From: Flavobacterium saccharophilum
Lineage (GTDB): Bacteria > Bacteroidota > Bacteroidia > Flavobacteriales > Flavobacteriaceae
Direction of reading: 5' to 3'
Assembly (NCBI RefSeq): GCF_900142735.1
Contig: NZ_FRBY01000001.1
Location: 434,001-498,000 of the forward strand
Length of the DNA: 64,000 nucleotides
The translations under genes and the position numbers were made by a program. The notes beneath the pieces are model-generated. The model was not told the DNA's origin. It was given only the letters and a program-made list of their open reading frames with translations, and ran no database searches. Position 1 is the stretch's first letter; every line of letters starts with the position of its first letter. Of this stretch, positions 1-64,000 are shown one piece after another.

Positions 1-303
1 GCTGTAAATATTAATTTCGATTTTGTGAATTTGAGCCAATTCGTGGATTTTATCCTTAAAAATCAAATCTAAATTGGCGGTTTTAAGCGGATAAGTTGTA
101 GTCGAAAGTACGTAATTGATATGCTCTTTTACCGCATTTTCTTTACGTTCTAAACGTTCCTGATGATATTCTTTGGCTTCATTCTTAAACTGAATAATGG
201 AAATCGAAGCCAATAAAAAAGATGCCACAACAATCAATACAATCATCGAAAGGAATATCCTTACACGAAGAGAAAGCATCGACATTTTGAAGTTGTTAAA
301 CAT
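1..303 (-). CDS. Membrane sensor protein, probably a histidine kinase (N-terminal part only)
   Basis: This minus-strand reading frame opens with ATG at 303-301 and stays open to the window edge, giving 101 residues. The first 37 residues hold basic residues followed by one strong membrane segment (FLSMIVLIVVASFLLASIS). An Asn/Glu/Lys-rich stretch follows (KNEAKEYHQERLERKENAVK) that looks like the start of an extracytoplasmic sensor domain. This layout is usual for Bacteroidota HAMP-type sensor histidine kinases, but no catalytic domain lies inside the window, so kinase function is inference. A second ATG at residue 7 is an alternative start. It lies downstream of hemJ in the same direction and could share its transcript, although an inverted repeat at 311-384 separates them. 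Confidence 0.5.
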   Translation of the reverse strand, partial: MFNNFKMSMLSLRVRIFLSMIVLIVVASFLLASISIIQFKNEAKEYHQERLERKENAVKEHINYVLSTTTYPLKTANLDLIFKDKIHELAQIHKIEINIYS

Positions 304-310
304 ATTTTTT

Positions 311-384
311 AATTATAAATTGTTAATTATGAATTATTTCGGTTCCTATAATAATTTACCATTAACAATTCACAATTTACAATT
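311..384. repeat. AT-only inverted repeat between hemJ and the sensor gene
   Basis: The arm at 311-335 and the arm at 361-384 are imperfect reverse complements, built from the same short words (aattgttaat, aattgtaaatt). The mismatches are mostly transitions that G-U pairing would tolerate in RNA. It fills almost the whole gap between hemJ and the next minus-strand gene and overlaps the last two bases of hemJ. It may act as a weak terminator or processing hairpin. It is one of several word-based hairpins in this window. Confidence 0.5.
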
Positions 385-931
385 ATTTTTTCTCGCGAAT
401 TCTTTTATAAAAACGGAATCCCAGCATGATTAAAACCGAGAATAAAACAATTCCGATTACACCGAAAATCCAGTTGATGGCACTTTTTAAAACTACTAAA
501 AACACTACGGCAAATAGTATGATGGTAGCGCCTTCATTCCATAAACGCATGAAGTTGTTCGAATATTTTACCTCATCATTTTGCAATTGTTTGAAAATTT
601 GATGGCATTTTAAATGATATAAATACAGCAAGAAAACGAAACATAATTTTACATGCATCCACGGCATTTTCAGCCAGGCGTTTCCTAAATCTGTAAAAAA
701 CAACATCCAAAAAGCAAAAATACTGGCCAAAATTGCTGATGGCCAAGTGATAATGTACCACAAACGGTAGGCCATAATTTTATACTGTGCTTGTAAAATT
801 TCCTTTTCAGGAGATGGTTTTTCGTTCGCTTCAATTTGGTAAACGAATAAACGCACAATATAAAACAATCCCGCAAACCAGGTTATTACAAAAATAAGAT
901 GAAGGGATTTTAGATAATTATAATATTCCAT
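383..931 (-). CDS. hemJ: Protoporphyrinogen IX oxidase HemJ (CopD/UPF0093 family)
   Basis: This is a predicted integral membrane protein of 182 residues if started at the ATG at 931; the frame extends 7 codons further, but MEYYNYLKSLH matches the usual HemJ N-terminus. Four to five hydrophobic segments are visible. Family landmarks are LHLIFVITWFAGLFYIVRLF near the start, RLWYIITWP in the middle and WMHVKLCFVFLLYLYHLKC after it; the first and last contain the conserved His residues. HemJ converts protoporphyrinogen IX to protoporphyrin IX in the inner membrane, the step before ferrochelatase. It lies directly downstream of hemH on the same strand, which supports the call. No HemG or HemY is in the window, so HemJ probably serves this step. 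Other CopD-like membrane proteins are the main alternative. Confidence 0.78.
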   Translation of the reverse strand: MEYYNYLKSLHLIFVITWFAGLFYIVRLFVYQIEANEKPSPEKEILQAQYKIMAYRLWYIITWPSAILASIFAFWMLFFTDLGNAWLKMPWMHVKLCFVFLLYLYHLKCHQIFKQLQNDEVKYSNNFMRLWNEGATIILFAVVFLVVLKSAINWIFGVIGIVLFSVLIMLGFRFYKRIREKK

Positions 932-945
932 AATTCTTGTTTCAG

Positions 946-1002
946 GTTTCAAGTTTCAGGTTTTTCTCAAAGTTGATTAACTTGAAACCTGAAACTTGAA
1001 AC
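946..1002. repeat. Perfect 18-bp inverted repeat between hemH and hemJ
   Basis: Positions 946-963 (gtttcaagtttcaggttt) and 985-1002 are exact reverse complements around a 21-nt spacer. Each arm is itself made of 7-nt words (gtttcag/gtttcaa), so the left side can also pair in a shifted register from 939. It sits 6 nt after the hemH stop codon and so probably ends or attenuates transcription from hemH into hemJ. A degraded single arm built from the same words lies at 11112-11136. Confidence 0.7.
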
Positions 1003-1007
1003 AAATA

Positions 1008-2021
1008 TTATTTACTCCAGTCGTTAATCCAGTTACTCACAGTCTGACACCACTCATCATCATCATTCAAACACGGAATCGCTAAGAATTCTTCTCCACC
1101 TTTTGCTTCAAAATCTTCTTTGGCGCGCATGGCGATTTCTTCCAGCGTTTCTAAACAATCAGATACAAAAGCTGGCGTTACAACGGCTAATTTCTTGATT
1201 CCTTTTGCTGGCATGTTATCAATTTCAACATCCGTATAAGGTTCAAGCCATTTGTCTCCCGCTAAACGCGATTGAAAAGTAAGACTGTATTTATCTGCAG
1301 GAATTCCTAATAATTTTATCACTTGTCTGGTTGTTTCATAACATTGATGACGGTAACAGAAATCGTGTGCCGGTGAAGGTGTATTACAGCAAGATCCATC
1401 AATTTTACAATGTGATTTGGTTACATCCGTCTTGCGGATATGACGCTCTGGAATTCCGTGATACGAGAATAACAAATGATCATAATCAAAACCAACTAAA
1501 TGTTTCTGAATCGAATCGGCTAAATTCTTGATGTAATCTGGTTTGTTGTAAAACGCAGGAACATCTGTAAAAGTCATGTGTGGGAATTTCTTCTTGCGGA
1601 TTTCTTCAGCTTTAACCAAAATCGTCAAAGTCGAAGCCATTGCATATTGGGGATATAACGGAAAAAGCATCACTTCAGTAACTCCTTTTTCATGCAATTC
1701 CTGTAGTCCTTTTTCGATTGTCATCGTTCCATAACGCATTGCCAACGAAACAGGAACGTTTACCAAAGGCTGTACTTTTTTCTGCATTCTTTCAGACAGC
1801 ACCACTAAAGGAGAACCTTCTTCCCACCAGATTTTAGCATATGCGTGTGCAGATTCTTCCGGTCTTTTTCTTAGAATAATACCACGAACTAAAAATGCTC
1901 TCAACAAATACGGAACATCGATCACGTATTTATCCATTAAAAATTCGTCTAAGTACGGTTTTACATCTTTTGTAGTTGGACTTTCTGGAGATCCTAAGTT
2001 TACTAATAATACGCCTTTCAT
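1008..2021 (-). CDS. hemH: Ferrochelatase HemH
   Basis: The product is 337 residues, a normal length for the family. It inserts ferrous iron into protoporphyrin IX to make protoheme, the last step of the pathway. Family landmarks are the N-terminal GVLLVNLGSPESP, the RYG segment, LFPLYPQYAMAST, the catalytic-His motif SYHGIPERH, TFQSRLAGDKWLEPYT and the acidic CLETLEEI segment near the C-terminus. A Cys cluster (DGSCCNTPSPAHDFCYRHQC) follows the catalytic His; whether it binds a cofactor cannot be judged here. The ATG at 2021 fits the family N-terminus exactly. The gene precedes hemJ on the same strand and is divergent from hemA. Confidence 0.96.
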   Translation of the reverse strand: MKGVLLVNLGSPESPTTKDVKPYLDEFLMDKYVIDVPYLLRAFLVRGIILRKRPEESAHAYAKIWWEEGSPLVVLSERMQKKVQPLVNVPVSLAMRYGTMTIEKGLQELHEKGVTEVMLFPLYPQYAMASTLTILVKAEEIRKKKFPHMTFTDVPAFYNKPDYIKNLADSIQKHLVGFDYDHLLFSYHGIPERHIRKTDVTKSHCKIDGSCCNTPSPAHDFCYRHQCYETTRQVIKLLGIPADKYSLTFQSRLAGDKWLEPYTDVEIDNMPAKGIKKLAVVTPAFVSDCLETLEEIAMRAKEDFEAKGGEEFLAIPCLNDDDEWCQTVSNWINDWSK

Positions 2022-2030
2022 TTATTTTTT

Positions 2031-2061
2031 TGCTTTAGGCTTTAAGCATTAGGCTTTAAGC
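2031..2061. repeat. Direct and palindromic repeat in the hemH leader
   Basis: The 11-mer aggctttaagc occurs at 2037-2047 and again at 2051-2061, and its core can also fold on itself. It lies 10-40 nt upstream of the hemH start codon, downstream of the probable promoter at 2085-2092. It is therefore likely transcribed as part of the hemH 5' leader. Confidence 0.5.
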
Positions 2062-2084
2062 TTTGTTTTTGTTTTAATTTTCGG

Positions 2085-2092
2085 CAAAAGTA
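2085..2092 (-). promoter_or_regulatory. Probable -7 box for hemH
   Basis: Read on the minus strand, this is TACTTTTG, a full match to the Bacteroidota -7 consensus TAnnTTTG. It lies about 63 nt upstream of the hemH ATG. The -33 region is only a weak TTT-type match at the expected distance. Confidence 0.5.
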
Positions 2093-2180
2093 GAACTTGC
2101 TACTTTTTAGAAATATGATAATTATTACTTTTTATTTATTGTTGAATATCTAAAATTGATTTGCTAAGTTTTTCTCGCAC

Positions 2181-2240
2181 GCAGATTTTGCAGATTCGGC
2201 AGATTTTTTAATTCGTGCCAATTCGTGAAATTGGTGGCAA
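2181..2240. repeat. Low-complexity word repeat between hemH and the AraC gene
   Basis: Three copies of gcagatt occur at 2181, 2190 and 2199, a 9-nt pitch. They are followed by ttcgtgccaa / ttcgtgaaa / ttggtggcaa at 2212-2240, which can fold as gccaatt pairing with aattggtggc. It lies 9 nt past the stop codon of the AraC-type gene, so a terminator-like role is possible. No reading frame was found in the 2022-2249 gap. Confidence 0.45.
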
Positions 2241-2249
2241 ACAAAAAAT

Positions 2250-3122
2250 CTAAACATTTGTATTAATCGACATCAAATACTTCTTCGGAGTTGTGGCAAA
2301 TTTTTTCTTAAAAGCTGCTATAAAGTGACTTCCAGTACTATAGCCAATTTTCAATCCCACTTCGTTTACATTATAAGATCCGCTGTCAAGAAGTTTTCGG
2401 GCGAAATCCATTTTATAGTCGAATAGAAAACCGTAGACCGTATCGCCATAAATTTGTTTGAAGCCCATTTTAAGTTTCTTCAAATTCAACCCTATTTCAT
2501 CTGCCAATTCCTGTAATCCAGGCGGTTCGGCCATATTGGCGATGATGATTTCTTTGGCTCTTCGAATTTTTAGAACGTTATCTTCATCAATCAAAAACGG
2601 ACATTGTTCTGCGTTTGGATCTTCCGTTCGATTAAAATACAAACTCAACAATTCGTATCCTTTTCCTTTATAATAAAGGTTTTTTATCGACGGATGAAGG
2701 TTATAATGAAACAACTGACTTAACACAATAGCCATAGAAGGACTGATATTTGCTTCGTTATAATATTTTTTGTCCTTATTATCAGGACTTAAAAAAGTAA
2801 TATAATCTGCTTCCGCAGAAAACAACGCGTGAAATTTCTTGATTGATACAATTACAGAAATGACCCAGGAATTTGGAGCGAGTTCTAAATTCAGCGGTAA
2901 TTCTTTCTGTGGATTGTACAAAAGCAACGATTTTTCTTCCTTCAAATCCAGAGCATAAGAGCCCTGATTAAACAAGAATTTGGCATTGCCTTTTATTCCG
3001 AAGTGAAACTGTATCAGACCACTACCCACTTCATGCTGTCCAAAAAACGGTTCTAAACTGTCGTTTTGAAAACGGATAAGCGTAAAGTCGTCTTCAATTT
3101 TTATAATTTCCTGAGAACTCAT
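2250..3122 (-). CDS. AraC-family transcriptional regulator (PchR-like)
   Basis: The product is 290 residues. The N-terminal 150 or so form a ligand-sensing region without recognisable catalytic motifs. The C-terminal 100 carry two helix-turn-helix units typical of AraC/XylS proteins: LQELADEIGLNLKKLKMGFK and VNEVGLKIGYSTGSHFIAAF, then the usual F....G..P..Y end (FKKKFATTPKKYL). The second unit resembles siderophore/iron regulators of the PchR group. It is divergent from hemA, with 227 nt between the start codons. That position suggests it controls hemA and perhaps the heme cluster, for example in response to iron or heme. The target is inference from position. Confidence 0.85.
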   Translation of the reverse strand: MSSQEIIKIEDDFTLIRFQNDSLEPFFGQHEVGSGLIQFHFGIKGNAKFLFNQGSYALDLKEEKSLLLYNPQKELPLNLELAPNSWVISVIVSIKKFHALFSAEADYITFLSPDNKDKKYYNEANISPSMAIVLSQLFHYNLHPSIKNLYYKGKGYELLSLYFNRTEDPNAEQCPFLIDEDNVLKIRRAKEIIIANMAEPPGLQELADEIGLNLKKLKMGFKQIYGDTVYGFLFDYKMDFARKLLDSGSYNVNEVGLKIGYSTGSHFIAAFKKKFATTPKKYLMSINTNV

Positions 3123-3317
3123 AGCGATATTTTTTTGAAACGAAAATCATAGCAATTGGAATATCTTATTTAGAATCACTCTAAACAAATCATTTCAAAC
3201 GACTTGATTTTGCTACAAAAATAATCTTTTTTGCACAAAAACAGAGGATTAGAAACAAAAAAACATGTAGCGATACAAATAGTACTTTGAGCGTTACTTT
3301 TATAACCACTATAATAA

Positions 3318-3325
3318 TAATTTTG
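3318..3325 (+). promoter_or_regulatory. Possible -7 box for hemA
   Basis: The sequence TAATTTTG matches TAnnTTTG and lies 24 nt before the hemA ATG. No clear TTG box is present at the right distance, so activator-dependent transcription, perhaps by the divergent AraC protein, would fit. This is a weak call. Confidence 0.35.
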
Positions 3326-3349
3326 TTGCACTTTTATGAAAGTGAATTT

Positions 3350-4600
3350 ATGGAAAACAATAATGTACCGAAACACCTATATTTTTATTCAGTTGGTCTG
3401 AGTTATAAAAAAGCTGATGCTGAGGTAAGAGGTCAATTTAGTTTGGATGCAGTTGCGAAGACTCGTTTACTGGAGCAAGCTAAAACAGAAGGAATAGAAA
3501 GTTTAATTGTCACTTCGACTTGCAACAGAACCGAAATCTACGGTTTTGCTGAACACCCATTTCAATTAATAAAACTTATTTGCGATAATAGTAACGGATC
3601 TGTAGATGCTTTCCAAAAAGTGGGATTCGTTTATAAAAATCAGGAAGCTATTAATCATTTATTTCGTGTAGGAACTGGTTTAGACAGTCAGATTTTGGGC
3701 GATTTCGAAATTATTTCTCAAATCAAAACAAGTTTCACCCATTCTAAATCAATGGGTTTGGCCAATACTTTTATGGAAAGATTGGTTAATGCTGTGATTC
3801 AGGCGAGCAAAAAAATAAAGAACGAAACAGAAATTAGTTCTGGGGCGACTTCGGTTTCTTTTGCATCGGTTCAATACATTATGAAAAATGTAGAAGACAT
3901 CGGGAATAAAAACATTTTACTTTTCGGAACAGGAAAAATCGGAAGAAATACTTGCGAGAATCTTGTAAAACATACTAAAAACGAACATATAACTTTAATT
4001 AACAGAACGAAAGACAAAGCTGAGAAATTGGCCGGAAAACTAAATTTGATTGTTAAAGATTATTCGGAACTTCATTTAGAACTTCAAAAAGCCGATGTTG
4101 TGGTTGTCGCTACTGGCGCGCAAAACCCAACAGTTGACAAAGCCATCTTAAATCTTAAAAAACCTTTATTGATTTTAGATTTATCGATTCCGAAAAACGT
4201 TCATGAAAACGTAGAGGAATTAGAAGGCGTAACCCTGATTCACATGGATTATTTGTCGCAGTTGACAGATGAAACTTTGGAAAACAGAAAATTACATATT
4301 CCGGCTGCTGAAGCTATTATCGAAGAAATCAAAGAAGAATTTGTGGTTTGGATGAAAGGCAGAAAATTTGCCCCAACTATCAATGCTTTAAAAGAAAAAC
4401 TGAACGCGATTAAAGATTCAGAATTAAACTTCCAAAGCAAAAAAATCACTGATTTTAATGAAGCTCAGGCTGAAATCATCAGCAACAGAATCATTCAAAA
4501 AATCACTACACATTTCGCAAACCACTTAAAAGACGACGACACCATGGTTGATGAAAGCATCGAATGGATCGAAAAAGTCTTTAAAATAAAAGCATCTTAA
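3350..4600 (+). CDS. hemA: Glutamyl-tRNA reductase HemA
   Basis: The product is 416 residues from the ATG at 3350 (MENNNVPKHLYF). The frame opens upstream at 3287, but that extension has no family similarity. It reduces glutamyl-tRNA to glutamate-1-semialdehyde with NADPH, the first committed step of C5-pathway tetrapyrrole synthesis. Landmarks are the catalytic-Cys motif TSTCNRTEIYG, LDSQILGDFEIISQIK, SFASVQYIM, the nucleotide-binding NILLFGTGKIGRNTCENL, INRTKDKAEKLA, VVVVATGAQNP and the C-terminal dimerisation helix. The next enzyme, HemL, is not in the window. It heads the plus-strand heme gene series. Confidence 0.96.
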   Translation: MENNNVPKHLYFYSVGLSYKKADAEVRGQFSLDAVAKTRLLEQAKTEGIESLIVTSTCNRTEIYGFAEHPFQLIKLICDNSNGSVDAFQKVGFVYKNQEAINHLFRVGTGLDSQILGDFEIISQIKTSFTHSKSMGLANTFMERLVNAVIQASKKIKNETEISSGATSVSFASVQYIMKNVEDIGNKNILLFGTGKIGRNTCENLVKHTKNEHITLINRTKDKAEKLAGKLNLIVKDYSELHLELQKADVVVVATGAQNPTVDKAILNLKKPLLILDLSIPKNVHENVEELEGVTLIHMDYLSQLTDETLENRKLHIPAAEAIIEEIKEEFVVWMKGRKFAPTINALKEKLNAIKDSELNFQSKKITDFNEAQAEIISNRIIQKITTHFANHLKDDDTMVDESIEWIEKVFKIKAS

Positions 4601-4608
4601 ATTTTGGC

Positions 4609-4726
4609 TTTACCATTAAGATATTAAGTTAATTAAGTCTTTGCGCTTAGAAATAGGATATTAAAGAAAATTAAGCTTTGTGTTTTAGCAAATGCACCTT
4701 AATACGCTTAATATCTTAATGGTAAA
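4609..4726. repeat. 20-bp inverted repeat, left copy flanking the GxxExxY gene
   Basis: Positions 4609-4628 (tttaccattaagatattaag) and 4707-4726 are perfect reverse complements around a 78-nt AT-rich loop. The loop contains more pieces of the same words (ttaattaag, cttaatacgcttaa). It lies between the hemA stop and the GxxExxY start. The same hairpin recurs on the other side of that gene at 5156-5232, so the gene is framed by matched palindromes. Confidence 0.85.
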
Positions 4727-4741
4727 AAAATAAAAAGTTCT

Positions 4742-5146
4742 ATGACAAAAAAAGAGGTTACACAATTGGCTTATGAAATTACAGGTTTTGCTATAAAAGT
4801 GCATAAAGCATTAGGACCTGGACTTTTAGAAAGCATTTATGAACAATGCCTTAAATATGAATTAGAACAAAATGGATATGACGTTAAACAACAATTAGTT
4901 GTAAAAATAGATTATTATGATCTTGAATTAGAGTCTGACTTAAGAATTGATTTACTTGTAAATGATTGCGTAGTGGTTGAATTAAAAGCGATAGAAAATC
5001 TTCTACCAATTCACGAAGCACAATTATTAACTTATATGAAATTACTACAAAGACCTCAAGGTTTATTAATTAATTTTAATACGCTAAACATAACAAAATC
5101 AATGAAACCACTTGTAAATGATCATTTTGCAAGATTAATAGATTAG
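4742..5146 (+). CDS. GxxExxY protein, PD-(D/E)XK nuclease-like (PDDEXK_3)
   Basis: The product is 134 residues, the usual size of the GxxExxY family. The name-giving motif is G27-L-L-E30-S-I-Y33. It is followed by R68-x-D70 and E80-L-K82 within DLRIDLLVNDCVVVELKAI, then Q94-x3-Y98. E30, D70, E80 and K82 are the residues expected for a PD-(D/E)XK-type active site, so all catalytic positions seem intact. The family's cellular role is not established as far as I know; nuclease activity is inferred from the fold. The gene interrupts the hemA-hemC order and is flanked on both sides by the same hairpin repeat, which suggests insertion as a cassette. No signal peptide is visible. Confidence 0.88.
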   Translation: MTKKEVTQLAYEITGFAIKVHKALGPGLLESIYEQCLKYELEQNGYDVKQQLVVKIDYYDLELESDLRIDLLVNDCVVVELKAIENLLPIHEAQLLTYMKLLQRPQGLLINFNTLNITKSMKPLVNDHFARLID

Positions 5147-5155
5147 AGTATTTGA

Positions 5156-5232
5156 ACCATTAAGATATTAAGAAAGTTAAGTTTAATGTTCTTTGACAAA
5201 GAAAATCTTAATTACCTTAATATCTTAATGGT
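5156..5232. repeat. 17-bp inverted repeat, right copy flanking the GxxExxY gene
   Basis: Positions 5156-5172 (accattaagatattaag) and 5216-5232 are exact reverse complements around a 43-nt loop. The arms match those at 4609-4628/4707-4726 over their full 17 bp. The loops differ in length and sequence between the two copies. It lies 13 nt before the hemC start codon, so it would be in the hemC leader. Confidence 0.85.
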
Positions 5233-5245
5233 AAAAAATTAAAAC

Positions 5246-6169
5246 ATGGCTGAAAAAACAATCAGAATAGGAACTCGCGATAGCGAATTGGCACTTTGGC
5301 AAGCACATACTGTCGAGAAAAAACTAAACGATTTGGGTTATAAAACCGAGATTGTTGCTGTAAAATCTACAGGAGATATTATCCTTGACAAACCGCTTTA
5401 CGAACTTGGCATTACCGGAATTTTTACCAAAACGCTGGATGTCGCCATGATTAACGGCGATTGCGATATTGCAGTTCACTCGATGAAAGATGTTCCAACG
5501 GCATTACCACAAGGTATTGTTCAGGCTGCGGTTTTAGAAAGAGCCAATGTTTTAGACATTCTAGTACACAAAGGAAATCCGGATTTTGAACAGCCTAGTA
5601 CAATTGCAACCGGAAGTTTGCGTCGTCAGGCATTATGGTTCAATAAATATCCTAACCATACAGTGGTTGATTTACGTGGAAACGTAAACACACGTATGCA
5701 AAAACTACAAGACAATAACTGGGATGGAGCTGTATTTGCTGCTGCAGGATTGGAGCGCATCAACATAAAACCAGAAAATTATATCAATTTAGATTGGATG
5801 ATTCCGGCACCGGCACAAGGAGCAATGCTTGTTGTGGCAATGGAAAATGACAATTATACTTTAGATGCGCTTTCGCAGTTAAATCATATTGAAACGGAAA
5901 TCTGCACGTATATCGAACGTCAGTTTTTAAGAACCCTTGAAGGTGGTTGTACTGCCCCAATTGGAGCTTTGGTCACTTATAACGAAGACGAAGATACTTT
6001 ACATTTTCAGGGCGTTTTGCTTTCTGTCGATGGAAAACAAAAACTGGAAATCGACAAAACGGTCGATATTTCAGAATGGAAAAAACTAGGATTCTTCGCT
6101 GCACAGGAAATTCTAAACAATGGCGGAACCGAATTGATGCAATCTATTAAAGAATCTTTAAAAAAATAA
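5246..6169 (+). CDS. hemC: Hydroxymethylbilane synthase HemC
   Basis: The product is 307 residues. It polymerises four porphobilinogen molecules into hydroxymethylbilane. Visible landmarks are IRIGTRDSELALWQA, VKSTGDIILDKPL, FTKTLDVAMINGDCDIAVHS followed by MKDVPT, ATGSLRRQA, VVDLRGNVNTRMQKL, PAPAQGAM and the dipyrromethane-cofactor Cys in LEGGCTAPIGA. All three domains are present. The stop codon overlaps the hemD start by one base (taATG), so the two are likely translationally coupled. Confidence 0.97.
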   Translation: MAEKTIRIGTRDSELALWQAHTVEKKLNDLGYKTEIVAVKSTGDIILDKPLYELGITGIFTKTLDVAMINGDCDIAVHSMKDVPTALPQGIVQAAVLERANVLDILVHKGNPDFEQPSTIATGSLRRQALWFNKYPNHTVVDLRGNVNTRMQKLQDNNWDGAVFAAAGLERINIKPENYINLDWMIPAPAQGAMLVVAMENDNYTLDALSQLNHIETEICTYIERQFLRTLEGGCTAPIGALVTYNEDEDTLHFQGVLLSVDGKQKLEIDKTVDISEWKKLGFFAAQEILNNGGTELMQSIKESLKK

Positions 6170-6834
6170 TGGCAAAATCAATTCAGATATTATCCACAAA
6201 AAAGCTATCGGGCGAACAAAAACAAGCATTAACTGATGCTAATTTAGATGTCATTGATACCGATTTCATTCAGACTCAAAATAAATCTTTCGAACTAAAA
6301 GACCTCAACGAGAATTTGATTTTTACCAGTCAAAATGCCGTTCACAGTATTTTATCTCATCCAAAAGCGGAAGAACTGAAAACTAAAAACGTTTTTTGCG
6401 TTGGTTTAAAAACTAAGATCTTATTATCTGAAAATGGCTTCAATGTTGTGGCTTACACAGGTTATGCATCAGATTTAGCCGAAATCATCACTTTGATTTA
6501 TCGTTCTGAAACCTTTACTTTTTTCAGCGGAAACCTTCGAAGAGAAACGTTGCCAAAAGCTTTAAAAGATGCCGAAGTAAAGTTTAATGAAATTCAGGTT
6601 TATGATACCTCATTAACGCCTCAGAAAATAAAAACAGCTGTTGACGCAATCTTATTTTTCAGTCCTTCTGGCGTTGAAAGTTATTTGAAAGACAATACCA
6701 TCAAAAAAGAAACGTGCTTTTGCATTGGAGAAACCACTGCAGACGCTTTACATAAAATTACCAAAAACATCATCATCGCAGACCAGCCAACGGTTGAAGA
6801 TGTGATTGAAGACGTAATTGAAGAATATAAATAA
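6169..6834 (+). CDS. hemD: Uroporphyrinogen-III synthase HemD
   Basis: The product is 221 residues. It closes and inverts ring D of hydroxymethylbilane to give uroporphyrinogen III. HemD sequences diverge strongly; support comes from NLIFTSQNAVHSIL early, VFCVGLKTKILLSENGFNV, the second-half FFSPSGVESYL, CFCIGETTADAL and IIADQPTVEDVIE, the paired-domain pattern of the family. Its place directly after hemC with a one-base overlap makes the assignment firm. The C-terminus carries a short duplicated acidic stretch (VIEDVIEDVIEE if VEDVIEDVIEE is read outward). Confidence 0.92.
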   Translation: MAKSIQILSTKKLSGEQKQALTDANLDVIDTDFIQTQNKSFELKDLNENLIFTSQNAVHSILSHPKAEELKTKNVFCVGLKTKILLSENGFNVVAYTGYASDLAEIITLIYRSETFTFFSGNLRRETLPKALKDAEVKFNEIQVYDTSLTPQKIKTAVDAILFFSPSGVESYLKDNTIKKETCFCIGETTADALHKITKNIIIADQPTVEDVIEDVIEEYK

Positions 6835-6836
6835 AC

Positions 6837-6871
6837 CTTTGCAACTTTGTCCCTTTGTGACTTTGCACCTA
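6837..6871. repeat. Word repeat (ctttg words) between hemD and hemE
   Basis: The gap carries four ctttg/ctttgt words at about 9-nt spacing (tttgcaactttgtccctttg and on). The same vocabulary occurs in reverse orientation at 20230-20262 and, more ordered, in the large hairpin at 16803-16879. Here only one arm is present and no hairpin forms. Confidence 0.4.
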
Positions 6872-6882
6872 AAATAAAAAAC

Positions 6883-7911
6883 ATGTTAAAAAACGACCTA
6901 TTTTTAAAAGCATTAAAAGGAGAAACTGTTCAACGCCCACCAGTATGGATGATGCGTCAAGCTGGAAGATATTTACCGGAATTCATCGCTTTGCGTGATA
7001 AATATGATTTCTTTACCCGTTGCCAGACTCCGGAATTAGCAGCAGAAATTACAGTTCAGCCAATCCGCAGAATTGCTCCGGATGCAGCGATTTTATTCTC
7101 TGACATTTTGGTTGTACCTCAAGCAATGGGAATTGAAGTTTTAATGAAAGAAAATTTCGGTCCGTTTTTGCCAAATCCTATTCGTTCATTGGCTGATGTT
7201 CACAGAGTTTATGTTCCGGACATTCAGGAAAGTTTAGGTTATGTAATGGATGCCATTAAATTGACTAAAGAAATGCTAAACGACGAAGTGCCATTAATTG
7301 GTTTCGCTGGTTCGCCTTGGACAATTTTCTGTTATGCTGTTGAAGGAAAAGGCTCTAAAAGTTTTGATACTGCAAAAGGTTTCTGTTTTTCAAACCCTGC
7401 TGCAGCGCATACATTATTACAAAAAATCACCGATACAACGATTTTATATTTAAAAGAAAAAGTAAAAGCGGGAGTTGATGCCGTTCAGATTTTTGATTCT
7501 TGGGGAGGAATGCTTTCTCCTGTTGATTATCAGGAATTTTCATGGAAATACATCAACCAAATCGTTGAAGCTTTGGCTGATCATGCTCCGGTTATTGTTT
7601 TCGGAAAAGGATGTTGGTTTGCTCTTGGTGAAATGGGTAAAAGTAGAGCTTCCGCACTTGGAGTAGATTGGACTTGTTCGGCTAGAAATGCGCGTTACTT
7701 ATCTGGTGGAAACATTACTTTACAAGGAAATTTTGATCCGTCAAGACTACTTTCCCCAATTCCAACCATCAAAAAAATGGTTCACGAAATGATCGACGAA
7801 TTCGGAAAAGATAAATATGTTGTAAATTTAGGTCACGGAATTTTACCAAATATCCCTGTAGATCACGCAAAAGCATTTATTGATGCGGTTAAGGAATACG
7901 GAGTAAAATAG
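6883..7911 (+). CDS. hemE: Uroporphyrinogen decarboxylase HemE
   Basis: The product is 342 residues from the ATG at 6883 ([13 protein letters not shown]); the open frame begins 12 codons earlier, inside the repeat, and that part is unlikely to be translated. It removes four acetate carboxylates from uroporphyrinogen III to give coproporphyrinogen III. Landmarks are [31 protein letters not shown] with the catalytic Asp, [43 protein letters not shown] and the C-terminal [14 protein letters not shown]. All of these are intact. It is separated from hemD by 48 nt. Confidence 0.97.
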
Positions 7912-7916
7912 TTCAT

Positions 7917-7965
7917 AGTTGATGGTTGATAGTTGTTAGAACCTCATAACTATCAACCATCAACT
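7917..7965. repeat. Perfect 18-bp inverted repeat after hemE
   Basis: Positions 7917-7934 (agttgatggttgatagtt) and 7948-7965 are exact reverse complements with a 13-nt loop. A further partial copy of the right arm follows at 7970-7981. It starts 6 nt after the hemE stop codon and ends 22 nt before the next start. It has terminator-like geometry but no T-tract, and it lies inside a co-directional gene series. Confidence 0.75.
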
Positions 7966-7987
7966 TACAACCATCAACTTATAAGAA

Positions 7988-8365
7988 ATGCTCAACAAAG
8001 GCCTTAGAGACGAAGAAAGTATCAGAATAGAAAACACGCTCCGAACTTTACACGCACTTATCTTTGTGCCAAGGTTTTGGAACGCTGAAGATATTAGCCT
8101 GGTAGATGAGCAACTGAAGAGTTTTGGTTTAAGTTTAGAACGAACAATTGAAATACCGGAAGAAGAATTAATTATTCTGCTTCAGAGATGCCATTTAGAT
8201 TGGAATCAACAAGAGCAATTTGCTGATATTTTGATTCATTTATCTCAAGAAAAACAATTTGATTTCTTAGGTAAAGCACTTGCTATTTACCAATACATCC
8301 AGCGAGAAAGCAAGGTTTTCTCCTTTGGAATAAATGCCAAAATCACATCCGTTAAAAACAAATAA
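7988..8365 (+). CDS. Hypothetical protein in the heme cluster
   Basis: The product is 125 residues. I do not recognise the family. It is soluble and rich in Leu, Glu and Gln, with predicted helices. It lacks a signal peptide, membrane segment or metal-binding motif; a single His/Cys pair sits in LLQRCHLDWNQQEQF near residue 75. The start ATG at 7988 follows the hairpin. The gene ends 2 nt before the GNAT gene, which itself overlaps hemF, so all three are likely co-transcribed and coupled. That position hints at a link with heme synthesis, but no function is assigned. Confidence 0.7.
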   Translation: MLNKGLRDEESIRIENTLRTLHALIFVPRFWNAEDISLVDEQLKSFGLSLERTIEIPEEELIILLQRCHLDWNQQEQFADILIHLSQEKQFDFLGKALAIYQYIQRESKVFSFGINAKITSVKNK

Positions 8366-8367
8366 AC

Positions 8368-8919
8368 ATGAGTTTTACAGATTGGAAAATAGATCGAATT
8401 GAAAATGTTACTGCTGAAGAATTTTTCACGCTAGTCAATAAAAATAAAAATCACATCCACAAAACTTTTCCTGTAACCCTTGCCAATTCTGATTCTTTAG
8501 AGAAAGCTAAAGATTTTCTGGCAGTCAGTCAGGATAAAGAAAAAAATAATGAATGGTTTTATTTTTACGCAAGAGACATCAAAACCAATGCTTTGATTGG
8601 TTATTTATGCGTAAAAACTATAGATTATCGCATCTCAAAATGTGAATTAGGTTATTTTACCGATGAAGATTATCAGGGAAAGGGAATCACATCAAAAATG
8701 GTTTCAAATGCACTTGAATTCTCTTTCAACGAATTGAAGCTGAACAAAGTTTTCATCTGCACACAAGAAATTAACTTTGCAAGTCAGCGCGTTGCATTAA
8801 AACACAATTTCAAACAAGAAGGAATTTTACGAGACGAATTTAGAAATGGTGATGGCGAATTGCAGAACACTGTTTATTTCGGATTGCTTAAATCAGAATA
8901 CAATACTCATGAAAGATAA
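8368..8919 (+). CDS. GNAT acetyltransferase, RimJ/RimL type
   Basis: The product is 183 residues, the usual length of RimJ/RimL-type N-acetyltransferases. The acetyl-CoA binding motif A is ELGYFTDEDYQGKGITSKMV near residues 90-110. It is followed by the motif B-like LKLNKVFICTQEINFASQRV, ALKHNFKQEG and a C-terminal VYFGLLKSEY. The substrate is probably a protein N-terminus or a small amine and cannot be named. Its last 11 nt overlap the hemF start, suggesting translational coupling. Confidence 0.88.
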   Translation: MSFTDWKIDRIENVTAEEFFTLVNKNKNHIHKTFPVTLANSDSLEKAKDFLAVSQDKEKNNEWFYFYARDIKTNALIGYLCVKTIDYRISKCELGYFTDEDYQGKGITSKMVSNALEFSFNELKLNKVFICTQEINFASQRVALKHNFKQEGILRDEFRNGDGELQNTVYFGLLKSEYNTHER

Positions 8920-9811
8920 ATTTTACGCATACATACAAAATCTACAAGACCAAATCTGTGCCGGATTAGAAGCTGTTGACGGAACAGCAAAATTCCGTGA
9001 AGATCTTTGGAAACGCCCGGAAGGCGGTGGTGGAAGAACTCGCGTTATTGAAAACGGTGCAGTTTTCGAGAAAGGCGGCGTTAACATTTCAGCCGTTCAT
9101 GGAAAATTACCGGAAGCGATGCAGAAAATGTTTGGCGTTGGCGAAGCTGATTTCTTTGCTTGTGGATTAAGTTTGGTTTTACATCCAAAAAATCCAATGA
9201 CACCAACAGTTCACGCAAACTGGCGTTATTTTGAAATGTACGATGAACACGGAAAAGTAATCGAACAATGGTTTGGCGGTGGTCAGGATTTAACGCCTTA
9301 TTATCTGTTTGAAGAAGATGCAACTCACTTTCATCAAACTTGTAAAACCGCTTGTGACAAGCATAATCCAGAGTTTTATCCAAAATATAAAAAACAATGT
9401 GACGCTTATTTTTGGAATGCGCACCGAAACGAAGCGCGTGGAATTGGCGGTTTGTTCTTTGATTATTGCAAAGCAAATGAGTCAATGTCGATGGAAGATT
9501 GGTTCAATTTCGTTTCTGAAGTTGGAAATAGTTTCTTAGAAGCTTATGTTCCAATTGTGGAGAAAAGAAAGAATATAGCCTATACTCCTGAAAACAGAAA
9601 TTGGCAGGAAATCCGCCGTGGCCGTTATGTGGAGTTCAACTTGGTTCATGACAAAGGAACTTTGTTCGGCTTAAGAACCAACGGAAGAATTGAAAGTATT
9701 TTAATGAGTTTGCCTCCGCATGTGCAATGGGTTTACGATCATCATGCAGAAGCAGGAAGTGAAGAAGAAAAATTGGTAAATGTGTTGGAAAATCCGAGGG
9801 AATGGATTTAA
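8909..9811 (+). CDS. hemF: Oxygen-dependent coproporphyrinogen III oxidase HemF
   Basis: The product is 300 residues from the ATG at 8909 (MKDKFYAYIQNLQ). The frame opens upstream at 8846 but that part lies in the GNAT gene in another phase. It oxidatively decarboxylates coproporphyrinogen III to protoporphyrinogen IX using O2, so it works under aerobic conditions. Landmarks are the Gly-rich RPEGGGGRTRVIENG, FEKGGVNISAVHG, HANWRYFEMYD, EQWFGGGQDLTPYYLFEEDA, RGIGGLFFD, RRGRYVEFNLVHDKGTLFGL and the C-terminal SLPPHVQWVYDH. All are intact. Confidence 0.97.
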   Translation: MKDKFYAYIQNLQDQICAGLEAVDGTAKFREDLWKRPEGGGGRTRVIENGAVFEKGGVNISAVHGKLPEAMQKMFGVGEADFFACGLSLVLHPKNPMTPTVHANWRYFEMYDEHGKVIEQWFGGGQDLTPYYLFEEDATHFHQTCKTACDKHNPEFYPKYKKQCDAYFWNAHRNEARGIGGLFFDYCKANESMSMEDWFNFVSEVGNSFLEAYVPIVEKRKNIAYTPENRNWQEIRRGRYVEFNLVHDKGTLFGLRTNGRIESILMSLPPHVQWVYDHHAEAGSEEEKLVNVLENPREWI

Positions 9812-9841
9812 ATATTAGTTGAATTAAGATAACAACATTAC

Positions 9842-10147
9842 GCTCCTACGGAGCTAAAATTCAAATCGTTAAATAGTATCTATAGACATAATGCTCCTCT
9901 GGAGCTTCAATTTAAAATGTGGTTTCATTTATTAAAACTCCAAAATTAATTGACTAATTTTAATGCAATTAAGTCCCATAGGGACAACATGTTTATAGCA
10001 ATTTTGTAGATTTATTTTATTGAACCCCAGCGGGGTGGCATTTATTTAAATCTACAATCAATTAGAATTGGATAATATATTTCGCTCCTCTGGAGCTTAA
10101 ATCCTAGATGTTAAATTTTATCTATAAACATAATGCTCCTCTGGAGC
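9842..10147. repeat. Cluster of three paired-hairpin (REP/BIME-like) elements
   Basis: The 373-nt gap between hemF and the aldolase holds six 13-nt hairpins, each with a 5-bp stem and 3-nt loop. They start at 9842 (gctcctacggagc), 9893 (gctcctctggagc), 9973 (gtcccatagggac), 10024 (accccagcggggt), 10084 and 10135 (both gctcctctggagc). They group into three pairs, and within every pair the spacer is exactly 38 nt, a 51-nt pitch. The first and third spacers end in near-identical sequence (atctataaacataat). The middle pair carries a related spacer in the opposite orientation. No reading frame lies in the gap. The layout resembles bacterial REP/BIME dimers. Confidence 0.85.
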
Positions 10148-10184
10148 TTTTGAATAATGAATAAAACCCTTTAAAATCATTATT

Positions 10185-11087
10185 ATGGAAAAGAGAGAAA
10201 TGAACATTGCACAATTAGATCGCATGCATTCCGGAAAAGGATTTATTGCCGCACTAGATCAAAGTGGCGGAAGCACACCAAAAGCGTTAGCGCAATACGG
10301 AGTACAAGAAAGCAGTTTCACAAATGATGAAGAAATGTACACGCTTGTACATGAAATGAGAACCCGTATTATTAAAAGCCCTGCATTTAAAAGCGACTAT
10401 ATCCTTGGTGCTATTTTGTTTGAAAACACCATGGATCGCAAAATTGACGGACAATGGACTGCCAATTATTTATGGGAAAAGAAAAACATCGTTCCGTTTT
10501 TAAAAGTAGACAAAGGACTTGCTGATCTTGCCAATGGCGTACAATTGATGAAACCAATTTCTAATTTAGATGAATTATTAGATAGAGCTGTAGATAAAAA
10601 CGTTTTTGGAACCAAAATGCGTTCTGTTATCAAAGAAGCAAATGCTGAAGGAATTCGTGAAGTTGTAGAACAGCAATTTAAAGTTGGTTTACAAATATTC
10701 GAAAAAGGACTAGTGCCGATTATTGAACCGGAAGTTGATATTTACAGTGCTGACAAAGAAAAATCAGAAGAAATTTTGAAGGAAGAAATCCAGAAGCAAC
10801 TTAACTTGTTGGATAAAGATGTTAAAGTAATGTTGAAATTGTCTATCCCGACTGTAAATGACTTTTACAAAGATTTGATGTCTGATCCGCATGTTGTACG
10901 TGTTGTGGCCTTGTCCGGAGGATATTCAGAAGAAGAAGCCAATGCTAAACTAACGCAAAACCATGGTTTGATTGCCAGTTTCTCAAGAGCACTTTCTGAA
11001 GGTCTTTCTGCTGGACAGTCTGATGAAGAATTTAACCAAAAACTTGATAAAACCATAAAAGCGATTTATACCGCTTCAATTACATAA
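10185..11087 (+). CDS. Class I fructose-bisphosphate aldolase
   Basis: The product is 300 residues and cleaves fructose 1,6-bisphosphate through a Schiff base. Class I identity is supported by [18 protein letters not shown] near the start, [33 protein letters not shown] and KLSIPT, where KVMLKLSIP carries the likely Schiff-base Lys, then the phosphate-binding [10 protein letters not shown] second ATG five codons in is an equally plausible start. It sits between hemF and hemB, which have no metabolic link to it. It may have its own promoter in the upstream repeat gap, but none was clear. Confidence 0.92.
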
Positions 11088-11144
11088 AAAAATTAGAATA
11101 ACTTCAGGATAAAACCTGAAACATGAAACTTTAAACAAAAAAAT

Positions 11145-12140
11145 ATGTTCCCATTACAAAGAGGCAGAAGACTACGAGTAAATGAATCTATCCGTAGTTT
11201 AGTTCGCGAAACAACATTGAGTCCAACTGATTTTATGTTCCCAATGTTTATTGCAGAAGGCGAAAATTATAAAGTTGAAATTCCATCCATGCCGGGAATT
11301 TTCCGTCGTTCGATCGACTTAACCGTTGAAGAAGTAAAAGAAATTTTTGCTTTAGGAATTCGCGCTGTCAACATTTATGTAAAAGTAGATGAATCACTAA
11401 AAGACAATACCGGAAAAGAAGCCTGGAATCCAAACGGATTAATGCAAAACGCCATTAAAGCTATAAAAGCAGCTTGCCCTGAAATGGTTGTAATGCCGGA
11501 TGTTGCCCTTGATCCTTATTCAATTTATGGTCATGACGGAATAATCGAAAATGGAGATGTTGCCAATGATGCTACCAATGACGCATTGGTAAAAATGGCG
11601 GTTTCACACGCACAAGCCGGAGCCGATTTTGTAGCACCAAGCGACATGATGGACGGACGTATTTTGCGTTTACGCCAGGGATTGGATGCAGTAGGTTTTC
11701 ATAATGTGGGTATTATGAGTTACTCAGCTAAATATGCTTCTGCATTTTATGGCCCGTTTCGTGATGCGTTGGACAGTGCACCAAGAGAAGCTGATGTGGT
11801 TGTTCCGAAAGACAAAAAAACATATCAAATGGATTATGCCAATCGTATCGAAGCCATCAGAGAAACCCTAATGGATGTCGAAGAAGGTGCTGATATGGTA
11901 ATGGTGAAACCCGGAATTGCTTATCTGGATATTGTACGCGAAGTAAAAAATGCGGTAAATGTTCCGGTAACTGTTTTTCACGTTTCAGGAGAATATGCCA
12001 TGATTAAGGCTGCTGCTGAAAGGGGCTGGCTGAATAATGATAAGATTATGATGGAGCAGTTAATGTGTATTAAAAGAGCGGGAGCAAGTTTAATTTCGAC
12101 TTATTTTGCGAAAGAAGCTGCAATTATTTTAAACAAGTAA
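11145..12140 (+). CDS. hemB: Delta-aminolevulinic acid dehydratase (porphobilinogen synthase) HemB
   Basis: The product is 331 residues. It condenses two 5-aminolevulinate molecules into porphobilinogen. The two active-site lysines are K196 in SYSAKYASAFYGPF and K255 in MVMVKPGIAYLD. The metal-site region reads PDVALDPYSIYGHDG: the three Cys of zinc-type enzymes are replaced by Ala/Asp, the pattern of Mg-type, zinc-independent enzymes such as that of Pseudomonas aeruginosa. ATG at 11145 begins the conserved RGRRLR N-terminus. A degenerate arm of the gtttcag repeat lies just upstream at 11112-11136. Confidence 0.96.
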   Translation: MFPLQRGRRLRVNESIRSLVRETTLSPTDFMFPMFIAEGENYKVEIPSMPGIFRRSIDLTVEEVKEIFALGIRAVNIYVKVDESLKDNTGKEAWNPNGLMQNAIKAIKAACPEMVVMPDVALDPYSIYGHDGIIENGDVANDATNDALVKMAVSHAQAGADFVAPSDMMDGRILRLRQGLDAVGFHNVGIMSYSAKYASAFYGPFRDALDSAPREADVVVPKDKKTYQMDYANRIEAIRETLMDVEEGADMVMVKPGIAYLDIVREVKNAVNVPVTVFHVSGEYAMIKAAAERGWLNNDKIMMEQLMCIKRAGASLISTYFAKEAAIILNK

Positions 12141-12192
12141 TTAGTGACAAAAAAAGTATATTTTAGCGTTTCAATTTAAACCCTAAAAATAC

Positions 12193-13110
12193 ATGAAAAA
12201 CTTATTACTTAGTTTTATGATGGCTACTACTTTAACAGCTGTGGCACAAGAAATTAGAATTAAAAAAGATAAAATTAGTATTGATGAAACGGAGGTTGCG
12301 ATTTTAGATAAAGAAAAAGTAGTTTACAAAATCTTATCTCTTGACAACCGCCCGATCTTTTCAATAGAGCGTAAAAGCAATTCTTTACTTGATGGTTCAA
12401 CTGTTTATTGGTCACTTCTTACTGATCTAAGCAACAATAAAACCAATGAAATTATTGATTACGGAAAAGATCAGGGATTAAGTTTTCAAAGAACAATCGT
12501 GGCAAGTGTTTGTAATGATAAATATAAATTTATTAGTGCATCTGGTATAGACGAAAAAGGTGTTTTAGAGTTTATTAATGGAACTCCGACAGATATTAAA
12601 AAAGTATTTGCTGATGCAGACCAAAAAACAAAAGAGCAGTTAAAAACAGAATATGACGCAATGACTGCACTGAATGTAAAAGTTGCTGGTGGTACAATTT
12701 ACCAAAAACAAGAGGTTTATAAAAATGGTGCTCCTGTATTAGAATATGTAGCAATTGGTGATGTGACTAAAAGTAACGTTACGTTTATGCCAAACTTCCC
12801 ACCAAGTTTAGTTTATACTGTAAATTCTACTTTTACAGAAATAGACAATAATAACAGAGAACAAAGGAGAACAAGAGTGGTTGCTGCATGGTATGCTACA
12901 AAAACAGGTTACAGAAACCCTAATACGGATAAAAATATTAAAGACGAAATCATTACTCCTGATAACAAATATTTTAATTTGAGAGGAACTCTTACTGATC
13001 ATGAAAAATTCAATCTGGATTTTTATGGTAATGAAGATAAAGATTTACTGTCAAAACAAATCGTTGCAAAATTGCTTTATAATGGTTACAAATTTGAAGC
13101 AATGAAATAA
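12193..13110 (+). CDS. Secreted or periplasmic protein of unknown function
   Basis: The product is 305 residues. Residues 1-19 form a typical signal peptide (MKNLLLSFMMATTLTAVAQ) with likely cleavage after AVAQ. The mature part is mostly polar with beta-rich patterning, one Cys, and no recognised domain. It is followed after 14 nt by a lipoprotein cytochrome c and is preceded by hemB after 52 nt. It may be co-transcribed with the cytochrome. I cannot assign a role. Confidence 0.75.
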   Translation: MKNLLLSFMMATTLTAVAQEIRIKKDKISIDETEVAILDKEKVVYKILSLDNRPIFSIERKSNSLLDGSTVYWSLLTDLSNNKTNEIIDYGKDQGLSFQRTIVASVCNDKYKFISASGIDEKGVLEFINGTPTDIKKVFADADQKTKEQLKTEYDAMTALNVKVAGGTIYQKQEVYKNGAPVLEYVAIGDVTKSNVTFMPNFPPSLVYTVNSTFTEIDNNNREQRRTRVVAAWYATKTGYRNPNTDKNIKDEIITPDNKYFNLRGTLTDHEKFNLDFYGNEDKDLLSKQIVAKLLYNGYKFEAMK

Positions 13111-13124
13111 TAATTAATTTAATA

Positions 13125-13532
13125 ATGAAAAAAGTATTATTCTTAAGTGCCGTTTTAGCTTTAGCATCTTGTAAAAAAGAGCAGGAACCTTTTGGAAAAT
13201 CAACTGAAACTACAACTGAAACCTATTCTGAAGGAGAATCGGCGGAAGTCAAAACACCCGAAGCTTTAGGTAAATCAATTTTTGAAGGAAAAGGAAATTG
13301 TATTTCCTGCCATCAGGTTGATCAAAAAGTTATTGGCCCGAGTATTCAGGAAATCGGAAAAATTTACAAAGACAAAAAAGGCGATATTGTTACTTTCCTT
13401 AAAGGAAATGCAGATCCAATTGTTGATCCGAGTCAATTTTCAGTTATGAAAACTAACTTTCCTGTAACGCAGGCAATGTCTGATGAAGAATTAAAGGCAA
13501 TAGAAGCTTACATATACAGCAATTTGAAATAA
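13125..13532 (+). CDS. Lipoprotein c-type cytochrome (monoheme, class I)
   Basis: The product is 135 residues. The lipobox LASC ends at Cys16, so it is probably a lipid-anchored protein. A Ser/Thr/Glu-rich linker leads to one heme c motif C59-I-S-C62-H63 in KGNCISCHQ, followed by VIGPS typical of class I cytochromes. Met residues in SVMKTNFP are candidates for the axial ligand. The C-terminal LKAIEAYIYS is the usual closing helix. It probably shuttles electrons in the respiratory chain in the periplasm. The terminator at 13551 closes the transcript. Confidence 0.92.
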   Translation: MKKVLFLSAVLALASCKKEQEPFGKSTETTTETYSEGESAEVKTPEALGKSIFEGKGNCISCHQVDQKVIGPSIQEIGKIYKDKKGDIVTFLKGNADPIVDPSQFSVMKTNFPVTQAMSDEELKAIEAYIYSNLK

Positions 13533-13550
13533 ATTGCAAAGTACTTAAAC

Positions 13551-13581
13551 AAAAAACGGCGCTAAATTAGCGCCGTTTTTT
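13551..13581. terminator. Bidirectional intrinsic terminator
   Basis: The stem cggcgcta (13557-13564) pairs with tagcgccg (13568-13575) around a 3-nt loop, and is flanked by an A-tract at 13551-13556 and a T-tract at 13576-13581. It lies between two convergent genes, 18 nt after the cytochrome stop and 13 nt from the M13 peptidase stop, and can serve both directions. Confidence 0.93.
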
Positions 13582-13594
13582 TATGATTATAAGA

Positions 13595-15655
13595 TTACCA
13601 GATTTTTACTCTTTTCGCTGGTTCTATATACATTTTATCTCCCGCTTTAATTCCGAATGCCTGATAAAAAGCATCAACATTCTGAATTGGCACATAAGCT
13701 CTATACATTCCCGGAGAGTGTGGATCTGTTTTCACCTGACTTTTAATTGCCTCATCTCTGGTTTTTGTTCTCCAAACGGTAGCCCAGGAAATAAAGAAAC
13801 GTTGTTCAGGTGTAAATCCGTCAATTAAACCTGGATTTCCATGTGCTTTTAAGTACAATTGCAATCCATCGTAAGCAGCATTAATTCCGCCTAAATCTCC
13901 AATATTTTCGCCCAAAGTAAATTTACCATCTACGTGAATTCCAGGCAATGGCTCTAAAGCGCTATATTGATCTGCAAGTTCGTTACCTAATGTTGTAAAT
14001 TGTTTTAAATCGTCAGCTGTCCACCAATCTACAAGATTTCCATCTGCATTATAACGTGCTCCTGAATCATCAAAACCATGTGAAATTTCGTGACCAATTA
14101 CAGCTCCAATTCCACCATAATTTACAGCTTCATCAGCTTGATAATTGTAAAAAGGTGGTTGTAAAATTGCTGCAGGGAAAACAATTTCATTGTAAGATGG
14201 GTTGTAATACGCATTAACAGTTTGTGGTGACATTCCCCACTCTGTTTTATCCACTGGCTTATTTAATTTTTCTAAACCTTTCTTGAAATTCCATTTTGAT
14301 AAATTGTGTGCATTCTCAAAATAACTTCCACCTTCGGCAACACTTTTAATTTCCAGAGCAGAATAATCTTTCCATTTGTCCGGATACCCCACTTTTATAG
14401 TGATTTTGTTCAATTTCTCAATTGCTTTTACTTTTGTAGCATCAGACATCCATGCTAAATTATTAATACGGTTTTGGTAAGCCGTAATCACATTGTGGAT
14501 CATGTCGATCGCTTTGGTTTTTGCTTCAGCAGGAAAAACTTTCTCTACATAAAGCTTACCAAGTGCTTCTCCAATACTTCTGTTTACCACTTGCAAAGCC
14601 GTTTCTTCACGAGGTAATTGTTTAATTGCTCCTCTTAAAGTTTTGCTGTAAAAGTCAAAATTTGCCGTTTCAATTTCAGTAGTTAAATATGAAGTTGAAC
14701 GATTCAATAAAGTCCATTTTAAATATTCTTTCCATTGTGGTACTTTGTTTTCAGTAAAAACGGTTTGCAAAGCTTTCATATATCGTGGTTCAATAACTAC
14801 AACTGTGTCCAGTTTAGCCAAACCAAGTCCTGTAAAATAAGCATCCCATTTAATCGCCGGAGTTAACTTTTGAAGTTCAGCAACAGTCATTGGGTTATAT
14901 TGAAGACGGCTGTCTCTGCTCTCAACACGATTTAATCTCGGACTTGACAAAGAAGTTTCCAAAGCAAGGATTTCTGTTGCGCTCTGTTTTGCTTTTTCAG
15001 GAGATTCTCCAATAAACTGCATCATTCTGGCAACATGAAGCTCATATTTCGCACGTTTTTCTTTTGAATCCTTATCTTCAGAAGTGTAATAATCTTTATC
15101 AGATAAACCCAATCGGCTTACGCCAAGGCTTACTGAATTTTTTGAACTGTTTTTTTCATCAGCTCCAATATAAATTCCGAAGAAATCATTTCCACCCTGA
15201 GGTTCCATTTCTACCAAATACTTTTGAAGATCAGCTACATTTTTAATAGCGTCAATTTTTTTCAGGTACGGTTTCAAAGGTTCTATTCCTCTTTTATTTC
15301 TTCCTACTGTATCTAAAACGGTATTAAATAAATTTACCGCCTTGCCCTGATCAGTATCCGATTTATACTTTGGATTTTTTGAAGCTTCCTTCAAAATTGC
15401 CATTGCATCTTTATCTGTCTTTTTAATCAATTCATTAAAACTTCCCCAAGTTGTACGATCGCTTGGAATTTCAGTTTTATCTAACCAGGTTCCGTTTACA
15501 TATTGAAAAAAATCCTGACTTGGACTAACCTTCGTATTCATGTAAGAAACATTGATACCCGGTTCTTTTGGTTTTGCATCTTGAGCCTCAACTGCGCTGA
15601 ATGTAAACATTGCAGAAACTACACAAAACATAGGTTTAGTAAGCTGTTTAATCAT
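13595..15655 (-). CDS. M13 (neprilysin/PepO) zinc metalloendopeptidase
   Basis: The product is 686 residues, full length for the M13 family. A signal peptide of about 24 residues (ending SAVEA) directs it to the periplasm or outside. The zinc motif HExxH is in GAVIGHEISHGFDDSGARY at about residue 519, and the third ligand is in ENIGDLGGINAAYDG. NAYYNPSYNEIVFPAAILQPPF is the conserved substrate-binding segment and the C-terminus ends with a Trp. The N-terminal peptidase_M13_N part begins with PGINVSYMNTKVSPSQDFFQY. It degrades peptides; the physiological substrate is unknown. It is a single-gene unit. Confidence 0.95.
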   Translation of the reverse strand: MIKQLTKPMFCVVSAMFTFSAVEAQDAKPKEPGINVSYMNTKVSPSQDFFQYVNGTWLDKTEIPSDRTTWGSFNELIKKTDKDAMAILKEASKNPKYKSDTDQGKAVNLFNTVLDTVGRNKRGIEPLKPYLKKIDAIKNVADLQKYLVEMEPQGGNDFFGIYIGADEKNSSKNSVSLGVSRLGLSDKDYYTSEDKDSKEKRAKYELHVARMMQFIGESPEKAKQSATEILALETSLSSPRLNRVESRDSRLQYNPMTVAELQKLTPAIKWDAYFTGLGLAKLDTVVVIEPRYMKALQTVFTENKVPQWKEYLKWTLLNRSTSYLTTEIETANFDFYSKTLRGAIKQLPREETALQVVNRSIGEALGKLYVEKVFPAEAKTKAIDMIHNVITAYQNRINNLAWMSDATKVKAIEKLNKITIKVGYPDKWKDYSALEIKSVAEGGSYFENAHNLSKWNFKKGLEKLNKPVDKTEWGMSPQTVNAYYNPSYNEIVFPAAILQPPFYNYQADEAVNYGGIGAVIGHEISHGFDDSGARYNADGNLVDWWTADDLKQFTTLGNELADQYSALEPLPGIHVDGKFTLGENIGDLGGINAAYDGLQLYLKAHGNPGLIDGFTPEQRFFISWATVWRTKTRDEAIKSQVKTDPHSPGMYRAYVPIQNVDAFYQAFGIKAGDKMYIEPAKRVKIW

Positions 15656-15681
15656 TTTTCTTTATAGTTTTAGTATATATA

Positions 15682-15689
15682 CAAACATA
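15682..15689 (-). promoter_or_regulatory. Probable -7 box for the M13 peptidase
   Basis: Read on the minus strand, this is TATGTTTG, a match to TAnnTTTG, 26 nt upstream of the start codon. No convincing -33 box was found upstream. Confidence 0.4.
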
Positions 15690-15819
15690 TTGTTATTATT
15701 CGGAACTCTATGTTAAAATTCCTGCAATAATTTCAAGTGAGATTTTTAATGCAAAAAATCGATCATAAGCAACAAAACATTTCATGAATATATGTTTGAT
15801 TATAAGCCTTTAATTCAAA

Positions 15820-16779
15820 TTGTTTTTGGAATATTTGCTAAAACAATTTATTAAAGTGAGAGCAAAAATTCAGAATGCCTTTTCAGGAAAAATTGAAGCT
15901 ATCGGATTTCCAATTTTAGCTTTATGCTGGGTGAGTTTCTTTTGGGGAACAACCTGGTTAGCATCTAAAGAAGCAGTTAGACATATGCCGGGACTGCAGG
16001 TAGCCACTATCCGTCAATTTTTGGGAGGACTGCTTTATGTAGGTTATTTTCTAATTAAGAAAGAACCCTGGCCAAAAGGCAAGCAATGGAAAACGATTAT
16101 TATTTTATCTATTTTGAATTTTGCCTTAAGTAATGGCTTAAGCACTTGGGGAGTAAAATATATCAGCAGCGGATTGGGTGCCATTATTAGTGCGCTATTC
16201 CCTATTTGGATTATTATCATCAACTTTTTTAATGGCATAAAAATCGCCAGAGTTGCTTTATTCGGAATCCTGATTAGTTTTGGTGGAATCTGTATCATTT
16301 TCATGGATTACTTATCTGATTTCTTAAGACCTGATTTTCAATTCGGAATCCTTTTAACCATTATTTCAACTGTTACATGGGCTTTCGGGATTTTGGAAAC
16401 CAAGAAAAAAGCAGCCAGTTTTAATCCCTATTTTAGTCTAGGATTGCAGATGTTGATTTCGAGTGTATTTTTATTTGGAATTACTGAAGCTGCAGGTGCC
16501 AATATTCCTTTAAGCGAAATTTCACTAAATTCCTGGTGGGCGATTGTTTACTTAATCCTTATAGGTTCGGTCTTAACGTTTATTGCTTTTATTTATACAT
16601 TACAACATCTTCCAACGGAAATCAGTAGTATATATGTGTATATAAATCCGATAGTCGCCATGGTTTTAGGATCTTTCATTTTTGGGGAAACACTTACGCA
16701 GGCCATTGCCATTGGAGCGGTCGTAACTTTAATTGGATTGTATCTGGTTAACAAGTCTATTCGAAAGACTAAGAATTAA
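15820..16779 (+). CDS. EamA-family drug/metabolite transporter
   Basis: The product is about 319 residues with roughly ten hydrophobic membrane segments in two EamA halves. Landmarks are CWVSFFWGTTWLASKEA at the start of the first half, ATIRQFLGGLLYV, GLGAIISALFPIWI, and in the second half STVTWAFGILETKK, PTEISSIYVYINPIVAMVLG and FIFGETLTQ. It probably exports a metabolite; the substrate is unknown. The start is uncertain: the frame has no early ATG and begins with TTG at 15820; GTG at 15856 is another option. A large hairpin follows the gene. Confidence 0.88.
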   Translation: MFLEYLLKQFIKVRAKIQNAFSGKIEAIGFPILALCWVSFFWGTTWLASKEAVRHMPGLQVATIRQFLGGLLYVGYFLIKKEPWPKGKQWKTIIILSILNFALSNGLSTWGVKYISSGLGAIISALFPIWIIIINFFNGIKIARVALFGILISFGGICIIFMDYLSDFLRPDFQFGILLTIISTVTWAFGILETKKKAASFNPYFSLGLQMLISSVFLFGITEAAGANIPLSEISLNSWWAIVYLILIGSVLTFIAFIYTLQHLPTEISSIYVYINPIVAMVLGSFIFGETLTQAIAIGAVVTLIGLYLVNKSIRKTKN

Positions 16780-16802
16780 AAGGATTATTTAAGTTTCTTT
16801 TT

Positions 16803-16879
16803 ATCTCTCGCAAAGACGCTAAGTCGCAAAGTTTTATTTTTTAAGTTATAATTTGCGACTTAGCGTCTTTGCGAGAGAT
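16803..16879. repeat. Perfect 28-bp inverted repeat after the transporter
   Basis: Positions 16803-16830 and 16852-16879 are exact reverse complements around a 21-nt AT-rich loop. The arm is built from cgcaaag/cgctaag words. It lies 23 nt after the transporter stop codon and about 85 nt before the SCO1 promoter, so it may act as a terminator. Degenerate single arms from the same vocabulary occur at 6837-6871, 20230-20262 and 27060-27084. Confidence 0.85.
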
Positions 16880-16963
16880 TAAAACATTCTAACATTACTT
16901 TTAATCAAAGTCAAAAGCCTGTTAAAAACAACACAGAATTAGTTTTTTGAAAACTGCTTTTCG

Positions 16964-16971
16964 TATTTTTG
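16964..16971 (+). promoter_or_regulatory. Probable -7 box for the SCO1-like gene
   Basis: The sequence TATTTTTG matches TAnnTTTG. A T-run at 16943-16949 could supply the -33 contact at 18-nt spacing. It lies 15 nt before the ATG at 16987, implying a very short leader. Confidence 0.5.
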
Positions 16972-16986
16972 CGCCAAATTCTGTTT

Positions 16987-17652
16987 ATGAAATCTTTACT
17001 ATACAAATACCGCAAATTCTTTATTGTTTTAATTGTATTTTCGGTAGTTACTATATCCCTTTTTTATTCGGCTTTAAAGCCACAAAAAACATTACCCATT
17101 TACAATCCGGCTGACGTAAATCCTGAACTGGTTGACAGTACGATTCAATACAAAAGTAAATACCATACGATTGCTGATTTCTCTTTTGTAAATCAGAATG
17201 GGGATACCATTACGCAGAAAAACTACGAAGGAAAAATTTATGTAGCTGACTTTTTCTTCACGACTTGTGGATCAATTTGTCCTAAGATGTCTACCAATTT
17301 ATCAGAAGTTCAAAAAGCCGTTCTGAACAATCCTAAAGTATTATTGCTTTCTCATACTGTCTTTCCAGAAGTAGATAGTGTTTCTGTTTTAAAAGCGTAT
17401 GCTGTAAAATACGGAGTTGTAGACAGCAAATGGAATTTGGTTACGGGAGATAAAAAAGAAATCTACACTATGGCCAGAAAATCATACTTAGCAGTGAAAT
17501 TAGGTCGCCCTGATCAATTGTATGATATGGTTCATACAGAGAATTTTGTTTTGGTAGATCAAAAACGTCGTGTTCGCGGATTTTATGACGGAACAAACAA
17601 AGAAGAAATCAAAAGACTTATAGAAGACATCGATTTCTTATCTCAAGAGTAA
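16987..17652 (+). CDS. SCO1/SenC family copper-binding thioredoxin-fold protein
   Basis: The product is 221 residues from the ATG at 16987; an in-frame TTG at 16969 lies inside the promoter and is rejected. Residues 7-30 form an N-terminal membrane anchor. The copper/redox motif is FTTCGSICPKMS (CxxxC), and the His ligand is in LLSHTVFPEVDS. YDMVHTENFVLVDQKRRVRGFYDG is the standard family end. Such proteins assemble the CuA centre of cytochrome c oxidase, or act as thiol reductants in the periplasm. The next genes are feoA-feoB, but a separate promoter lies between. Confidence 0.92.
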   Translation: MKSLLYKYRKFFIVLIVFSVVTISLFYSALKPQKTLPIYNPADVNPELVDSTIQYKSKYHTIADFSFVNQNGDTITQKNYEGKIYVADFFFTTCGSICPKMSTNLSEVQKAVLNNPKVLLLSHTVFPEVDSVSVLKAYAVKYGVVDSKWNLVTGDKKEIYTMARKSYLAVKLGRPDQLYDMVHTENFVLVDQKRRVRGFYDGTNKEEIKRLIEDIDFLSQE

Positions 17653-17700
17653 ATTGCCTTATTTAAGTAAATTTTGGCACAATCAAAACTGTTAATTGCC

Positions 17701-17729
17701 TTGAAATAAAGAATTATTACCTATTTTTG
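17701..17729 (+). promoter_or_regulatory. Promoter of the feo genes
   Basis: TTG at 17701-17703, an 18-nt spacer and TATTTTTG at 17722-17729 match the Bacteroidota consensus well. It lies 25 nt before the TTG start codon of feoA. I saw no convincing Fur-box palindrome around it, so iron control is plausible from the genes but not shown. Confidence 0.7.
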
Positions 17730-17754
17730 CAATCTAAATTCAATCTAAATAAGC

Positions 17755-17994
17755 TTGCAAAATACAATTCACACTCTGAAAAAAGGCGAAAAAGCCATTA
17801 TCAAAGATTTTGATATCGATCTTATTCCTCTAAAGTTATTAGAAATGGGTTGTTTGCCGGGCAGCTTGGTCGAATTACTTCAAATTGCTCCTTTTGGAGA
17901 TCCTTTATATTTGGATATTAATGGCTCACATGTTGCCATTCGTATAGAAACTGCTCGTGAAATTGAAGTTGAACTTATCAAAACCAATTTGTAA
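17755..17994 (+). CDS. feoA: Ferrous iron transport protein FeoA
   Basis: The product is 79 residues, a standalone SH3-like FeoA domain. Landmarks are LKKGEKAIIKDF, LLEMGCLPGSLVELLQIAPFGDP, and IRIETAREIEVE. It starts with TTG; no in-frame ATG is available and the reading fits the family N-terminus. The stop codon overlaps the feoB ATG by one base, so translation is coupled. FeoA is thought to assist FeoB in ferrous iron uptake. Confidence 0.95.
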   Translation: MQNTIHTLKKGEKAIIKDFDIDLIPLKLLEMGCLPGSLVELLQIAPFGDPLYLDINGSHVAIRIETAREIEVELIKTNL

Positions 17995-20093
17995 TGAGCA
18001 TTCAAAATATAAATGTTGCCCTTATCGGGAATCCGAATACCGGAAAGACTTCGGTTTTTAATCAGCTTACCGGTTTAAATCAGCAAGTTGGAAATTACCC
18101 CGGAATTACGGTTGAGAAAAAAATGGGTTTCTGTAAACTTCCCCATAACATTAAAGCTAATATTCTTGATTTACCAGGAACGTATAGTTTGAATGCCAGT
18201 TCAATGGACGAAAGTGTTGTGATTGAACTTTTGCTGAACAAAAACGACAAATTATATCCGGATGTTGCAGTAGTGGTAACAGATGTTGAAAATCTGAAAC
18301 GAAACTTACTGATTTACACCCAAATAAAAGACCTTGAAATTCCGACGATTTTAGTGATCAATATGTCTGATCGTATGGAAAGTAAAGGAATTACACTTGA
18401 TATTCCCTACTTAGAAGAAAAACTAAAAACCAAAATTGCTTTAGTAAGTTCGCGTAAAGGCCATGGAATTGAGGAACTAAAAGAACTAATCGTTTCATAC
18501 AAAACGATTCCGCATGAGCCTTGTTTGAATGCATCGGTTATTGACGCTGAATATTTTGAAAAATTACAACACGCGTTTCCAAATCAATTATTGTATAAAT
18601 TATGGTTGGTTATTACGCAGGATGTAAATTTTTTGAATTTAGAGCGAAATGAAATCCGAAGTACTTTTACCAAATCACATTCAGAATTAAAGCGTTTACA
18701 GCAAAAAGAAACCATCAAAAGATATCAATTTATCAACGATGTTCTGAAAGAAGGTTTACAGGTTGATGAATCAATGGCAAAAGACATAAGAGCCAAACTT
18801 GATCGTGTATTAACGCACAAAGTTTGGGGGTATGTAATTTTCCTAGCCATTTTATTTTTGATTTTCCAATCGATTTTCAGTTGGTCAACGATCCCCATGG
18901 ATTTCATTGACAGTACTTTTGCTTCTTTAAGCAGTTGGACAGCCTCAGAATTACCAAGCGGTATTTTAACCGATTTGCTTTCACAGGGAATTATTCCGGG
19001 AATTGGAGGGATTTTGATTTTCATTCCTCAAATTGCCTTTTTGTTTCTGTTTATTTCCATTTTGGAAGAAAGCGGATACATGAGCCGTGTAGTATTTTTG
19101 ATGGATAAAATCATGAGAAAATTTGGGCTTTCCGGAAAAAGTGTCGTGCCTTTAATTTCAGGAACTGCCTGCGCCATTCCGGCCATTATGGCAACCCGAA
19201 ATATCGAAAACTGGAAAGAACGTTTAATCACCATTTTGGTAACGCCGTTTACAACTTGTTCTGCAAGATTACCGGTTTATACGATTATTATTTCCCTGGT
19301 TATTCCGGATCAGCGTGTTTTAGGAATCCTAAATTTACAGGGATTATCGCTGATGTTGCTTTATTTACTAGGATTTGGAACTGCCATTTTATCTGCTTAT
19401 ATCTTAAATAAGATTCTGAAATTCAATTCTAAAACCTATTTTGTAGTCGAAATGCCGAGCTACAAAATGCCTCTTTTAAAGAATGTTGGGATTAATGTGG
19501 TAGAGAAAACCAAGGCGTTTGTCGTTGGTGCGGGTAAAATTATCTTGGCTATATCTGTTATTTTATGGTTTTTAGCTTCTTTTGGACCCGGAAGAGATTT
19601 TAATGAAGCCGAAACTATCGTAAAAGAAAGATTTGCCAATACAACTTTAAATAAAGTTCAGTTTGAAAACGAAGTCGCTTCTCAAAAATTAGAGAATTCT
19701 TATATCGGGATTATGGGTAAAGCTATTGAACCTGCCATTTCGCCTTTGGGTTACGACTGGAAAATAGGAATTGCGATTATCAGTTCGTTTGCTGCACGTG
19801 AGGTTTTTGTTGGAACTCTTGCCACCATTTACAGCGTTGGAGACAGCGACAATGAAGCAACCATTAAAAGCAAAATGCAGAAAGAAGTAAATCCGCAAAC
19901 GGGTGAGAAAATCTTTAATTTTGCTTCTGGAATTTCACTATTGCTATTTTATGCTTTTGCGATGCAATGCGCCAGTACATTGGCGATTACCAAAAAAGAA
20001 ACCAATTCGTGGAAATGGCCTGCAATGCAACTATTCTTAATGAGCGGTTTAGCATATTTTGTTGCACTTTTAGCCTATCAACTTTTAAAATAA
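17994..20093 (+). CDS. feoB: Ferrous iron transporter FeoB
   Basis: The product is 699 residues. The N-terminal G domain has G1 GNPNTGKTS (residues 12-20), G3 DLPGTYS and G4 NMSD. A helical GDI-like region follows, then the membrane part with two gate repeats, including IPGIGGILIFIPQIAFLFLF, SGTACAIPAIMATRNIENWK and PFTTCSARLPVYT, and the second gate AAREVFVGTLATIYS. It carries Fe2+ across the inner membrane. It is followed after 6 nt by a small Cys-rich FeoB-associated gene. Iron imported here would feed the ferrochelatase encoded in the same region. Confidence 0.97.
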   Translation: MSIQNINVALIGNPNTGKTSVFNQLTGLNQQVGNYPGITVEKKMGFCKLPHNIKANILDLPGTYSLNASSMDESVVIELLLNKNDKLYPDVAVVVTDVENLKRNLLIYTQIKDLEIPTILVINMSDRMESKGITLDIPYLEEKLKTKIALVSSRKGHGIEELKELIVSYKTIPHEPCLNASVIDAEYFEKLQHAFPNQLLYKLWLVITQDVNFLNLERNEIRSTFTKSHSELKRLQQKETIKRYQFINDVLKEGLQVDESMAKDIRAKLDRVLTHKVWGYVIFLAILFLIFQSIFSWSTIPMDFIDSTFASLSSWTASELPSGILTDLLSQGIIPGIGGILIFIPQIAFLFLFISILEESGYMSRVVFLMDKIMRKFGLSGKSVVPLISGTACAIPAIMATRNIENWKERLITILVTPFTTCSARLPVYTIIISLVIPDQRVLGILNLQGLSLMLLYLLGFGTAILSAYILNKILKFNSKTYFVVEMPSYKMPLLKNVGINVVEKTKAFVVGAGKIILAISVILWFLASFGPGRDFNEAETIVKERFANTTLNKVQFENEVASQKLENSYIGIMGKAIEPAISPLGYDWKIGIAIISSFAAREVFVGTLATIYSVGDSDNEATIKSKMQKEVNPQTGEKIFNFASGISLLLFYAFAMQCASTLAITKKETNSWKWPAMQLFLMSGLAYFVALLAYQLLK

Positions 20094-20099
20094 ACGGCC

Positions 20100-20222
20100 A
20101 TGATACAAGAAATTATTGCCTTTGGAATATTACTTATTGCTGTTGCCTTTTTGATTAAGAAGTTCTTTTGGAAATCTAAAAAGAAAAAGGATTGCGGTGA
20201 TGGGAATTGTGGGTGTTCGTAG
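20100..20222 (+). CDS. FeoB-associated Cys-rich membrane protein
   Basis: The product has only 40 residues. It consists of one N-terminal membrane segment (IIAFGILLIAVAFLIKKFF), a Lys-rich stretch and a Cys-rich tail ending DCGDGNCGCS. This is the typical layout of the FeoB-associated Cys-rich family. It starts 6 nt after feoB and is surely in the same operon. The Cys tail may bind iron or help FeoB, but this is inference from family context. Confidence 0.88.
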   Translation: MIQEIIAFGILLIAVAFLIKKFFWKSKKKKDCGDGNCGCS

Positions 20223-20277
20223 AGGAAGGTTCAAAGTTGCAAAGACTCAAAGGGACAAAGGTTTTGGAAAGGAATTG

Positions 20278-20369
20278 CACAGAGATACACAGATTTAAAA
20301 ACACAGAGCTTCACAGAGATTTAAATTTCTTTGTGAAGCTTTGTGTTTTCTTGGCGAATCTCTGTGGAA
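20278..20369. repeat. Nested inverted repeat between convergent genes
   Basis: The inner arms, about 20300-20319 and 20330-20348, are acacagagcttcacagaga against tctttgtgaagctttgtgt, with two G-U-compatible mismatches. Outer words (cacagagat near 20278, atctctgtg near 20359) extend the stem. It lies between the feo operon and the convergent HD gene, where a bidirectional terminator is expected. The 20230-20262 stretch before it holds a single arm of ctttg words. Confidence 0.65.
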
Positions 20370-20377
20370 TAAAAAAA

Positions 20378-21031
20378 CTACTTCACTCCCTCCCATTCTG
20401 CATAAAACTGCGATAGGAACGTTTCCATAAATTTATGTCTTTCAGCAGCGATTTGTTTTCCTGTCTCCGTATTCATTTTATCTTTTAAGAGTAAAAGCTT
20501 CTCGTAAAAGTGATTTATCGTTGGTGCATTATTCTTTTTGTATTCTTCCTTGCTCATATTTGTTATAGGCGCAATTTCAGGGTCGTGTAAGGCACGATTT
20601 TTAAATCCACCATAATTGAACGCTCTTGCTACTCCAATTGCCCCTATCGCATCTAAACGATCCGCATCCTGAACGATATCCAATTCTATAGACGTGAACT
20701 TCTTTTCAAAATTTCCGCCTTTATATGAGATGTTTTCGATGATGTTTACTACATGCTGGATAATTTCCTCCGAAACATTCTCAGATTCTAAAAATAATCT
20801 GGCAGTTTTGGGTCCGATGGTTTCATCTCCGTTATGAAATTTACTGTCGGCAATATCATGAAGCAAAGCTCCTAGTTGCACTACAACCAAATCGCAATCT
20901 GTTTCTTTGGCAATTAAAAGGGCATTTTTATATACACGTTCAATATGAAACCAATCGTGTCCACCTTCGGCATCACTAAGTTTTTCTTTTACGAACGCTA
21001 TTGTTTTATTTATTAAGTTGGGATTATTCAT
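20378..21031 (-). CDS. HD-domain metal-dependent phosphohydrolase
   Basis: The product is 217 residues from the ATG at 21031 (MNNPNLINKTIAFVKEKL); the open frame begins 16 codons earlier without similarity. The HD metal site is visible as GGHDWFHIERVYKNA, LGALLHDIADSKFHNGDE and DIVQDADRLDAIGAIGVARAF. The YedJ/YpgQ-like layout suggests a soluble nucleotide or phosphate-ester phosphohydrolase. The true substrate is unknown. It lies convergent to the feo operon. Confidence 0.9.
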   Translation of the reverse strand: MNNPNLINKTIAFVKEKLSDAEGGHDWFHIERVYKNALLIAKETDCDLVVVQLGALLHDIADSKFHNGDETIGPKTARLFLESENVSEEIIQHVVNIIENISYKGGNFEKKFTSIELDIVQDADRLDAIGAIGVARAFNYGGFKNRALHDPEIAPITNMSKEEYKKNNAPTINHFYEKLLLLKDKMNTETGKQIAAERHKFMETFLSQFYAEWEGVK

Positions 21032-21105
21032 AGTTATATTTTGCTTTGAGAATGGCACGCAGATGAAACGGATTAACACTGGCTTTTTTCTATTTTAAAT
21101 AAAAA

Positions 21106-21141
21106 TGTTGATTGTCAAAGCTTACACTTCAACAATCAACA
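21106..21141. repeat. Hairpin downstream of the desaturase gene
   Basis: tgttgattgt (21106-21115) pairs with acaatcaaca (21132-21141) around a 16-nt loop. It is followed by a run of caatatcaa/aaatctaaa words up to 21210. It is probably a weak terminator for the minus-strand desaturase transcript. Confidence 0.5.
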
Positions 21142-21212
21142 ATATATTTTCAATGTCAATTACAATATCAAAATTCAATTGCAATATCAATCTGAAATCT
21201 AAATTCTAAAAT

Positions 21213-22205
21213 CTACAATCTAGCAGGTTCAACCCATTTAAAAATGTGAGATTCCTGCGGAATTACTAATCTTTCAGAAATTCTGGCCATACGAGCTGGT
21301 AATTTCATTAAGTAATCACGTGCTTTTTCTGCTTCATCTGTCAAATTAGTAACCTTATCAATTTCCCATTTGTCAATTAATTTCTGCATGATATCCACAT
21401 AATCGTTGGCAGTGTAAACACCGATACGTTGTGCAGAATCAGAGAATTGTTCGAAAGCAGAGCTGATCTTTTGACCTGATTCTCTTAAGAAGTGCGCCGG
21501 CATAACGATTTTTTGTTTCATCATGTATTGAAACGCCAACATCATTTCGCTAGGATCAACCTGGAAAATTCTGGTAACAAATTCACTGTATGCATGGTGA
21601 TGACGCATTTCGTCACCTGCAATCATTTTACACATTTTAGACAACTTGTTATCACCAAATTTCTTAGCCATTTGAGCTACTCTATTGTGCGAAACATAAG
21701 TTGCTAATTCCTGGAAGCTAGTGTATACAAAGTTTTTGTATGGGTCAGATCCAGTTCCGATATCAAAACCGTCGTTGATTAAGTGTTGTGTTGTCATTTC
21801 GATTTCACGCATGTTCACACGACCAGACAAATACAAGTATTTATTTAGCAAATCACCGTGGCGGTTTTCTTCTCCCGTCCATTGACGAATCCATTTAGAC
21901 CAACCGTTTCCACCGTTCTCTATCTGATTTATTCCTTCAACATCCATTAACCATGATTCGTAAGTTGGTAAAGCTTCTTCAGTGATAGTATCACCTACTA
22001 AAGTTACCCAGAAATCATATGGTAATTCTTTGGCAATTTCGCGTAATTCTCTAACCTCCTCAAAGAAATTATCTCCTTCAGAATTAGGCAGAAAATCCGA
22101 CGGCTGCCAAATTTTTTCTACTGGAATTAAATACTGTTCTACGAAGCTATCTACGTTTTTTTCCAAAAACTGCATAACCTCTAATCTAATGTTTTTTATA
22201 GACAT
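21213..22205 (-). CDS. Acyl-ACP desaturase (ferritin-like di-iron enzyme)
   Basis: The product is 330 residues, of the FA_desaturase_2 family. The two di-iron motifs are EENRHGD in the WTGEENRHGDLLNKYL segment and DEMRHHHAY in AGDEMRHHHAYSEFV, each of the ExxH type. It introduces a double bond into acyl-ACP and so makes unsaturated fatty acids, using O2. No signal or membrane segment is seen, as expected for a soluble enzyme. It lies 53 nt downstream of a PlsC acyltransferase, so the pair may form a membrane-lipid operon. Confidence 0.93.
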   Translation of the reverse strand: MSIKNIRLEVMQFLEKNVDSFVEQYLIPVEKIWQPSDFLPNSEGDNFFEEVRELREIAKELPYDFWVTLVGDTITEEALPTYESWLMDVEGINQIENGGNGWSKWIRQWTGEENRHGDLLNKYLYLSGRVNMREIEMTTQHLINDGFDIGTGSDPYKNFVYTSFQELATYVSHNRVAQMAKKFGDNKLSKMCKMIAGDEMRHHHAYSEFVTRIFQVDPSEMMLAFQYMMKQKIVMPAHFLRESGQKISSAFEQFSDSAQRIGVYTANDYVDIMQKLIDKWEIDKVTNLTDEAEKARDYLMKLPARMARISERLVIPQESHIFKWVEPARL

Positions 22206-22258
22206 TACTTATTTAAGATTGCGATTTGTGTTTCCGTTTTATTTCTGAAAACAAAAAT

Positions 22259-22999
22259 CTATTTATACTCGTTTACTCCTTCAACAACTGCCTTTTCTGT
22301 CAACTTCATTAACTCGGCAAAATCATAATCTTTTACAGCCATTGCTTTATGTGCGGTAAAGGTAAGGTGATTTCCTAAACCAACCGGGAAAAAGCCATAT
22401 TTTACCATTTTCCATGAATTGTTGATGCTCACGGGTACAACATACGCTGATGGCGCATATTTACAAAGAATTTTCAAACCGCTTTGGGCGAATTCTTTTG
22501 GTTTACCAGTTTTACTTCTTGTGCCTTCGGGGAAAATTACTGCAGATCTTGTATTCTTTTCAATATATTCAGACAAGCTCTTGATTACAGGAATCGCTTG
22601 TTTAGGGTCTTTACGGTCAATTAGTACAGATCCTCCGTGGCGTAAATTGAAAGATACACTTGGGATTCCACTACCTAACTCCTTCTTACTTACAAATTTA
22701 CAATGAAATCGTCTAAAATACCAAATCATTGCCACGATATCGTACATACTTTGGTGATTCGACACAAAAATCAAAGGAACTCCCGTGGGAATTGTCTCTC
22801 TATTCTCGATTGTATATCTGGTTCCCACAAGATTTGTACATCTTAAAAGGAAAAAATTTAAATAATCAACGCTAATTTTATGAGCCTGATAGCCAAAAAC
22901 ATTTAGGCAGATCCATTGTATCGGGTGAAAAATAACCAGACACAATCCAAAAAATAAATAGTAAATTACGGATATGGGATACGAAATTATCTTTTGCAT
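22259..22999 (-). CDS. 1-acyl-sn-glycerol-3-phosphate acyltransferase (PlsC family)
   Basis: The product is 246 residues. An N-terminal hydrophobic helix (residues 8-30) anchors it in the membrane. The acyltransferase block I NHQSMYD and block III FPEGTRSKTGKP are intact, with VLIDRKDPKQA between them. It probably transfers an acyl chain to lysophosphatidic acid. The ATG at 22999 gives the expected start. The downstream desaturase supports a lipid role. Confidence 0.92.
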   Translation of the reverse strand: MQKIISYPISVIYYLFFGLCLVIFHPIQWICLNVFGYQAHKISVDYLNFFLLRCTNLVGTRYTIENRETIPTGVPLIFVSNHQSMYDIVAMIWYFRRFHCKFVSKKELGSGIPSVSFNLRHGGSVLIDRKDPKQAIPVIKSLSEYIEKNTRSAVIFPEGTRSKTGKPKEFAQSGLKILCKYAPSAYVVPVSINNSWKMVKYGFFPVGLGNHLTFTAHKAMAVKDYDFAELMKLTEKAVVEGVNEYK

Positions 23000-23224
23000 G
23001 CTTTAAAAAATTAATTGCCAAAAGTAATAAATAAATTTTTAGCGCTATAAAAATTATACAAGTATCAACATATACGGTACTTAAAAGAAAAAATGCTTTA
23101 AAAATTACCCCAATTTGTACGAAATATATTTACATTAATAATTGGATTTTACAAATTTAAGCGCTGTAAGACTATTATACATTATAAAAAAGTGCCAATT
23201 CATTTCATAAAAGCCATCAACAAC

Positions 23225-23254
23225 TTTAAACCGAAAATAAAAAAATTACCTTTG
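23225..23254 (+). promoter_or_regulatory. Probable promoter of rnpA
   Basis: TACCTTTG at 23247-23254 matches TAnnTTTG. A TTT at 23225-23227 lies 19 nt upstream at the -33 position. The start codon follows 31 nt later. The rest of the 286-nt divergent gap (23000-23224) is AT-rich and holds no reading frame or clear repeat. Confidence 0.5.
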
Positions 23255-23285
23255 TACCTGAAATTGCAAATTTTTTCTGAATTAA

Positions 23286-23690
23286 ATGAACTTCACTTAC
23301 CCTAAAAATGAACGCTTAAAGAGCAAAACGACAATTGGTTTACTGTTTTCTGAAGGAAAATCGGTTTCAAAATATCCGTTGCGTTTGGTTTACCGTCAAG
23401 CGGAAGCTGATTCTGAAGAAAAAATTAAAATGGGGGTTTCGGTTTCTAAGAAATATTTTAAGAGAGCCGTTGACCGTAATTATTTCAAACGCGTCCTTAG
23501 AGAAACCTATCGATTAAACAAACATTTGCTTTGGGATAATCTCGAACAGCCTTATTCTCTGATGTTTTTCTATCAAACGAAAGACAAATTATCTTACGAA
23601 GAAATCAATACCAAGACGATTCAGTTGTTTGAGAAATTTCTGCAACAAATAAACAAAACGACAGATTCTGAAACCAAAACAGAAATCTAA
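23286..23690 (+). CDS. rnpA: Ribonuclease P protein component RnpA
   Basis: The product is 134 residues, basic, with the RNA-binding signature VDRNYFKRVLRETYRLNK preceded by KMGVSVSKKYFKRA. The start FTYPKNERLKSKTTIGLLF is typical for the family in Bacteroidota. It pairs with the RnpB RNA to process tRNA 5' ends. The gene is not next to rpmH here, which is common in this phylum. It may be transcribed with the three downstream envelope genes. Confidence 0.95.
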   Translation: MNFTYPKNERLKSKTTIGLLFSEGKSVSKYPLRLVYRQAEADSEEKIKMGVSVSKKYFKRAVDRNYFKRVLRETYRLNKHLLWDNLEQPYSLMFFYQTKDKLSYEEINTKTIQLFEKFLQQINKTTDSETKTEI

Positions 23691-23770
23691 ATCTCAAAAT
23701 ATAACTTTGTTTATCAAATTAGAGAAAAAATTATAAAAAAATTGTAGTTTTAGCTCTAAATTGGAACTTT

Positions 23771-24604
23771 ATGAGATATATTTTCTGTTTTTTCTGTTTT
23801 GTTTTAATTCTTTCCGGTTGTAATAAATCGTACGAACCCGAAGAGAATGTTATGGCCATCCAAACGGTAAAACTTACTCCTAAAAATGAGTCAGCTGCAT
23901 ACGACAAAAATCCAGATCCGGCAGCTCCTCCTGCGGTAAAAGAAAAAATCGAACAGAAAATCATAAAAGAAGCGACTTTAAGATTTGAAACTGATAATCT
24001 TGAAACAGCTTTCAATCAAATTCAAAAAGCAGTTACCACCAATAAAGCAAGAATAATAAACGATTCTGAAGGAAAAGATTTTGCGACTGTTTTTAGAAAT
24101 CTTACGATAAAAGTTCCAAGTCAGAATTTTGATCGTTTTATAAATGATATTTCTAAAGGGGTTTCTTATTTTGAAGTTAAAAGTATATCTGCCGAAGATG
24201 TTACGGAACAATTTATTGATCTGACATCCAGATTAAAAACCAAAAAAAAACTAGAAGAACGTTATCTTGAAATCTTAAAAAAAGCAAACAAAGTAAGTGA
24301 GATTTTAGAAATTGAAGAACAAATTTCGACTATTCGAGAGGAAATTGATGCCAAAGAAGGCCAACTGAAATATTTGGAAAGCCGCGTTTCTGAAAGCACG
24401 ATTACTATCGAATTTTACAAAACAATTGCCGAAAAAGAAGGCGTTAAAATATCGTATGGCTCCAAACTGTGGACCGCAATTAAATCAGGATTCTTTAGTT
24501 TATCTGATTTATTGATTTCATTATTAAGCGTTTGGCCGTTTGTCATCTTATTTTGTTTATTAGCCTATTTTATTAGAAGAAGATTAAAAAGAAAAAAAGC
24601 ATAA
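23771..24604 (+). CDS. DUF4349 lipoprotein
   Basis: The product is 277 residues. Residues 1-17 form a lipoprotein signal with lipobox LSGC. The central part (EATLRFETDNLETAFNQIQK to ISYFEV-like strands) and the coiled-coil RLKTKKKLEERYLEILKK...EQISTIREEIDAKEGQLKYLE are typical of DUF4349. A membrane segment (about 245-268) and a basic tail (RRRLKRKKA) close it. It is likely anchored in the envelope at both ends. Function is unknown. The next gene starts 3 nt later. Confidence 0.9.
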   Translation: MRYIFCFFCFVLILSGCNKSYEPEENVMAIQTVKLTPKNESAAYDKNPDPAAPPAVKEKIEQKIIKEATLRFETDNLETAFNQIQKAVTTNKARIINDSEGKDFATVFRNLTIKVPSQNFDRFINDISKGVSYFEVKSISAEDVTEQFIDLTSRLKTKKKLEERYLEILKKANKVSEILEIEEQISTIREEIDAKEGQLKYLESRVSESTITIEFYKTIAEKEGVKISYGSKLWTAIKSGFFSLSDLLISLLSVWPFVILFCLLAYFIRRRLKRKKA

Positions 24605-24607
24605 ATC

Positions 24608-26245
24608 ATGTATCCTTATCTCAAAAAGAAGTTCGTTATACCAGCCGTTGCCGCAGGATTTTTATTTATTGGAACCAGTTTCAAAGATGATTTCTTTGAG
24701 ATCGCCAAGCAAATCGAAATCTTTACGACTTTGTTTAAAGCCGTAAACACCAATTATGTGGACGAAACCAATCCGGGCGATTTGATGGACAAAGCCATTA
24801 AAAGCATGTTGGGAAGTTTGGATCCGTATACGGTTTACTTTAATGAACAAGATGTTGTCAATTTTAAAATCAACAATACCGGAGAATATACGGGAATTGG
24901 TGCTTTGATTTCCCGTAAAAAAGACCGTTTAATTGTTCGCGAACCTTATAAAAATTATCCTGCTGATAAAGCCGGATTAAAAGCAGGTGACGAAATTATA
25001 CAGATTGGTGACGTTTTGATTGCCGATTTTAAAGACGATGCTTCTCAATTATTAAAAGGAACAAAAAATACCAAAATCCAGATCAAGTACCTTCGTCAGG
25101 GGAAAACCTTTACTACAGAATTGATTTTGAACGAAGTTGACATCAAATCAGTTCCGTTTTATGGAAAAATTGATGATAAAACAGGTTATATTGTTTTGGC
25201 ACATTTTAGCAGAAAAGCTGCTGCTGAAGTAAAAGAAGCTTTGGAAAAACTGAAAGCCGACGGTGCCACTCAAATTGTTTTGGATTTAAGAGGAAATCCG
25301 GGCGGTTTATTGAATGAAGCCATTGATATCTGCAATTTATTTGTTCCGAAAAATGAAGTTATTGTAACGACAAAATCACGAATTGAAAAACACAACAACA
25401 CTTATAAAACGACCAAAGAACCAATTGATACTCAAATCCCGCTAGCTATTTTAGTAAACGGAAGAAGTGCCTCGGCATCAGAAATTGTTTCGGGCGCTTT
25501 GCAGGATTTGGACCGTGCCGTTATTTTAGGAAGCCGAAGTTTTGGAAAAGGTTTGGTTCAGCGTTCTGTTGACTTGACTTACGGAACTCAATTGAAAGTT
25601 ACTATATCACGTTATTATACTCCATCCGGCCGTTGCATTCAGGCACTAGATTATGCCCATAAAGACAAAAACGGTGTTGCTCAAAAAACCGATGCTAAAA
25701 ATTTCAATGCGTTTAAAACCAGAAAAGGAAGAACGGTTTATGATGGCGGAGGTGTTTTGCCGGATATTGAATTGGATGAAACTAAAATGAGTCCGATTAC
25801 TACGGCATTATTGAAGAACGACGGGATCTTTGATTACGCTACGACCTATTATTACAAAAATCCAAATTTAGGCGATAAGATTCCGGTATTGACAGATGCC
25901 GATTATGCTAGCTTTAAACAATATTTAAAAGCGAATAAAATCAGTTTTGATACGGAGACTGAAGTGGCTTTGAAAAACACTTTGGCAGCAGCTAAAACGG
26001 AAAAAATAGACGAAACAATTGCGCCTGAGTATCAACAATTATTAGCAGCACTTGAAAAAAGCGAAACCACCCTATTGGATAAAAATCAAAAAGAAATTAA
26101 AGGTTTGATTCAGGAAGAGCTTATCAAAAGATACCAGTATCAGGAAGGTTTATATCAATTTTATATTAAAAACAATTCAGAAATTAAAAAAGCGGTAAAC
26201 GTTTTAAATAATCAAACCGAGTACAAGACGATTTTAAAAATTTAA
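24608..26245 (+). CDS. S41 family C-terminal processing protease with PDZ domain
   Basis: The product is 545 residues. The N-terminus has a signal or anchor (residues 8-25). A PDZ domain lies at about 95-175 (EYTGIGALISRKKD, GLKAGDEIIQIGD). The S41 catalytic domain follows with VLDLRGNPGGLLNEAIDICN, the Ser-containing NGRSASASEIVSGALQD and the Lys segment LGSRSFGKGLVQ. The C-terminal 150 residues form an extra helical region. It cleaves C-terminal tails of periplasmic proteins. It lies between DUF4349 and an OmpA-domain gene, 5 nt before the latter, consistent with an envelope operon. Confidence 0.95.
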   Translation: MYPYLKKKFVIPAVAAGFLFIGTSFKDDFFEIAKQIEIFTTLFKAVNTNYVDETNPGDLMDKAIKSMLGSLDPYTVYFNEQDVVNFKINNTGEYTGIGALISRKKDRLIVREPYKNYPADKAGLKAGDEIIQIGDVLIADFKDDASQLLKGTKNTKIQIKYLRQGKTFTTELILNEVDIKSVPFYGKIDDKTGYIVLAHFSRKAAAEVKEALEKLKADGATQIVLDLRGNPGGLLNEAIDICNLFVPKNEVIVTTKSRIEKHNNTYKTTKEPIDTQIPLAILVNGRSASASEIVSGALQDLDRAVILGSRSFGKGLVQRSVDLTYGTQLKVTISRYYTPSGRCIQALDYAHKDKNGVAQKTDAKNFNAFKTRKGRTVYDGGGVLPDIELDETKMSPITTALLKNDGIFDYATTYYYKNPNLGDKIPVLTDADYASFKQYLKANKISFDTETEVALKNTLAAAKTEKIDETIAPEYQQLLAALEKSETTLLDKNQKEIKGLIQEELIKRYQYQEGLYQFYIKNNSEIKKAVNVLNNQTEYKTILKI

Positions 26246-26250
26246 AAAAA

Positions 26251-27054
26251 ATGAAAATTTGCAGACTCTTGTTTTTCTTTTTCATTTACAATTTATCGGC
26301 ACAGCAAAAACCTATTGAAACCATTTATTTTGAGTTTGATAAATATGATCTTACTCCCAAACAAACCGAAGTTGTAACTAAATTTATTAAAAGTATAGAC
26401 ACTACAAAAGTGGAGTCTGTGCAAATTTATGGCTATTGCGATGATCGCGGTAACGACGACTATAATTTTAGATTATCAAACAATCGTGCCAATACGATTC
26501 AGAACCTCTTGATTTCTGCTGGCTTCAATGAAAGCAAAATTGTTATTTTGGAAGGAAAAGGCCGTGTTGTGTTAAAACCGGACACCGTAGAAAACCTTCA
26601 TGAAACGCGTTCAAAAAACCGGCGGGTTGATTTGATTGTCGTAAAAAAGAATAGTTTTGGGAAGGGTATCTATACTTCTTTTAAGGACAATCTAAAGGTT
26701 GGCGACAAAATATACTTAGACAACATATTATTTGAAATCGGTAGTTCAAAACTTACTCCTGCCTCAAAAAAAGAACTGGATAAAATCGCCGTAAAACTTC
26801 AAACGGACAAAAAAATTCAATTTGAAATTAGAGGCCACGTTTGCTGCACTCCTGAGATATATAGCGACGGAATTGACAAAGACACCAAAGAAAGAAGACT
26901 TTCATGGAACCGCGCCAAAACCGTTTTCAATTATCTGTCTACTAAAAAAGTCTCTAAAAACAGAATGACCTATCAAGGCTGCGGCAATAAATATCCCTTA
27001 GGAAGAGGTGATGATTTTGATAGACGTGTTGAGTTTTTGATTACTAAAATATAA
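26251..27054 (+). CDS. Secreted protein with two tandem OmpA-like domains
   Basis: The product is 267 residues. Residues 1-18 are a signal peptide ending LSAQ. The first OmpA-like domain (about 25-130) shows YFEFDKYDLTPKQ, GYCDDRGNDDYNFRLSNNRA and RSKNRRVDLIV. The second (about 150-267) shows ILFEIGSSKLTPASKKELD, RGHVCC, RLSWNRAKTVFNYL and DDFDRRVEFLI. Such domains bind peptidoglycan meso-DAP through Asp and Arg residues, which are present in both copies in modified form. There is no beta-barrel or lipobox. The two copies differ strongly, so duplication is old. It is co-directional with the S41 protease. Confidence 0.85.
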   Translation: MKICRLLFFFFIYNLSAQQKPIETIYFEFDKYDLTPKQTEVVTKFIKSIDTTKVESVQIYGYCDDRGNDDYNFRLSNNRANTIQNLLISAGFNESKIVILEGKGRVVLKPDTVENLHETRSKNRRVDLIVVKKNSFGKGIYTSFKDNLKVGDKIYLDNILFEIGSSKLTPASKKELDKIAVKLQTDKKIQFEIRGHVCCTPEIYSDGIDKDTKERRLSWNRAKTVFNYLSTKKVSKNRMTYQGCGNKYPLGRGDDFDRRVEFLITKI

Positions 27055-27213
27055 AGGTTTTGCCACGAAGACGCAAAGTCACAAATTTTTTTATTTAAAG
27101 TTTTACTCTAAACAAAACTAATAATTATCTCTTTTAAAGCTAATTATAAGAAACAACATTACAATTATTTTCTTATTGCAACATTGTTTCCTTAAAGTAA
27201 AATCCCTTTCTAA

Positions 27214-27663
27214 TTATTCTCCGCGAATCATTTCAATATGCTCGATATCATCTTCCAGATACATTTCGCTTGATTGAACAAATCCATGGCTTTCGTAGAA
27301 TTTCTTCAAGTACAATTGTGCTCCAATAGTGATTTTGTCTTTTCCGAAATTTGCTTTTATTCCGGCGATAGCTTCACGCATTAAATCGTGGCCCCATTTT
27401 TTATCGCGGTAATTGGCATCCACAACAACTCTTCCGATGGAAGCATTATCAAAACTAATTCCGGCATCAAACAAACGGGAATAAGCCACAATTTTACCAT
27501 CGTATTCGCCAATTAAGTGTAATGCTTTCTTGTCTTTGCCATCTATATCCAAATAAACGCAATTTTGCTCCACTACAAAGATCTCGCTTCTTACTTTAAG
27601 CAAATCATATAACTCATGAACCGTTAATGCCTCAAACGGCTTTATTTTCCATTTTAGTTCCAT
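27214..27663 (-). CDS. ElaA-type GNAT acetyltransferase
   Basis: The product is 149 residues, standard for ElaA. Landmarks are LYDLLKVRSEIFVVEQNCVY, DGKDKKALHLIG, SIGRVVVDANYRDKKWGHDL (acetyl-CoA binding) and QLYLKKFYESHGF. The substrate is unknown. The terminator at 27731-27757 isolates it from the DUF1579 gene upstream. The 159-nt gap to the convergent OmpA gene holds a degenerate cgcaaag arm at 27060-27084 and nothing else clear. Confidence 0.92.
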   Translation of the reverse strand: MELKWKIKPFEALTVHELYDLLKVRSEIFVVEQNCVYLDIDGKDKKALHLIGEYDGKIVAYSRLFDAGISFDNASIGRVVVDANYRDKKWGHDLMREAIAGIKANFGKDKITIGAQLYLKKFYESHGFVQSSEMYLEDDIEHIEMIRGE

Positions 27664-27730
27664 TCTATTGTTGTTTGTCGTTTTAGTTATTGTTAATCTG
27701 TAAAATTACATCAAATATTATAAAATAGAA

Positions 27731-27757
27731 ATCCCGATTGCAATTTGCAATCGGGAT
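27731..27757. terminator. Terminator-like perfect palindrome after the DUF1579 gene
   Basis: atcccgattgcaa (27731-27743) and ttgcaatcgggat (27745-27757) are exact reverse complements around a single base. In practice the loop will open to 3-5 nt. It lies 37 nt after the DUF1579 stop on the minus strand and upstream of the elaA-like gene. Confidence 0.75.
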
Positions 27758-27794
27758 CTATAAAGTATTACGCCTTATTTGTTTAAGACAAAGA

Positions 27795-28436
27795 TTATTT
27801 TCTTTTCATGATAATTTCCATGCTTTTATATTCTTCTCCATTTTTAGTATCATACATTTCCATCTTACGGGTATTAGCGTCAACAATAGTATAGACTTCC
27901 CGATAAGGTGTTTTTTTACCATTTAATGGGCTAACCATATCGCCCTTAAAATTCATGCTTTTATTGGCTTCATCATATTTACCAATGGCAACCATCATGC
28001 CTGTACCCATGTTGTCAATAAAAGTAGTGGTGAATTCTTTACTCGCATTATTATAAGCAAGAGTACTTTTACCTTCAAATGGCTGTCCCATCATAGTTCC
28101 GCTATAAATTGATTCCTGATAACGGCCGCCAAGAATCATCTTGATATTTGCCGTAGAGGTAGCTTTACTAGGTTTCCCATTTGGTCCTTCCCAAAAAGTC
28201 ATATCACAATTCCAGGTTCCGGTTTCGTCTGCCATCATTTTGTGCTCATTTCCTGGAGTAGCATATTCAGTCCATAATTTCATTTGCGTTGCAGAATCTA
28301 AAGGCTGCTCAGCAATTGGTTCTTCTGTTTTAACGCTATCCGTCACTGTAACGGCTTCCGTTTCTGGTTTTACTTCTTTTTTACAAGAAACAAAACACAG
28401 CACCAACATTGATAATCCTACATAAAAACTTTTCAT
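27795..28436 (-). CDS. DUF1579 lipoprotein
   Basis: The product is 213 residues. A lipoprotein signal ends with lipobox VSC at about Cys18 (LVLCFVSCKK). A Thr/Glu/Val-rich linker leads to the DUF1579 domain: GTWNCDMTFWEGPNGKP, ILGGRYQESIYSGTMMGQPF, TTFIDNMGTGMMVAIG, and MEMYDTKNGEEYKSMEI. The family is a calycin-like beta fold of unknown function. It sits between the DUF4837 gene (51 nt) and a terminator. Confidence 0.9.
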   Translation of the reverse strand: MKSFYVGLSMLVLCFVSCKKEVKPETEAVTVTDSVKTEEPIAEQPLDSATQMKLWTEYATPGNEHKMMADETGTWNCDMTFWEGPNGKPSKATSTANIKMILGGRYQESIYSGTMMGQPFEGKSTLAYNNASKEFTTTFIDNMGTGMMVAIGKYDEANKSMNFKGDMVSPLNGKKTPYREVYTIVDANTRKMEMYDTKNGEEYKSMEIIMKRK

Positions 28437-28487
28437 AATTAACTGATTTAATGTTTGTTAAAACAAAAGTATGAAAATTATTGTAGA

Positions 28488-29456
28488 CTATCTTTTATCA
28501 ATTTTGACAGATTTTATAATGGCTTCTAACTCCAGCATTAGATCTCTTTCCTGATTGGATGGGGAATAACAAAAACCTTCAATCACTAAAATTCGATTAT
28601 AGGCTTCATCCACAATTGCGTAATTGATAAAGGGCCCGGTCATGAAATCGTTCTTCAACTCCCAGGTGCCTTTGGTTTCAAATGTCTTTTTTCCATCTAA
28701 GGAAATAGTCGAAAAATATGGTGCATAAGCTTCTCCGGTAATCATTTGCGTATTGGGTTCACGGCCTTTGATGTAGAGTCCGATTGAGTCGCGCATTTTA
28801 ACGATATTACCAACAATGTCTGAAGTTTTAGTCAATTGTTTTATAGGAACCTGATAAATAAGAAGACTTGTATTACCGCTGATAATTTCTTTTTTTAGCC
28901 AAATAAAGTTCTTTTTATGCAGCATATATTCATATCCAACCGGGATTTGAACTCCAATATGAAATTTGTTTTTCAGTACGGCAGGATTTAATAAGGCTTT
29001 GCTGTTGTCTTGCTGGATTTTTTCGATCTCAGCATCACGAATGAGCTTGATAATTTGCGATCCGTTCATTTCGAGACTACAAATGATATCATCTACCGAT
29101 TTTCCGTAAATGCGAAAGGTGTTATGGGGTAATGCTTTGCTTCTGATAATCTCAAATTTATCTGTAGCGGCTTTTTTCACTACAATAATACTTCGGCTAT
29201 CGGTAACAAAACCTTCGAGTAATCTGGCGGGATATTGATTAATTGTAAAAAGGGGTTCTTCCTGAGTAAGACCCCAAACTGGAGAGGCGAATTTATTTCG
29301 AATGCTATCACCCACTTCTCCGTACCACAACTGATCGTCTATAATGACTGAAATGGTATTGGGTTTACCCGAAACAGGTTCAGGTTGTTTTTCGGTTTTT
29401 AAACACGAAAACAACAGAAACGGGATTAGTACCAATAAAAAATGGGTTTTATTCAT
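28488..29456 (-). CDS. DUF4837 lipoprotein
   Basis: The product is 322 residues. The signal ends in lipobox FSC (LIPFLLFSCLKTE). The mature part matches DUF4837: SVIIDDQLWYGEVGDSIRN, LFTINQYPARLLEGFVTDSR, IGVQIPVGYEYMLHKKNFIW, TYEWELKNDF-like TWELKNDFMTGPFINYAIVD and LVIEGFCYSPS. Function is unknown, but in Bacteroidota the family often sits beside LysM lytic transglycosylase genes, as here (44 nt). A role in envelope or cell-wall work is inference. Confidence 0.88.
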   Translation of the reverse strand: MNKTHFLLVLIPFLLFSCLKTEKQPEPVSGKPNTISVIIDDQLWYGEVGDSIRNKFASPVWGLTQEEPLFTINQYPARLLEGFVTDSRSIIVVKKAATDKFEIIRSKALPHNTFRIYGKSVDDIICSLEMNGSQIIKLIRDAEIEKIQQDNSKALLNPAVLKNKFHIGVQIPVGYEYMLHKKNFIWLKKEIISGNTSLLIYQVPIKQLTKTSDIVGNIVKMRDSIGLYIKGREPNTQMITGEAYAPYFSTISLDGKKTFETKGTWELKNDFMTGPFINYAIVDEAYNRILVIEGFCYSPSNQERDLMLELEAIIKSVKIDKR

Positions 29457-29500
29457 TTTATTAATTTATGAAATAAAACCCAAATTTAAATGATTTTTTT

Positions 29501-31336
29501 TTATCCGTTTATTTTGAGTTTCATTCCCGGTTTTAAATCTTCATTTTTAATGCCATTCCATTTTTTAATATCTGAAATTGTAACTCCAGGATATTTTTTT
29601 GAAATACTATATAATGAATCTCCTTTTTTAACGTAATAATCCTCACCCATGCTTTTTGCAGAAGCTGTTTTCTTTTTGAAAGAATCGATTGATGCGTTTG
29701 AAGCAATTGCTGTATTAACTGTAGCGGTTTCCTCAATCGCCGGAATTTCTTTAGAAATCACTAAAGTTTTTCCTAAACCAATATTGTTTGATGTTAGATT
29801 ATTAAGCTCTTTCAGATCAGCAATAGTCGTACCGAATTTTTTAGCAATGCTTCCTAAATTATCTCCAGCCACGACAACATATTCTTGTGCCTGAGCTGCT
29901 GCTTTCTCTTTATCATCAACTGCAGCAATGGCTTCGTCTGATTTTTTGTCTATTGCAGGAATTGTTTTAGCTTCTTTTGAAATTTTAAGCGGATCAACGT
30001 TAGATTTAATTTTTAACGTTCTTCCCAGTGCAACTGAATTTGATCTCAGATTATTCCATTTCTTTAGCTCACTAATACTGACATCATACTTTTCAGCAAT
30101 AGCACCTAAATTATCTCCTTTTTGAATTTTGTACAACTGAACATCTGTATCAATTGCTTTATTCAAGTGTGCTTTTGCCTTAGGCGTAACTTTTAAAGCC
30201 AAACGACTTGACATTGTTTTATTTTCAGCTTCATGTCTCACATAAGCATAAATCTTGTCTTCGTTACTAACAAAGGTTGCGATTTTATCTTTTGGTAAAC
30301 GAATAAAATGATTTTCTCCCTGATAAAAAGGAACAACATTTAATTTATAAGAAGGGTTTAAAAGCTGAATTTGAGATTGTGGCATGTCTAACAAATCGGC
30401 AATTTGTTTGAACGACATTTCGCTTTTAACATTAACTGTATCCGTTTCGAAGTTTTTAACGACAGCTCTTTCCGGATTAATACCATGTTCTTTGTGGTAT
30501 TCAAAAAGATACATTGTTGCATAGAAAGCCGGTACATATCCTTGCGTTTCTTTTGGAAGATTATTACGAATATCCCAATATTTTGTTTGACCTCCAGAGC
30601 GACGAATCGCTTTGGTCACATTTCCGGGACCTGAATTATAAGAAGCCAAAACAAGCTCCCAGTCGCCAAAAATAGTATACATTTTAGAAAAATAATCTGA
30701 AGCTGCAGCAGTCGATTTCAATGGATCACTGCGTTCATCGACGTAAGAATCGATTTTAAGTGCGTATTGTTTTCCGGTTCCGTACATAAATTGCCAGAGA
30801 CCCGTGGCGCCCATTCTAGAAACTGCTTTAGGATTTAAAGCAGATTCTACAATAGCTAAATATTTAATTTCTAAAGGAATATTTTGTTTGGCAAAAGTTT
30901 CCTCAAAAATTGGGAAATAATATTCTGATAAAGCCATTAATCGGGAAATCGATTTTTTTCGGTTCTTAAGAAATGACTTTATTATGTTTTCTAATCCCTG
31001 ATTGTATTCAATATTAAAAGGAGATTTCTCATTCATTGCCTGCAAGCGCTGTTTTAAAAGCTCTGTTGGCAATTCGGCATTAACATCCTGATCTGTATTT
31101 ACGGTTTGAATATCATTTGAAAAATCATTGTAGATATCTAAACTCAAACATTCCTTCATCCAGAGACTATCTACTTTTGTAGCCACCTCGTCCTTTTTGA
31201 AAGAACTCTTTACAGAATCTAAGTACGACAGCTTTACTTCTGGCCTAATATCCAGCGAAGTTGTGGCAGTTTCCTGCGCAAACATCGTTATCGAAAAAAG
31301 AGCTGTAACCGCTAAGGAGATTTTCTTTATAATCAT
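29501..31336 (-). CDS. Membrane-bound lytic transglycosylase D-like protein with LysM repeats
   Basis: The product is 611 residues from the ATG at 31336 (MIIKKISLAVTALFS); the frame begins 11 codons upstream without support. A signal peptide ends near MFAQ. The SLT domain shows the catalytic Glu in VESALNPKAVSRMGATGLW followed by QFMYGTGKQY, then LASYNSGPGNVTKAI and YVPAFYATMYL. Three LysM domains follow: YKIQKGDNLGAIAEKY, YVVVAGDNLGSIAKKFG and YYVKKGDSLYSISKKYP. It cleaves peptidoglycan and binds it through LysM. Its neighbours are pgk upstream and DUF4837 downstream. Confidence 0.94.
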   Translation of the reverse strand: MIIKKISLAVTALFSITMFAQETATTSLDIRPEVKLSYLDSVKSSFKKDEVATKVDSLWMKECLSLDIYNDFSNDIQTVNTDQDVNAELPTELLKQRLQAMNEKSPFNIEYNQGLENIIKSFLKNRKKSISRLMALSEYYFPIFEETFAKQNIPLEIKYLAIVESALNPKAVSRMGATGLWQFMYGTGKQYALKIDSYVDERSDPLKSTAAASDYFSKMYTIFGDWELVLASYNSGPGNVTKAIRRSGGQTKYWDIRNNLPKETQGYVPAFYATMYLFEYHKEHGINPERAVVKNFETDTVNVKSEMSFKQIADLLDMPQSQIQLLNPSYKLNVVPFYQGENHFIRLPKDKIATFVSNEDKIYAYVRHEAENKTMSSRLALKVTPKAKAHLNKAIDTDVQLYKIQKGDNLGAIAEKYDVSISELKKWNNLRSNSVALGRTLKIKSNVDPLKISKEAKTIPAIDKKSDEAIAAVDDKEKAAAQAQEYVVVAGDNLGSIAKKFGTTIADLKELNNLTSNNIGLGKTLVISKEIPAIEETATVNTAIASNASIDSFKKKTASAKSMGEDYYVKKGDSLYSISKKYPGVTISDIKKWNGIKNEDLKPGMKLKING

Positions 31337-31446
31337 ATAACATTTTTTTAAAATTCTATAAATCAACAAAATATAGAAACCTTACTTTTGCAAACTTAGA
31401 GAGATTACCAATAAAAAATATGCAAAAAAATGTTAATTGTGATTTT

Positions 31447-32634
31447 TTAGTCCAGAATCGCAGCGATTCCAGGTAAAATTTTTCCTTCTAACATTTCAAG
31501 CATTGCTCCACCACCAGTAGAAACGTAGCTCATTTTGTCTTCAAAACCGAACTGTTTTACAGCAGCAACAGAGTCACCACCACCTACTAATGAAAAAGCA
31601 CCATTTTGCGTAGCTTCCGCAATATAATCGCCTAAAGCGATAGTTCCTTTTGAAAATGTTTCCATTTCAAAAACACCCAGAGGACCGTTCCATAAAATAG
31701 TTTTAGATTCTAAAATTACTTTTTTGAAATTTTCCAATGATTTAGGACCTGCATCAAGACCTTGCCATCCATCAGGAATTTCTTTTACATCTACCACTTG
31801 TGTATTTGCTGTATTTGAGAAATCGTCAGCAGCAATAACGTCAACCGGAATATGAATCTGAACTCCTTTTTCTTTAGCTAATCTTAAAATTTCAAGTGCT
31901 AATTCCTGTTTATCATCTTCACAAATAGAATCACCAATTTTACCACCAAGTGCTTTAACGAAAGTAAAAGTCATACCTCCGCCAATAATCATGTGATCTA
32001 CTTTATCTAAGATATTTTCGATAACTGTGATTTTTGAAGAAACTTTAGAACCTCCAAGAACTGCAGTAACTGGTTTCTCGCTATTTTTAAGAACTTTATT
32101 TAAACTCTCAATTTCTTTTGCCAATAATGTTCCGAAACATTTTTCAGTTGGAAAAAATTGTGCAATAATTGTTGTTGAAGCGTGTGCTCTGTGAGCCGTT
32201 CCAAAAGCATCGTTTACATAAATGTCACCAAGAGACGCTAATTCTTTTGCAAAAGCAACATCTCCCGCTTCTTCTTCAGCATGAAAACGTAAATTCTCTA
32301 ACAATAAAACTTCACCTGGCTTTAAAGCTGCTGCTGCTGTCTGAGCTGGTTCTCCAACACAATCAGTAGCAAACTTAACTTCAACTCCTAAAATTTCAGA
32401 AGCTGTTTTTAAAATATGTTTTAATGAATATTTCTCTTCAGCACCTTTTGGTCTTCCTAAATGTGACATTAAAATAACGCTTCCGCCCTGAGCTAAGATT
32501 GCGTCAATTGTTGGTTTTGCAGCTTCGATACGAGTTGCATCTGTTACATTAAAATTCTCATCCAATGGCACATTGAAGTCAACACGGATGATCGCTTTTT
32601 TATTTTTAAAATCGAAATCGTTTAAAGTTTTCAT
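31447..32634 (-). CDS. pgk: Phosphoglycerate kinase Pgk
   Basis: The product is 395 residues. It interconverts 1,3-bisphosphoglycerate and 3-phosphoglycerate with ADP/ATP in glycolysis. Landmarks are [79 protein letters not shown], the hinge [13 protein letters not shown] and [13 protein letters not shown] plus [13 protein letters not shown]. All catalytic segments are intact. It is 110 nt upstream of the lytic transglycosylase start and downstream of the gliding operon, with its own promoter. Confidence 0.98.
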
Positions 32635-32665
32635 TTGATAATTTTTTAATTTTTTGAAAGAAAAA

Positions 32666-32673
32666 CAAATATA
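32666..32673 (-). promoter_or_regulatory. Probable -7 box for pgk
   Basis: Read on the minus strand, this is TATATTTG, a match to TAnnTTTG, 31 nt upstream of the pgk ATG. A TTT at about 19 nt further upstream may be the -33 contact. Confidence 0.5.
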
Positions 32674-32813
32674 GAACTTTTAGAGTAGTATTAAATTTGA
32701 AATATGTAAAAATAACCTATCAATAACAACGAAAACGATGTAATTTATGAAAAAAAACAAATTAATAATTAAAAAAGAGAAAAATGGTTGCTTATACCAT
32801 TATGAAGTTAAGC

Positions 32814-32870
32814 ATACTGCAGTATAAATCTTCTTTAAATTTTCTTCAAAATAAAAATTCAGACTGCAGT
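32814..32870. repeat. Two actgcagt palindromes after the gliding operon
   Basis: atactgcagtat at 32814-32825 and actgcagt at 32863-32870 can each fold or pair with one another. They lie 18-75 nt beyond the sprF stop codon, where the operon must end. They may form the 3'-end structure, but no T-tract follows, so a terminator function is uncertain. The rest of the 32635-32888 gap is AT-rich without other features. Confidence 0.4.
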
Positions 32871-32888
32871 ACTTTCAACTTTAAATTA

Positions 32889-33863
32889 TTAGTCGTGAAC
32901 AGGACCTTGCGTACAAGGACAGTTACTGATAGACTGTAAGAAATCGAATCCGATAGTAACTACGTGTGTACCGGTATTGTAGTTTCCAAGATCATTGAAC
33001 ATTATCTGGTAAGAATATCCAAAGTAAAATTTAGACTTCATAAAACCTGCCATTGGCCCAACTGATAATGGTTTTGGAAACTGGTCGTTTAAGAAACGAT
33101 AGGAAACTCCAATCCAGTAATAATCTTCGTAACGATTGTAACGTCTGTACTTGAAGTTAAAATCGGTTGTAGAACGTTTATCACTTGCAAAATACTGGTA
33201 GAAAATAGATGGTTCGTACTCGATACGGCTGTTTTCTCCGTCCTTAAAAACCATTCCCGTATATACCTGATAATTTGAAAGCAAATTAGGTTCTACACCG
33301 CGGTATTTATTTGTATTTTTCTTTAAAACGTTGTTGGCATTAAAACTTACGTAGAAATTCTTGTTACGATACAAGGCACTAATATCAAAGTTATTATTCG
33401 TTGTATAACGATTATCTGTAACAGAAGGATCCAGAATAGGATGCTCAATAGTATTATTGAATTCATCAATATCTATTCGGAAACTGTTGAAGTTATACGA
33501 AAGTCCAAAAGACAAATATTGCTTGGAATAGTAATCCAAAATCAAGTGATGCGCAAACGAAACTTTGGCACCGGTCTGTCTTGTATAACCGTTCTTATCG
33601 TTATAAACCGAGATTCCAACCCCGGAACGATCCAAGACTCTAAAATCAGCATAGAGCGATTGATTTTCTGGTGCATCCTTAATTCCAACCCATTGGGTTA
33701 GTCCATTGGCTCTAATTCTAAGATTATCACCAATCCCCGCATAAGCAGGCGAAAGCACGAAAGGGTTGTCAGCCAAATACTGGGTAAACACTGGTAGGTT
33801 TAACTCTTGGCTGTAACCTGATGTTACAGCCATGAGTACTAAGGATAAAATTAATTTTTTCAT
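32889..33863 (-). CDS. sprF: SprF, PorP/SprF-family outer-membrane protein
   Basis: The product is 324 residues from the ATG at 33863 (MKKLILSLVLMAV); an upstream in-frame start at 33959 would overlap sprB and is rejected. The signal peptide ends near SGYSQ. The mature part is a predicted beta-barrel beginning with the family motif NPFVLSPAYAGIGDNLR. The last strands contain FYFGYSYQIMFNDLGNY and THVVTIGFDF. F. johnsoniae SprF is needed to deliver SprB to the surface through the T9SS but not for chitinase secretion. Position directly after the giant adhesin gene supports the same role. Confidence 0.93.
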   Translation of the reverse strand: MKKLILSLVLMAVTSGYSQELNLPVFTQYLADNPFVLSPAYAGIGDNLRIRANGLTQWVGIKDAPENQSLYADFRVLDRSGVGISVYNDKNGYTRQTGAKVSFAHHLILDYYSKQYLSFGLSYNFNSFRIDIDEFNNTIEHPILDPSVTDNRYTTNNNFDISALYRNKNFYVSFNANNVLKKNTNKYRGVEPNLLSNYQVYTGMVFKDGENSRIEYEPSIFYQYFASDKRSTTDFNFKYRRYNRYEDYYWIGVSYRFLNDQFPKPLSVGPMAGFMKSKFYFGYSYQIMFNDLGNYNTGTHVVTIGFDFLQSISNCPCTQGPVHD

Positions 33864-33890
33864 TGTAATGATTTTTTTAGACAACATCAT

Positions 33891-33899
33891 AAGGGGCAT
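33891..33899 (-). promoter_or_regulatory. Short leader motif upstream of sprF
   Basis: The 9-mer ATGCCCCTT, read on the minus strand, lies 27 nt before the sprF ATG and just after the sprB stop. The same 9-mer occurs at 55147-55155 before sprB. C-runs are rare in this AT-rich DNA. Role unknown. Confidence 0.35.
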
Positions 33900-33906
33900 T
33901 ATTTTG

Positions 33907-36900
33907 TTATCTGTATAAAGTGAAATGTCCAACAAACTCTCTTGCATCTTTCTCGTCATTTAGTTTAAGAACATACCAGTAATCACCAGATGGCAATTCC
34001 TCTCCATTGTATCTTCCATCCCATTTTTGACCATAGTGATATTTAGCAATCTCACGTCCGTATCTGTCGAAAATTGAGAAAATTAAATTTGTATAAATGT
34101 TTGTACATCCAGGACCCCAAGCAGTATTTGTTGAACCGGCAGGTGTAAAGTAATTATCAAGACAAACATCTACATATTCAATATAGTACTCCTGAGAATC
34201 TGTACAACCGTTTTTGTCCATAACCGTGATTGTATAAGTACCTGTTTTGTAAATAATAAATTTATTTTCATGACTAAAGCTACCACCGTCGATACTATAC
34301 ATATAATCTCCACCACCGCCTACTGCAGAAGCAATAAGAGTGTTCCAAACACCTGGCTCTTCAATTACTGTAATGTCTAACTTCTCAACAGCCAGAATTT
34401 CAAAACTAGTATCTGCATTACAACCGTTAGTATGTGTAACCTTAATCGTGTGCTTACCCGGGGCAAGATTAGTAAAGATATTATTCATTTGTGGTTGACC
34501 ACCATCTAAACGGTAATCAATCTCAGCAGGGTCACCATCATAACCAGCATCTACTGTAACCATGTTTGCAGCTGTATTGTTCACACAATCATAGCTAACT
34601 ACGTTTGTTGGATTAAGCGTTACTGCTTCATCCATTGCAATGTCTACCTGACCGTTACAACCTGATGCATCTACGAAATAAACAATATGAGGACCTCCTG
34701 AAAGATTATCAAAATCAAACGTTGTCTGACCTACAGCACCTTGAGTAAATGGACCTGTTTCTGAATCCAGGCTCACACTGTAATCAATTGTACCTCCAGA
34801 AATTATAATACTAAATGAACCATCTTTTTCACCAGCACATGTTTCAGGGAATAAAGTACCATCTACTAACGCTGCTGTTAATGGTGCTGGTTCTTTTACT
34901 TCAACATCTTTGATGAATATGTAACATTCATTTTCGTCCTGAACTAATACATCATAGAAACCTGGTTTTAGGTTTTCGAATACATTTTTGTCAAAGAACT
35001 GTCTGAATTCCGGTTCGATAGCATATTTATAAACTCCCGTTCCACCAGCAGCATTTACCGTAATTTTTCCATTATTGAAACCATTACATGTAACATCTGT
35101 TGGTATTGCCACAGCTGATAATTCTACATTAGGCTGCGAAATTTCAATTGGTGCAGAAGTTACCGAACAATCTGAACTTTCTAGTTTTACTCTGTAATTT
35201 CCAACAGCTAACCCAGTAAATACTCCTGGAGTAAGTTGTGTTGGCGCTGGAGTAATATCAACTCCTGCAGCATCTTGCAGTGTATAAATATAGTTTCCTA
35301 ATCCTCCTGTTGCTATAGCTGTAATTGTACCTTCGGCACTTCCTTTACATTTAATATCAACATCTACCAAGCTTGTAAAATCAAGTTTTGGAACTGTTGG
35401 AACTTCAACTGTGTTTGATATTGTGCTTGTACAGTTATTTGAGTCTTTAACAAAATACTTGTAAGCTGTCTTAACTGTAGTTTTTGGCAATGTAATATCA
35501 ATACTTGAATTGAACGAAACTGAATAATTAGTTCCGTCAGCACTATAATAGTATGGTGCTTTTCCGCCTGTTGCTGTAATTTTCAATATTGGTACTAGTT
35601 GACATGTTTCATTTCTAGCTATAGTAAGCTCAGCTTTCACTTCTGTTGGCTGATCAATTACTACTGTGTTAGAAATATTCTCACAACCCCAGGTATCTTT
35701 TACAGTTACTGTATATGTTCCTGCTTTTAATCCTGTAAATTGTTTAGTGCCTTGTGATTCTACAACGATTACAGTTCCGTCAGCTAATACACCGTTTAAG
35801 GTATAAGTATAATTTCCTGAACCTCCCGTTACTACGTCAACAGTCACAACTCCGTCCTCATTATCAAAACAAGTTAACATTGTAGCACTTGCTGTTGCAT
35901 TAACAACAATTGGTGTTGGATTAACTAATTGAGCCGTTGTTGTTGCAATACATCCTTTACCGTCTTTAACATTGATAGTGTAGTTACCTGCAGTTAATCC
36001 TTTAAACTCATATTGAGTTGAATATGCCACATTAACTGGTCCTACCAATTCATATAGATAATTAGTATCCCATCCACCAGAGGCAGATACTGTAATTGCT
36101 CCGTCATTATTACCTGCTACGCATGTAATAGGTCCTTGAGTTTTAGCAATCATTAATGCAGCTGCTGGCTGATTGATTGTAAATACGGTCGTAACCGTAC
36201 ATTCTGGTCTATTAACCAACTTCGCTGTAACTGAATACTGACCTGCTGTTAAACCTAATATTCTAATTGGACCCGCATTTGTCGTAGTTCCAGAACTTGG
36301 TACCGGACCTGTAATAGTATACGTAAATGCTCCTGCGTCATTTGTTGGGTTCAATTGATTGTCAACAAATGTCAAGTCTACGCTTCCGTCAGAGTCTCCG
36401 TAACAAACTTCTCCTTTTACAGGCGCTACTTCGATAGCAAAAGTATTAGGGTCGAATATGTAATGGAAATCTTTTATTGTACATCCTGTTGTTGGGTTGA
36501 ACACAGTAATTGCGTAGTTCCCTATAGCTAATCCAGAGAACAATCCGGTTGGGTTTGTTTGATTGAAAACAGTTCCGTTTGCACCTGTAAGTGTGTAAAC
36601 TAATGCTGTTGGAGTTCCTCCAGTTGTCGCAACAGAAACCTGAATAGTTTCGTTATTAATACAAGTTATTGGAGTTACAACAGTAACATTAATATCATTC
36701 ATAGTAATGAACGGTGCAATTACAATTGGAGCTGTAGAAGAACCTTCACAACCTTTACTGTCAAATACTTTTACTGAGTAAGAACCTCCTGCAAGATCAG
36801 TTTCGTTGTAAACATTAGAATCGCTGCTTTGAACAACAGTTCCGTTTTTACTGAACACATAAAGAACGTAAGGATTTGTTCCTCCAGTCACAGAATTAAC

Positions 36901-39900
36901 TGTAATACTTGCAAAATTTGTAGTGTTTGTGCCAGCAGTACAACTGAAAGGTGTAATTGTTGGTGCATTAACTACAATTGGAGTTGGTTGTGTAATTCTC
37001 GTATCTACCTGAGCATTACAACCTCTTCCTGAAGTTACTCTAACTGTATAATCTCCAGGTAATAAATTATCAAATATGTTACTATCCTGAGGACCAACAC
37101 TAACTGGTACATTACCAATAGCTGTTCCTGTTAAAGTATATCTGTAAATTGGATTATCGTTTACACCTGGTGCATTTGGAGCAAGGTTAACAATGATTCT
37201 ACCATTAGAACCTCCATTACATGTTACATCTGTTTTATCTAAAGCTAAACCAGTAATCTCAGTAGCTTTTGATAATTCAACAATCACTGTGTCTTTACAT
37301 CCCGTCGTTAAATCGGTTACCACCACTGTATGAGAACCATATGAAACATTGTTGAATGTAGCTGTAGCACCAGTCACCGGAACATACGCACCAGAACTAT
37401 ATCTGTAATTTCCTGAACCTCCGGTTGCTTTTGCAAAAATTCTACCATCAGGAGCATCACAACTTGGTAATGCCTGAATGTCTAATTGTAAATCTAAAGC
37501 TCCATCGATTACAACAGCCGCTGTTACAGTAACTGTACATCCGTTACCATCTTTTACGGTAACATCATAAGATCCAGAAGAATTTACCTCGAAGCTAGGA
37601 CTAGACTGGAATCCAGATCCAATACTATATTCTAATGGAGCTTTACCAGTCGCAGAAACTACAATCTCATAAGTTCCTGTTGCACTTGGACATAGGCTAG
37701 TAACATTTGCAGTTATAGCACTTGGAAGAGCATCAGTTAAAATGTTTTGCGTTTGTACTAACGTAGTACATCCATTAAAATCTTTCACATAAACATCCCA
37801 TGATGTTCCATTATTTGTATCAACTTCTAATTTATTACTTAAACTATAAGCTGTTGGAGCTGGTTGTCCTGAAACTACAGCTGCGTAGCTGTAATCAAGA
37901 GTTCCGCCTACAGCATTTACTATAATAGTTGCATTTTTATTATCACAGCTAATATTTGTAGCTGTCATAGTAAAACTTAGCGGAGCACTTGGCTGATTAA
38001 CTAAGAAGTTAGCAACGCTATCTGTACAACCTGAAGTAACATCTGTAACTGTAAATGTATAATTTGCAGCTGTTAATCCTGTAAAAGTAACTACATCTCC
38101 ACTTTGTGTAAATGTTCCGTTATTAGGAGACAATGCAAATGTATAATTAGCAGGAGTAATGTAATTACTGATTGTAAAGGCTATAGAACCTGTTGTTCCA
38201 CCATTACATGCAACATCACTTAACAACTGAGCTTCAACATTTACTTCACTTGCTTTTTTAACTTCAATTGAATTTAACGTACTACAACCATTATCATCTG
38301 TAACTTTTATTACATATGTTGCTGGTAATAGATTATCAAAACTTCCAAGTGTGTTCGAAGTAGCAGAACCTACTGGCTCAATAATCGCATAAGTGTATCC
38401 TGGTTCACCTCCGGTAATATTTGATACCGTTACTGTTGCTGTTCCAGCCGCATTATTACAATAAATTGGCGTAGCAGCTAAATCGAATTTTGTTGGTGGA
38501 TTGTATACCGGAACAGTTGCTGTTCCTATAGCTCTACATCCATTAATATCAACGATAACATAACTTACAGTATTTGCCGTGTTCACAGTATGTGATGGAG
38601 AATCTCCAAAAGTCAAACCATTATCAAAACTGTAGCTGTAAGGTCCTGTACCATCATGAGCCGTTAATGTAATTACTGCATCTTTTGCTGTATTTGAAGT
38701 ATCACAACCAAATGGACTAACCACATGCGACGCTGTTAATTTAGTTGGCTCTGTAATTGTAACAGGAGCAGAAGTTGCCGGACAGTTTTTACTGTCTACA
38801 ACGTTTATAGTATAGGTACCTGCTTTTAATCCTGTGAAAAGATTTGAAGCTTGTAATGGTGAAGTTGTTGCTCCATCAGTTATACTATACTGATATGGCG
38901 CTACACCATCTTTAGCCGTAACTTCAATACTTCCGTTTAAATCTCCTTCACAACGTACGTTTACGGTATCTACTGTAAACTTAGGGATCGTAAGTGGAGT
39001 TACAATTACCGGAACAGAAACTGTTGAACATTGTGCATCTTTCACTCTGAAAGTGTAAGTACCTGCAGCAGTTGGTTTGTATGGTAATGTTGGAACTGCT
39101 GTGAAAATTCCACTGTTATTAAAATCATATTCGAAAGAATATGTTCCTGCACCTGTTCCTTGCGACGCTGACAATGTAATTGTTGCATCGTTTGTTGTAC
39201 AGTTCAAATCTTGTGTTAGAGTTGCCTCTATCAACAATTCTTGTCTCAATACATATGTTGCTTTTGCCAAACAACCATTACCATCTTTAATAAAGAATTC
39301 ATAAGTTCCTGGTGCATTTAATGTAAAGAATGGACTTGCATAATAACCGTTTCCAATACTGTACATTGGTGGGGCAACAATATCGTCATCTGTAGTTCCG
39401 GTAATTTCAATTGCAACCGGACCACCAGTATAGCAATATATATTTTTATTTATATCAATTGTTGGTAAATCATCTATTGTAATTTCTACATCAATTTTAG
39501 CAGAACAAATTAGATTCTTGTCTTGTACATAAACATCCCAGTCTTTATCTAAAGTGAAATCTAAAACAGCGAAATCACTATCAGTAAAGTCTGAAGCTGT
39601 TGGTGTTACATTATTACGAACAAATGCATATTTGTATAACGGGCTTCCTCCTGTTCCTTTCACTGTAACTACAGCACCTAAGTAACAATTTGCAGCTGTT
39701 TGTGATACAAGAGATAAGCCTAAAACAGCCGGTTCTCCAACCACAATAGTGGCAGTATTAACACAATCCGTAATAGCATCAGTAACTGTCAAAGTATATG
39801 ATCCTGCTGGCAAATTAGTAACAGTAACTATATTACCTGACTTTACCAAAGTACCTAAAGCTGAATTAAGAGTAGCTGTGTATCCACCTGCAAGGTTTTC

Positions 39901-42900
39901 TACTTTAAACTCAATAGAGCCATCAGAAAGACCATTACAAGACACATTTTTAACTAATTTTCCTCCAACAGTAATGTTGTTTACAGGAGAAATTGTTAAA
40001 GACTCCTTACGCGTACATCCGTTGTTGTCTGTAACCTGGAATACATAGAATCCAGGAGTTAAATCTGTGAAAGTTGCAGAAAGTTGTTTTCCTTTAATCA
40101 CAGGAGATGGTGCAATCGTTTCATATTGAAGCGGTAAAGCTCCACCTAATACATTAACAACATCAACTGTAGCATCTTTAGTACAAGTCACCGCCTGAAC
40201 TAAATTGAAACCAAAACCTGTTGGAGGTGTTAAAGCTGGTACATCAACACCATTAGGGAATATGAAAATACATCCATTTTTATCTTTTACGTAAACATCA
40301 AAAGTAATTCCTGCAGTTGTTTCGTATGTATTATCACCTGAATAGTTAACTCCACCATCATAACTGTATTGATATGGCGTTGTTCCTCCAGAAGGAGTTA
40401 CTGTAACAACAGCAAGTGACGGCACATTTCCAGAAGTACACTCTAATTTTGTTGTAATATCTGAAATTGCTGTTAAATCATCAACAGGCTCAGTTATTGT
40501 CGCTGGCATAGTATTATTACACATTTTAGCGTCTCTAACTCTTACAACATAAGTGTTTTTAGCAGGTAATCCTGTAAACTGAGGTAATGATTGGTAAGGC
40601 GTAACAATAGTCGCACCATCCTCTAATTGGTATTCGTACGGTCCGTTTCCTGAAGTAACACTTACAGAAATCATTCCTGTAGAATCTCCCTTACAACTTA
40701 CAGCTGTTTCAGCAACAGTAAATGCAATTGGAGTTATTGGATCTACTACGATCGTATAAGTAGCTTCACAATTTTCAGCGTCCGTTACCTTAAATACATA
40801 AGTTCCCGAAGCGCTATTTGTAAGCGTATTTAATGTCATTGGAACACTTGCTCCACCGTCTAAAGTATATGAATAAACATAAGTACCGTGCCCGTTACTA
40901 GCCGTCAACTCAAATTGAGCATCTTCGCTTCCAACGATACAGCTTAAGTCTCTTGTTACTTTAGCATCTAACTCTAATTGTGGTTTCACTTCGTAAGTCA
41001 CCACATTAGATTCACAACCATTTTTATCTATAATACTAATATCATATAATCCAGGAGCAGTAATTGCATAAATAGGATTTGACTGCGTAGCATTATTAAT
41101 TTTATAAGTCACCGGACCAAGACCTGTTCCAAAACTCTGACCAATAGATAAATCTATATTTACTGGTACACCTTCAAAACATATTGGTGCTGGCATCGCA
41201 ACTGTTGGCGATGGGTCTTTTACAATTGTAATATCAAGCGGTACAGAAATTATACAATTATGTGCATCTCTTACCCATACTTCCCAATTGGTAGAAGTTG
41301 TAGGATCTAAAGATACCTCACTATCAGTAGTGTAAGTTCCTCCTGATCCAGAACCAGCTACCACAAATGAATACTCGTAAGGACCTGTTCCGCCAGAAGC
41401 GATAACACTTACTACCGCATCTGAATCACAATCAGCATGCAGATTTAAATCTGGCGCTAATGATAATGCTGTAGGCTCTGAAACAACCATAGTTGCTGAA
41501 CTAGTACATTGTGTAATATCATCTGTAACTTGTAATACGTATGTTCCTGCTACTAAATCTGTTGCTGTAACGATATTACCAACTTTAGTAAGTGTACCTG
41601 TTCCAGTAGTCAAAACTGCAGTATAAGCATGTGTACCATAATTAGCCACTGTAAATTTCACAGCACCATCATTCAAACCAATACAAGAAACATTCGTAAT
41701 CAAATCGCTAGAAACCGTAATACTAACTACCGGATCTACTTTGAACGAATCTCTGTAAGTACAACCATTCATATCCGTTACCTGGAATACATAAGGTTCT
41801 GTACTTGGATCTAAATCTGCAAATACCGTAGAAGTTTGTTTACCAACCACAACAGGAGATAAAATCTCATATTGCAGAGGATTAGCAGCATCAAAAACTC
41901 CACCTGTTACACTATTAATTGTAACGGTACTTTTTTGGCTTGCAGCTGGTAAGCAATAAATCGGCGTTCCACTGATATTCATCCCTGATGGAGCATTTAA
42001 TGCCGGTATAGGCACAACTGGTAATGTCGTTTCACAACCATTACCGTCTTTAACAATAATTGTTACAGGACCTGAATCGCTAGTTGTGTACTTATTATCA
42101 TCGCTGAAGTTTGTTCCATTATCAAAACTATATTGATATGGTGTAGTTCCTCCAGACGTTACAGTAACTATAATCTCTGCATTGATAGTCGAATTATCAG
42201 TATTACAAGCTAATTTTTTATCTAAAACTGCCGTAGCTACTAATGGGGCTGGAATTGTTATGGTTGCATTTTCTGTAGCAAAACACAATTTTGCATCTCT
42301 AACCGTAACCACATAATCGTTTCCATCTGCTAATCCTGTAAATTCATTAGATGGATTGAAACCTACAATTACTGCTCCTCCTTTTTCTAATTGATATTCA
42401 AAAGGACCAACACCAGCAGTAACATCAACAGTAATTGTACCGTCTGAACCACCAGGACATGTAATGTTTGTTTCTGCAACAGTAAATACAATAGCAGGAA
42501 TAGGATCTAAAGTAAATTCTTTAGTTACCTGACAAGTAGTTGTGTTTCCTTCATCTGTAGCTCTGAAAATATAATCTCCAGGAACATTCGTCTGAAGTAC
42601 ATTGTCTGGCAATACTGTAACTCCATCTGCTTGTAATGTTGGAGTCATTGTAGTCCAATTACTTCCTCCATCTGTAGAGTATTCATAACTATATGTAGTT
42701 CCGTATCCTCCAGAAGCTGTTAATGTAATAATTGCTTTTGAAGAATTAATATCTGTTACAGAACAATCAAGCTCTTTAGTTAAAACAGCATCAAGTTTCA
42801 ATATTGGTTTAACTTCTACAGATGTTGTCGCTGTACATCCCTTACCATCTTTGATAACGAAATTATAGGTTCCAGCGGCATTAAATGTAAAACTTGGAGA

Positions 42901-45900
42901 TGCTTGGAAATCACCTGAATTTACACTATAAGTTGCACCACCTACAATAGCTGGATCAACTGTACCAACGATGTTAAATGTAAATGGCGTTTTACCATCA
43001 TAACAAATAGGATCTATCGGATCAATTGTTGGAACTTCATATTTGTAAACCGTAACTGGTACAAATTTGATACATCCGTAATCATCTTTTGCATAAACAT
43101 CATAAGTGATTCCGGCTACGCTTCCTGGTCTTGTAAATGTACTACCAGGAACCCAATCAGTATCTACATACGCTGTTCCTACTGGGACAACTTGGTAAGT
43201 ATATGGTCCTGTTCCGTCTTTTGCCTGAGCTGATATTTTACCTAAGTTCGTACAGTCTGCAATTGAAGTAGCAGAAGCTGTAAGTGATAATAAAATTGGC
43301 GATTTTTTAATATTAAAAGTTGTAGATGCGACAGCACAACCAGAATTTGGTCCTGCCACTTCCCTTACTAAAATATAATATGTACCAACTGACAATGGCC
43401 CTACATTTTGGCTCGGCGATGACGTCGATGCTCCAATTGTTAAATTAACCGCAGTACCAATGGCTTTGTTGGTTAAAGATTCATAAACTTGATAACTTAC
43501 ATCTACTGATGAAGTATAAATGTTTTTAATATTAAATGTAACATTCCCATCATTTTCAGTTGTACATGTAATATTACTTGCCACTTTATTTTCTACTGTT
43601 AAAGTAGAATTAGTTGGAACAGGATCAGGTGCAACCTGATAGTAATAACATTTTGTGTCTTCATCATAAATGATAAAAGTATACTTAACGCCAGGAGTTA
43701 AACCAGTATAAATAGTTTCTTTCGTACTAGTTTCACCTTGCCATCCATCTACTCCATCTGCAGTCCAAATTTGTGGTGGGGTTGGACCTTTATATATATT
43801 GAAATGGTATGGACCATCTCCAGCAAAAGCAGTTTTAATTGTTATTGTTGCAGAACCTCCTGTTGCAGCACAGGTAGATGCTGTATCTATTTCAACATCT
43901 AATTCATCTACTGGTGCAGCAATTAATACATCACTGATAATGTTTGAACAACCGTTTTTATCAACTACTCTAATTTGATACAAACCAAAATCTACAACTT
44001 CAAAAACTACCGTAGTACCTGGAATACCATGCACTTCTTTATTGTATCCGTTAATACCGGTTACATAATAATCGTAATTGGCAGTTCCACCTTTTACACT
44101 TTTAATTATAATTTCACCTTTTGATACACCTGCACCAACACATTGCATAGGTGTTGTATCATAATCAACCACAATTGGGTCTGGCTGTTTAATTTCAATA
44201 TCTTCTTCATAAGAACACCCTTTTGCATCAGTAATAGTCACTGTATAATTACCAGCAGCTAAACCAGAAGTTTGAGTACCATAATCTTTAGGTATATCAT
44301 TGTTATAAACCTTGATAACAAATGGCGCTAATCCTTTTGTTGGGTCTATTGTAATATTTAATGATCCTGATTCATCACCATTACAGCTAATTTTTGGTCC
44401 TTCTACCATTGTAAAGTGTGGAGGAACTGGTATTGTAATGTGAACTGGTACTGTTGTTGTTGCTTTACATCTGTCAGCAATTGGTAAAGTACTGGTATCT
44501 GTTACTGTAAAGACAAAATCAGCAGCAGTAGCTGGCAGGACAAGTCCCGAAAGATCTGGAGTGAAAACATTTCCTGAAAAAGTTCCCGTAGCAGTAGCAG
44601 GTGTACTTGTATAACTATACGCATAAGAACCACTACCACCAGTTACTGTTAAAGTAATTTTGGCATCCACAGAACCTGGGACACAAGTAATATTCTTATC
44701 TAATTTGGCTGAAATCGTTAATGCATCTAAAACAGTAACTGGTGCAGTTGTTTGAGCAACACAACCATTACCGTCTTTTACCCATACATTATAGTTACCT
44801 GAAGCCGCTACTACAAATGTATTTGAAGTACCAAAACCAGTAGTCGCATTAGTAATACTATAAGTCAAAGGAGCTTTTCCTAGTCCTACAGCAGTAATTG
44901 TATACGTACCATTTCCTAAACATTGACCCGCTGCCGTTGCTGTAACTGTTGGCGCATCATCTTTTTCAATTGTAACATCAAGTTTTACCTGACAGCCATT
45001 AGCATCTACTACATAAACATCCCATTCTGTTGCTACATTTGGGTCTAAATTAGCACTTGCTACATTTGTTAATGTACCTATTACAGCATTATCTTGTACA
45101 AATGAGTATTTGTAAGGTGACGTACCATACAAAGCTGTTACTGTTACTTTTGATGTACCAACTTTACAGTTAGCATTTACTGCAACATATGATGCTTCTA
45201 AAGCTCTTAATGGCTCAAGAATAGTAACTGTCGCATCTGCAGGACAATTTGTTGTTTTGTCAACAACTGAAAGTGTATAAGCACCGGCTTTTAAATTAGT
45301 TAAAGTGATTACATCTCCAACTTGTGTTAATGTAGATGACAATCCAGCAGGAACAGTTGTAACTGTTACATCATAATTAGCCGTTGCACTAAATCCAGAA
45401 ATTGTATATTTCGCTATTCCAGTGGTGTCGCCTTTACATTTTACATCGCTTATTTTACTTGGTGTAACTAAAATTGGTGTTACAGCATTTACTTTAAGAG
45501 TTTCGGTATCAAAACATCCGTTTTCATCGACTACTTTAAAAGTATACGTATTATTCGGATCTAAATTCGCGAATATACCGTCTGTATTCGTAGTTACATA
45601 AGCTGCCGGAGCAGTAATTGAATAAACTAGATTTCCAACTCCCGTTCCAGTTGTTGTTGTTACTGTAACAGTGCTTTTTGTAGCTGTACAAGTAACCGGC
45701 GTTGGCACAGCACTAAAAATAACTGGCGGGTTTAATTTCGCAATAGTTACTGTATTGCTGTAAACACATAAGTTTTTATCACGAACATAGAAAGTTATAA
45801 CCTGATCTGATCCGTTATCGTGAACTGTTAATGTTTTAATTAATGCATCATACGACGTTCCATTAAAACTATATTCGTAAGGGGCTGTTCCTGTTGTTGG

Positions 45901-48900
45901 AGGAACAATTGTTACTGTCGTTGACTGTTTTGCATTCGTAGTTGGATTACAAGAGAATGGAGCAGCACTAGCAGTTGTTGTTAAAGCAGATGGCTCTAAA
46001 ATTGTAACATCTACCTGCGCAGGACATTCTTTACCGTCTTTTACATAGAAAGTATGTAATCCTGGTGTTAATCCATTGAATGTATCAACAATTGAATATG
46101 TAACTCCATCCTTACTATAAGTATAACCACTTCCAGAACCTCCAGATCCTTTTAATTTCACTGAACCGTTATTTGCTCCAAAACAAGTAATATTTACCTG
46201 ATTTACAGCAGCAACAGTTGGGTTGCTAATGGCCATAACAGTAGCAGATGCTTCTATTTTACAAGCAGGACTATTTGAGTCTGTAATTTCAAACTTGTAA
46301 ACTCCTGCCGCTGGAGCATCAAATACAAACTGATTTCCTGATACAGGATTGCTTGCACCATAACCAGAACCTGAATCAACTTTATAAGTATAAGTTGATT
46401 TTCCACCAGTGATATCAACCGTAATCTGAGCTTTTGGTGACAATGTACAATCTAATGGTTTTGTCACTTTTGCAAGTGCAGTCAATTGTGGGTAAACCAT
46501 AATTGCTGCTGCCTGAGCAGTACATCCGTTGGCATCTTTTACCCAAACAATATAAGGAGTAGCACGTGCAGCAACATCAAAAGTATTAAGCGTTCCAAAC
46601 GCTCCATTTACTCCGTTTATTCCATACTTCAATGGAGCAACTCCATTCAAACCTGTAGCAGTAATTCTGAAATTGCTACCAGAAGCTGTACATTGATTGT
46701 CTAAAGTAGCCGTAACAGTAGGTGTTGGATCTGTATCTATTAAAACAGAAACAAAATCTGTACAGCCGTTTGCATCCTGTACGTAAACGTCCCATTCCAT
46801 TTTTGTTCCGCCGGCAGTGTCAACAGTTAAGATTTCACCTGCTGCGAAAGTTGTAGGAGCTGTAGCATTATGTTCTACAACTGCATATTTATAAGTAGCC
46901 GTTCCACCAGCACCAGCTGCCGTAATGGTTGCAACATCATCATTACAGTTTATTTTGGTAGCCAAAGCTGTAACATCTACATTATTTGCAGGTTCTGCAA
47001 TAACAATAGTTGCACTCCTGAAACATCCTGTTGCATTGTCTGTTACTTGTACTGTGTAAGAGCCAACTGCTACATTATTTAATGATAACGTATTATTTGA
47101 TTTTGTAAGCGTGCCAGATCCTAAGTTTCCGGCTGTCAATAAAAATGTATAATCTCCAACTGTTGCAATATTCGAAACAGTATATGTTCCGTTTCCTGTT
47201 GAAGTTCCTTTACATTTTACATCATTATTAGTAATACCATTAATAGCAATATTAGTAACTGCTTTAATAGTAATTGATTCTGTATCAAAACAACCATTTG
47301 CATCGGTAACCTTGAAGAAGTAATCTCCAGGAGTTAAGTTGGCAAATGAATTCGATGTTTGTTTTCCTCTGATAATTGGGGAAGGAGCAATTGTTTCATA
47401 TTGCAAAGCACCAACTCCTGTTCCTGTTGTTACATTCACAACCGCAGTACTAGTTGTAGCTAAACATGTAACTACACTTGGTTGTACAGAAGTGATTGCT
47501 GGAGGATTTAATTTTGATAAAATAACTGAGTCAGAAAAAACACAAAGGTTTTTATCTCTAACAGAAAAATTAATTGTCTGATCTGTTCCGTTATCGCTTA
47601 CAACTAAAGTTCTTACAGTAGTACTATATCCTCCTCCATTAAAACTATATTCATAAGGACCTGTTCCAGTTGTTGGAACAGCAATTGTTACTGTAGTAGA
47701 TTGTTTTACATTGCTTGTATTACAAGTAAATGCCGGAGCACTTGCTGTAGCAACCAATTTCGTTGGTTGTGTAATAGTAACAATAATACTTCCTGTACAG
47801 CCTTTACTGTCTTTTACATAAAAAGTATGATCTCCTGCAGCTAATCCTGAGAAAGTATCTACATTCGAAAATCCGCTTGCTGCATTATTGCTATAAGTAA
47901 ATCCGCCTGAACCACCGTGTCCAATAAGTTTTACTGAACCGTCTGATCCTCCATTACATTTCACGTTTGCCTGCGTAACTATCGTAACGGTTGGGTTAGA
48001 AATTGAAAGAATTGTAGTGCTTTCTACAAATGAACAATTGTTGTCATCTGTAATTTTTATTAAAAATGTTCCCGCTGTTGAAGTTGTGTAAACATTCGTT
48101 GCCATTGGGCCGTATGTAGTTCCTCCATTAGATGAAACTTCATATTTATATGGTGTTTTTCCGCCACTGGCAGTAATTGTAATTGTTGCATCTTTTGTTG
48201 GCGAACAATCAAGCTCTTTTACAACTTTAGTCGCAGTTAATTGCGAATAAACGGTAATTGGTGTAGCTGAAGCTGTACATAAGTTAGCATCTCTTACCCA
48301 AACTGTATAAGGAGTTGCACTTGCTGCAACATCAAATACATTATTTGTTGAAAATGCTCCATTAACTCCATTAATTCCATATTCTAATGTTCCAGTACCT
48401 CCAGTACCAGTTGCTGTAATTCTGAATTTATTTCCAGAACCTGTACATTGATTATCTAAAGTTGCCGTAACTGATGGTACCTGATCTTTTATAATATTTA
48501 CATTAACAAAATCAGTACATCCGTTAGCATCCTTAACATACACATCCCAGCTCAATTTTGTACCATTAGCGGTATTAACTGATAATTTAGGATCAGCGTC
48601 AAAAACTGTAGGAGCTGTTGCATTGTGTTCAACAACTGCATAAGTATAGCTCGGTGTTCCATCCTTACCTTCTGCTGTAATAAATACTGTGTACTTATTA
48701 CAGTTTACGTTTGGAGCCGTTGCAGTAACATCTAACGGGTTAGCTGGTTGCGATAAAGTAACAGAATATACTGCCTCACAGTTTGTTGTTCTGTCTTTAG
48801 CTGTAATGGTATAAGTACCTGCTGCTAAAGCCGCGCTAACCGTAACAGTAGTATTTGTTGAAACTATATTATTTCCGCTTTGAATAGAATTGTTTAAAGC

Positions 48901-51900
48901 ATCTCTAACAACATAATCATATCTGCTTTTTACTCCGGTAACTGTAAATTGAATTTTTCCTGTACCTCCATAACATTTGATAGTAGTAACTACCGACCCT
49001 CCAGCTACAATATCCGGAGCTCCTTTTACTGTATAAGGTTGGGTAACAAAACAACCTGTTTTTTCATCTGTTGCCTGAAATGTATAAAGTCCGGGTGTTA
49101 ATGATTTAAACTCTCCATCGGCATTAGTTGCAGTATTATAACCAGCAGGGCCAGAAATAATTTGGTAACGAATTGGTGCCGAAACTCCATTCTTTATAGC
49201 TGCAATATTAACATGACCCCCCGGAGGAGTTGTAGAACAATCGTAACCATTATCAGTAATTGTAATACCGCCCATTTGCTTTAAAGCTAAAACTTCAATA
49301 GAAAATGGTCCAGCCTCGCATCCGTTTGCGTCTTTAACATAAGCAGTTATAGTTCCACCAGTACTTGTAGGGAAAGTGTTTGTTGTTGTATAATTTGTAT
49401 TACCATTAAAGCTGTAAGTATAATCAGCTTTTCCGCCTTTACCTTCAATTGTAACTACTGCAGGAACAACTCCTGTAGTACCACATGTTATTTCTGTTGC
49501 AGAAATAGTACCGTCAACAGCTGTTGGTTGTGTCAAAGTAATGGACCCTATATCTGATGTACAGCCATTAGTATCTTTTACTTGATATGAATAAGGAATA
49601 CCCGCTTTTAATCCCGTATATTTTACAGTATTTGTAAATAAACTGTTGTTGAAGCTATAGGTATAACTTAAAGAACCACCTGAGGCAGTTAAAGTAACTT
49701 CTCCAGTTGATGCATTATAACAAGCAACTTGAACTGGTGTTGCTATTACAGTTGGTTTTGTGATTGAATTAACTGTTGCAGTAACTTCAGCTTTACATGC
49801 TGTAGGACTATTAGAATCTGAAATTTCGAAAGTATAAATTCCGGCAGCCGGAGCTGTATAATTAAATGTTGTTCCTGTAACCGGTACAATTGGACCGTAA
49901 AGATTAGAGCCCTCTTTAACTCTATAGGTAAATGTTGTTTTACCACCTTCAATATCAACCTTAATAGTTGCTCCTACGGTGTCACAATCTAGCGTTTTAG
50001 TTACTTTCGCCTTCCCTGTTAATTCTTCTGCAACTATAATATTAGAAACTGTTGCTTTACAACCATTACTATCTGTTACTACTACTGTATGTGTTCCAAC
50101 ACCAACATTTGCAAAAGTATTAGATCCAACACCCGGAGCACCATCTAAACTATAAGATAATGTTCCTGTTCCTGAGGCAGTAACAACAATCGTTGCTTTA
50201 TCTGAATTAAAACATAAATCTGATGTATCAGCTAAACTTGCTGTAGGCGGTATCGGATCATCTACTACTACAACAGTAGAAGCCCCTGATGGACAACCAT
50301 TAATATCTTGCGCAACAACAGTATAACTTCCTTTTAGTATGTTTGGAAATGTTGCTAAATCCTGAAATGCAACTAAAACTGCTACACCATCAGCTCCTCT
50401 AAGTTCATATTTATATGGCCCTGTTCCTCCATCAGCAACTGCCGTAATTGTTGCTTTTAAAGTACAAGTCAATGGTGCTGTAACCGATGCAGTAACTGTT
50501 ACAGGAGTTCCCGAACCAATTGTTTTACGGAATGATTTAGTACAAGTTCCTGTAGCATCACTACGTACATCAACAGTATAGGTACCTGCAATTAGTCCAC
50601 CTTCAGTTACAGGTGATACCGTTGACGTTTTCCATGTTCCACCATTGATAGAATATTGGAAACCATTTGTAGTATCGAAATTTTGAGCCGTGATTTTAAT
50701 TGCTCCTGTATTACCTCCACTACAAGCAACATTTTGAATTTCTGGTTCTAAAACATTAAATGCTTTATTACTATCAATAATAATATCGATTTTTTTCTCA
50801 GATAAACATGATTTAGGCATTTGATATACTAAAATATCATCAATAGCTAAATCGTTACCATCTTCTCTATCACTATTGGATCTAATTACAAACTCTAGCG
50901 ACGTATTATTACCCGGATTAATAGATAATTTATCTAAGAAATTCCAGCTTTCATTTTGAAGAATATCAGCTGTATTTACAGATGCTCCTGGAATTAAAAC
51001 TCCATTTTTATGTAATTCAACCGTTAAGTTTGGTTTTATTTTTTGATTTGCCTGAAGCAATAAGTTTAAAGCGTAAAATTGAACTTTAATATCTTGATTA
51101 GGAATAATATCATAAATTGTCTTTCTATATAAAATTCCACCTTCTCCAGCTGTTTTTCCAATGTTTACGGCTAAATATCTACCATCAATAGATCCTGGAT
51201 TGGTGTGATCCTTAGGGATAACCCATCCAAAATCATTTCTATGATCTTCAAGAATTCCTTTTGTAACAACATATTCTCCGTCATTTAAAAGATAATCATG
51301 CCATAATCCCGCACCACATTCTGTAACATAATCTTGCTTTTCCCAGCAGTAATTAACATTAATACCTGGTGATTTTGCATCAACTCCATTTCCAAAATCT
51401 TCTTTTAGTAAGTTACTATATGTTGTAGCACCTACAAGTTTGTATTTTATAGATATTACATGTGTTCCTGTACGAACATTATTAAATACATTACTAGTAA
51501 TAGGCGTATTTGCTGTACCATCAATATAATACTCGTATGTATAATTTGCTCCTCCTGTATTGTTAACTACTACAGTTGCTATTCCAGTACCATCACAATT
51601 GTAAACAATTTTAGGATCAGGTTCAATACTAGGGTCTGCTGGTTTAGGATCTAAAACAATACCTGACATTGCATAAATACAACCCGCATTATCCTTAACA
51701 TATACAGTATATGTTCCAGGATTAACTAAGGCTTCGTTTATTGGTGACCAAGTTTTTTGATCATCAAAACTATAAGTATAACCGGGTGTTCCGCCCTCAA
51801 CATTTGTAATTCTAATTTTTCCTTGATGCTCAAATCCAGCTGGTCCACAACCTGCTAATTCAGATACACCTGCCGAAGCTGTTAAAGCAGCATCAGGTCC

Positions 51901-54900
51901 GTCAATAGTAACGTTTACAGCAGGATCAAGACACTCAACACCGTTATAAGTGTACTTAACTACTATAGAATAATTACCAACTGCCAAATTTGTAATTGGA
52001 GCAATTGAACTAAAACCTCCTCCATTTACACTATATGAAACTGCATAACCAGAATCTCCAGGAGTAATATCTACATTAATTACGCCACTATTAGATCCAT
52101 AACAATTAATATTATCTGCTTTGAATGTTACTTTTGGTTTTGGTAACTCAGTAACTTTTACCGGTAGTACATTTACTGTACATCCATTAGCATCTACAAC
52201 CACTATATTATATTCGCCACTGGCAGGCAAAGGTCTTGTTACAGGAATTTTAGGATCTGTAACAAAGTTTGTACTACCATTTACATAATATAAATAATAT
52301 GGTGGTGGGCCTGGTCTTGGAGTTCCACCTGTAACAGAAACTGTAATTTCACCATCACTACATGCTGTAGGTGTTTTAGTAATATTAGCAACAGCCGTTA
52401 AACGATAGTCATAAACTTCAATCTCTTTAATAACACTACATCCATTATTTGCTGTAGACATAAGAACCTCATAAACTCCCGGATCAACACCATTGAAGGT
52501 GATAATATTATTATTTATTAAACCTGAGTTTTGAATTTCGACAGTACTACCTTTCTTTCTTAGAATAAAATTGTATTGTCCCGGCACATTATTAATAGTT
52601 GCCTTAATAGTTCCCTGTTCGCCATTACAAAGTGGATGTGTTGCCTCAAGATCTGTTGTAAAATCAAGCTGCTCTACGTTTACATCTATTTTAAATATAC
52701 AAGCAGAAACTTGTCCAACTTCTAATACTGTCTGTTTTATTTGTACTGTATAAGATCCTTTAGCAACATCATTAAAAATGTTTGATGGCTGATAGTTTGT
52801 TCCGTCCAAACTGTAAACATATCCAGTATTTGGTAATGGATTTGTAACCGTAATCGATCCTTTTGTATTACAAACAATATCTTGTTTCTTAACAGTAGGA
52901 TCAAGTAAGTTTTGATAAACATTAAAATAATGCGTAGCAACACATGTATTATTCCCGTAATTAATTACAAGTCTAAATACACCAGCTCTGTCTGCTGTAA
53001 ATGTTGGCCCGTTTTCAACTGTAGTCCAGTTTGTAGCTCCTTCATAAGGACAGCTATCAGGATTAGTTGATGGAGTTACATCTTTTGTTTCTTGCCAGGT
53101 AATACTTGTGGCTCCCGTAATCTGAGTATCTATAAATCTCTTATCGTTTAGACCACACAAGAATATTTTAGGGAACGGTTTGTTATCTCTAACGCAACCA
53201 TAAGCTAATCCAGTTGCAGGATCAATATTGTCTCCTTTAATTGGATTCTTATTAGCGCTTGCCAGATAATCAATAACTACAAATTTCTGTTGGATATCTT
53301 CACAATTTGCCGCACCGCTATTATTAACAGTGTAGGTTCCTGGTTTATCGATGGTAACTTGTCGATTGTTACCTCCAAAAATAACACCATTTGGATCTCT
53401 CCATACATAGGTTGAATAACCATTTGCTGCTGTTAAAACTGCTGTACCGCATAAAGAAACATCTCTACTAAATAAGCACTCATCTATACCAACCAAGAAG
53501 TTTGTAGATGTAGGTTCTCCCACATTACATGAAGATATAGTAGAATAACTACCTTCTCCAAAACCTCCAGGTGTAGTATTTTTGTCTCCATAATATTTAG
53601 AAACAGCTGTATTCTTAATTTCATTAGAACATGCATCGATTAACTCGTTACAATCGTCTACAACTTTAACCTTAAATTTAAGGGTAAACTCTGCTCCTTT
53701 TGCAATAACTAACTCATCAGGAATAGAAAACACAAGTGTTCTTGTTGCAGCAGTATACGTAGCAGTAATTCTTGTGTCCATTACTAAGATATCGCTAATC
53801 CCATTAAAAATTACATTGTTAGGAATAACGTCTGTAATTGTAAAATTCTTGGCATTATCGTTACCTTCATTTTTAAACTTAATCTCATACCTAAGTTCCT
53901 GATTAAGTGTTACTGGCTGAGAACCAATATTTACATCTTTATCACTAAGAACATTCTTTTTAAGTACAATTTTCGGCGCAATAATCTCTACCGACAATGC
54001 ATTAAAAAACATAAAATACGAATCCTGAGAGGTATTTATTCTAAGCGTTGCACTAGTTTCATCATTTTGAATGACACTATTTTGTACCCCGCCAACACTA
54101 TTATCAAGAGTTACCACACCAGCATCATACCCTAATGTATTTTTACTACTTGGAGTACGACCTGCCAAAATAACATCACCATCTGTTATGGTACTATTAA
54201 AAAAGTTAGGTTTGGGAGGAGTACCCGCTGTAATAGGTCTTACTAATGAAGAAATTGCACCCCATACACTTGACGCTTTTCCACCAATTATTTGAAGACC
54301 GTCTCCTTCTAATTTATTATCTCCTTCTAATGCACTAAATGCTAATTTTACATTTACATTTCCAAAAGGATTTGTTCTAAATCCAGAAATAGGTATATCT
54401 AATGGTGGATCACTACTTCTAATAATACTAAAACCATCAAAGCTAGTAATATATTTACTAGGCAATAATGGATCTTTATAAATTACAAAAATTGACCAAC
54501 CTGCTGAATTACCACCAGGCGAAAATTTACCTTCAGAACACATCACATCGGCTATGGTATAGACACCTTCTTTTGCAGCTTTAACATCATCTGTAATATC
54601 TACAAAACAAGCATAAGGCAATGAACCATAAGCGCTATTGACACCTGTACCGCCTTCATCCCAAAGTATACTTCCGGTAAGAGCCTTATAAGTTGTTGCT
54701 GTTGGTGTTTTTAATCTTACATGATTGATTTTGCTTCTATCCGTACCCTGATAGGTTCCCGACCAGTATAAAGCAGCATAAACAATTTCAAAACAAGTTT
54801 TACTTGCATCCGGAATTTTTAATGTTGCGGAACTTGAGTTAAAAGAAGTCTCGCTGTCAATATCAATATATTTCATATCGAAATTGTCATTTACCTCACT

Positions 54901-55110
54901 TCCACTTCCTTGATCATCATAATTGACATTAGGACGTTCTCTTCTTCCGCCATCTCTATTTAAGCTATTGTTTCCAATAACTAAAATATCTCCATTCAAA
55001 CTGGTTGTGTATCTGGTAGTAAAGCCTTTTCTTAACTGGGCATGAGAAGAAAAACTTAGCAATAAAAATACAACTGCAATTAACGTTTTTAAAATAGTAG
55101 GTTTTTTCAT
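33907..55110 (-). CDS. sprB: SprB, giant mobile gliding adhesin (T9SS cargo)
   Basis: One uninterrupted frame of 7067 residues, somewhat longer than the 6497-residue F. johnsoniae SprB (roughly 0.7 MDa by scaling). A signal peptide (ending SSHAQ) is followed by a unique domain to about residue 375 and a DUF11-like domain (about 380-490; LRYEIKFKNEGND, TDVIPNNVIFNG). SprB-type repeats then run to the C-terminus, each with a C-x-G start and a DxNGC end. A non-repeat jelly-roll-like island sits at about 1231-1434, and a higher-order repeat covers about 1710-5880. The last 95 residues form a type-B T9SS sorting domain (FSIFDRYGREIAKYH, LPSGDYWYVLKL, FVGHFTLYR). It is carried along the cell surface by the gliding motor. 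Confidence 0.95.
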   Translation of the reverse strand: MKKPTILKTLIAVVFLLLSFSSHAQLRKGFTTRYTTSLNGDILVIGNNSLNRDGGRRERPNVNYDDQGSGSEVNDNFDMKYIDIDSETSFNSSSATLKIPDASKTCFEIVYAALYWSGTYQGTDRSKINHVRLKTPTATTYKALTGSILWDEGGTGVNSAYGSLPYACFVDITDDVKAAKEGVYTIADVMCSEGKFSPGGNSAGWSIFVIYKDPLLPSKYITSFDGFSIIRSSDPPLDIPISGFRTNPFGNVNVKLAFSALEGDNKLEGDGLQIIGGKASSVWGAISSLVRPITAGTPPKPNFFNSTITDGDVILAGRTPSSKNTLGYDAGVVTLDNSVGGVQNSVIQNDETSATLRINTSQDSYFMFFNALSVEIIAPKIVLKKNVLSDKDVNIGSQPVTLNQELRYEIKFKNEGNDNAKNFTITDVIPNNVIFNGISDILVMDTRITATYTAATRTLVFSIPDELVIAKGAEFTLKFKVKVVDDCNELIDACSNEIKNTAVSKYYGDKNTTPGGFGEGSYSTISSCNVGEPTSTNFLVGIDECLFSRDVSLCGTAVLTAANGYSTYVWRDPNGVIFGGNNRQVTIDKPGTYTVNNSGAANCEDIQQKFVVIDYLASANKNPIKGDNIDPATGLAYGCVRDNKPFPKIFLCGLNDKRFIDTQITGATSITWQETKDVTPSTNPDSCPYEGATNWTTVENGPTFTADRAGVFRLVINYGNNTCVATHYFNVYQNLLDPTVKKQDIVCNTKGSITVTNPLPNTGYVYSLDGTNYQPSNIFNDVAKGSYTVQIKQTVLEVGQVSACIFKIDVNVEQLDFTTDLEATHPLCNGEQGTIKATINNVPGQYNFILRKKGSTVEIQNSGLINNNIITFNGVDPGVYEVLMSTANNGCSVIKEIEVYDYRLTAVANITKTPTACSDGEITVSVTGGTPRPGPPPYYLYYVNGSTNFVTDPKIPVTRPLPASGEYNIVVVDANGCTVNVLPVKVTELPKPKVTFKADNINCYGSNSGVINVDITPGDSGYAVSYSVNGGGFSSIAPITNLAVGNYSIVVKYTYNGVECLDPAVNVTIDGPDAALTASAGVSELAGCGPAGFEHQGKIRITNVEGGTPGYTYSFDDQKTWSPINEALVNPGTYTVYVKDNAGCIYAMSGIVLDPKPADPSIEPDPKIVYNCDGTGIATVVVNNTGGANYTYEYYIDGTANTPITSNVFNNVRTGTHVISIKYKLVGATTYSNLLKEDFGNGVDAKSPGINVNYCWEKQDYVTECGAGLWHDYLLNDGEYVVTKGILEDHRNDFGWVIPKDHTNPGSIDGRYLAVNIGKTAGEGGILYRKTIYDIIPNQDIKVQFYALNLLLQANQKIKPNLTVELHKNGVLIPGASVNTADILQNESWNFLDKLSINPGNNTSLEFVIRSNSDREDGNDLAIDDILVYQMPKSCLSEKKIDIIIDSNKAFNVLEPEIQNVACSGGNTGAIKITAQNFDTTNGFQYSINGGTWKTSTVSPVTEGGLIAGTYTVDVRSDATGTCTKSFRKTIGSGTPVTVTASVTAPLTCTLKATITAVADGGTGPYKYELRGADGVAVLVAFQDLATFPNILKGSYTVVAQDINGCPSGASTVVVVDDPIPPTASLADTSDLCFNSDKATIVVTASGTGTLSYSLDGAPGVGSNTFANVGVGTHTVVVTDSNGCKATVSNIIVAEELTGKAKVTKTLDCDTVGATIKVDIEGGKTTFTYRVKEGSNLYGPIVPVTGTTFNYTAPAAGIYTFEISDSNSPTACKAEVTATVNSITKPTVIATPVQVACYNASTGEVTLTASGGSLSYTYSFNNSLFTNTVKYTGLKAGIPYSYQVKDTNGCTSDIGSITLTQPTAVDGTISATEITCGTTGVVPAVVTIEGKGGKADYTYSFNGNTNYTTTNTFPTSTGGTITAYVKDANGCEAGPFSIEVLALKQMGGITITDNGYDCSTTPPGGHVNIAAIKNGVSAPIRYQIISGPAGYNTATNADGEFKSLTPGLYTFQATDEKTGCFVTQPYTVKGAPDIVAGGSVVTTIKCYGGTGKIQFTVTGVKSRYDYVVRDALNNSIQSGNNIVSTNTTVTVSAALAAGTYTITAKDRTTNCEAVYSVTLSQPANPLDVTATAPNVNCNKYTVFITAEGKDGTPSYTYAVVEHNATAPTVFDADPKLSVNTANGTKLSWDVYVKDANGCTDFVNVNIIKDQVPSVTATLDNQCTGSGNKFRITATGTGGTGTLEYGINGVNGAFSTNNVFDVAASATPYTVWVRDANLCTASATPITVYSQLTATKVVKELDCSPTKDATITITASGGKTPYKYEVSSNGGTTYGPMATNVYTTSTAGTFLIKITDDNNCSFVESTTILSISNPTVTIVTQANVKCNGGSDGSVKLIGHGGSGGFTYSNNAASGFSNVDTFSGLAAGDHTFYVKDSKGCTGSIIVTITQPTKLVATASAPAFTCNTSNVKQSTTVTIAVPTTGTGPYEYSFNGGGYSTTVRTLVVSDNGTDQTINFSVRDKNLCVFSDSVILSKLNPPAITSVQPSVVTCLATTSTAVVNVTTGTGVGALQYETIAPSPIIRGKQTSNSFANLTPGDYFFKVTDANGCFDTESITIKAVTNIAINGITNNDVKCKGTSTGNGTYTVSNIATVGDYTFLLTAGNLGSGTLTKSNNTLSLNNVAVGSYTVQVTDNATGCFRSATIVIAEPANNVDVTALATKINCNDDVATITAAGAGGTATYKYAVVEHNATAPTTFAAGEILTVDTAGGTKMEWDVYVQDANGCTDFVSVLIDTDPTPTVTATLDNQCTASGSNFRITATGLNGVAPLKYGINGVNGAFGTLNTFDVAARATPYIVWVKDANGCTAQAAAIMVYPQLTALAKVTKPLDCTLSPKAQITVDITGGKSTYTYKVDSGSGYGASNPVSGNQFVFDAPAAGVYKFEITDSNSPACKIEASATVMAISNPTVAAVNQVNITCFGANNGSVKLKGSGGSGSGYTYSKDGVTYSIVDTFNGLTPGLHTFYVKDGKECPAQVDVTILEPSALTTTASAAPFSCNPTTNAKQSTTVTIVPPTTGTAPYEYSFNGTSYDALIKTLTVHDNGSDQVITFYVRDKNLCVYSNTVTIAKLNPPVIFSAVPTPVTCTATKSTVTVTTTTGTGVGNLVYSITAPAAYVTTNTDGIFANLDPNNTYTFKVVDENGCFDTETLKVNAVTPILVTPSKISDVKCKGDTTGIAKYTISGFSATANYDVTVTTVPAGLSSTLTQVGDVITLTNLKAGAYTLSVVDKTTNCPADATVTILEPLRALEASYVAVNANCKVGTSKVTVTALYGTSPYKYSFVQDNAVIGTLTNVASANLDPNVATEWDVYVVDANGCQVKLDVTIEKDDAPTVTATAAGQCLGNGTYTITAVGLGKAPLTYSITNATTGFGTSNTFVVAASGNYNVWVKDGNGCVAQTTAPVTVLDALTISAKLDKNITCVPGSVDAKITLTVTGGSGSYAYSYTSTPATATGTFSGNVFTPDLSGLVLPATAADFVFTVTDTSTLPIADRCKATTTVPVHITIPVPPHFTMVEGPKISCNGDESGSLNITIDPTKGLAPFVIKVYNNDIPKDYGTQTSGLAAGNYTVTITDAKGCSYEEDIEIKQPDPIVVDYDTTPMQCVGAGVSKGEIIIKSVKGGTANYDYYVTGINGYNKEVHGIPGTTVVFEVVDFGLYQIRVVDKNGCSNIISDVLIAAPVDELDVEIDTASTCAATGGSATITIKTAFAGDGPYHFNIYKGPTPPQIWTADGVDGWQGETSTKETIYTGLTPGVKYTFIIYDEDTKCYYYQVAPDPVPTNSTLTVENKVASNITCTTENDGNVTFNIKNIYTSSVDVSYQVYESLTNKAIGTAVNLTIGASTSSPSQNVGPLSVGTYYILVREVAGPNSGCAVASTTFNIKKSPILLSLTASATSIADCTNLGKISAQAKDGTGPYTYQVVPVGTAYVDTDWVPGSTFTRPGSVAGITYDVYAKDDYGCIKFVPVTVYKYEVPTIDPIDPICYDGKTPFTFNIVGTVDPAIVGGATYSVNSGDFQASPSFTFNAAGTYNFVIKDGKGCTATTSVEVKPILKLDAVLTKELDCSVTDINSSKAIITLTASGGYGTTYSYEYSTDGGSNWTTMTPTLQADGVTVLPDNVLQTNVPGDYIFRATDEGNTTTCQVTKEFTLDPIPAIVFTVAETNITCPGGSDGTITVDVTAGVGPFEYQLEKGGAVIVGFNPSNEFTGLADGNDYVVTVRDAKLCFATENATITIPAPLVATAVLDKKLACNTDNSTINAEIIVTVTSGGTTPYQYSFDNGTNFSDDNKYTTSDSGPVTIIVKDGNGCETTLPVVPIPALNAPSGMNISGTPIYCLPAASQKSTVTINSVTGGVFDAANPLQYEILSPVVVGKQTSTVFADLDPSTEPYVFQVTDMNGCTYRDSFKVDPVVSITVSSDLITNVSCIGLNDGAVKFTVANYGTHAYTAVLTTGTGTLTKVGNIVTATDLVAGTYVLQVTDDITQCTSSATMVVSEPTALSLAPDLNLHADCDSDAVVSVIASGGTGPYEYSFVVAGSGSGGTYTTDSEVSLDPTTSTNWEVWVRDAHNCIISVPLDITIVKDPSPTVAMPAPICFEGVPVNIDLSIGQSFGTGLGPVTYKINNATQSNPIYAITAPGLYDISIIDKNGCESNVVTYEVKPQLELDAKVTRDLSCIVGSEDAQFELTASNGHGTYVYSYTLDGGASVPMTLNTLTNSASGTYVFKVTDAENCEATYTIVVDPITPIAFTVAETAVSCKGDSTGMISVSVTSGNGPYEYQLEDGATIVTPYQSLPQFTGLPAKNTYVVRVRDAKMCNNTMPATITEPVDDLTAISDITTKLECTSGNVPSLAVVTVTPSGGTTPYQYSYDGGVNYSGDNTYETTAGITFDVYVKDKNGCIFIFPNGVDVPALTPPTGFGFNLVQAVTCTKDATVDVVNVLGGALPLQYETIAPSPVIKGKQLSATFTDLTPGFYVFQVTDNNGCTRKESLTISPVNNITVGGKLVKNVSCNGLSDGSIEFKVENLAGGYTATLNSALGTLVKSGNIVTVTNLPAGSYTLTVTDAITDCVNTATIVVGEPAVLGLSLVSQTAANCYLGAVVTVKGTGGSPLYKYAFVRNNVTPTASDFTDSDFAVLDFTLDKDWDVYVQDKNLICSAKIDVEITIDDLPTIDINKNIYCYTGGPVAIEITGTTDDDIVAPPMYSIGNGYYASPFFTLNAPGTYEFFIKDGNGCLAKATYVLRQELLIEATLTQDLNCTTNDATITLSASQGTGAGTYSFEYDFNNSGIFTAVPTLPYKPTAAGTYTFRVKDAQCSTVSVPVIVTPLTIPKFTVDTVNVRCEGDLNGSIEVTAKDGVAPYQYSITDGATTSPLQASNLFTGLKAGTYTINVVDSKNCPATSAPVTITEPTKLTASHVVSPFGCDTSNTAKDAVITLTAHDGTGPYSYSFDNGLTFGDSPSHTVNTANTVSYVIVDINGCRAIGTATVPVYNPPTKFDLAATPIYCNNAAGTATVTVSNITGGEPGYTYAIIEPVGSATSNTLGSFDNLLPATYVIKVTDDNGCSTLNSIEVKKASEVNVEAQLLSDVACNGGTTGSIAFTISNYITPANYTFALSPNNGTFTQSGDVVTFTGLTAANYTFTVTDVTSGCTDSVANFLVNQPSAPLSFTMTATNISCDNKNATIIVNAVGGTLDYSYAAVVSGQPAPTAYSLSNKLEVDTNNGTSWDVYVKDFNGCTTLVQTQNILTDALPSAITANVTSLCPSATGTYEIVVSATGKAPLEYSIGSGFQSSPSFEVNSSGSYDVTVKDGNGCTVTVTAAVVIDGALDLQLDIQALPSCDAPDGRIFAKATGGSGNYRYSSGAYVPVTGATATFNNVSYGSHTVVVTDLTTGCKDTVIVELSKATEITGLALDKTDVTCNGGSNGRIIVNLAPNAPGVNDNPIYRYTLTGTAIGNVPVSVGPQDSNIFDNLLPGDYTVRVTSGRGCNAQVDTRITQPTPIVVNAPTITPFSCTAGTNTTNFASITVNSVTGGTNPYVLYVFSKNGTVVQSSDSNVYNETDLAGGSYSVKVFDSKGCEGSSTAPIVIAPFITMNDINVTVVTPITCINNETIQVSVATTGGTPTALVYTLTGANGTVFNQTNPTGLFSGLAIGNYAITVFNPTTGCTIKDFHYIFDPNTFAIEVAPVKGEVCYGDSDGSVDLTFVDNQLNPTNDAGAFTYTITGPVPSSGTTTNAGPIRILGLTAGQYSVTAKLVNRPECTVTTVFTINQPAAALMIAKTQGPITCVAGNNDGAITVSASGGWDTNYLYELVGPVNVAYSTQYEFKGLTAGNYTINVKDGKGCIATTTAQLVNPTPIVVNATASATMLTCFDNEDGVVTVDVVTGGSGNYTYTLNGVLADGTVIVVESQGTKQFTGLKAGTYTVTVKDTWGCENISNTVVIDQPTEVKAELTIARNETCQLVPILKITATGGKAPYYYSADGTNYSVSFNSSIDITLPKTTVKTAYKYFVKDSNNCTSTISNTVEVPTVPKLDFTSLVDVDIKCKGSAEGTITAIATGGLGNYIYTLQDAAGVDITPAPTQLTPGVFTGLAVGNYRVKLESSDCSVTSAPIEISQPNVELSAVAIPTDVTCNGFNNGKITVNAAGGTGVYKYAIEPEFRQFFDKNVFENLKPGFYDVLVQDENECYIFIKDVEVKEPAPLTAALVDGTLFPETCAGEKDGSFSIIISGGTIDYSVSLDSETGPFTQGAVGQTTFDFDNLSGGPHIVYFVDASGCNGQVDIAMDEAVTLNPTNVVSYDCVNNTAANMVTVDAGYDGDPAEIDYRLDGGQPQMNNIFTNLAPGKHTIKVTHTNGCNADTSFEILAVEKLDITVIEEPGVWNTLIASAVGGGGDYMYSIDGGSFSHENKFIIYKTGTYTITVMDKNGCTDSQEYYIEYVDVCLDNYFTPAGSTNTAWGPGCTNIYTNLIFSIFDRYGREIAKYHYGQKWDGRYNGEELPSGDYWYVLKLNDEKDAREFVGHFTLYR
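37468..49985 (-). repeat. Higher-order repeat inside sprB (about seven cycles)
   Basis: Successive copies of the module beginning with an LDC-type motif (KVTKTLDC, KVVKELDC, KVTKPLDC, LTKELDC and variants) fall near 49985, 48210, 46448, 44690, 42768, 40945, 39200 and 37468. The pitch is 1.73-1.92 kb (about 580-640 residues). A second marker, WDVYVxDxNGC, recurs with the same pitch near 48548, 46795, 45023, 43100 (YDVY), 41288 (EVWV), 39540 and 37800. Each cycle holds seven SprB-type modules in the same order. Positions were read by eye and are good to about 20 nt. Confidence 0.8.
50810..51420 (-). other. Non-repeat jelly-roll-like island in SprB
   Basis: Residues about 1231-1434 break the SprB repeat pattern. 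The segment has LLKEDFGNG at its start, CWEKQDYVTECGAGLWHDYL, DGRYLAVNIGKTAGEGGILY, VQFYALNLLLQ and ends SDREDGNDLAIDDILVYQ. The FGxG start and xxIDDIxVY end are typical of MAM or carbohydrate-binding-like jelly rolls. It is a good candidate for a specific ligand-binding head. This is inferred from pattern, not from a profile search. Confidence 0.55.
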
Positions 55111-55244
55111 GGTCTTCTTTTGTTTTTGGCTTTTATTTTATTCCTCAAGGGGCATCAAAAAATAAATTACAGCACTCTTAAACATTTATAATAATGAACC
55201 TTCTTAACTCACAAAGAAGGCTAAACTTTAAAATCTAATTTGTA
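55111..55244 (-). promoter_or_regulatory. sprD-sprB intergenic leader with hairpin
   Basis: This 134-nt gap is long for a gene pair inside an operon. It holds a 7-bp hairpin (55199-55205 ccttctt with 55214-55220 aagaagg, 8-nt loop) and the 9-mer ATGCCCCTT (minus strand, 55147-55155), also found before sprF. I saw no good TAnnTTTG box. It may be a processing or translation-control leader for the giant gene. Confidence 0.4.
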
Positions 55245-58200
55245 TTAATTCTCAACTTTTACAATAGCCATTTTTCCATTATATGGTTTGTTTCCTTTTG
55301 CTTCTAATGCCTTAGTCGCTTCTGGTAAACCGTCAAATTTTTCATAGTAGATATAATATTTACTTGTTGCTATATTGTAAAAGAAGTTAACATCTGAACG
55401 TCCGGCAGCAACTGCTTTTGTTAGGAATTCGTCTCTTTTTTCAACACTACTATGAACCGCAATAATCATATAATAACCGTTTTCAGAGTTTTTGATATTC
55501 TTGATGATCTGCATATTTGACTGATCCTCACCAAAATCAAAATCGCTTGCCGTTAATGGTGTACTACTTACTTTAGTAGTTTCCTTTATACGTTTAAGGG
55601 CAGCAATATCCTGATTATATCTTCCTTCATCATTTTCATAAGCTGCACGCTTAATTCTACGTTTTTTCTCGATCTCAGTTTCAGCCTTAATACGCTCTAA
55701 ATTTGCAAGTAATGCAGCGCTATCTTGTTCCATTTGTAATTGAGCCGCTTTTAATTGGTTTATCTTTTCAAGATAAGCTTTGTTTAAAGCATCATTTTTA
55801 TTTGGAACTTTTCTTAATCTTTGGTTATATAAATTGGTAAGCTTTATAAGTTCTTCTTTTGATGTTCTGTTTGCATCAGCAAGCTGTACTTTGAAAGCCT
55901 CTAACTGACTATTTTCTGCAGCAACACTCTTAAACGGTTTAGGTTCTCTGTAGATTCCTTTTTCACTTAAATCATTTTCTTCTCTAAGATCATCCAGGTC
56001 TTTTTGCTTTTTGGCCACTGTTGTTGTAAACTGTGCATAAAGCTCTTTTTGTGATGTAATTGCTGCATCTATGGCTTTTGATAAAGCCTCGATTTCTTTT
56101 GCCGAATCATCTTTTGGAGCTGACGCTGCTGCTGCTGCTGCTGCATCTGCTGCTAACTTAGCTTTCAATTCTGCTTCTTCCGCCAGTCTGGCTTGTAATG
56201 CTTCCGCATCAGCTTTAGCTTTAGCGTCGGCAGCTAATTTTAACTGAAGAGCGTCTGCATCGGCTTTGGCTTTTTCTTCTGCCTCAAGTTTAGCTCTCAC
56301 AGCATCTTCCTCAGCTTTCGCTTTGGCATCAGCTGCTTGTTTTATTTTTAATGCTTCTGCATCCGCTTTGGCTTTTGCATCAGCAGCAAGTTTTGCTTGT
56401 AGTGCTACTGCATCCGCTTTTGCTTTTTCATCTGCTGCTAATTTCGCTAAACGAGCCTCTTCTGCTTCTTGTAATTGTTTTGCTTCGGCATCAGCTTTGG
56501 CTTTTGCTGTTGCTTCAGCATCTGCTTTTACTTTAGCGTCAGCAAGTAACTTAGCTTGTAAAGCCTCCATATCAGCTTTTGCTTTAGCATCAGCAGCAAG
56601 TTTTGCTTGTAATGCCTCTGCATCTGCTTTTGCCTTAGCGTCAGCAGCTAATTTTTCCTGACGAGCTGCTTCTTCTACTTTAGCTTTTTCTTCAGCCGCT
56701 TGTTGTACCCTAAGAGCTTCAGCATCTGCTTTAGCTTTCGCATCGGCAGCTAATTTTGCCTGAAGTGCCTCTGCATCCGCTTTCGCTTTAGCATCTGCAG
56801 CTAATTTCGCTTGCAATGCTTCTGCATCAGCTTTAGCTTTAGCATCAGCAGCTAATTTTGCTAAACGTGCCTCTTCTGCTTCTTGTAATTGTTTTGCTTC
56901 AGCTTCAGCTTTTGCTTTGGCAGTAGCTTCAGCATCGGCTTTAACTCTTGCATCAGCAATTAATTTTGCCTGCAATGCTTCCATATCCGCTTTAGCTTTG
57001 GCATCAGCAGCTAACTTCGCTTGCAATGCTTCTGCATCGGCTTTAGCTTTTGCATCAGCAGCTAGTTTCGCTTGTAATGCTTCTGCATCTGCTTTGGCTT
57101 TTGCATCAGCAGCTAATTTTGCTTGTAATGCTTCTGCATCTGCTTTGGCTTTTGCATCAGCAGCTAGTTTTGCCTGTAATGCTTCTGCATCTGCTTTGGC
57201 TTTTGCATCAGCAGCTAGTTTTGCCTGTAATGCTTCTGCATCTGCTTTGGCTTTTGCATCAGCAACTAGTTTCGCTTGTAATGCTTCTGCATCAGCTTTA
57301 GCTTTGGCATCAGCAACAAGTTTTGCTTGTAGTGCTTCTGCATCTGCTTTAGTTTTTGCTTCGGCAGCTAATTTTGCTTGTAATGCTTCTGCATCCGCTT
57401 TGGCTTTTGCATCAGCAGCTAGTTTTATTTTCAATGCTTCAGCATCAGCTTTAGCTTTTGCTTCGGCGGCAATTAATGCTTGTCTTGCTTCTGCATCTGC
57501 TTTGGCTTTTGCATCAGCAGCTAATTTTTCTTTTAGTGCAGCGTCTTCAGCAGCTTTTGCTTTTGCATCAGCAGCTAATTTTGCTTTATTCGCAGCATCA
57601 ATACTTGCTTTCGTTTTAACTTCGGCAGCAGCTTTTGCTTTTGCATCTGCAGTAAGTTTAGCCTGATATGCATCTGAATCAGCTTTGGCTTTTGCATCTG
57701 CGGCTAAAATGGATTGAAGATCTGCGGCTTCCGCTTTTGCTTTTACATCCGCTTTTCTTTTCGCTTCTGCAGCATCAGCTTTTGCTTTTGCGTCGGCAGC
57801 TAACTTAATCTGTAGTGTTTCAGCATCAGCTTTTGCTTTGTCTGCAGCTAATTGTGCAGCTGTTTTTTGTGGCTCTTGCTTAGCAGCGGCCGCTTTCGCT
57901 TTTGCGGCTTCAGCATCGGCTTTTGATTTGTCTGCAGCTAGTTTTAATCTTAATGCTTCAGCATCTGCTTTAGATTTGTCTGCAGCTAATTGTGCCGCTG
58001 TTTTTTGTTCTCCAGTTGCTGTTTTACTTGCAGTTAATGCTTGTGCTCTCGCAGCAGCAGCAGCATCTACTTTTGCTTTATTATCTGCAGCTAATTTTAT
58101 TCTACGTGCTTCAGCATCTGCTCTGGCTTTATCGGCCGCCAATTGAGCTTGTGTCTTTTGTTCTGTTGAAACTGCTTTATTCGCATTTGCTGTTTGTGCT

Positions 58201-59435
58201 CTCGCAGCAGCTACAGCATCGGCTTTTGCTTTCGAATCAGCAGCTAATTTTAATTTTTGTGCTTCTGCAGCATCGGCCTTAGCCTTATTGTCTGCTAATA
58301 ATTTTACTCTTGCCGTTTCAGCATCTGCTTTGGCTTTTTCAGCAGCCGCCAATCTTACTTGTTGTGCTTCTGCATCTGCTTTGGCCTTTGCCTCAGCAGC
58401 TAATTTTGCTTTTTCTGCCCCATCAACTCGTGTAACTGGTGCAGTCGTTTTTTTGGCCATTACCGGTTTTGATTTTGTAGGATCAATAAGTGAACCTTCA
58501 TCATCATCACCGTAATAGTAATTTTTACTTTTGAATTTATAAGCTATTACAAATTCATGGGACCCCCCTAAATTCGTAAGATCACCCATTCCTCTTTCGT
58601 AGTTATATTCAATAGCAATGCTTGGTGAAATATTTACACCAAGCCCTGCCGATATTCCGTACAATGTATTGTATCCGGCCTGTGCCCAAACTCCCTGTGG
58701 AATAGCAATCATGGCAAGCCCAGAAAGAACTGTTTTATCTTTTTTAATTTCTGTTTTTACAATTCCTGAAAATTTACTTCTGTCAAAAAAGCCATAACTA
58801 TCAAGATATCCCGTATACATAGCATGCAATTCGATCGCCTTTTCCGGATCCTCTTTTACCACACCTGTACCAAAATTGTAAAGAATAAGATTGTTTACCG
58901 ATAATCCGAAATCAAGCAATGCTGTACCATAATTAATACCTGGATTAACTGTAAGCAATGTATTTGAAGGATAATCTCCGTTTAAGATATTTGGATCATC
59001 AGAAACTATTTTTCCTTTATCTAAACCACTCTGATACACTCCTGCATTTAAACCAAATGTTAAGTTGCTGTCTTCCTCTAAAACGATGTTATGAGCAAAA
59101 TTGACTACTCCGCCAAAAACGGTCATCAGACCATAATTTTGCTGAAATAAGCCAACTGCAAAAGCTTCGTTTTCTCTAAAACGGCCTGAGTAATTAAACA
59201 AATAAGTATTTGGCGCATCATCAAATTGAACCCATTGTCTTTTGTTATAAAAACTTACATACGGGTTGGACTCGCGAACAAAACTAAATGTCGGATTGAT
59301 TAAATATCTATTGAACTTTAATGAATTTCTGATAGGTAATGAAAACGAAACAACTCCATTCTCAGAAGTTTCCTGGGAATAGAGTGAATTTGAAAAACCG
59401 TAAAATAAAGTTATGAATAGTAGGATTTTCTTCAT
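55245..59435 (-). CDS. sprD: SprD, PorP/SprF barrel fused to a long coiled coil and SPOR-like end
   Basis: The product is 1396 residues. A signal peptide (ending LYSQ) is followed by a PorP/SprF-type beta-barrel region to about residue 310 (NRYLINPTFSFVRESNPY, FAVGLFQQNYGLMTVFGGV, IAIEYNYERGMGDL). Residues about 338-1105 are Ala/Lys/Asp-rich with a 17-residue unit (AKLAADAKAKADAEALQ) that should form a long helix or coiled coil. A further coiled coil runs to about 1290. The last 80 residues resemble a SPOR-type domain (GYYMIIAVHSSVEKRDEF, YYIYYEKFDGLPEATKAL). F. johnsoniae sprD mutants fail to form spreading colonies. The gene starts 1 nt after the sprC stop, so the two are coupled. Confidence 0.88.
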   Translation of the reverse strand: MKKILLFITLFYGFSNSLYSQETSENGVVSFSLPIRNSLKFNRYLINPTFSFVRESNPYVSFYNKRQWVQFDDAPNTYLFNYSGRFRENEAFAVGLFQQNYGLMTVFGGVVNFAHNIVLEEDSNLTFGLNAGVYQSGLDKGKIVSDDPNILNGDYPSNTLLTVNPGINYGTALLDFGLSVNNLILYNFGTGVVKEDPEKAIELHAMYTGYLDSYGFFDRSKFSGIVKTEIKKDKTVLSGLAMIAIPQGVWAQAGYNTLYGISAGLGVNISPSIAIEYNYERGMGDLTNLGGSHEFVIAYKFKSKNYYYGDDDEGSLIDPTKSKPVMAKKTTAPVTRVDGAEKAKLAAEAKAKADAEAQQVRLAAAEKAKADAETARVKLLADNKAKADAAEAQKLKLAADSKAKADAVAAARAQTANANKAVSTEQKTQAQLAADKARADAEARRIKLAADNKAKVDAAAAARAQALTASKTATGEQKTAAQLAADKSKADAEALRLKLAADKSKADAEAAKAKAAAAKQEPQKTAAQLAADKAKADAETLQIKLAADAKAKADAAEAKRKADVKAKAEAADLQSILAADAKAKADSDAYQAKLTADAKAKAAAEVKTKASIDAANKAKLAADAKAKAAEDAALKEKLAADAKAKADAEARQALIAAEAKAKADAEALKIKLAADAKAKADAEALQAKLAAEAKTKADAEALQAKLVADAKAKADAEALQAKLVADAKAKADAEALQAKLAADAKAKADAEALQAKLAADAKAKADAEALQAKLAADAKAKADAEALQAKLAADAKAKADAEALQAKLAADAKAKADMEALQAKLIADARVKADAEATAKAKAEAEAKQLQEAEEARLAKLAADAKAKADAEALQAKLAADAKAKADAEALQAKLAADAKAKADAEALRVQQAAEEKAKVEEAARQEKLAADAKAKADAEALQAKLAADAKAKADMEALQAKLLADAKVKADAEATAKAKADAEAKQLQEAEEARLAKLAADEKAKADAVALQAKLAADAKAKADAEALKIKQAADAKAKAEEDAVRAKLEAEEKAKADADALQLKLAADAKAKADAEALQARLAEEAELKAKLAADAAAAAAASAPKDDSAKEIEALSKAIDAAITSQKELYAQFTTTVAKKQKDLDDLREENDLSEKGIYREPKPFKSVAAENSQLEAFKVQLADANRTSKEELIKLTNLYNQRLRKVPNKNDALNKAYLEKINQLKAAQLQMEQDSAALLANLERIKAETEIEKKRRIKRAAYENDEGRYNQDIAALKRIKETTKVSSTPLTASDFDFGEDQSNMQIIKNIKNSENGYYMIIAVHSSVEKRDEFLTKAVAAGRSDVNFFYNIATSKYYIYYEKFDGLPEATKALEAKGNKPYNGKMAIVKVEN
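56120..58420 (-). repeat. 51-nt tandem repeats encoding the SprD coiled coil
   Basis: The coding unit is 51 nt (17 residues, AKLAADAKAKADAEALQ) and is most regular at 57000-57420, where neighbouring copies are almost identical in DNA. A larger duplication is visible: the stretch with KADMEALQAKL followed by RVKADAEATAKAKAEAEAKQ and EEARLAKLA occurs twice, 414 nt apart (near 56563 and 56977). A run of gct triplets (Ala) lies at about 56121-56150. All changes preserve frame. Confidence 0.85.
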
Positions 59436-59436
59436 A

Positions 59437-60897
59437 TTATTTTATCACAGTTATTGATCCTTTTTTTTCACCTGTGTCTGATTGAATGACATAGTAGTAA
59501 ACTGGATTTACATTTTTAAAATCTTTAATAAACGAATTGACCTGGGGGTCGTAATTACTTCCAACATCATCATACATAATTTCTCCATTTGAGCTCATAA
59601 CTATAACCTTAGTGCTGGCTGTCTTATATACATCAGGGATGTTCCAGTATGGATAACTTCCACTTAAGCTTACTATATTAGGAATTACAGTTGTCGGAGG
59701 GGCTGGTCCGGTAACTTTAAAAAGAAATTCCTTTGTGTCAATACACCCTGAAGCCTGCGAAATTTTAACTTTATAATTACCTACTGCGGCTACCAAATAG
59801 TTATTTGATGTTGCACCTGCAATACTATTATCATTTAAAAACCATTCATAAGTTGGAGTAGTTGCATCTGTTGTAACACTAACATTTAAAGTCTCTCCTT
59901 CTTTAAGTTCAACTGTATCGGCAACATCAATACTGGCAGTAAAACTATTACTGGTAAGATTGATAGATCCTGAAGCTTTACAACCACCAAAATCAACTTC
60001 TACAGAATATGTACCTGATTCATTAGTTGTATAAGTACGAGTACTAACTCCATTAATAATTACACCATCTTTCCTCCATACATAACTATTTCCAGAAGTA
60101 GCCGTTAAGACTGTTCCTGATCCATTAGCACAAAATGGGTTTCCTAAACTTGAATCAACTGTAACTGAAGAACCAGAAGCAGAAGTAGAAACAGTAACAC
60201 GATTTGAATACGATTCAGAAGTACAAGTTCCGTAATTTGTTTCAACGTAATAAACACCCTCAGCAGTAACACTATAACTTGGTCCCGTAGCTCCTGCCAT
60301 AAGAGTTGGAGGTGTAGAAACACCATTGTCCTTATACCAGTTATAGGTCAAAAAAGAATACTTTAACGGAGAGTCATTCGGCGGGGTTGTAGAGTCTGGA
60401 TCGATAGTTAACAAAATACTACCTCCGGAACAAAAGGTTGCTGTTCCGTTAAAATTGTTTATTGTATATTGTCGATCATGTGCTTTGTAATAAATAGGAA
60501 AAGCATTCTTTAAAGCAAATGAAACAAATTTACTACTTGAAAAACCAGTTGTTGAAACTCTAAGACTGTATGTGTCAGATCCTGGAAGATCAGAGGGAAC
60601 TGCAAATTTTATAGTTTTTTGATTAACCGCAGGATCTGAAACTGATATCGTTCTTGCAGTAATAATTGTTGTAAAATTATTAGTTGAAAGCTCTACCACG
60701 AAAACAGTTTCTGCTGGAAAACCAGAATACGTAAAAGTTGCATTATACTCCGTTGCATTATCTGCACAAATTCTGTCAAACGATAAAACTTGTGGGTTTA
60801 TAGCTTTGACCTGTGCATAGGTATTCGTTTTAGTACATAAGATGATACCAAAAAAAAGGAAAAAACGCAATAAAGTTAAAGTAGTTTTTTGAATCAT
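59437..60897 (-). CDS. sprC: SprC, secreted Ig-like-domain gliding protein
   Basis: The product is 486 residues. A signal peptide ends near NTYAQ. At least three Ig/PKD-like domains follow, with the typical YxWxxDG-type strands: YNWYKDNGVSTPP, YVWRKDGVIINGV and YEWFLNDNSIAGA, each ended by a Tyr-x-Val and a Cys. The C-terminal 85 residues (YPYWNIPDVYKTASTKVIVM, YYYVIQSDTGEKKGSITVIK) look like a type-B T9SS sorting domain with a degenerate middle. Its ATG overlaps the upstream stop codon (ATGA). It is required for spreading in F. johnsoniae, and the name rests on gene order. Confidence 0.82.
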   Translation of the reverse strand: MIQKTTLTLLRFFLFFGIILCTKTNTYAQVKAINPQVLSFDRICADNATEYNATFTYSGFPAETVFVVELSTNNFTTIITARTISVSDPAVNQKTIKFAVPSDLPGSDTYSLRVSTTGFSSSKFVSFALKNAFPIYYKAHDRQYTINNFNGTATFCSGGSILLTIDPDSTTPPNDSPLKYSFLTYNWYKDNGVSTPPTLMAGATGPSYSVTAEGVYYVETNYGTCTSESYSNRVTVSTSASGSSVTVDSSLGNPFCANGSGTVLTATSGNSYVWRKDGVIINGVSTRTYTTNESGTYSVEVDFGGCKASGSINLTSNSFTASIDVADTVELKEGETLNVSVTTDATTPTYEWFLNDNSIAGATSNNYLVAAVGNYKVKISQASGCIDTKEFLFKVTGPAPPTTVIPNIVSLSGSYPYWNIPDVYKTASTKVIVMSSNGEIMYDDVGSNYDPQVNSFIKDFKNVNPVYYYVIQSDTGEKKGSITVIK

Positions 60898-61316
60898 ATA
60901 GTACGAGTTCTTGCTAAGTCTATATCTTCAAAAAACAGAATATCGATAAATGTTTCAGAAAAGTCATATTTATAGTTTTCGATAATGTCCTTTGCAAGAA
61001 CAGAATAAAAAGCTGTAATCGATGAATTCTCCTGACAATTTGTAGTAGATTGAGTGTTCGCTTCAGTCGCTATAGAAAGGCTATCCTTGGGGATGGATAG
61101 CCCTGCTATTAACTGATTAGAATTATCATCTAATTTACTGATACGTTTATCAGCTATATCATTATTTTGGTTTAAAACAATTGACGCGGTTCTGTCGCAT
61201 TTTGCAGTAAAAGAAGCTGTTTTGCTAGCCTCTGTGCTTTGTGCATGTAAACTTAACGCAATAGGAGATACCAAAAATATTATATAAATAAAATACTTTT
61301 TTATAGTTGGGGCCAT
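60894..61316 (-). CDS. Small secreted protein of the gliding operon
   Basis: The product is 140 residues. Residues 1-25 are a signal peptide (FIYIIFLVSPIALSLHAQ). The mature part is polar, rich in Ser, Asn, Asp and Thr, with two Cys (AKCDRT and TTNCQEN) that could form a disulphide. No known domain was recognised. It overlaps sprC by 4 nt (ATGA), which argues for co-translation and a link to gliding. Confidence 0.72.
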   Translation of the reverse strand: MAPTIKKYFIYIIFLVSPIALSLHAQSTEASKTASFTAKCDRTASIVLNQNNDIADKRISKLDDNSNQLIAGLSIPKDSLSIATEANTQSTTNCQENSSITAFYSVLAKDIIENYKYDFSETFIDILFFEDIDLARTRTI

Positions 61317-61417
61317 TATGTTTTGATCTTTATTTAGTCCGGTATTAGACGATACATAAATTGTGTCTGGGGACTTTATTAATAAAATTTACGCTCTAAA
61401 ATAAAAATCGAAATCAA

Positions 61418-62710
61418 TTATTTGTTACCGCTAGACGCTGTGATTTTTCCTAATTGTAATCTGAAATCCGGCTTTTTAGGATTGAAAATATCAATGAATG
61501 TTTCTTTGTTATCACTTTGTGCCATAACATTGAAAAACACAGGATTTCCGTACCAGCTTTCTAAATCTTCATTGTTAGAATTGTATTCTGTAAAGATGTT
61601 TCCATTACATAGGTTAAAATACATTTCTTCAATTTTGATTTTCTTAAGATTAGCATCGTTAATCTCTGTTTTACTGTCTAATAAAACAGCAGGATTAAAT
61701 CCAGAGATTACGCTTCTTTTCATTTCTAGTGAAGCAGTTTCAGCAACATAAATTGCCTCTTTTACTAAACCAGCCTGAATATCAGCTTTGATGTTCTCAC
61801 TGTCGTTAAGCATTGTAATATTTGTGGCTACAACTAAAGTTTGTTTTTTAGTAAAATCAGTTTCATTTTTCTTTTCGAATGATTTTACTTCCATGCAACG
61901 AGATCCGTCTTTATTACTTGATAAATAAGAAGATCTTACTGCTAATGAGTTATATAAACGACATTGTACACCTTGAGTAAATTTGTAATCGTCGTTGATT
62001 GATTTATAAGAAACTAATTTAGTAGCGTTAAAATCACCTCCAAAGAAAGCGAATGAGTCACCACCAGAATAGCTAACCATTACGTTTTCAACAACTGTTT
62101 TGCTTCCAACACCCGCAAGAGTTAAACCATTGAAAGTATCAGCTCCTTTTACTTTTTTTCCAGCAAATTCAATTCTCACAAATCTTAAAATTCCTGAGTT
62201 TCCAGCAACATTGTCACCACCATAAGTAGTAAGCGTTGGATCAAGATCTAAGTTATAAGAACCTACATTTCCAAATTTGTTGATTGGAGCATCACCAAGA
62301 ATTACAACTCCACCCCAGTCTCCAGCTTTTTTCTGGCTGCGGTTTGATGTAAATACGATTGGATCAGTTTCTAAACCGTCTGCAATAATTTGCGCACCTT
62401 TTGTAACTACCAATGTTCCTTTTGTTTCGAAATCACCAATAATTAAAGTTCCAGGCTCGATTGTTAAAACAGCATTGTTTGTAACATAAACGTTTCCTTG
62501 CAAAACATAAATATTCCTCTTCAGCAATTTAGTATTAACAGAAATGTTTCCTGCTAAAATTTGGTTTGCTTCTCCATACTCTACTTTGTTAGGCTTAAAT
62601 TCGGTCCAGTTGTTCAACCAATTAGTGTAGCCCATAATTCCTTTCTCTTGTTGAGCACTCATTGCAGTAACTGTCAAAAGCACGCAGATCATTTGAGTAA
62701 TTTTTTTCAT
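61418..62710 (-). CDS. Secreted beta-helix protein of the gliding operon
   Basis: The product is 430 residues. The signal peptide ends near AMSAQ. From about residue 60 the sequence shows the regular short-strand pattern of a right-handed parallel beta-helix (VLTIEPGTLIIGD, GTLVVTKGAQIIADG, DPIVFTSNRSQKKAGDWGG, VVILGDAPIN). Similar T9SS-era proteins are common in Bacteroidota. The C-terminus (DIFNPKKPDFRLQLG) is not an obvious sorting domain. No catalytic site is evident. Its role in gliding is unknown. The ATG at 62710 follows a 192-nt leader that includes a C-run (ACCCCCT). Confidence 0.8.
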   Translation of the reverse strand: MKKITQMICVLLTVTAMSAQQEKGIMGYTNWLNNWTEFKPNKVEYGEANQILAGNISVNTKLLKRNIYVLQGNVYVTNNAVLTIEPGTLIIGDFETKGTLVVTKGAQIIADGLETDPIVFTSNRSQKKAGDWGGVVILGDAPINKFGNVGSYNLDLDPTLTTYGGDNVAGNSGILRFVRIEFAGKKVKGADTFNGLTLAGVGSKTVVENVMVSYSGGDSFAFFGGDFNATKLVSYKSINDDYKFTQGVQCRLYNSLAVRSSYLSSNKDGSRCMEVKSFEKKNETDFTKKQTLVVATNITMLNDSENIKADIQAGLVKEAIYVAETASLEMKRSVISGFNPAVLLDSKTEINDANLKKIKIEEMYFNLCNGNIFTEYNSNNEDLESWYGNPVFFNVMAQSDNKETFIDIFNPKKPDFRLQLGKITASSGNK

Positions 62711-62902
62711 GATAGGGGGTATTACGGTTAATAATAAATTTGGGTATGCGTAAATGATAAAAACTCATCTCTGGTTTTCTGATCTTATTCAGAACACATC
62801 GAGAACGAGTTATTGTTTTTATCTCTTTCAAAATTTAACGTTATGAAAATCTAGCTCATTTACGTAAAGACTTTGAAAAAGGTTTTAAAAAATATTTTTT
62901 TA
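62711..62902 (-). promoter_or_regulatory. Leader before the beta-helix gene
   Basis: This 192-nt gap holds a 9-bp inverted repeat (cgtaaatga at 62749-62757, tcatttacg at 62856-62864) and a C-run, ACCCCCT, just before the start codon. I did not find a convincing promoter box. It may be a long operon leader or processing site. Confidence 0.3.
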
Positions 62903-63355
62903 TTACATCTCGTTCAAATCGTTGAATTCGTGCAATGATTTCAATGTGCTTTCGTAAAATAAAATAGCAGCGATCAGATTCCCTTTGTCTGAATAAGGCA
63001 TCATTTTTCTCTGAAATTCTACTGTTGTATCTAAGAATGTTGTTGTTCCGATAGCTTGGTTATCCAACACTTTTTTGTGTTCAGAATCGTCTGGAATACC
63101 TAAATCTGCCATCGTAACACCTGGTTTGGTAACCAAAGCAATGTAAGGGAGAGTTTTTACTAAAACTTTAATACGCTCAATGTATAATTCCAAAAGCTCA
63201 CCTTTTTGCATACCACTCAATTCTTTTTGGTCATGGTATTTACGAATAAGAGCCGTTGTACTAATTATACTTCTCGGAGCATTTTTTGCCTGTGCTGAAA
63301 TAGCTCCGGTTGTCAATAAAAAAAGTGCACTAAATAAAATAATTTTCCCTTTCAT
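62903..63355 (-). CDS. First gene of the gliding operon, secreted protein of unknown function
   Basis: The product is 150 residues. The signal peptide is residues 1-22 (ending ISAQA). The mature part is helical and charged, with LLELYIERIKVLVKTLPYIAL and a C-terminal LKSLHEFNDLNEM. No known domain was recognised. It is the first gene after the promoter at 63388-63417 and begins the seven-gene series that contains sprB. F. johnsoniae has a seven-gene operon in the same place. Confidence 0.72.
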   Translation of the reverse strand: MKGKIILFSALFLLTTGAISAQAKNAPRSIISTTALIRKYHDQKELSGMQKGELLELYIERIKVLVKTLPYIALVTKPGVTMADLGIPDDSEHKKVLDNQAIGTTTFLDTTVEFQRKMMPYSDKGNLIAAILFYESTLKSLHEFNDLNEM

Positions 63356-63387
63356 AGATTCTTATTTATAGTTGTTATTGATGAAAA

Positions 63388-63417
63388 CAAAAATATATAA
63401 ATTAACTTAAATTGCAA
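63388..63417 (-). promoter_or_regulatory. Promoter of the gliding operon
   Basis: On the minus strand TTG (63417-63415), a 19-nt spacer and TATTTTTG (63395-63388) match the Bacteroidota consensus fully. The first ATG lies 32 nt downstream at 63355. This is the best promoter in the window. Confidence 0.75.
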
Positions 63418-63759
63418 CTTTATTGATTTCTTTTTTCAAAAAAAATCCTTAAAAAAAACTTAAAATTCAGTCTTATGTCGAGAAAATGTGCGTTTTAACG
63501 AGCTTTTTGTTAAAAACGTTAAAGCCAAAACTGTAAGATATTACACATGACAATTCTTGGTTTTTACAAAATTATAGCCAAAAAAAAACCATAATTATCA
63601 ATTTTTAAAAAAAACTATTAACAAAATATTCTTAATATCTCTCTCAATTAATCCCTTTATTAACAAAAGCTGAGATCAAAAACAAAAAAAATTAAGTTAA
63701 AAACCTTTCATAAAAAGCAGAAATAAAAAGTAGCCTTATAAACTTTTTCCCGAAAATTT
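63418..63759. other. AT-rich divergent intergenic region
   Basis: About 340 nt between the gliding promoter and the delta-prime promoter with long A- and T-runs. A loose inverted repeat (cgttttaac near 63491 and gttaaaaacg near 63510) is the only structure seen. I found no gene, tRNA or known RNA here. Confidence 0.5.
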
Positions 63760-63787
63760 TTGACTACATCATTTTCTTATATCTTTG
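63760..63787 (+). promoter_or_regulatory. Promoter of the delta-prime gene
   Basis: TTG at 63760-63762, a 17-nt spacer and TATCTTTG at 63780-63787. The start codon is at 63792, only 4 nt beyond the -7 box, so the mRNA is likely leaderless or nearly so. Confidence 0.6.
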
Positions 63788-63791
63788 CTTC

Positions 63792-64000
63792 ATGCAATTT
63801 TCACAAATTTTAGGTCAGGATTACATCAAAAGTCACTTGATAAAAAGTGCTGCTTCAGGACGAATTCCGCATGCACAATTATTCATTGGACCAGAAGGAA
63901 GTGGTACATTATCTACCGCCATTGCTTACGCGCAGTATATTTTATGCAACAACACCGGAAACGAAAACGGAAACGAAAACGGAAACGATTCCTGCAATCT
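63792..64000 (+). CDS. holB: DNA polymerase III delta-prime subunit (N-terminal part)
   Basis: The frame runs from the ATG at 63792 to the window edge (69 residues). It begins FSQILGQDYIKSHLIKSAAS, then GRIPHAQLFIGPEGSGTLST, the AAA+ P-loop region in which the Walker A Lys is absent, as in clamp-loader delta-prime subunits. It helps load the sliding clamp. A 12-nt tandem repeat gives the stretch GNENGNENGND at residues 56-66. The name is likely but rests on the N-terminus alone. Confidence 0.8.
   Translation, partial: MQFSQILGQDYIKSHLIKSAASGRIPHAQLFIGPEGSGTLSTAIAYAQYILCNNTGNENGNENGNDSCN
63957..63988 (+). repeat. 12-nt tandem repeat inside the delta-prime gene
   Basis: ggaaacgaaaac is present 2.6 times in a row and encodes repeated Gly-Asn-Glu-Asn. 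Copy-number changes would keep the frame. It falls where family members have a Cys-rich zinc-binding loop, so it probably lengthens a surface loop. Confidence 0.75.

Follow-up and report, generated by a model that had tools for sequence, protein, structure and literature searches.

MITEs and their parent transposons combine dispersed non-coding palindromes with a few coding copies, and homing endonuclease elements place a nuclease gene inside a recurrent recognition sequence that also exists at gene-less sites. Two further systems bear on the locus described here. In the TnpA-REP systems, or REPtrons, the enzyme gene has few copies, the palindromes are dispersed both singly and in tandem, and enzyme and palindrome appear to co-evolve, according to PMC8266576. 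Intervening sequences (IVSs) of 23S rRNA hold a small open reading frame in the loop between inverted repeats, and it is from such loops that the S23 proteins are known (PMC4990558).

We analysed a window of 64,000 nucleotides from Flavobacterium saccharophilum, in which a short gene of the GxxExxY family lies between two hairpins. The element is neither a REPtron nor an IVS, yet its layout is like both, with a reasonable chance of its being more than a variant. It resembles MITEs in having dispersed non-coding palindromes and few coding copies, though the unit in the window encodes no known transposase, and it resembles homing endonuclease elements in that a nuclease gene lies in a recurrent recognition-like sequence with gene-less sites present, though no intron or intein was seen and the putative targets are dispersed hairpins. 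As in a REPtron, a low-copy enzyme gene is flanked by palindromes that also have many dispersed copies away from it, and the gene has few copies and no recent duplicates, as is given for TnpA-REP in PMC8266576; the differences are a predicted PD-(D/E)XK fold in place of the HUH tyrosine transposase, arms that are led by ACC and built from an iterated word with no GTAG tag, and an occurrence that takes in Bacteroidota, Planctomycetota, Verrucomicrobiota and an archaeal MAG, among others. With the IVSs it shares the small open reading frame in a loop between inverted repeats (PMC4990558), whereas it lies between the protein genes hemA and hemC, outside 23S rRNA, encodes a predicted nuclease fold rather than a four-helix bundle, and has word-grammar arms with dispersed solo copies.

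The open PubMed Central literature, with preprints and subscription journals outside the scope of the search, yielded no account linking GxxExxY genes to hairpins, and none of an enzyme for intergenic hairpins of this kind, which are common in the genomes searched. No described function for the widespread GxxExxY family was found in the same literature, where PMC8934634 mentions it solely as a domain next to an RT. The TAACTGA heptamer repeats of PMC4679880 were considered as a relative and rejected, as they are direct repeats and the word 'endonuclease' is absent from that paper.

The hemA–hemC locus and its nuclease-like protein

The gene occupies positions 4742–5146 on the forward strand and encodes 134 residues. 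Its neighbours, called as open reading frames on the same strand, are the host genes hemA (3352–4600) upstream and hemC (5246–6169) downstream, which lie outside the unit and are given for context; their names are taken over from the first-pass annotation. An upstream hairpin (4609–4728) and a downstream hairpin (5151–5237), both of the ATTAAG word family, were delimited by inverted-repeat search and single-stranded DNA folding. In the former, 4609–4637 is 90% complementary to the right arm at 4698–4726, and the left arm consists of ACC and three iterations of ATTAAG (4615–4620, 4623–4628 and 4632–4637); in the latter, which has its arms at 5156–5184 and 5204–5232, the inverted repeat 5151–5184/5204–5237 is 82% complementary. 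The folding gave z-scores of −4.95 and −7.73, respectively, with none of 200 shuffles equally stable. Additionally, an outer left arm (4609–4642) pairs across the gene with an outer right arm (5202–5235) over 34 nt at 91% complementarity, and it is by way of this enclosing pair that the locus presents an open reading frame between long inverted repeats. GTAG is absent from both hairpins on direct reading of the sequence, their arms beginning with ACC. The paired hairpins of one family that had been noticed around the gene are thus confirmed.

Five further hairpins lie elsewhere in the window (298–390, 930–1011, 7917–7965, 16775–16905 and 20274–20370), several of them iterated words of other families, such as the GCAAAG type at 16775 and the ACAGAG type at 20274. 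A run resembling half an arm is found at 6833–6875, after an open reading frame at 6169–6834, with CTTTGC or CTTTGT at 6837, 6845, 6853 and 6861 (8-nt spacing); it is possibly the relic of a GCAAAG-type hairpin.

The identity of the protein, first proposed from its sequence as a GxxExxY gene with intact E30, D70, E80 and K82 flanked by hemA and hemC, was borne out by profiles and alignment. It matches Pfam PF13366 (PDDEXK_3) with an E-value of 1.4e-38 and 132.2 bits against a cut-off of 22, and scores 136.8 bits on NCBIfam TIGR04256 (GxxExxY), whose cut-off is 35. PF13366 was the sole profile match at E-values up to 0.001, with none to Y1_Tnp, the HUH tyrosine transposase. The four residues are invariant across 33 aligned sequences, and are putative catalytic residues of a predicted PD-(D/E)XK fold. 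The AlphaFold model is a confident alpha/beta structure (pLDDT 95.7) whose best structural match is SSO0001 (Z 9.4), which we take to be Cas4; archaeal Holliday junction resolvases (Hjc) match at Z 5.5–7.0 among many nuclease-fold chains, though a PD-(D/E)XK fold alone does not show function and a Z below 8 may reflect merely a common arrangement. A sequence search of solved structures with the protein gave no match. The gene is under strong purifying selection: among eight orthologous sequences at the hemA–hemC site in seven distinct genomes, the 28 pairs have a median dN/dS of 0.036, and the protein is therefore maintained. One genome enters twice, as L104 and L188, which give the same protein and lie on contigs of equal length (1,632,326).

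Iterated-word hairpins around GxxExxY genes

The genome of F. saccharophilum has seven GxxExxY matches, and when flanks were read by eye inverted repeats of differing words were seen around each of the other six. To score flanks, the 350 nt upstream of a gene were compared with the reverse complement of the 350 nt downstream, with a threshold of 30; by this measure four of the six (L010, L012, L013 and L014) reach 30, while L011 scores 29 and L015 scores 22. We applied the score to a genus set of 95 loci, made up of the seven above plus 88 found in 30 chosen relatives, of which 24 have the family (a further 11 matches over the cut-off, being fragments or frames interrupted by stops, were left out), and to a named set of 78 of 80 loci from the GTDB collection, L142 and L179 being omitted as their flanks were too short to score. 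The threshold is reached by 73/95 genus loci and 55/78 named loci, compared to 8.5% and 5.3% of mismatched flank pairs (600 each) and to 2/70 and 9/160 control genes in the same loci. The duplicate genome noted above is counted in both sets, and is removed when orthologous sites are merged, which leaves 60 of 87 independent sites at 30 or more against 6.0% of 2000 mismatched pairs. The embedding of GxxExxY genes in hairpins is thus far above chance and far above that of neighbouring genes. The remaining 27 of the 87 sites fall below the threshold, with the grammar of the arms visible by eye at some of them.

Similarity between the two flanks in direct orientation is also frequent, reaching 30 in 38 of the 87 sites compared to 4.1% of mismatched pairs. 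Many of these cases are complete, often tandem, hairpins, and some, for instance that of L094, are no hairpins at all. A division of loci into one interrupted hairpin and two hairpins (42/60 having no local hairpin on either side) was discarded as unreliable, since direct scoring found similarity on both sides widely.

The named loci that reach the threshold include ones from Planctomycetota (L162, L164 and L165), Verrucomicrobiota (L176 and L181), Acidobacteriota (L150), Pseudomonadota (L172 and L183), Ignavibacteriota (L122), Candidatus Electryoneota (L169) and a Methanosarcinales MAG (L159); as the named loci from many phyla are mostly MAGs, single taxon assignments may be wrong. GxxExxY genes were also seen within long tandem hairpin arrays (L191, L123, L133, L146 and L174), and in L191 the 350-nt flanks of the gene together contain 37 ACATAG words, counted on both strands.

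The arms share a simple grammar, in which ACC (at times GCC or ACA) is followed by a word of 6–7 nt repeated about three times at a spacing of roughly 9 nt. The arm in the window reads ACC-ATTAAG-AT-ATTAAG-TTA-ATTAAG, and one from a Verrucomicrobiales MAG reads ACC-ACAGAG-AAC-ACAGAG-TAC-ACAGAG; arm self-similarity has its maximum at a lag of 9 nt (0.377 compared to 0.288 in shuffled arms). The word types found include ATTAAG, ATATAAG, ACATAG, ACTAAG, GCAAAG, ACGAAG, ACAGAG/GCAGAG, CAGATT and CGAATT, and the word classes used below were drawn up by the analyst after the arms had been seen.

Word class follows the protein tree. Among the 140 loci with arms of at least 26, 19 had no clear word and three labelled sequences had stops, and a further 35 of the 118 that were left were omitted as at least 85% identical to one kept; on the tree of the resulting 83 proteins (less than 85% identical), word class changes 23 times compared to a mean of 58.9 when shuffled, with none of 200 shuffles giving as few. 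A similar picture emerges with one sequence per site, where 53 of 87 representatives are labelled (the other 34 being unlabelled or having a stop) and there are 16 changes against 37.5 shuffled, again with 0/200 as few. The link is clearest for the TTAAG class, that of the hairpins at hemA–hemC, whose 10 sites are set apart from all others by a single branch (SH-aLRT 98); the seven sites of the TATAAG class are set apart in the same way (SH-aLRT 82). Little or no clustering in the one-per-site tree is seen for CAGAG (6 changes against 7.6 shuffled, 25/500 shuffles as low), GATT (40/500) and CGAAG (500/500), and AATT, CGAAG and AAAAG show none in the 83-protein tree. The 20 loci listed for the TTAAG clade have about a dozen different neighbour pairs, and its hosts are Flavobacterium, Chryseobacterium, Halpernia, Pedobacter, Echinicola and Bacteroidetes MAGs.

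Comparison of protein pairs points the same way. The word is shared in 87/121 pairs that are at least 60% identical and from different genomes and sites, and in 16/222, 27/568, 15/351 and 5/164 (3–7%) of pairs below 60% identity, while pairs within one genome share it in 16/116. Since the word is shared between similar proteins across genomes and seldom within a genome, word and protein appear to be inherited together and the word is not set by the host genome. Such a link is what would be expected of a recognition pair, though a unit that has not yet diverged would give part of the same pattern; it points to joint inheritance, and perhaps joint spread, of enzyme and hairpin.

Dispersed hairpins and sites with and without the gene

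A search for solo copies of the hairpin, as the first-pass annotation had proposed, found them in the genome of F. saccharophilum and, as grammar arms, across the genus. The 17-bp arm ACCATTAAGATATTAAG has 21 exact copies in the 5.2-Mb genome, and 28 with up to two mismatches compared to seven for a reversed control at equal tolerance. From this copy number it follows that most copies adjoin other genes; they lie at about a dozen sites, mostly between unrelated genes. The earlier doubt, that the arms might lie beside many unrelated genes with no enrichment at GxxExxY genes, thus proved right in its first half, whereas the enrichment is strong. Among 31 genus genomes, 24 have arms with the ATTAAG grammar (between 0 and 53 per genome, with a reversed control of 0 or 1 per strand) and 20 have arms with the ATATAAG grammar (0 to 86, with a reversed control of 0). 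Outside Bacteroidota, nine genomes with gene-flanking arms of CAGAG, CGAAG or mixed words contain 10, 149, 70, 5, 137, 0, 2, 6 and 32 CRCAGAG arms, these being pattern matches that include the gene-flanking arms; two Flavobacterium genomes have none, and a reversed control gives no match in any of the 11.

The number of arms is modestly linked to presence of the matching gene at the level of genomes, with real exceptions and no correction for relatedness in any of the p-values that follow. A TTAAG-clade gene is present in eight genomes and absent from 23, and ATTAAG arms are commoner in the former (one-sided p 0.0006, or 0.003 after subtracting four arms per gene); for ATATAAG arms the comparison of three genomes with the clade gene to 28 without gives p 0.044, or 0.071 after subtraction. 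Six genomes without any GxxExxY gene have 0–8 ATTAAG arms and zero ATATAAG arms. The exceptions are G051, with 37 ATTAAG arms but no TTAAG-clade gene, and the genomes in which ATATAAG arms are common (up to 53) without that clade's gene.

From 121 sampled genomes we took the 30 with the closest HemC, our own included, compared their hemA–hemC gaps and sorted them by reading. The gene is present in seven and absent in 23, so that it is not, as might have been the case, a fixture of this site in all relatives; it also appears there in a more distant relative, G036 (L086). Of the gene-less gaps, four have no hairpin, 14 have solo or tandem ATATAAG hairpins, three have other partial arms and two, G054 and G083 (L045 and L059), have a solo ATTAAG hairpin, which might be an intact target for homing or equally what loss of the gene has left. 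In one of the gaps (L055, from G057) about six tandem ATATAAG hairpins lie within 495 bp, which suggests local amplification.

Flanks of six further sites (L010 to L015) were searched, and five of these (L010 to L014) were followed in 22 relatives each, giving 110 slots, where a gene was called at 100 bits or more and a hairpin at a score of at least 24 that also beat 20 shuffles. The gene is present in 46 slots and a weaker piece of it in one, 40 slots have a hairpin and no gene, 21 have neither gene nor clear hairpin, and two were undetermined. The hairpins read in gene-less slots often have words of a different family, and palindromes of another kind are among those at the L013 site. At the L012 site the gene was matched in 12/22 relatives; in G077, G083 and G109 (L327, L329 and L336) it is replaced by a CAGATT hairpin in the loop between GCAAAG arms, and in G049 a solo GCAAAG hairpin is interrupted at its middle by an assembly gap (NN). 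The gene thus comes and goes at six orthologous sites, often with a hairpin left behind, and the changing contents of orthologous slots indicate that slots turn over and that hairpin loops seem to be landing places for further elements. No duplicates of the gene within a genome were found above 78% nucleotide identity, and the element boundary could therefore not be set from duplicates. Between genomes, the homology of L116 and L118 ends 84/80 nt upstream, close to the tip of the outer arm.

Origin of the gene–hairpin unit

We consider it somewhat more probable than the alternatives together (roughly 0.55) that the gene forms, with its two hairpins, a local copy of a widespread REPtron-like element of two parts, whose nuclease is matched to its own hairpin word and acts on it. 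The first part would be a DNA hairpin with arms of ACC and about three iterations of a 6–7 nt word, and the second the GxxExxY protein with its predicted PD-(D/E)XK fold. Where a hairpin is extruded or single-stranded, the protein would recognise its own word there and nick or cut the hairpin, and repair or strand transfer would then copy hairpins, rarely with the gene, into other intergenic sites. The nuclease gene would thereby stay at low copy while the hairpins multiply, as has been proposed for RAYT/TnpA-REP and REPs, and where the gene is lost, for instance when its flanking hairpins recombine, a solo hairpin would remain. The initial suggestion of a small mobile or self-amplifying unit akin to REP/RAYT is in this form partly supported, with strong circumstantial support from sequence comparisons: the unit recurs across phyla, the word follows the protein clade, solo copies exist and the gene is absent from 23/30 relatives at its site, though recent duplicates are lacking and arms are also found without a matching gene. 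If true, the element would be a nuclease-based counterpart to REP/RAYT systems, and the pairing of words with protein clades predicts which hairpin a given GxxExxY protein should bind or cut.

The closest alternative, which we regard as unlikely, is that the hairpins spread by other means and are the home of a parasite similar to a homing endonuclease, the nuclease cutting gene-less hairpins of its own word so that repair copies the gene in. Word specificity across the protein tree, the existence of arms without a gene, the solo ATTAAG hairpins of G054 and G083 at a site where 7/30 genomes have the gene, and the L012 site, with the gene in 12/22, a second hairpin in the loop in G077, G083 and G109 and the NN-interrupted solo hairpin of G049, would all be in keeping with homing; however, genes are few per genome despite the many target hairpins, none is recently duplicated, and the amplification of the hairpins would be left unexplained. 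Less probable again is a role in the transcript, with the hairpins acting as terminators, processing sites or means of autoregulation of a host gene, comparable to the stems of IVSs in 23S rRNA. Both neighbours run in the direction of the gene in 48/69 named loci and both are opposed to it in three (open reading frames from our own script), compared to 115 co-directional and 44 opposed for other neighbouring pairs in these loci with respect to the gene's strand, a co-orientation that may stem from selection favouring readthrough expression or acting against antisense transcription; selection on RNA stems should, however, favour G.U pairs, and the arm columns of 128 loci, read on the gene-sense strand, give 5147 Watson-Crick pairs, 128 G.U, 146 A.C and 451 other mismatches, so that with no excess of G.U the pairing looks to be at the DNA level. 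IVS elements likewise have an open reading frame in the loop of an inverted repeat (PMC4990558), but here the words follow protein clades across sites, copies are dispersed without the gene, and Rfam at gathering thresholds has no match at the hairpins in 16 loci.

It is very improbable that the hairpins are the REPs of Y1/RAYT transposases in the genome, with the nuclease a bystander: though 25 of 31 genomes have Y1_Tnp genes, the ACC-word grammar was found in none of six Y1_Tnp loci inspected by reading, which have other palindromes or none (one, L386, reaches an inverted score of 34, but with unrelated sequence), G053 and G054 have 17 and 25 grammar arms with no Y1_Tnp match, and the word follows the GxxExxY tree. 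The least probable explanation is the ordinary one, that intergenic hairpins are so abundant as to flank any inserted gene by chance; solo hairpins are indeed common beside unrelated genes, but neighbouring genes reach the threshold in only 2/70 and 9/160 cases and mismatched flanks in about 6%, and the link between word and protein also speaks against it.

A second family with a comparable arrangement is that of the four-helix proteins (23S_rRNA_IVP, PF05635), presumably the same as the S23 proteins, with genes in 29/31 genus genomes. When 30 of their loci (L242–L271, from a longer match list) were scored at the same inverted-repeat threshold, 22 reached it, compared to 10.5% of 400 mismatched pairs, and their hairpins (for instance in L250, L251 and L260) are iterated words of a different grammar, such as AGGTTCTAAGGTTCTGAG. 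A wider proposal, which we put forward tentatively and hold to be possible rather than probable, is that GxxExxY and four-helix proteins are the enzymes dedicated to self-spreading DNA hairpins of iterated words, which would make up a large, undescribed class in many bacterial phyla and possibly archaea, where each enzyme clade would be matched to its own word and the loops would serve as landing places for hairpins and genes.

Two minor observations concern other elements in these loci. The single Rfam match, Flavo-1 in L145, was set aside, as it lies about 2.5 kb from the gene and is not a grammar hairpin. Some Y1_Tnp genes of the genus (L382–L384) come with their own palindromes, such as CTCGAGGCTCTGCCTCGGGG in L384, and look like REP/RAYT pairs.
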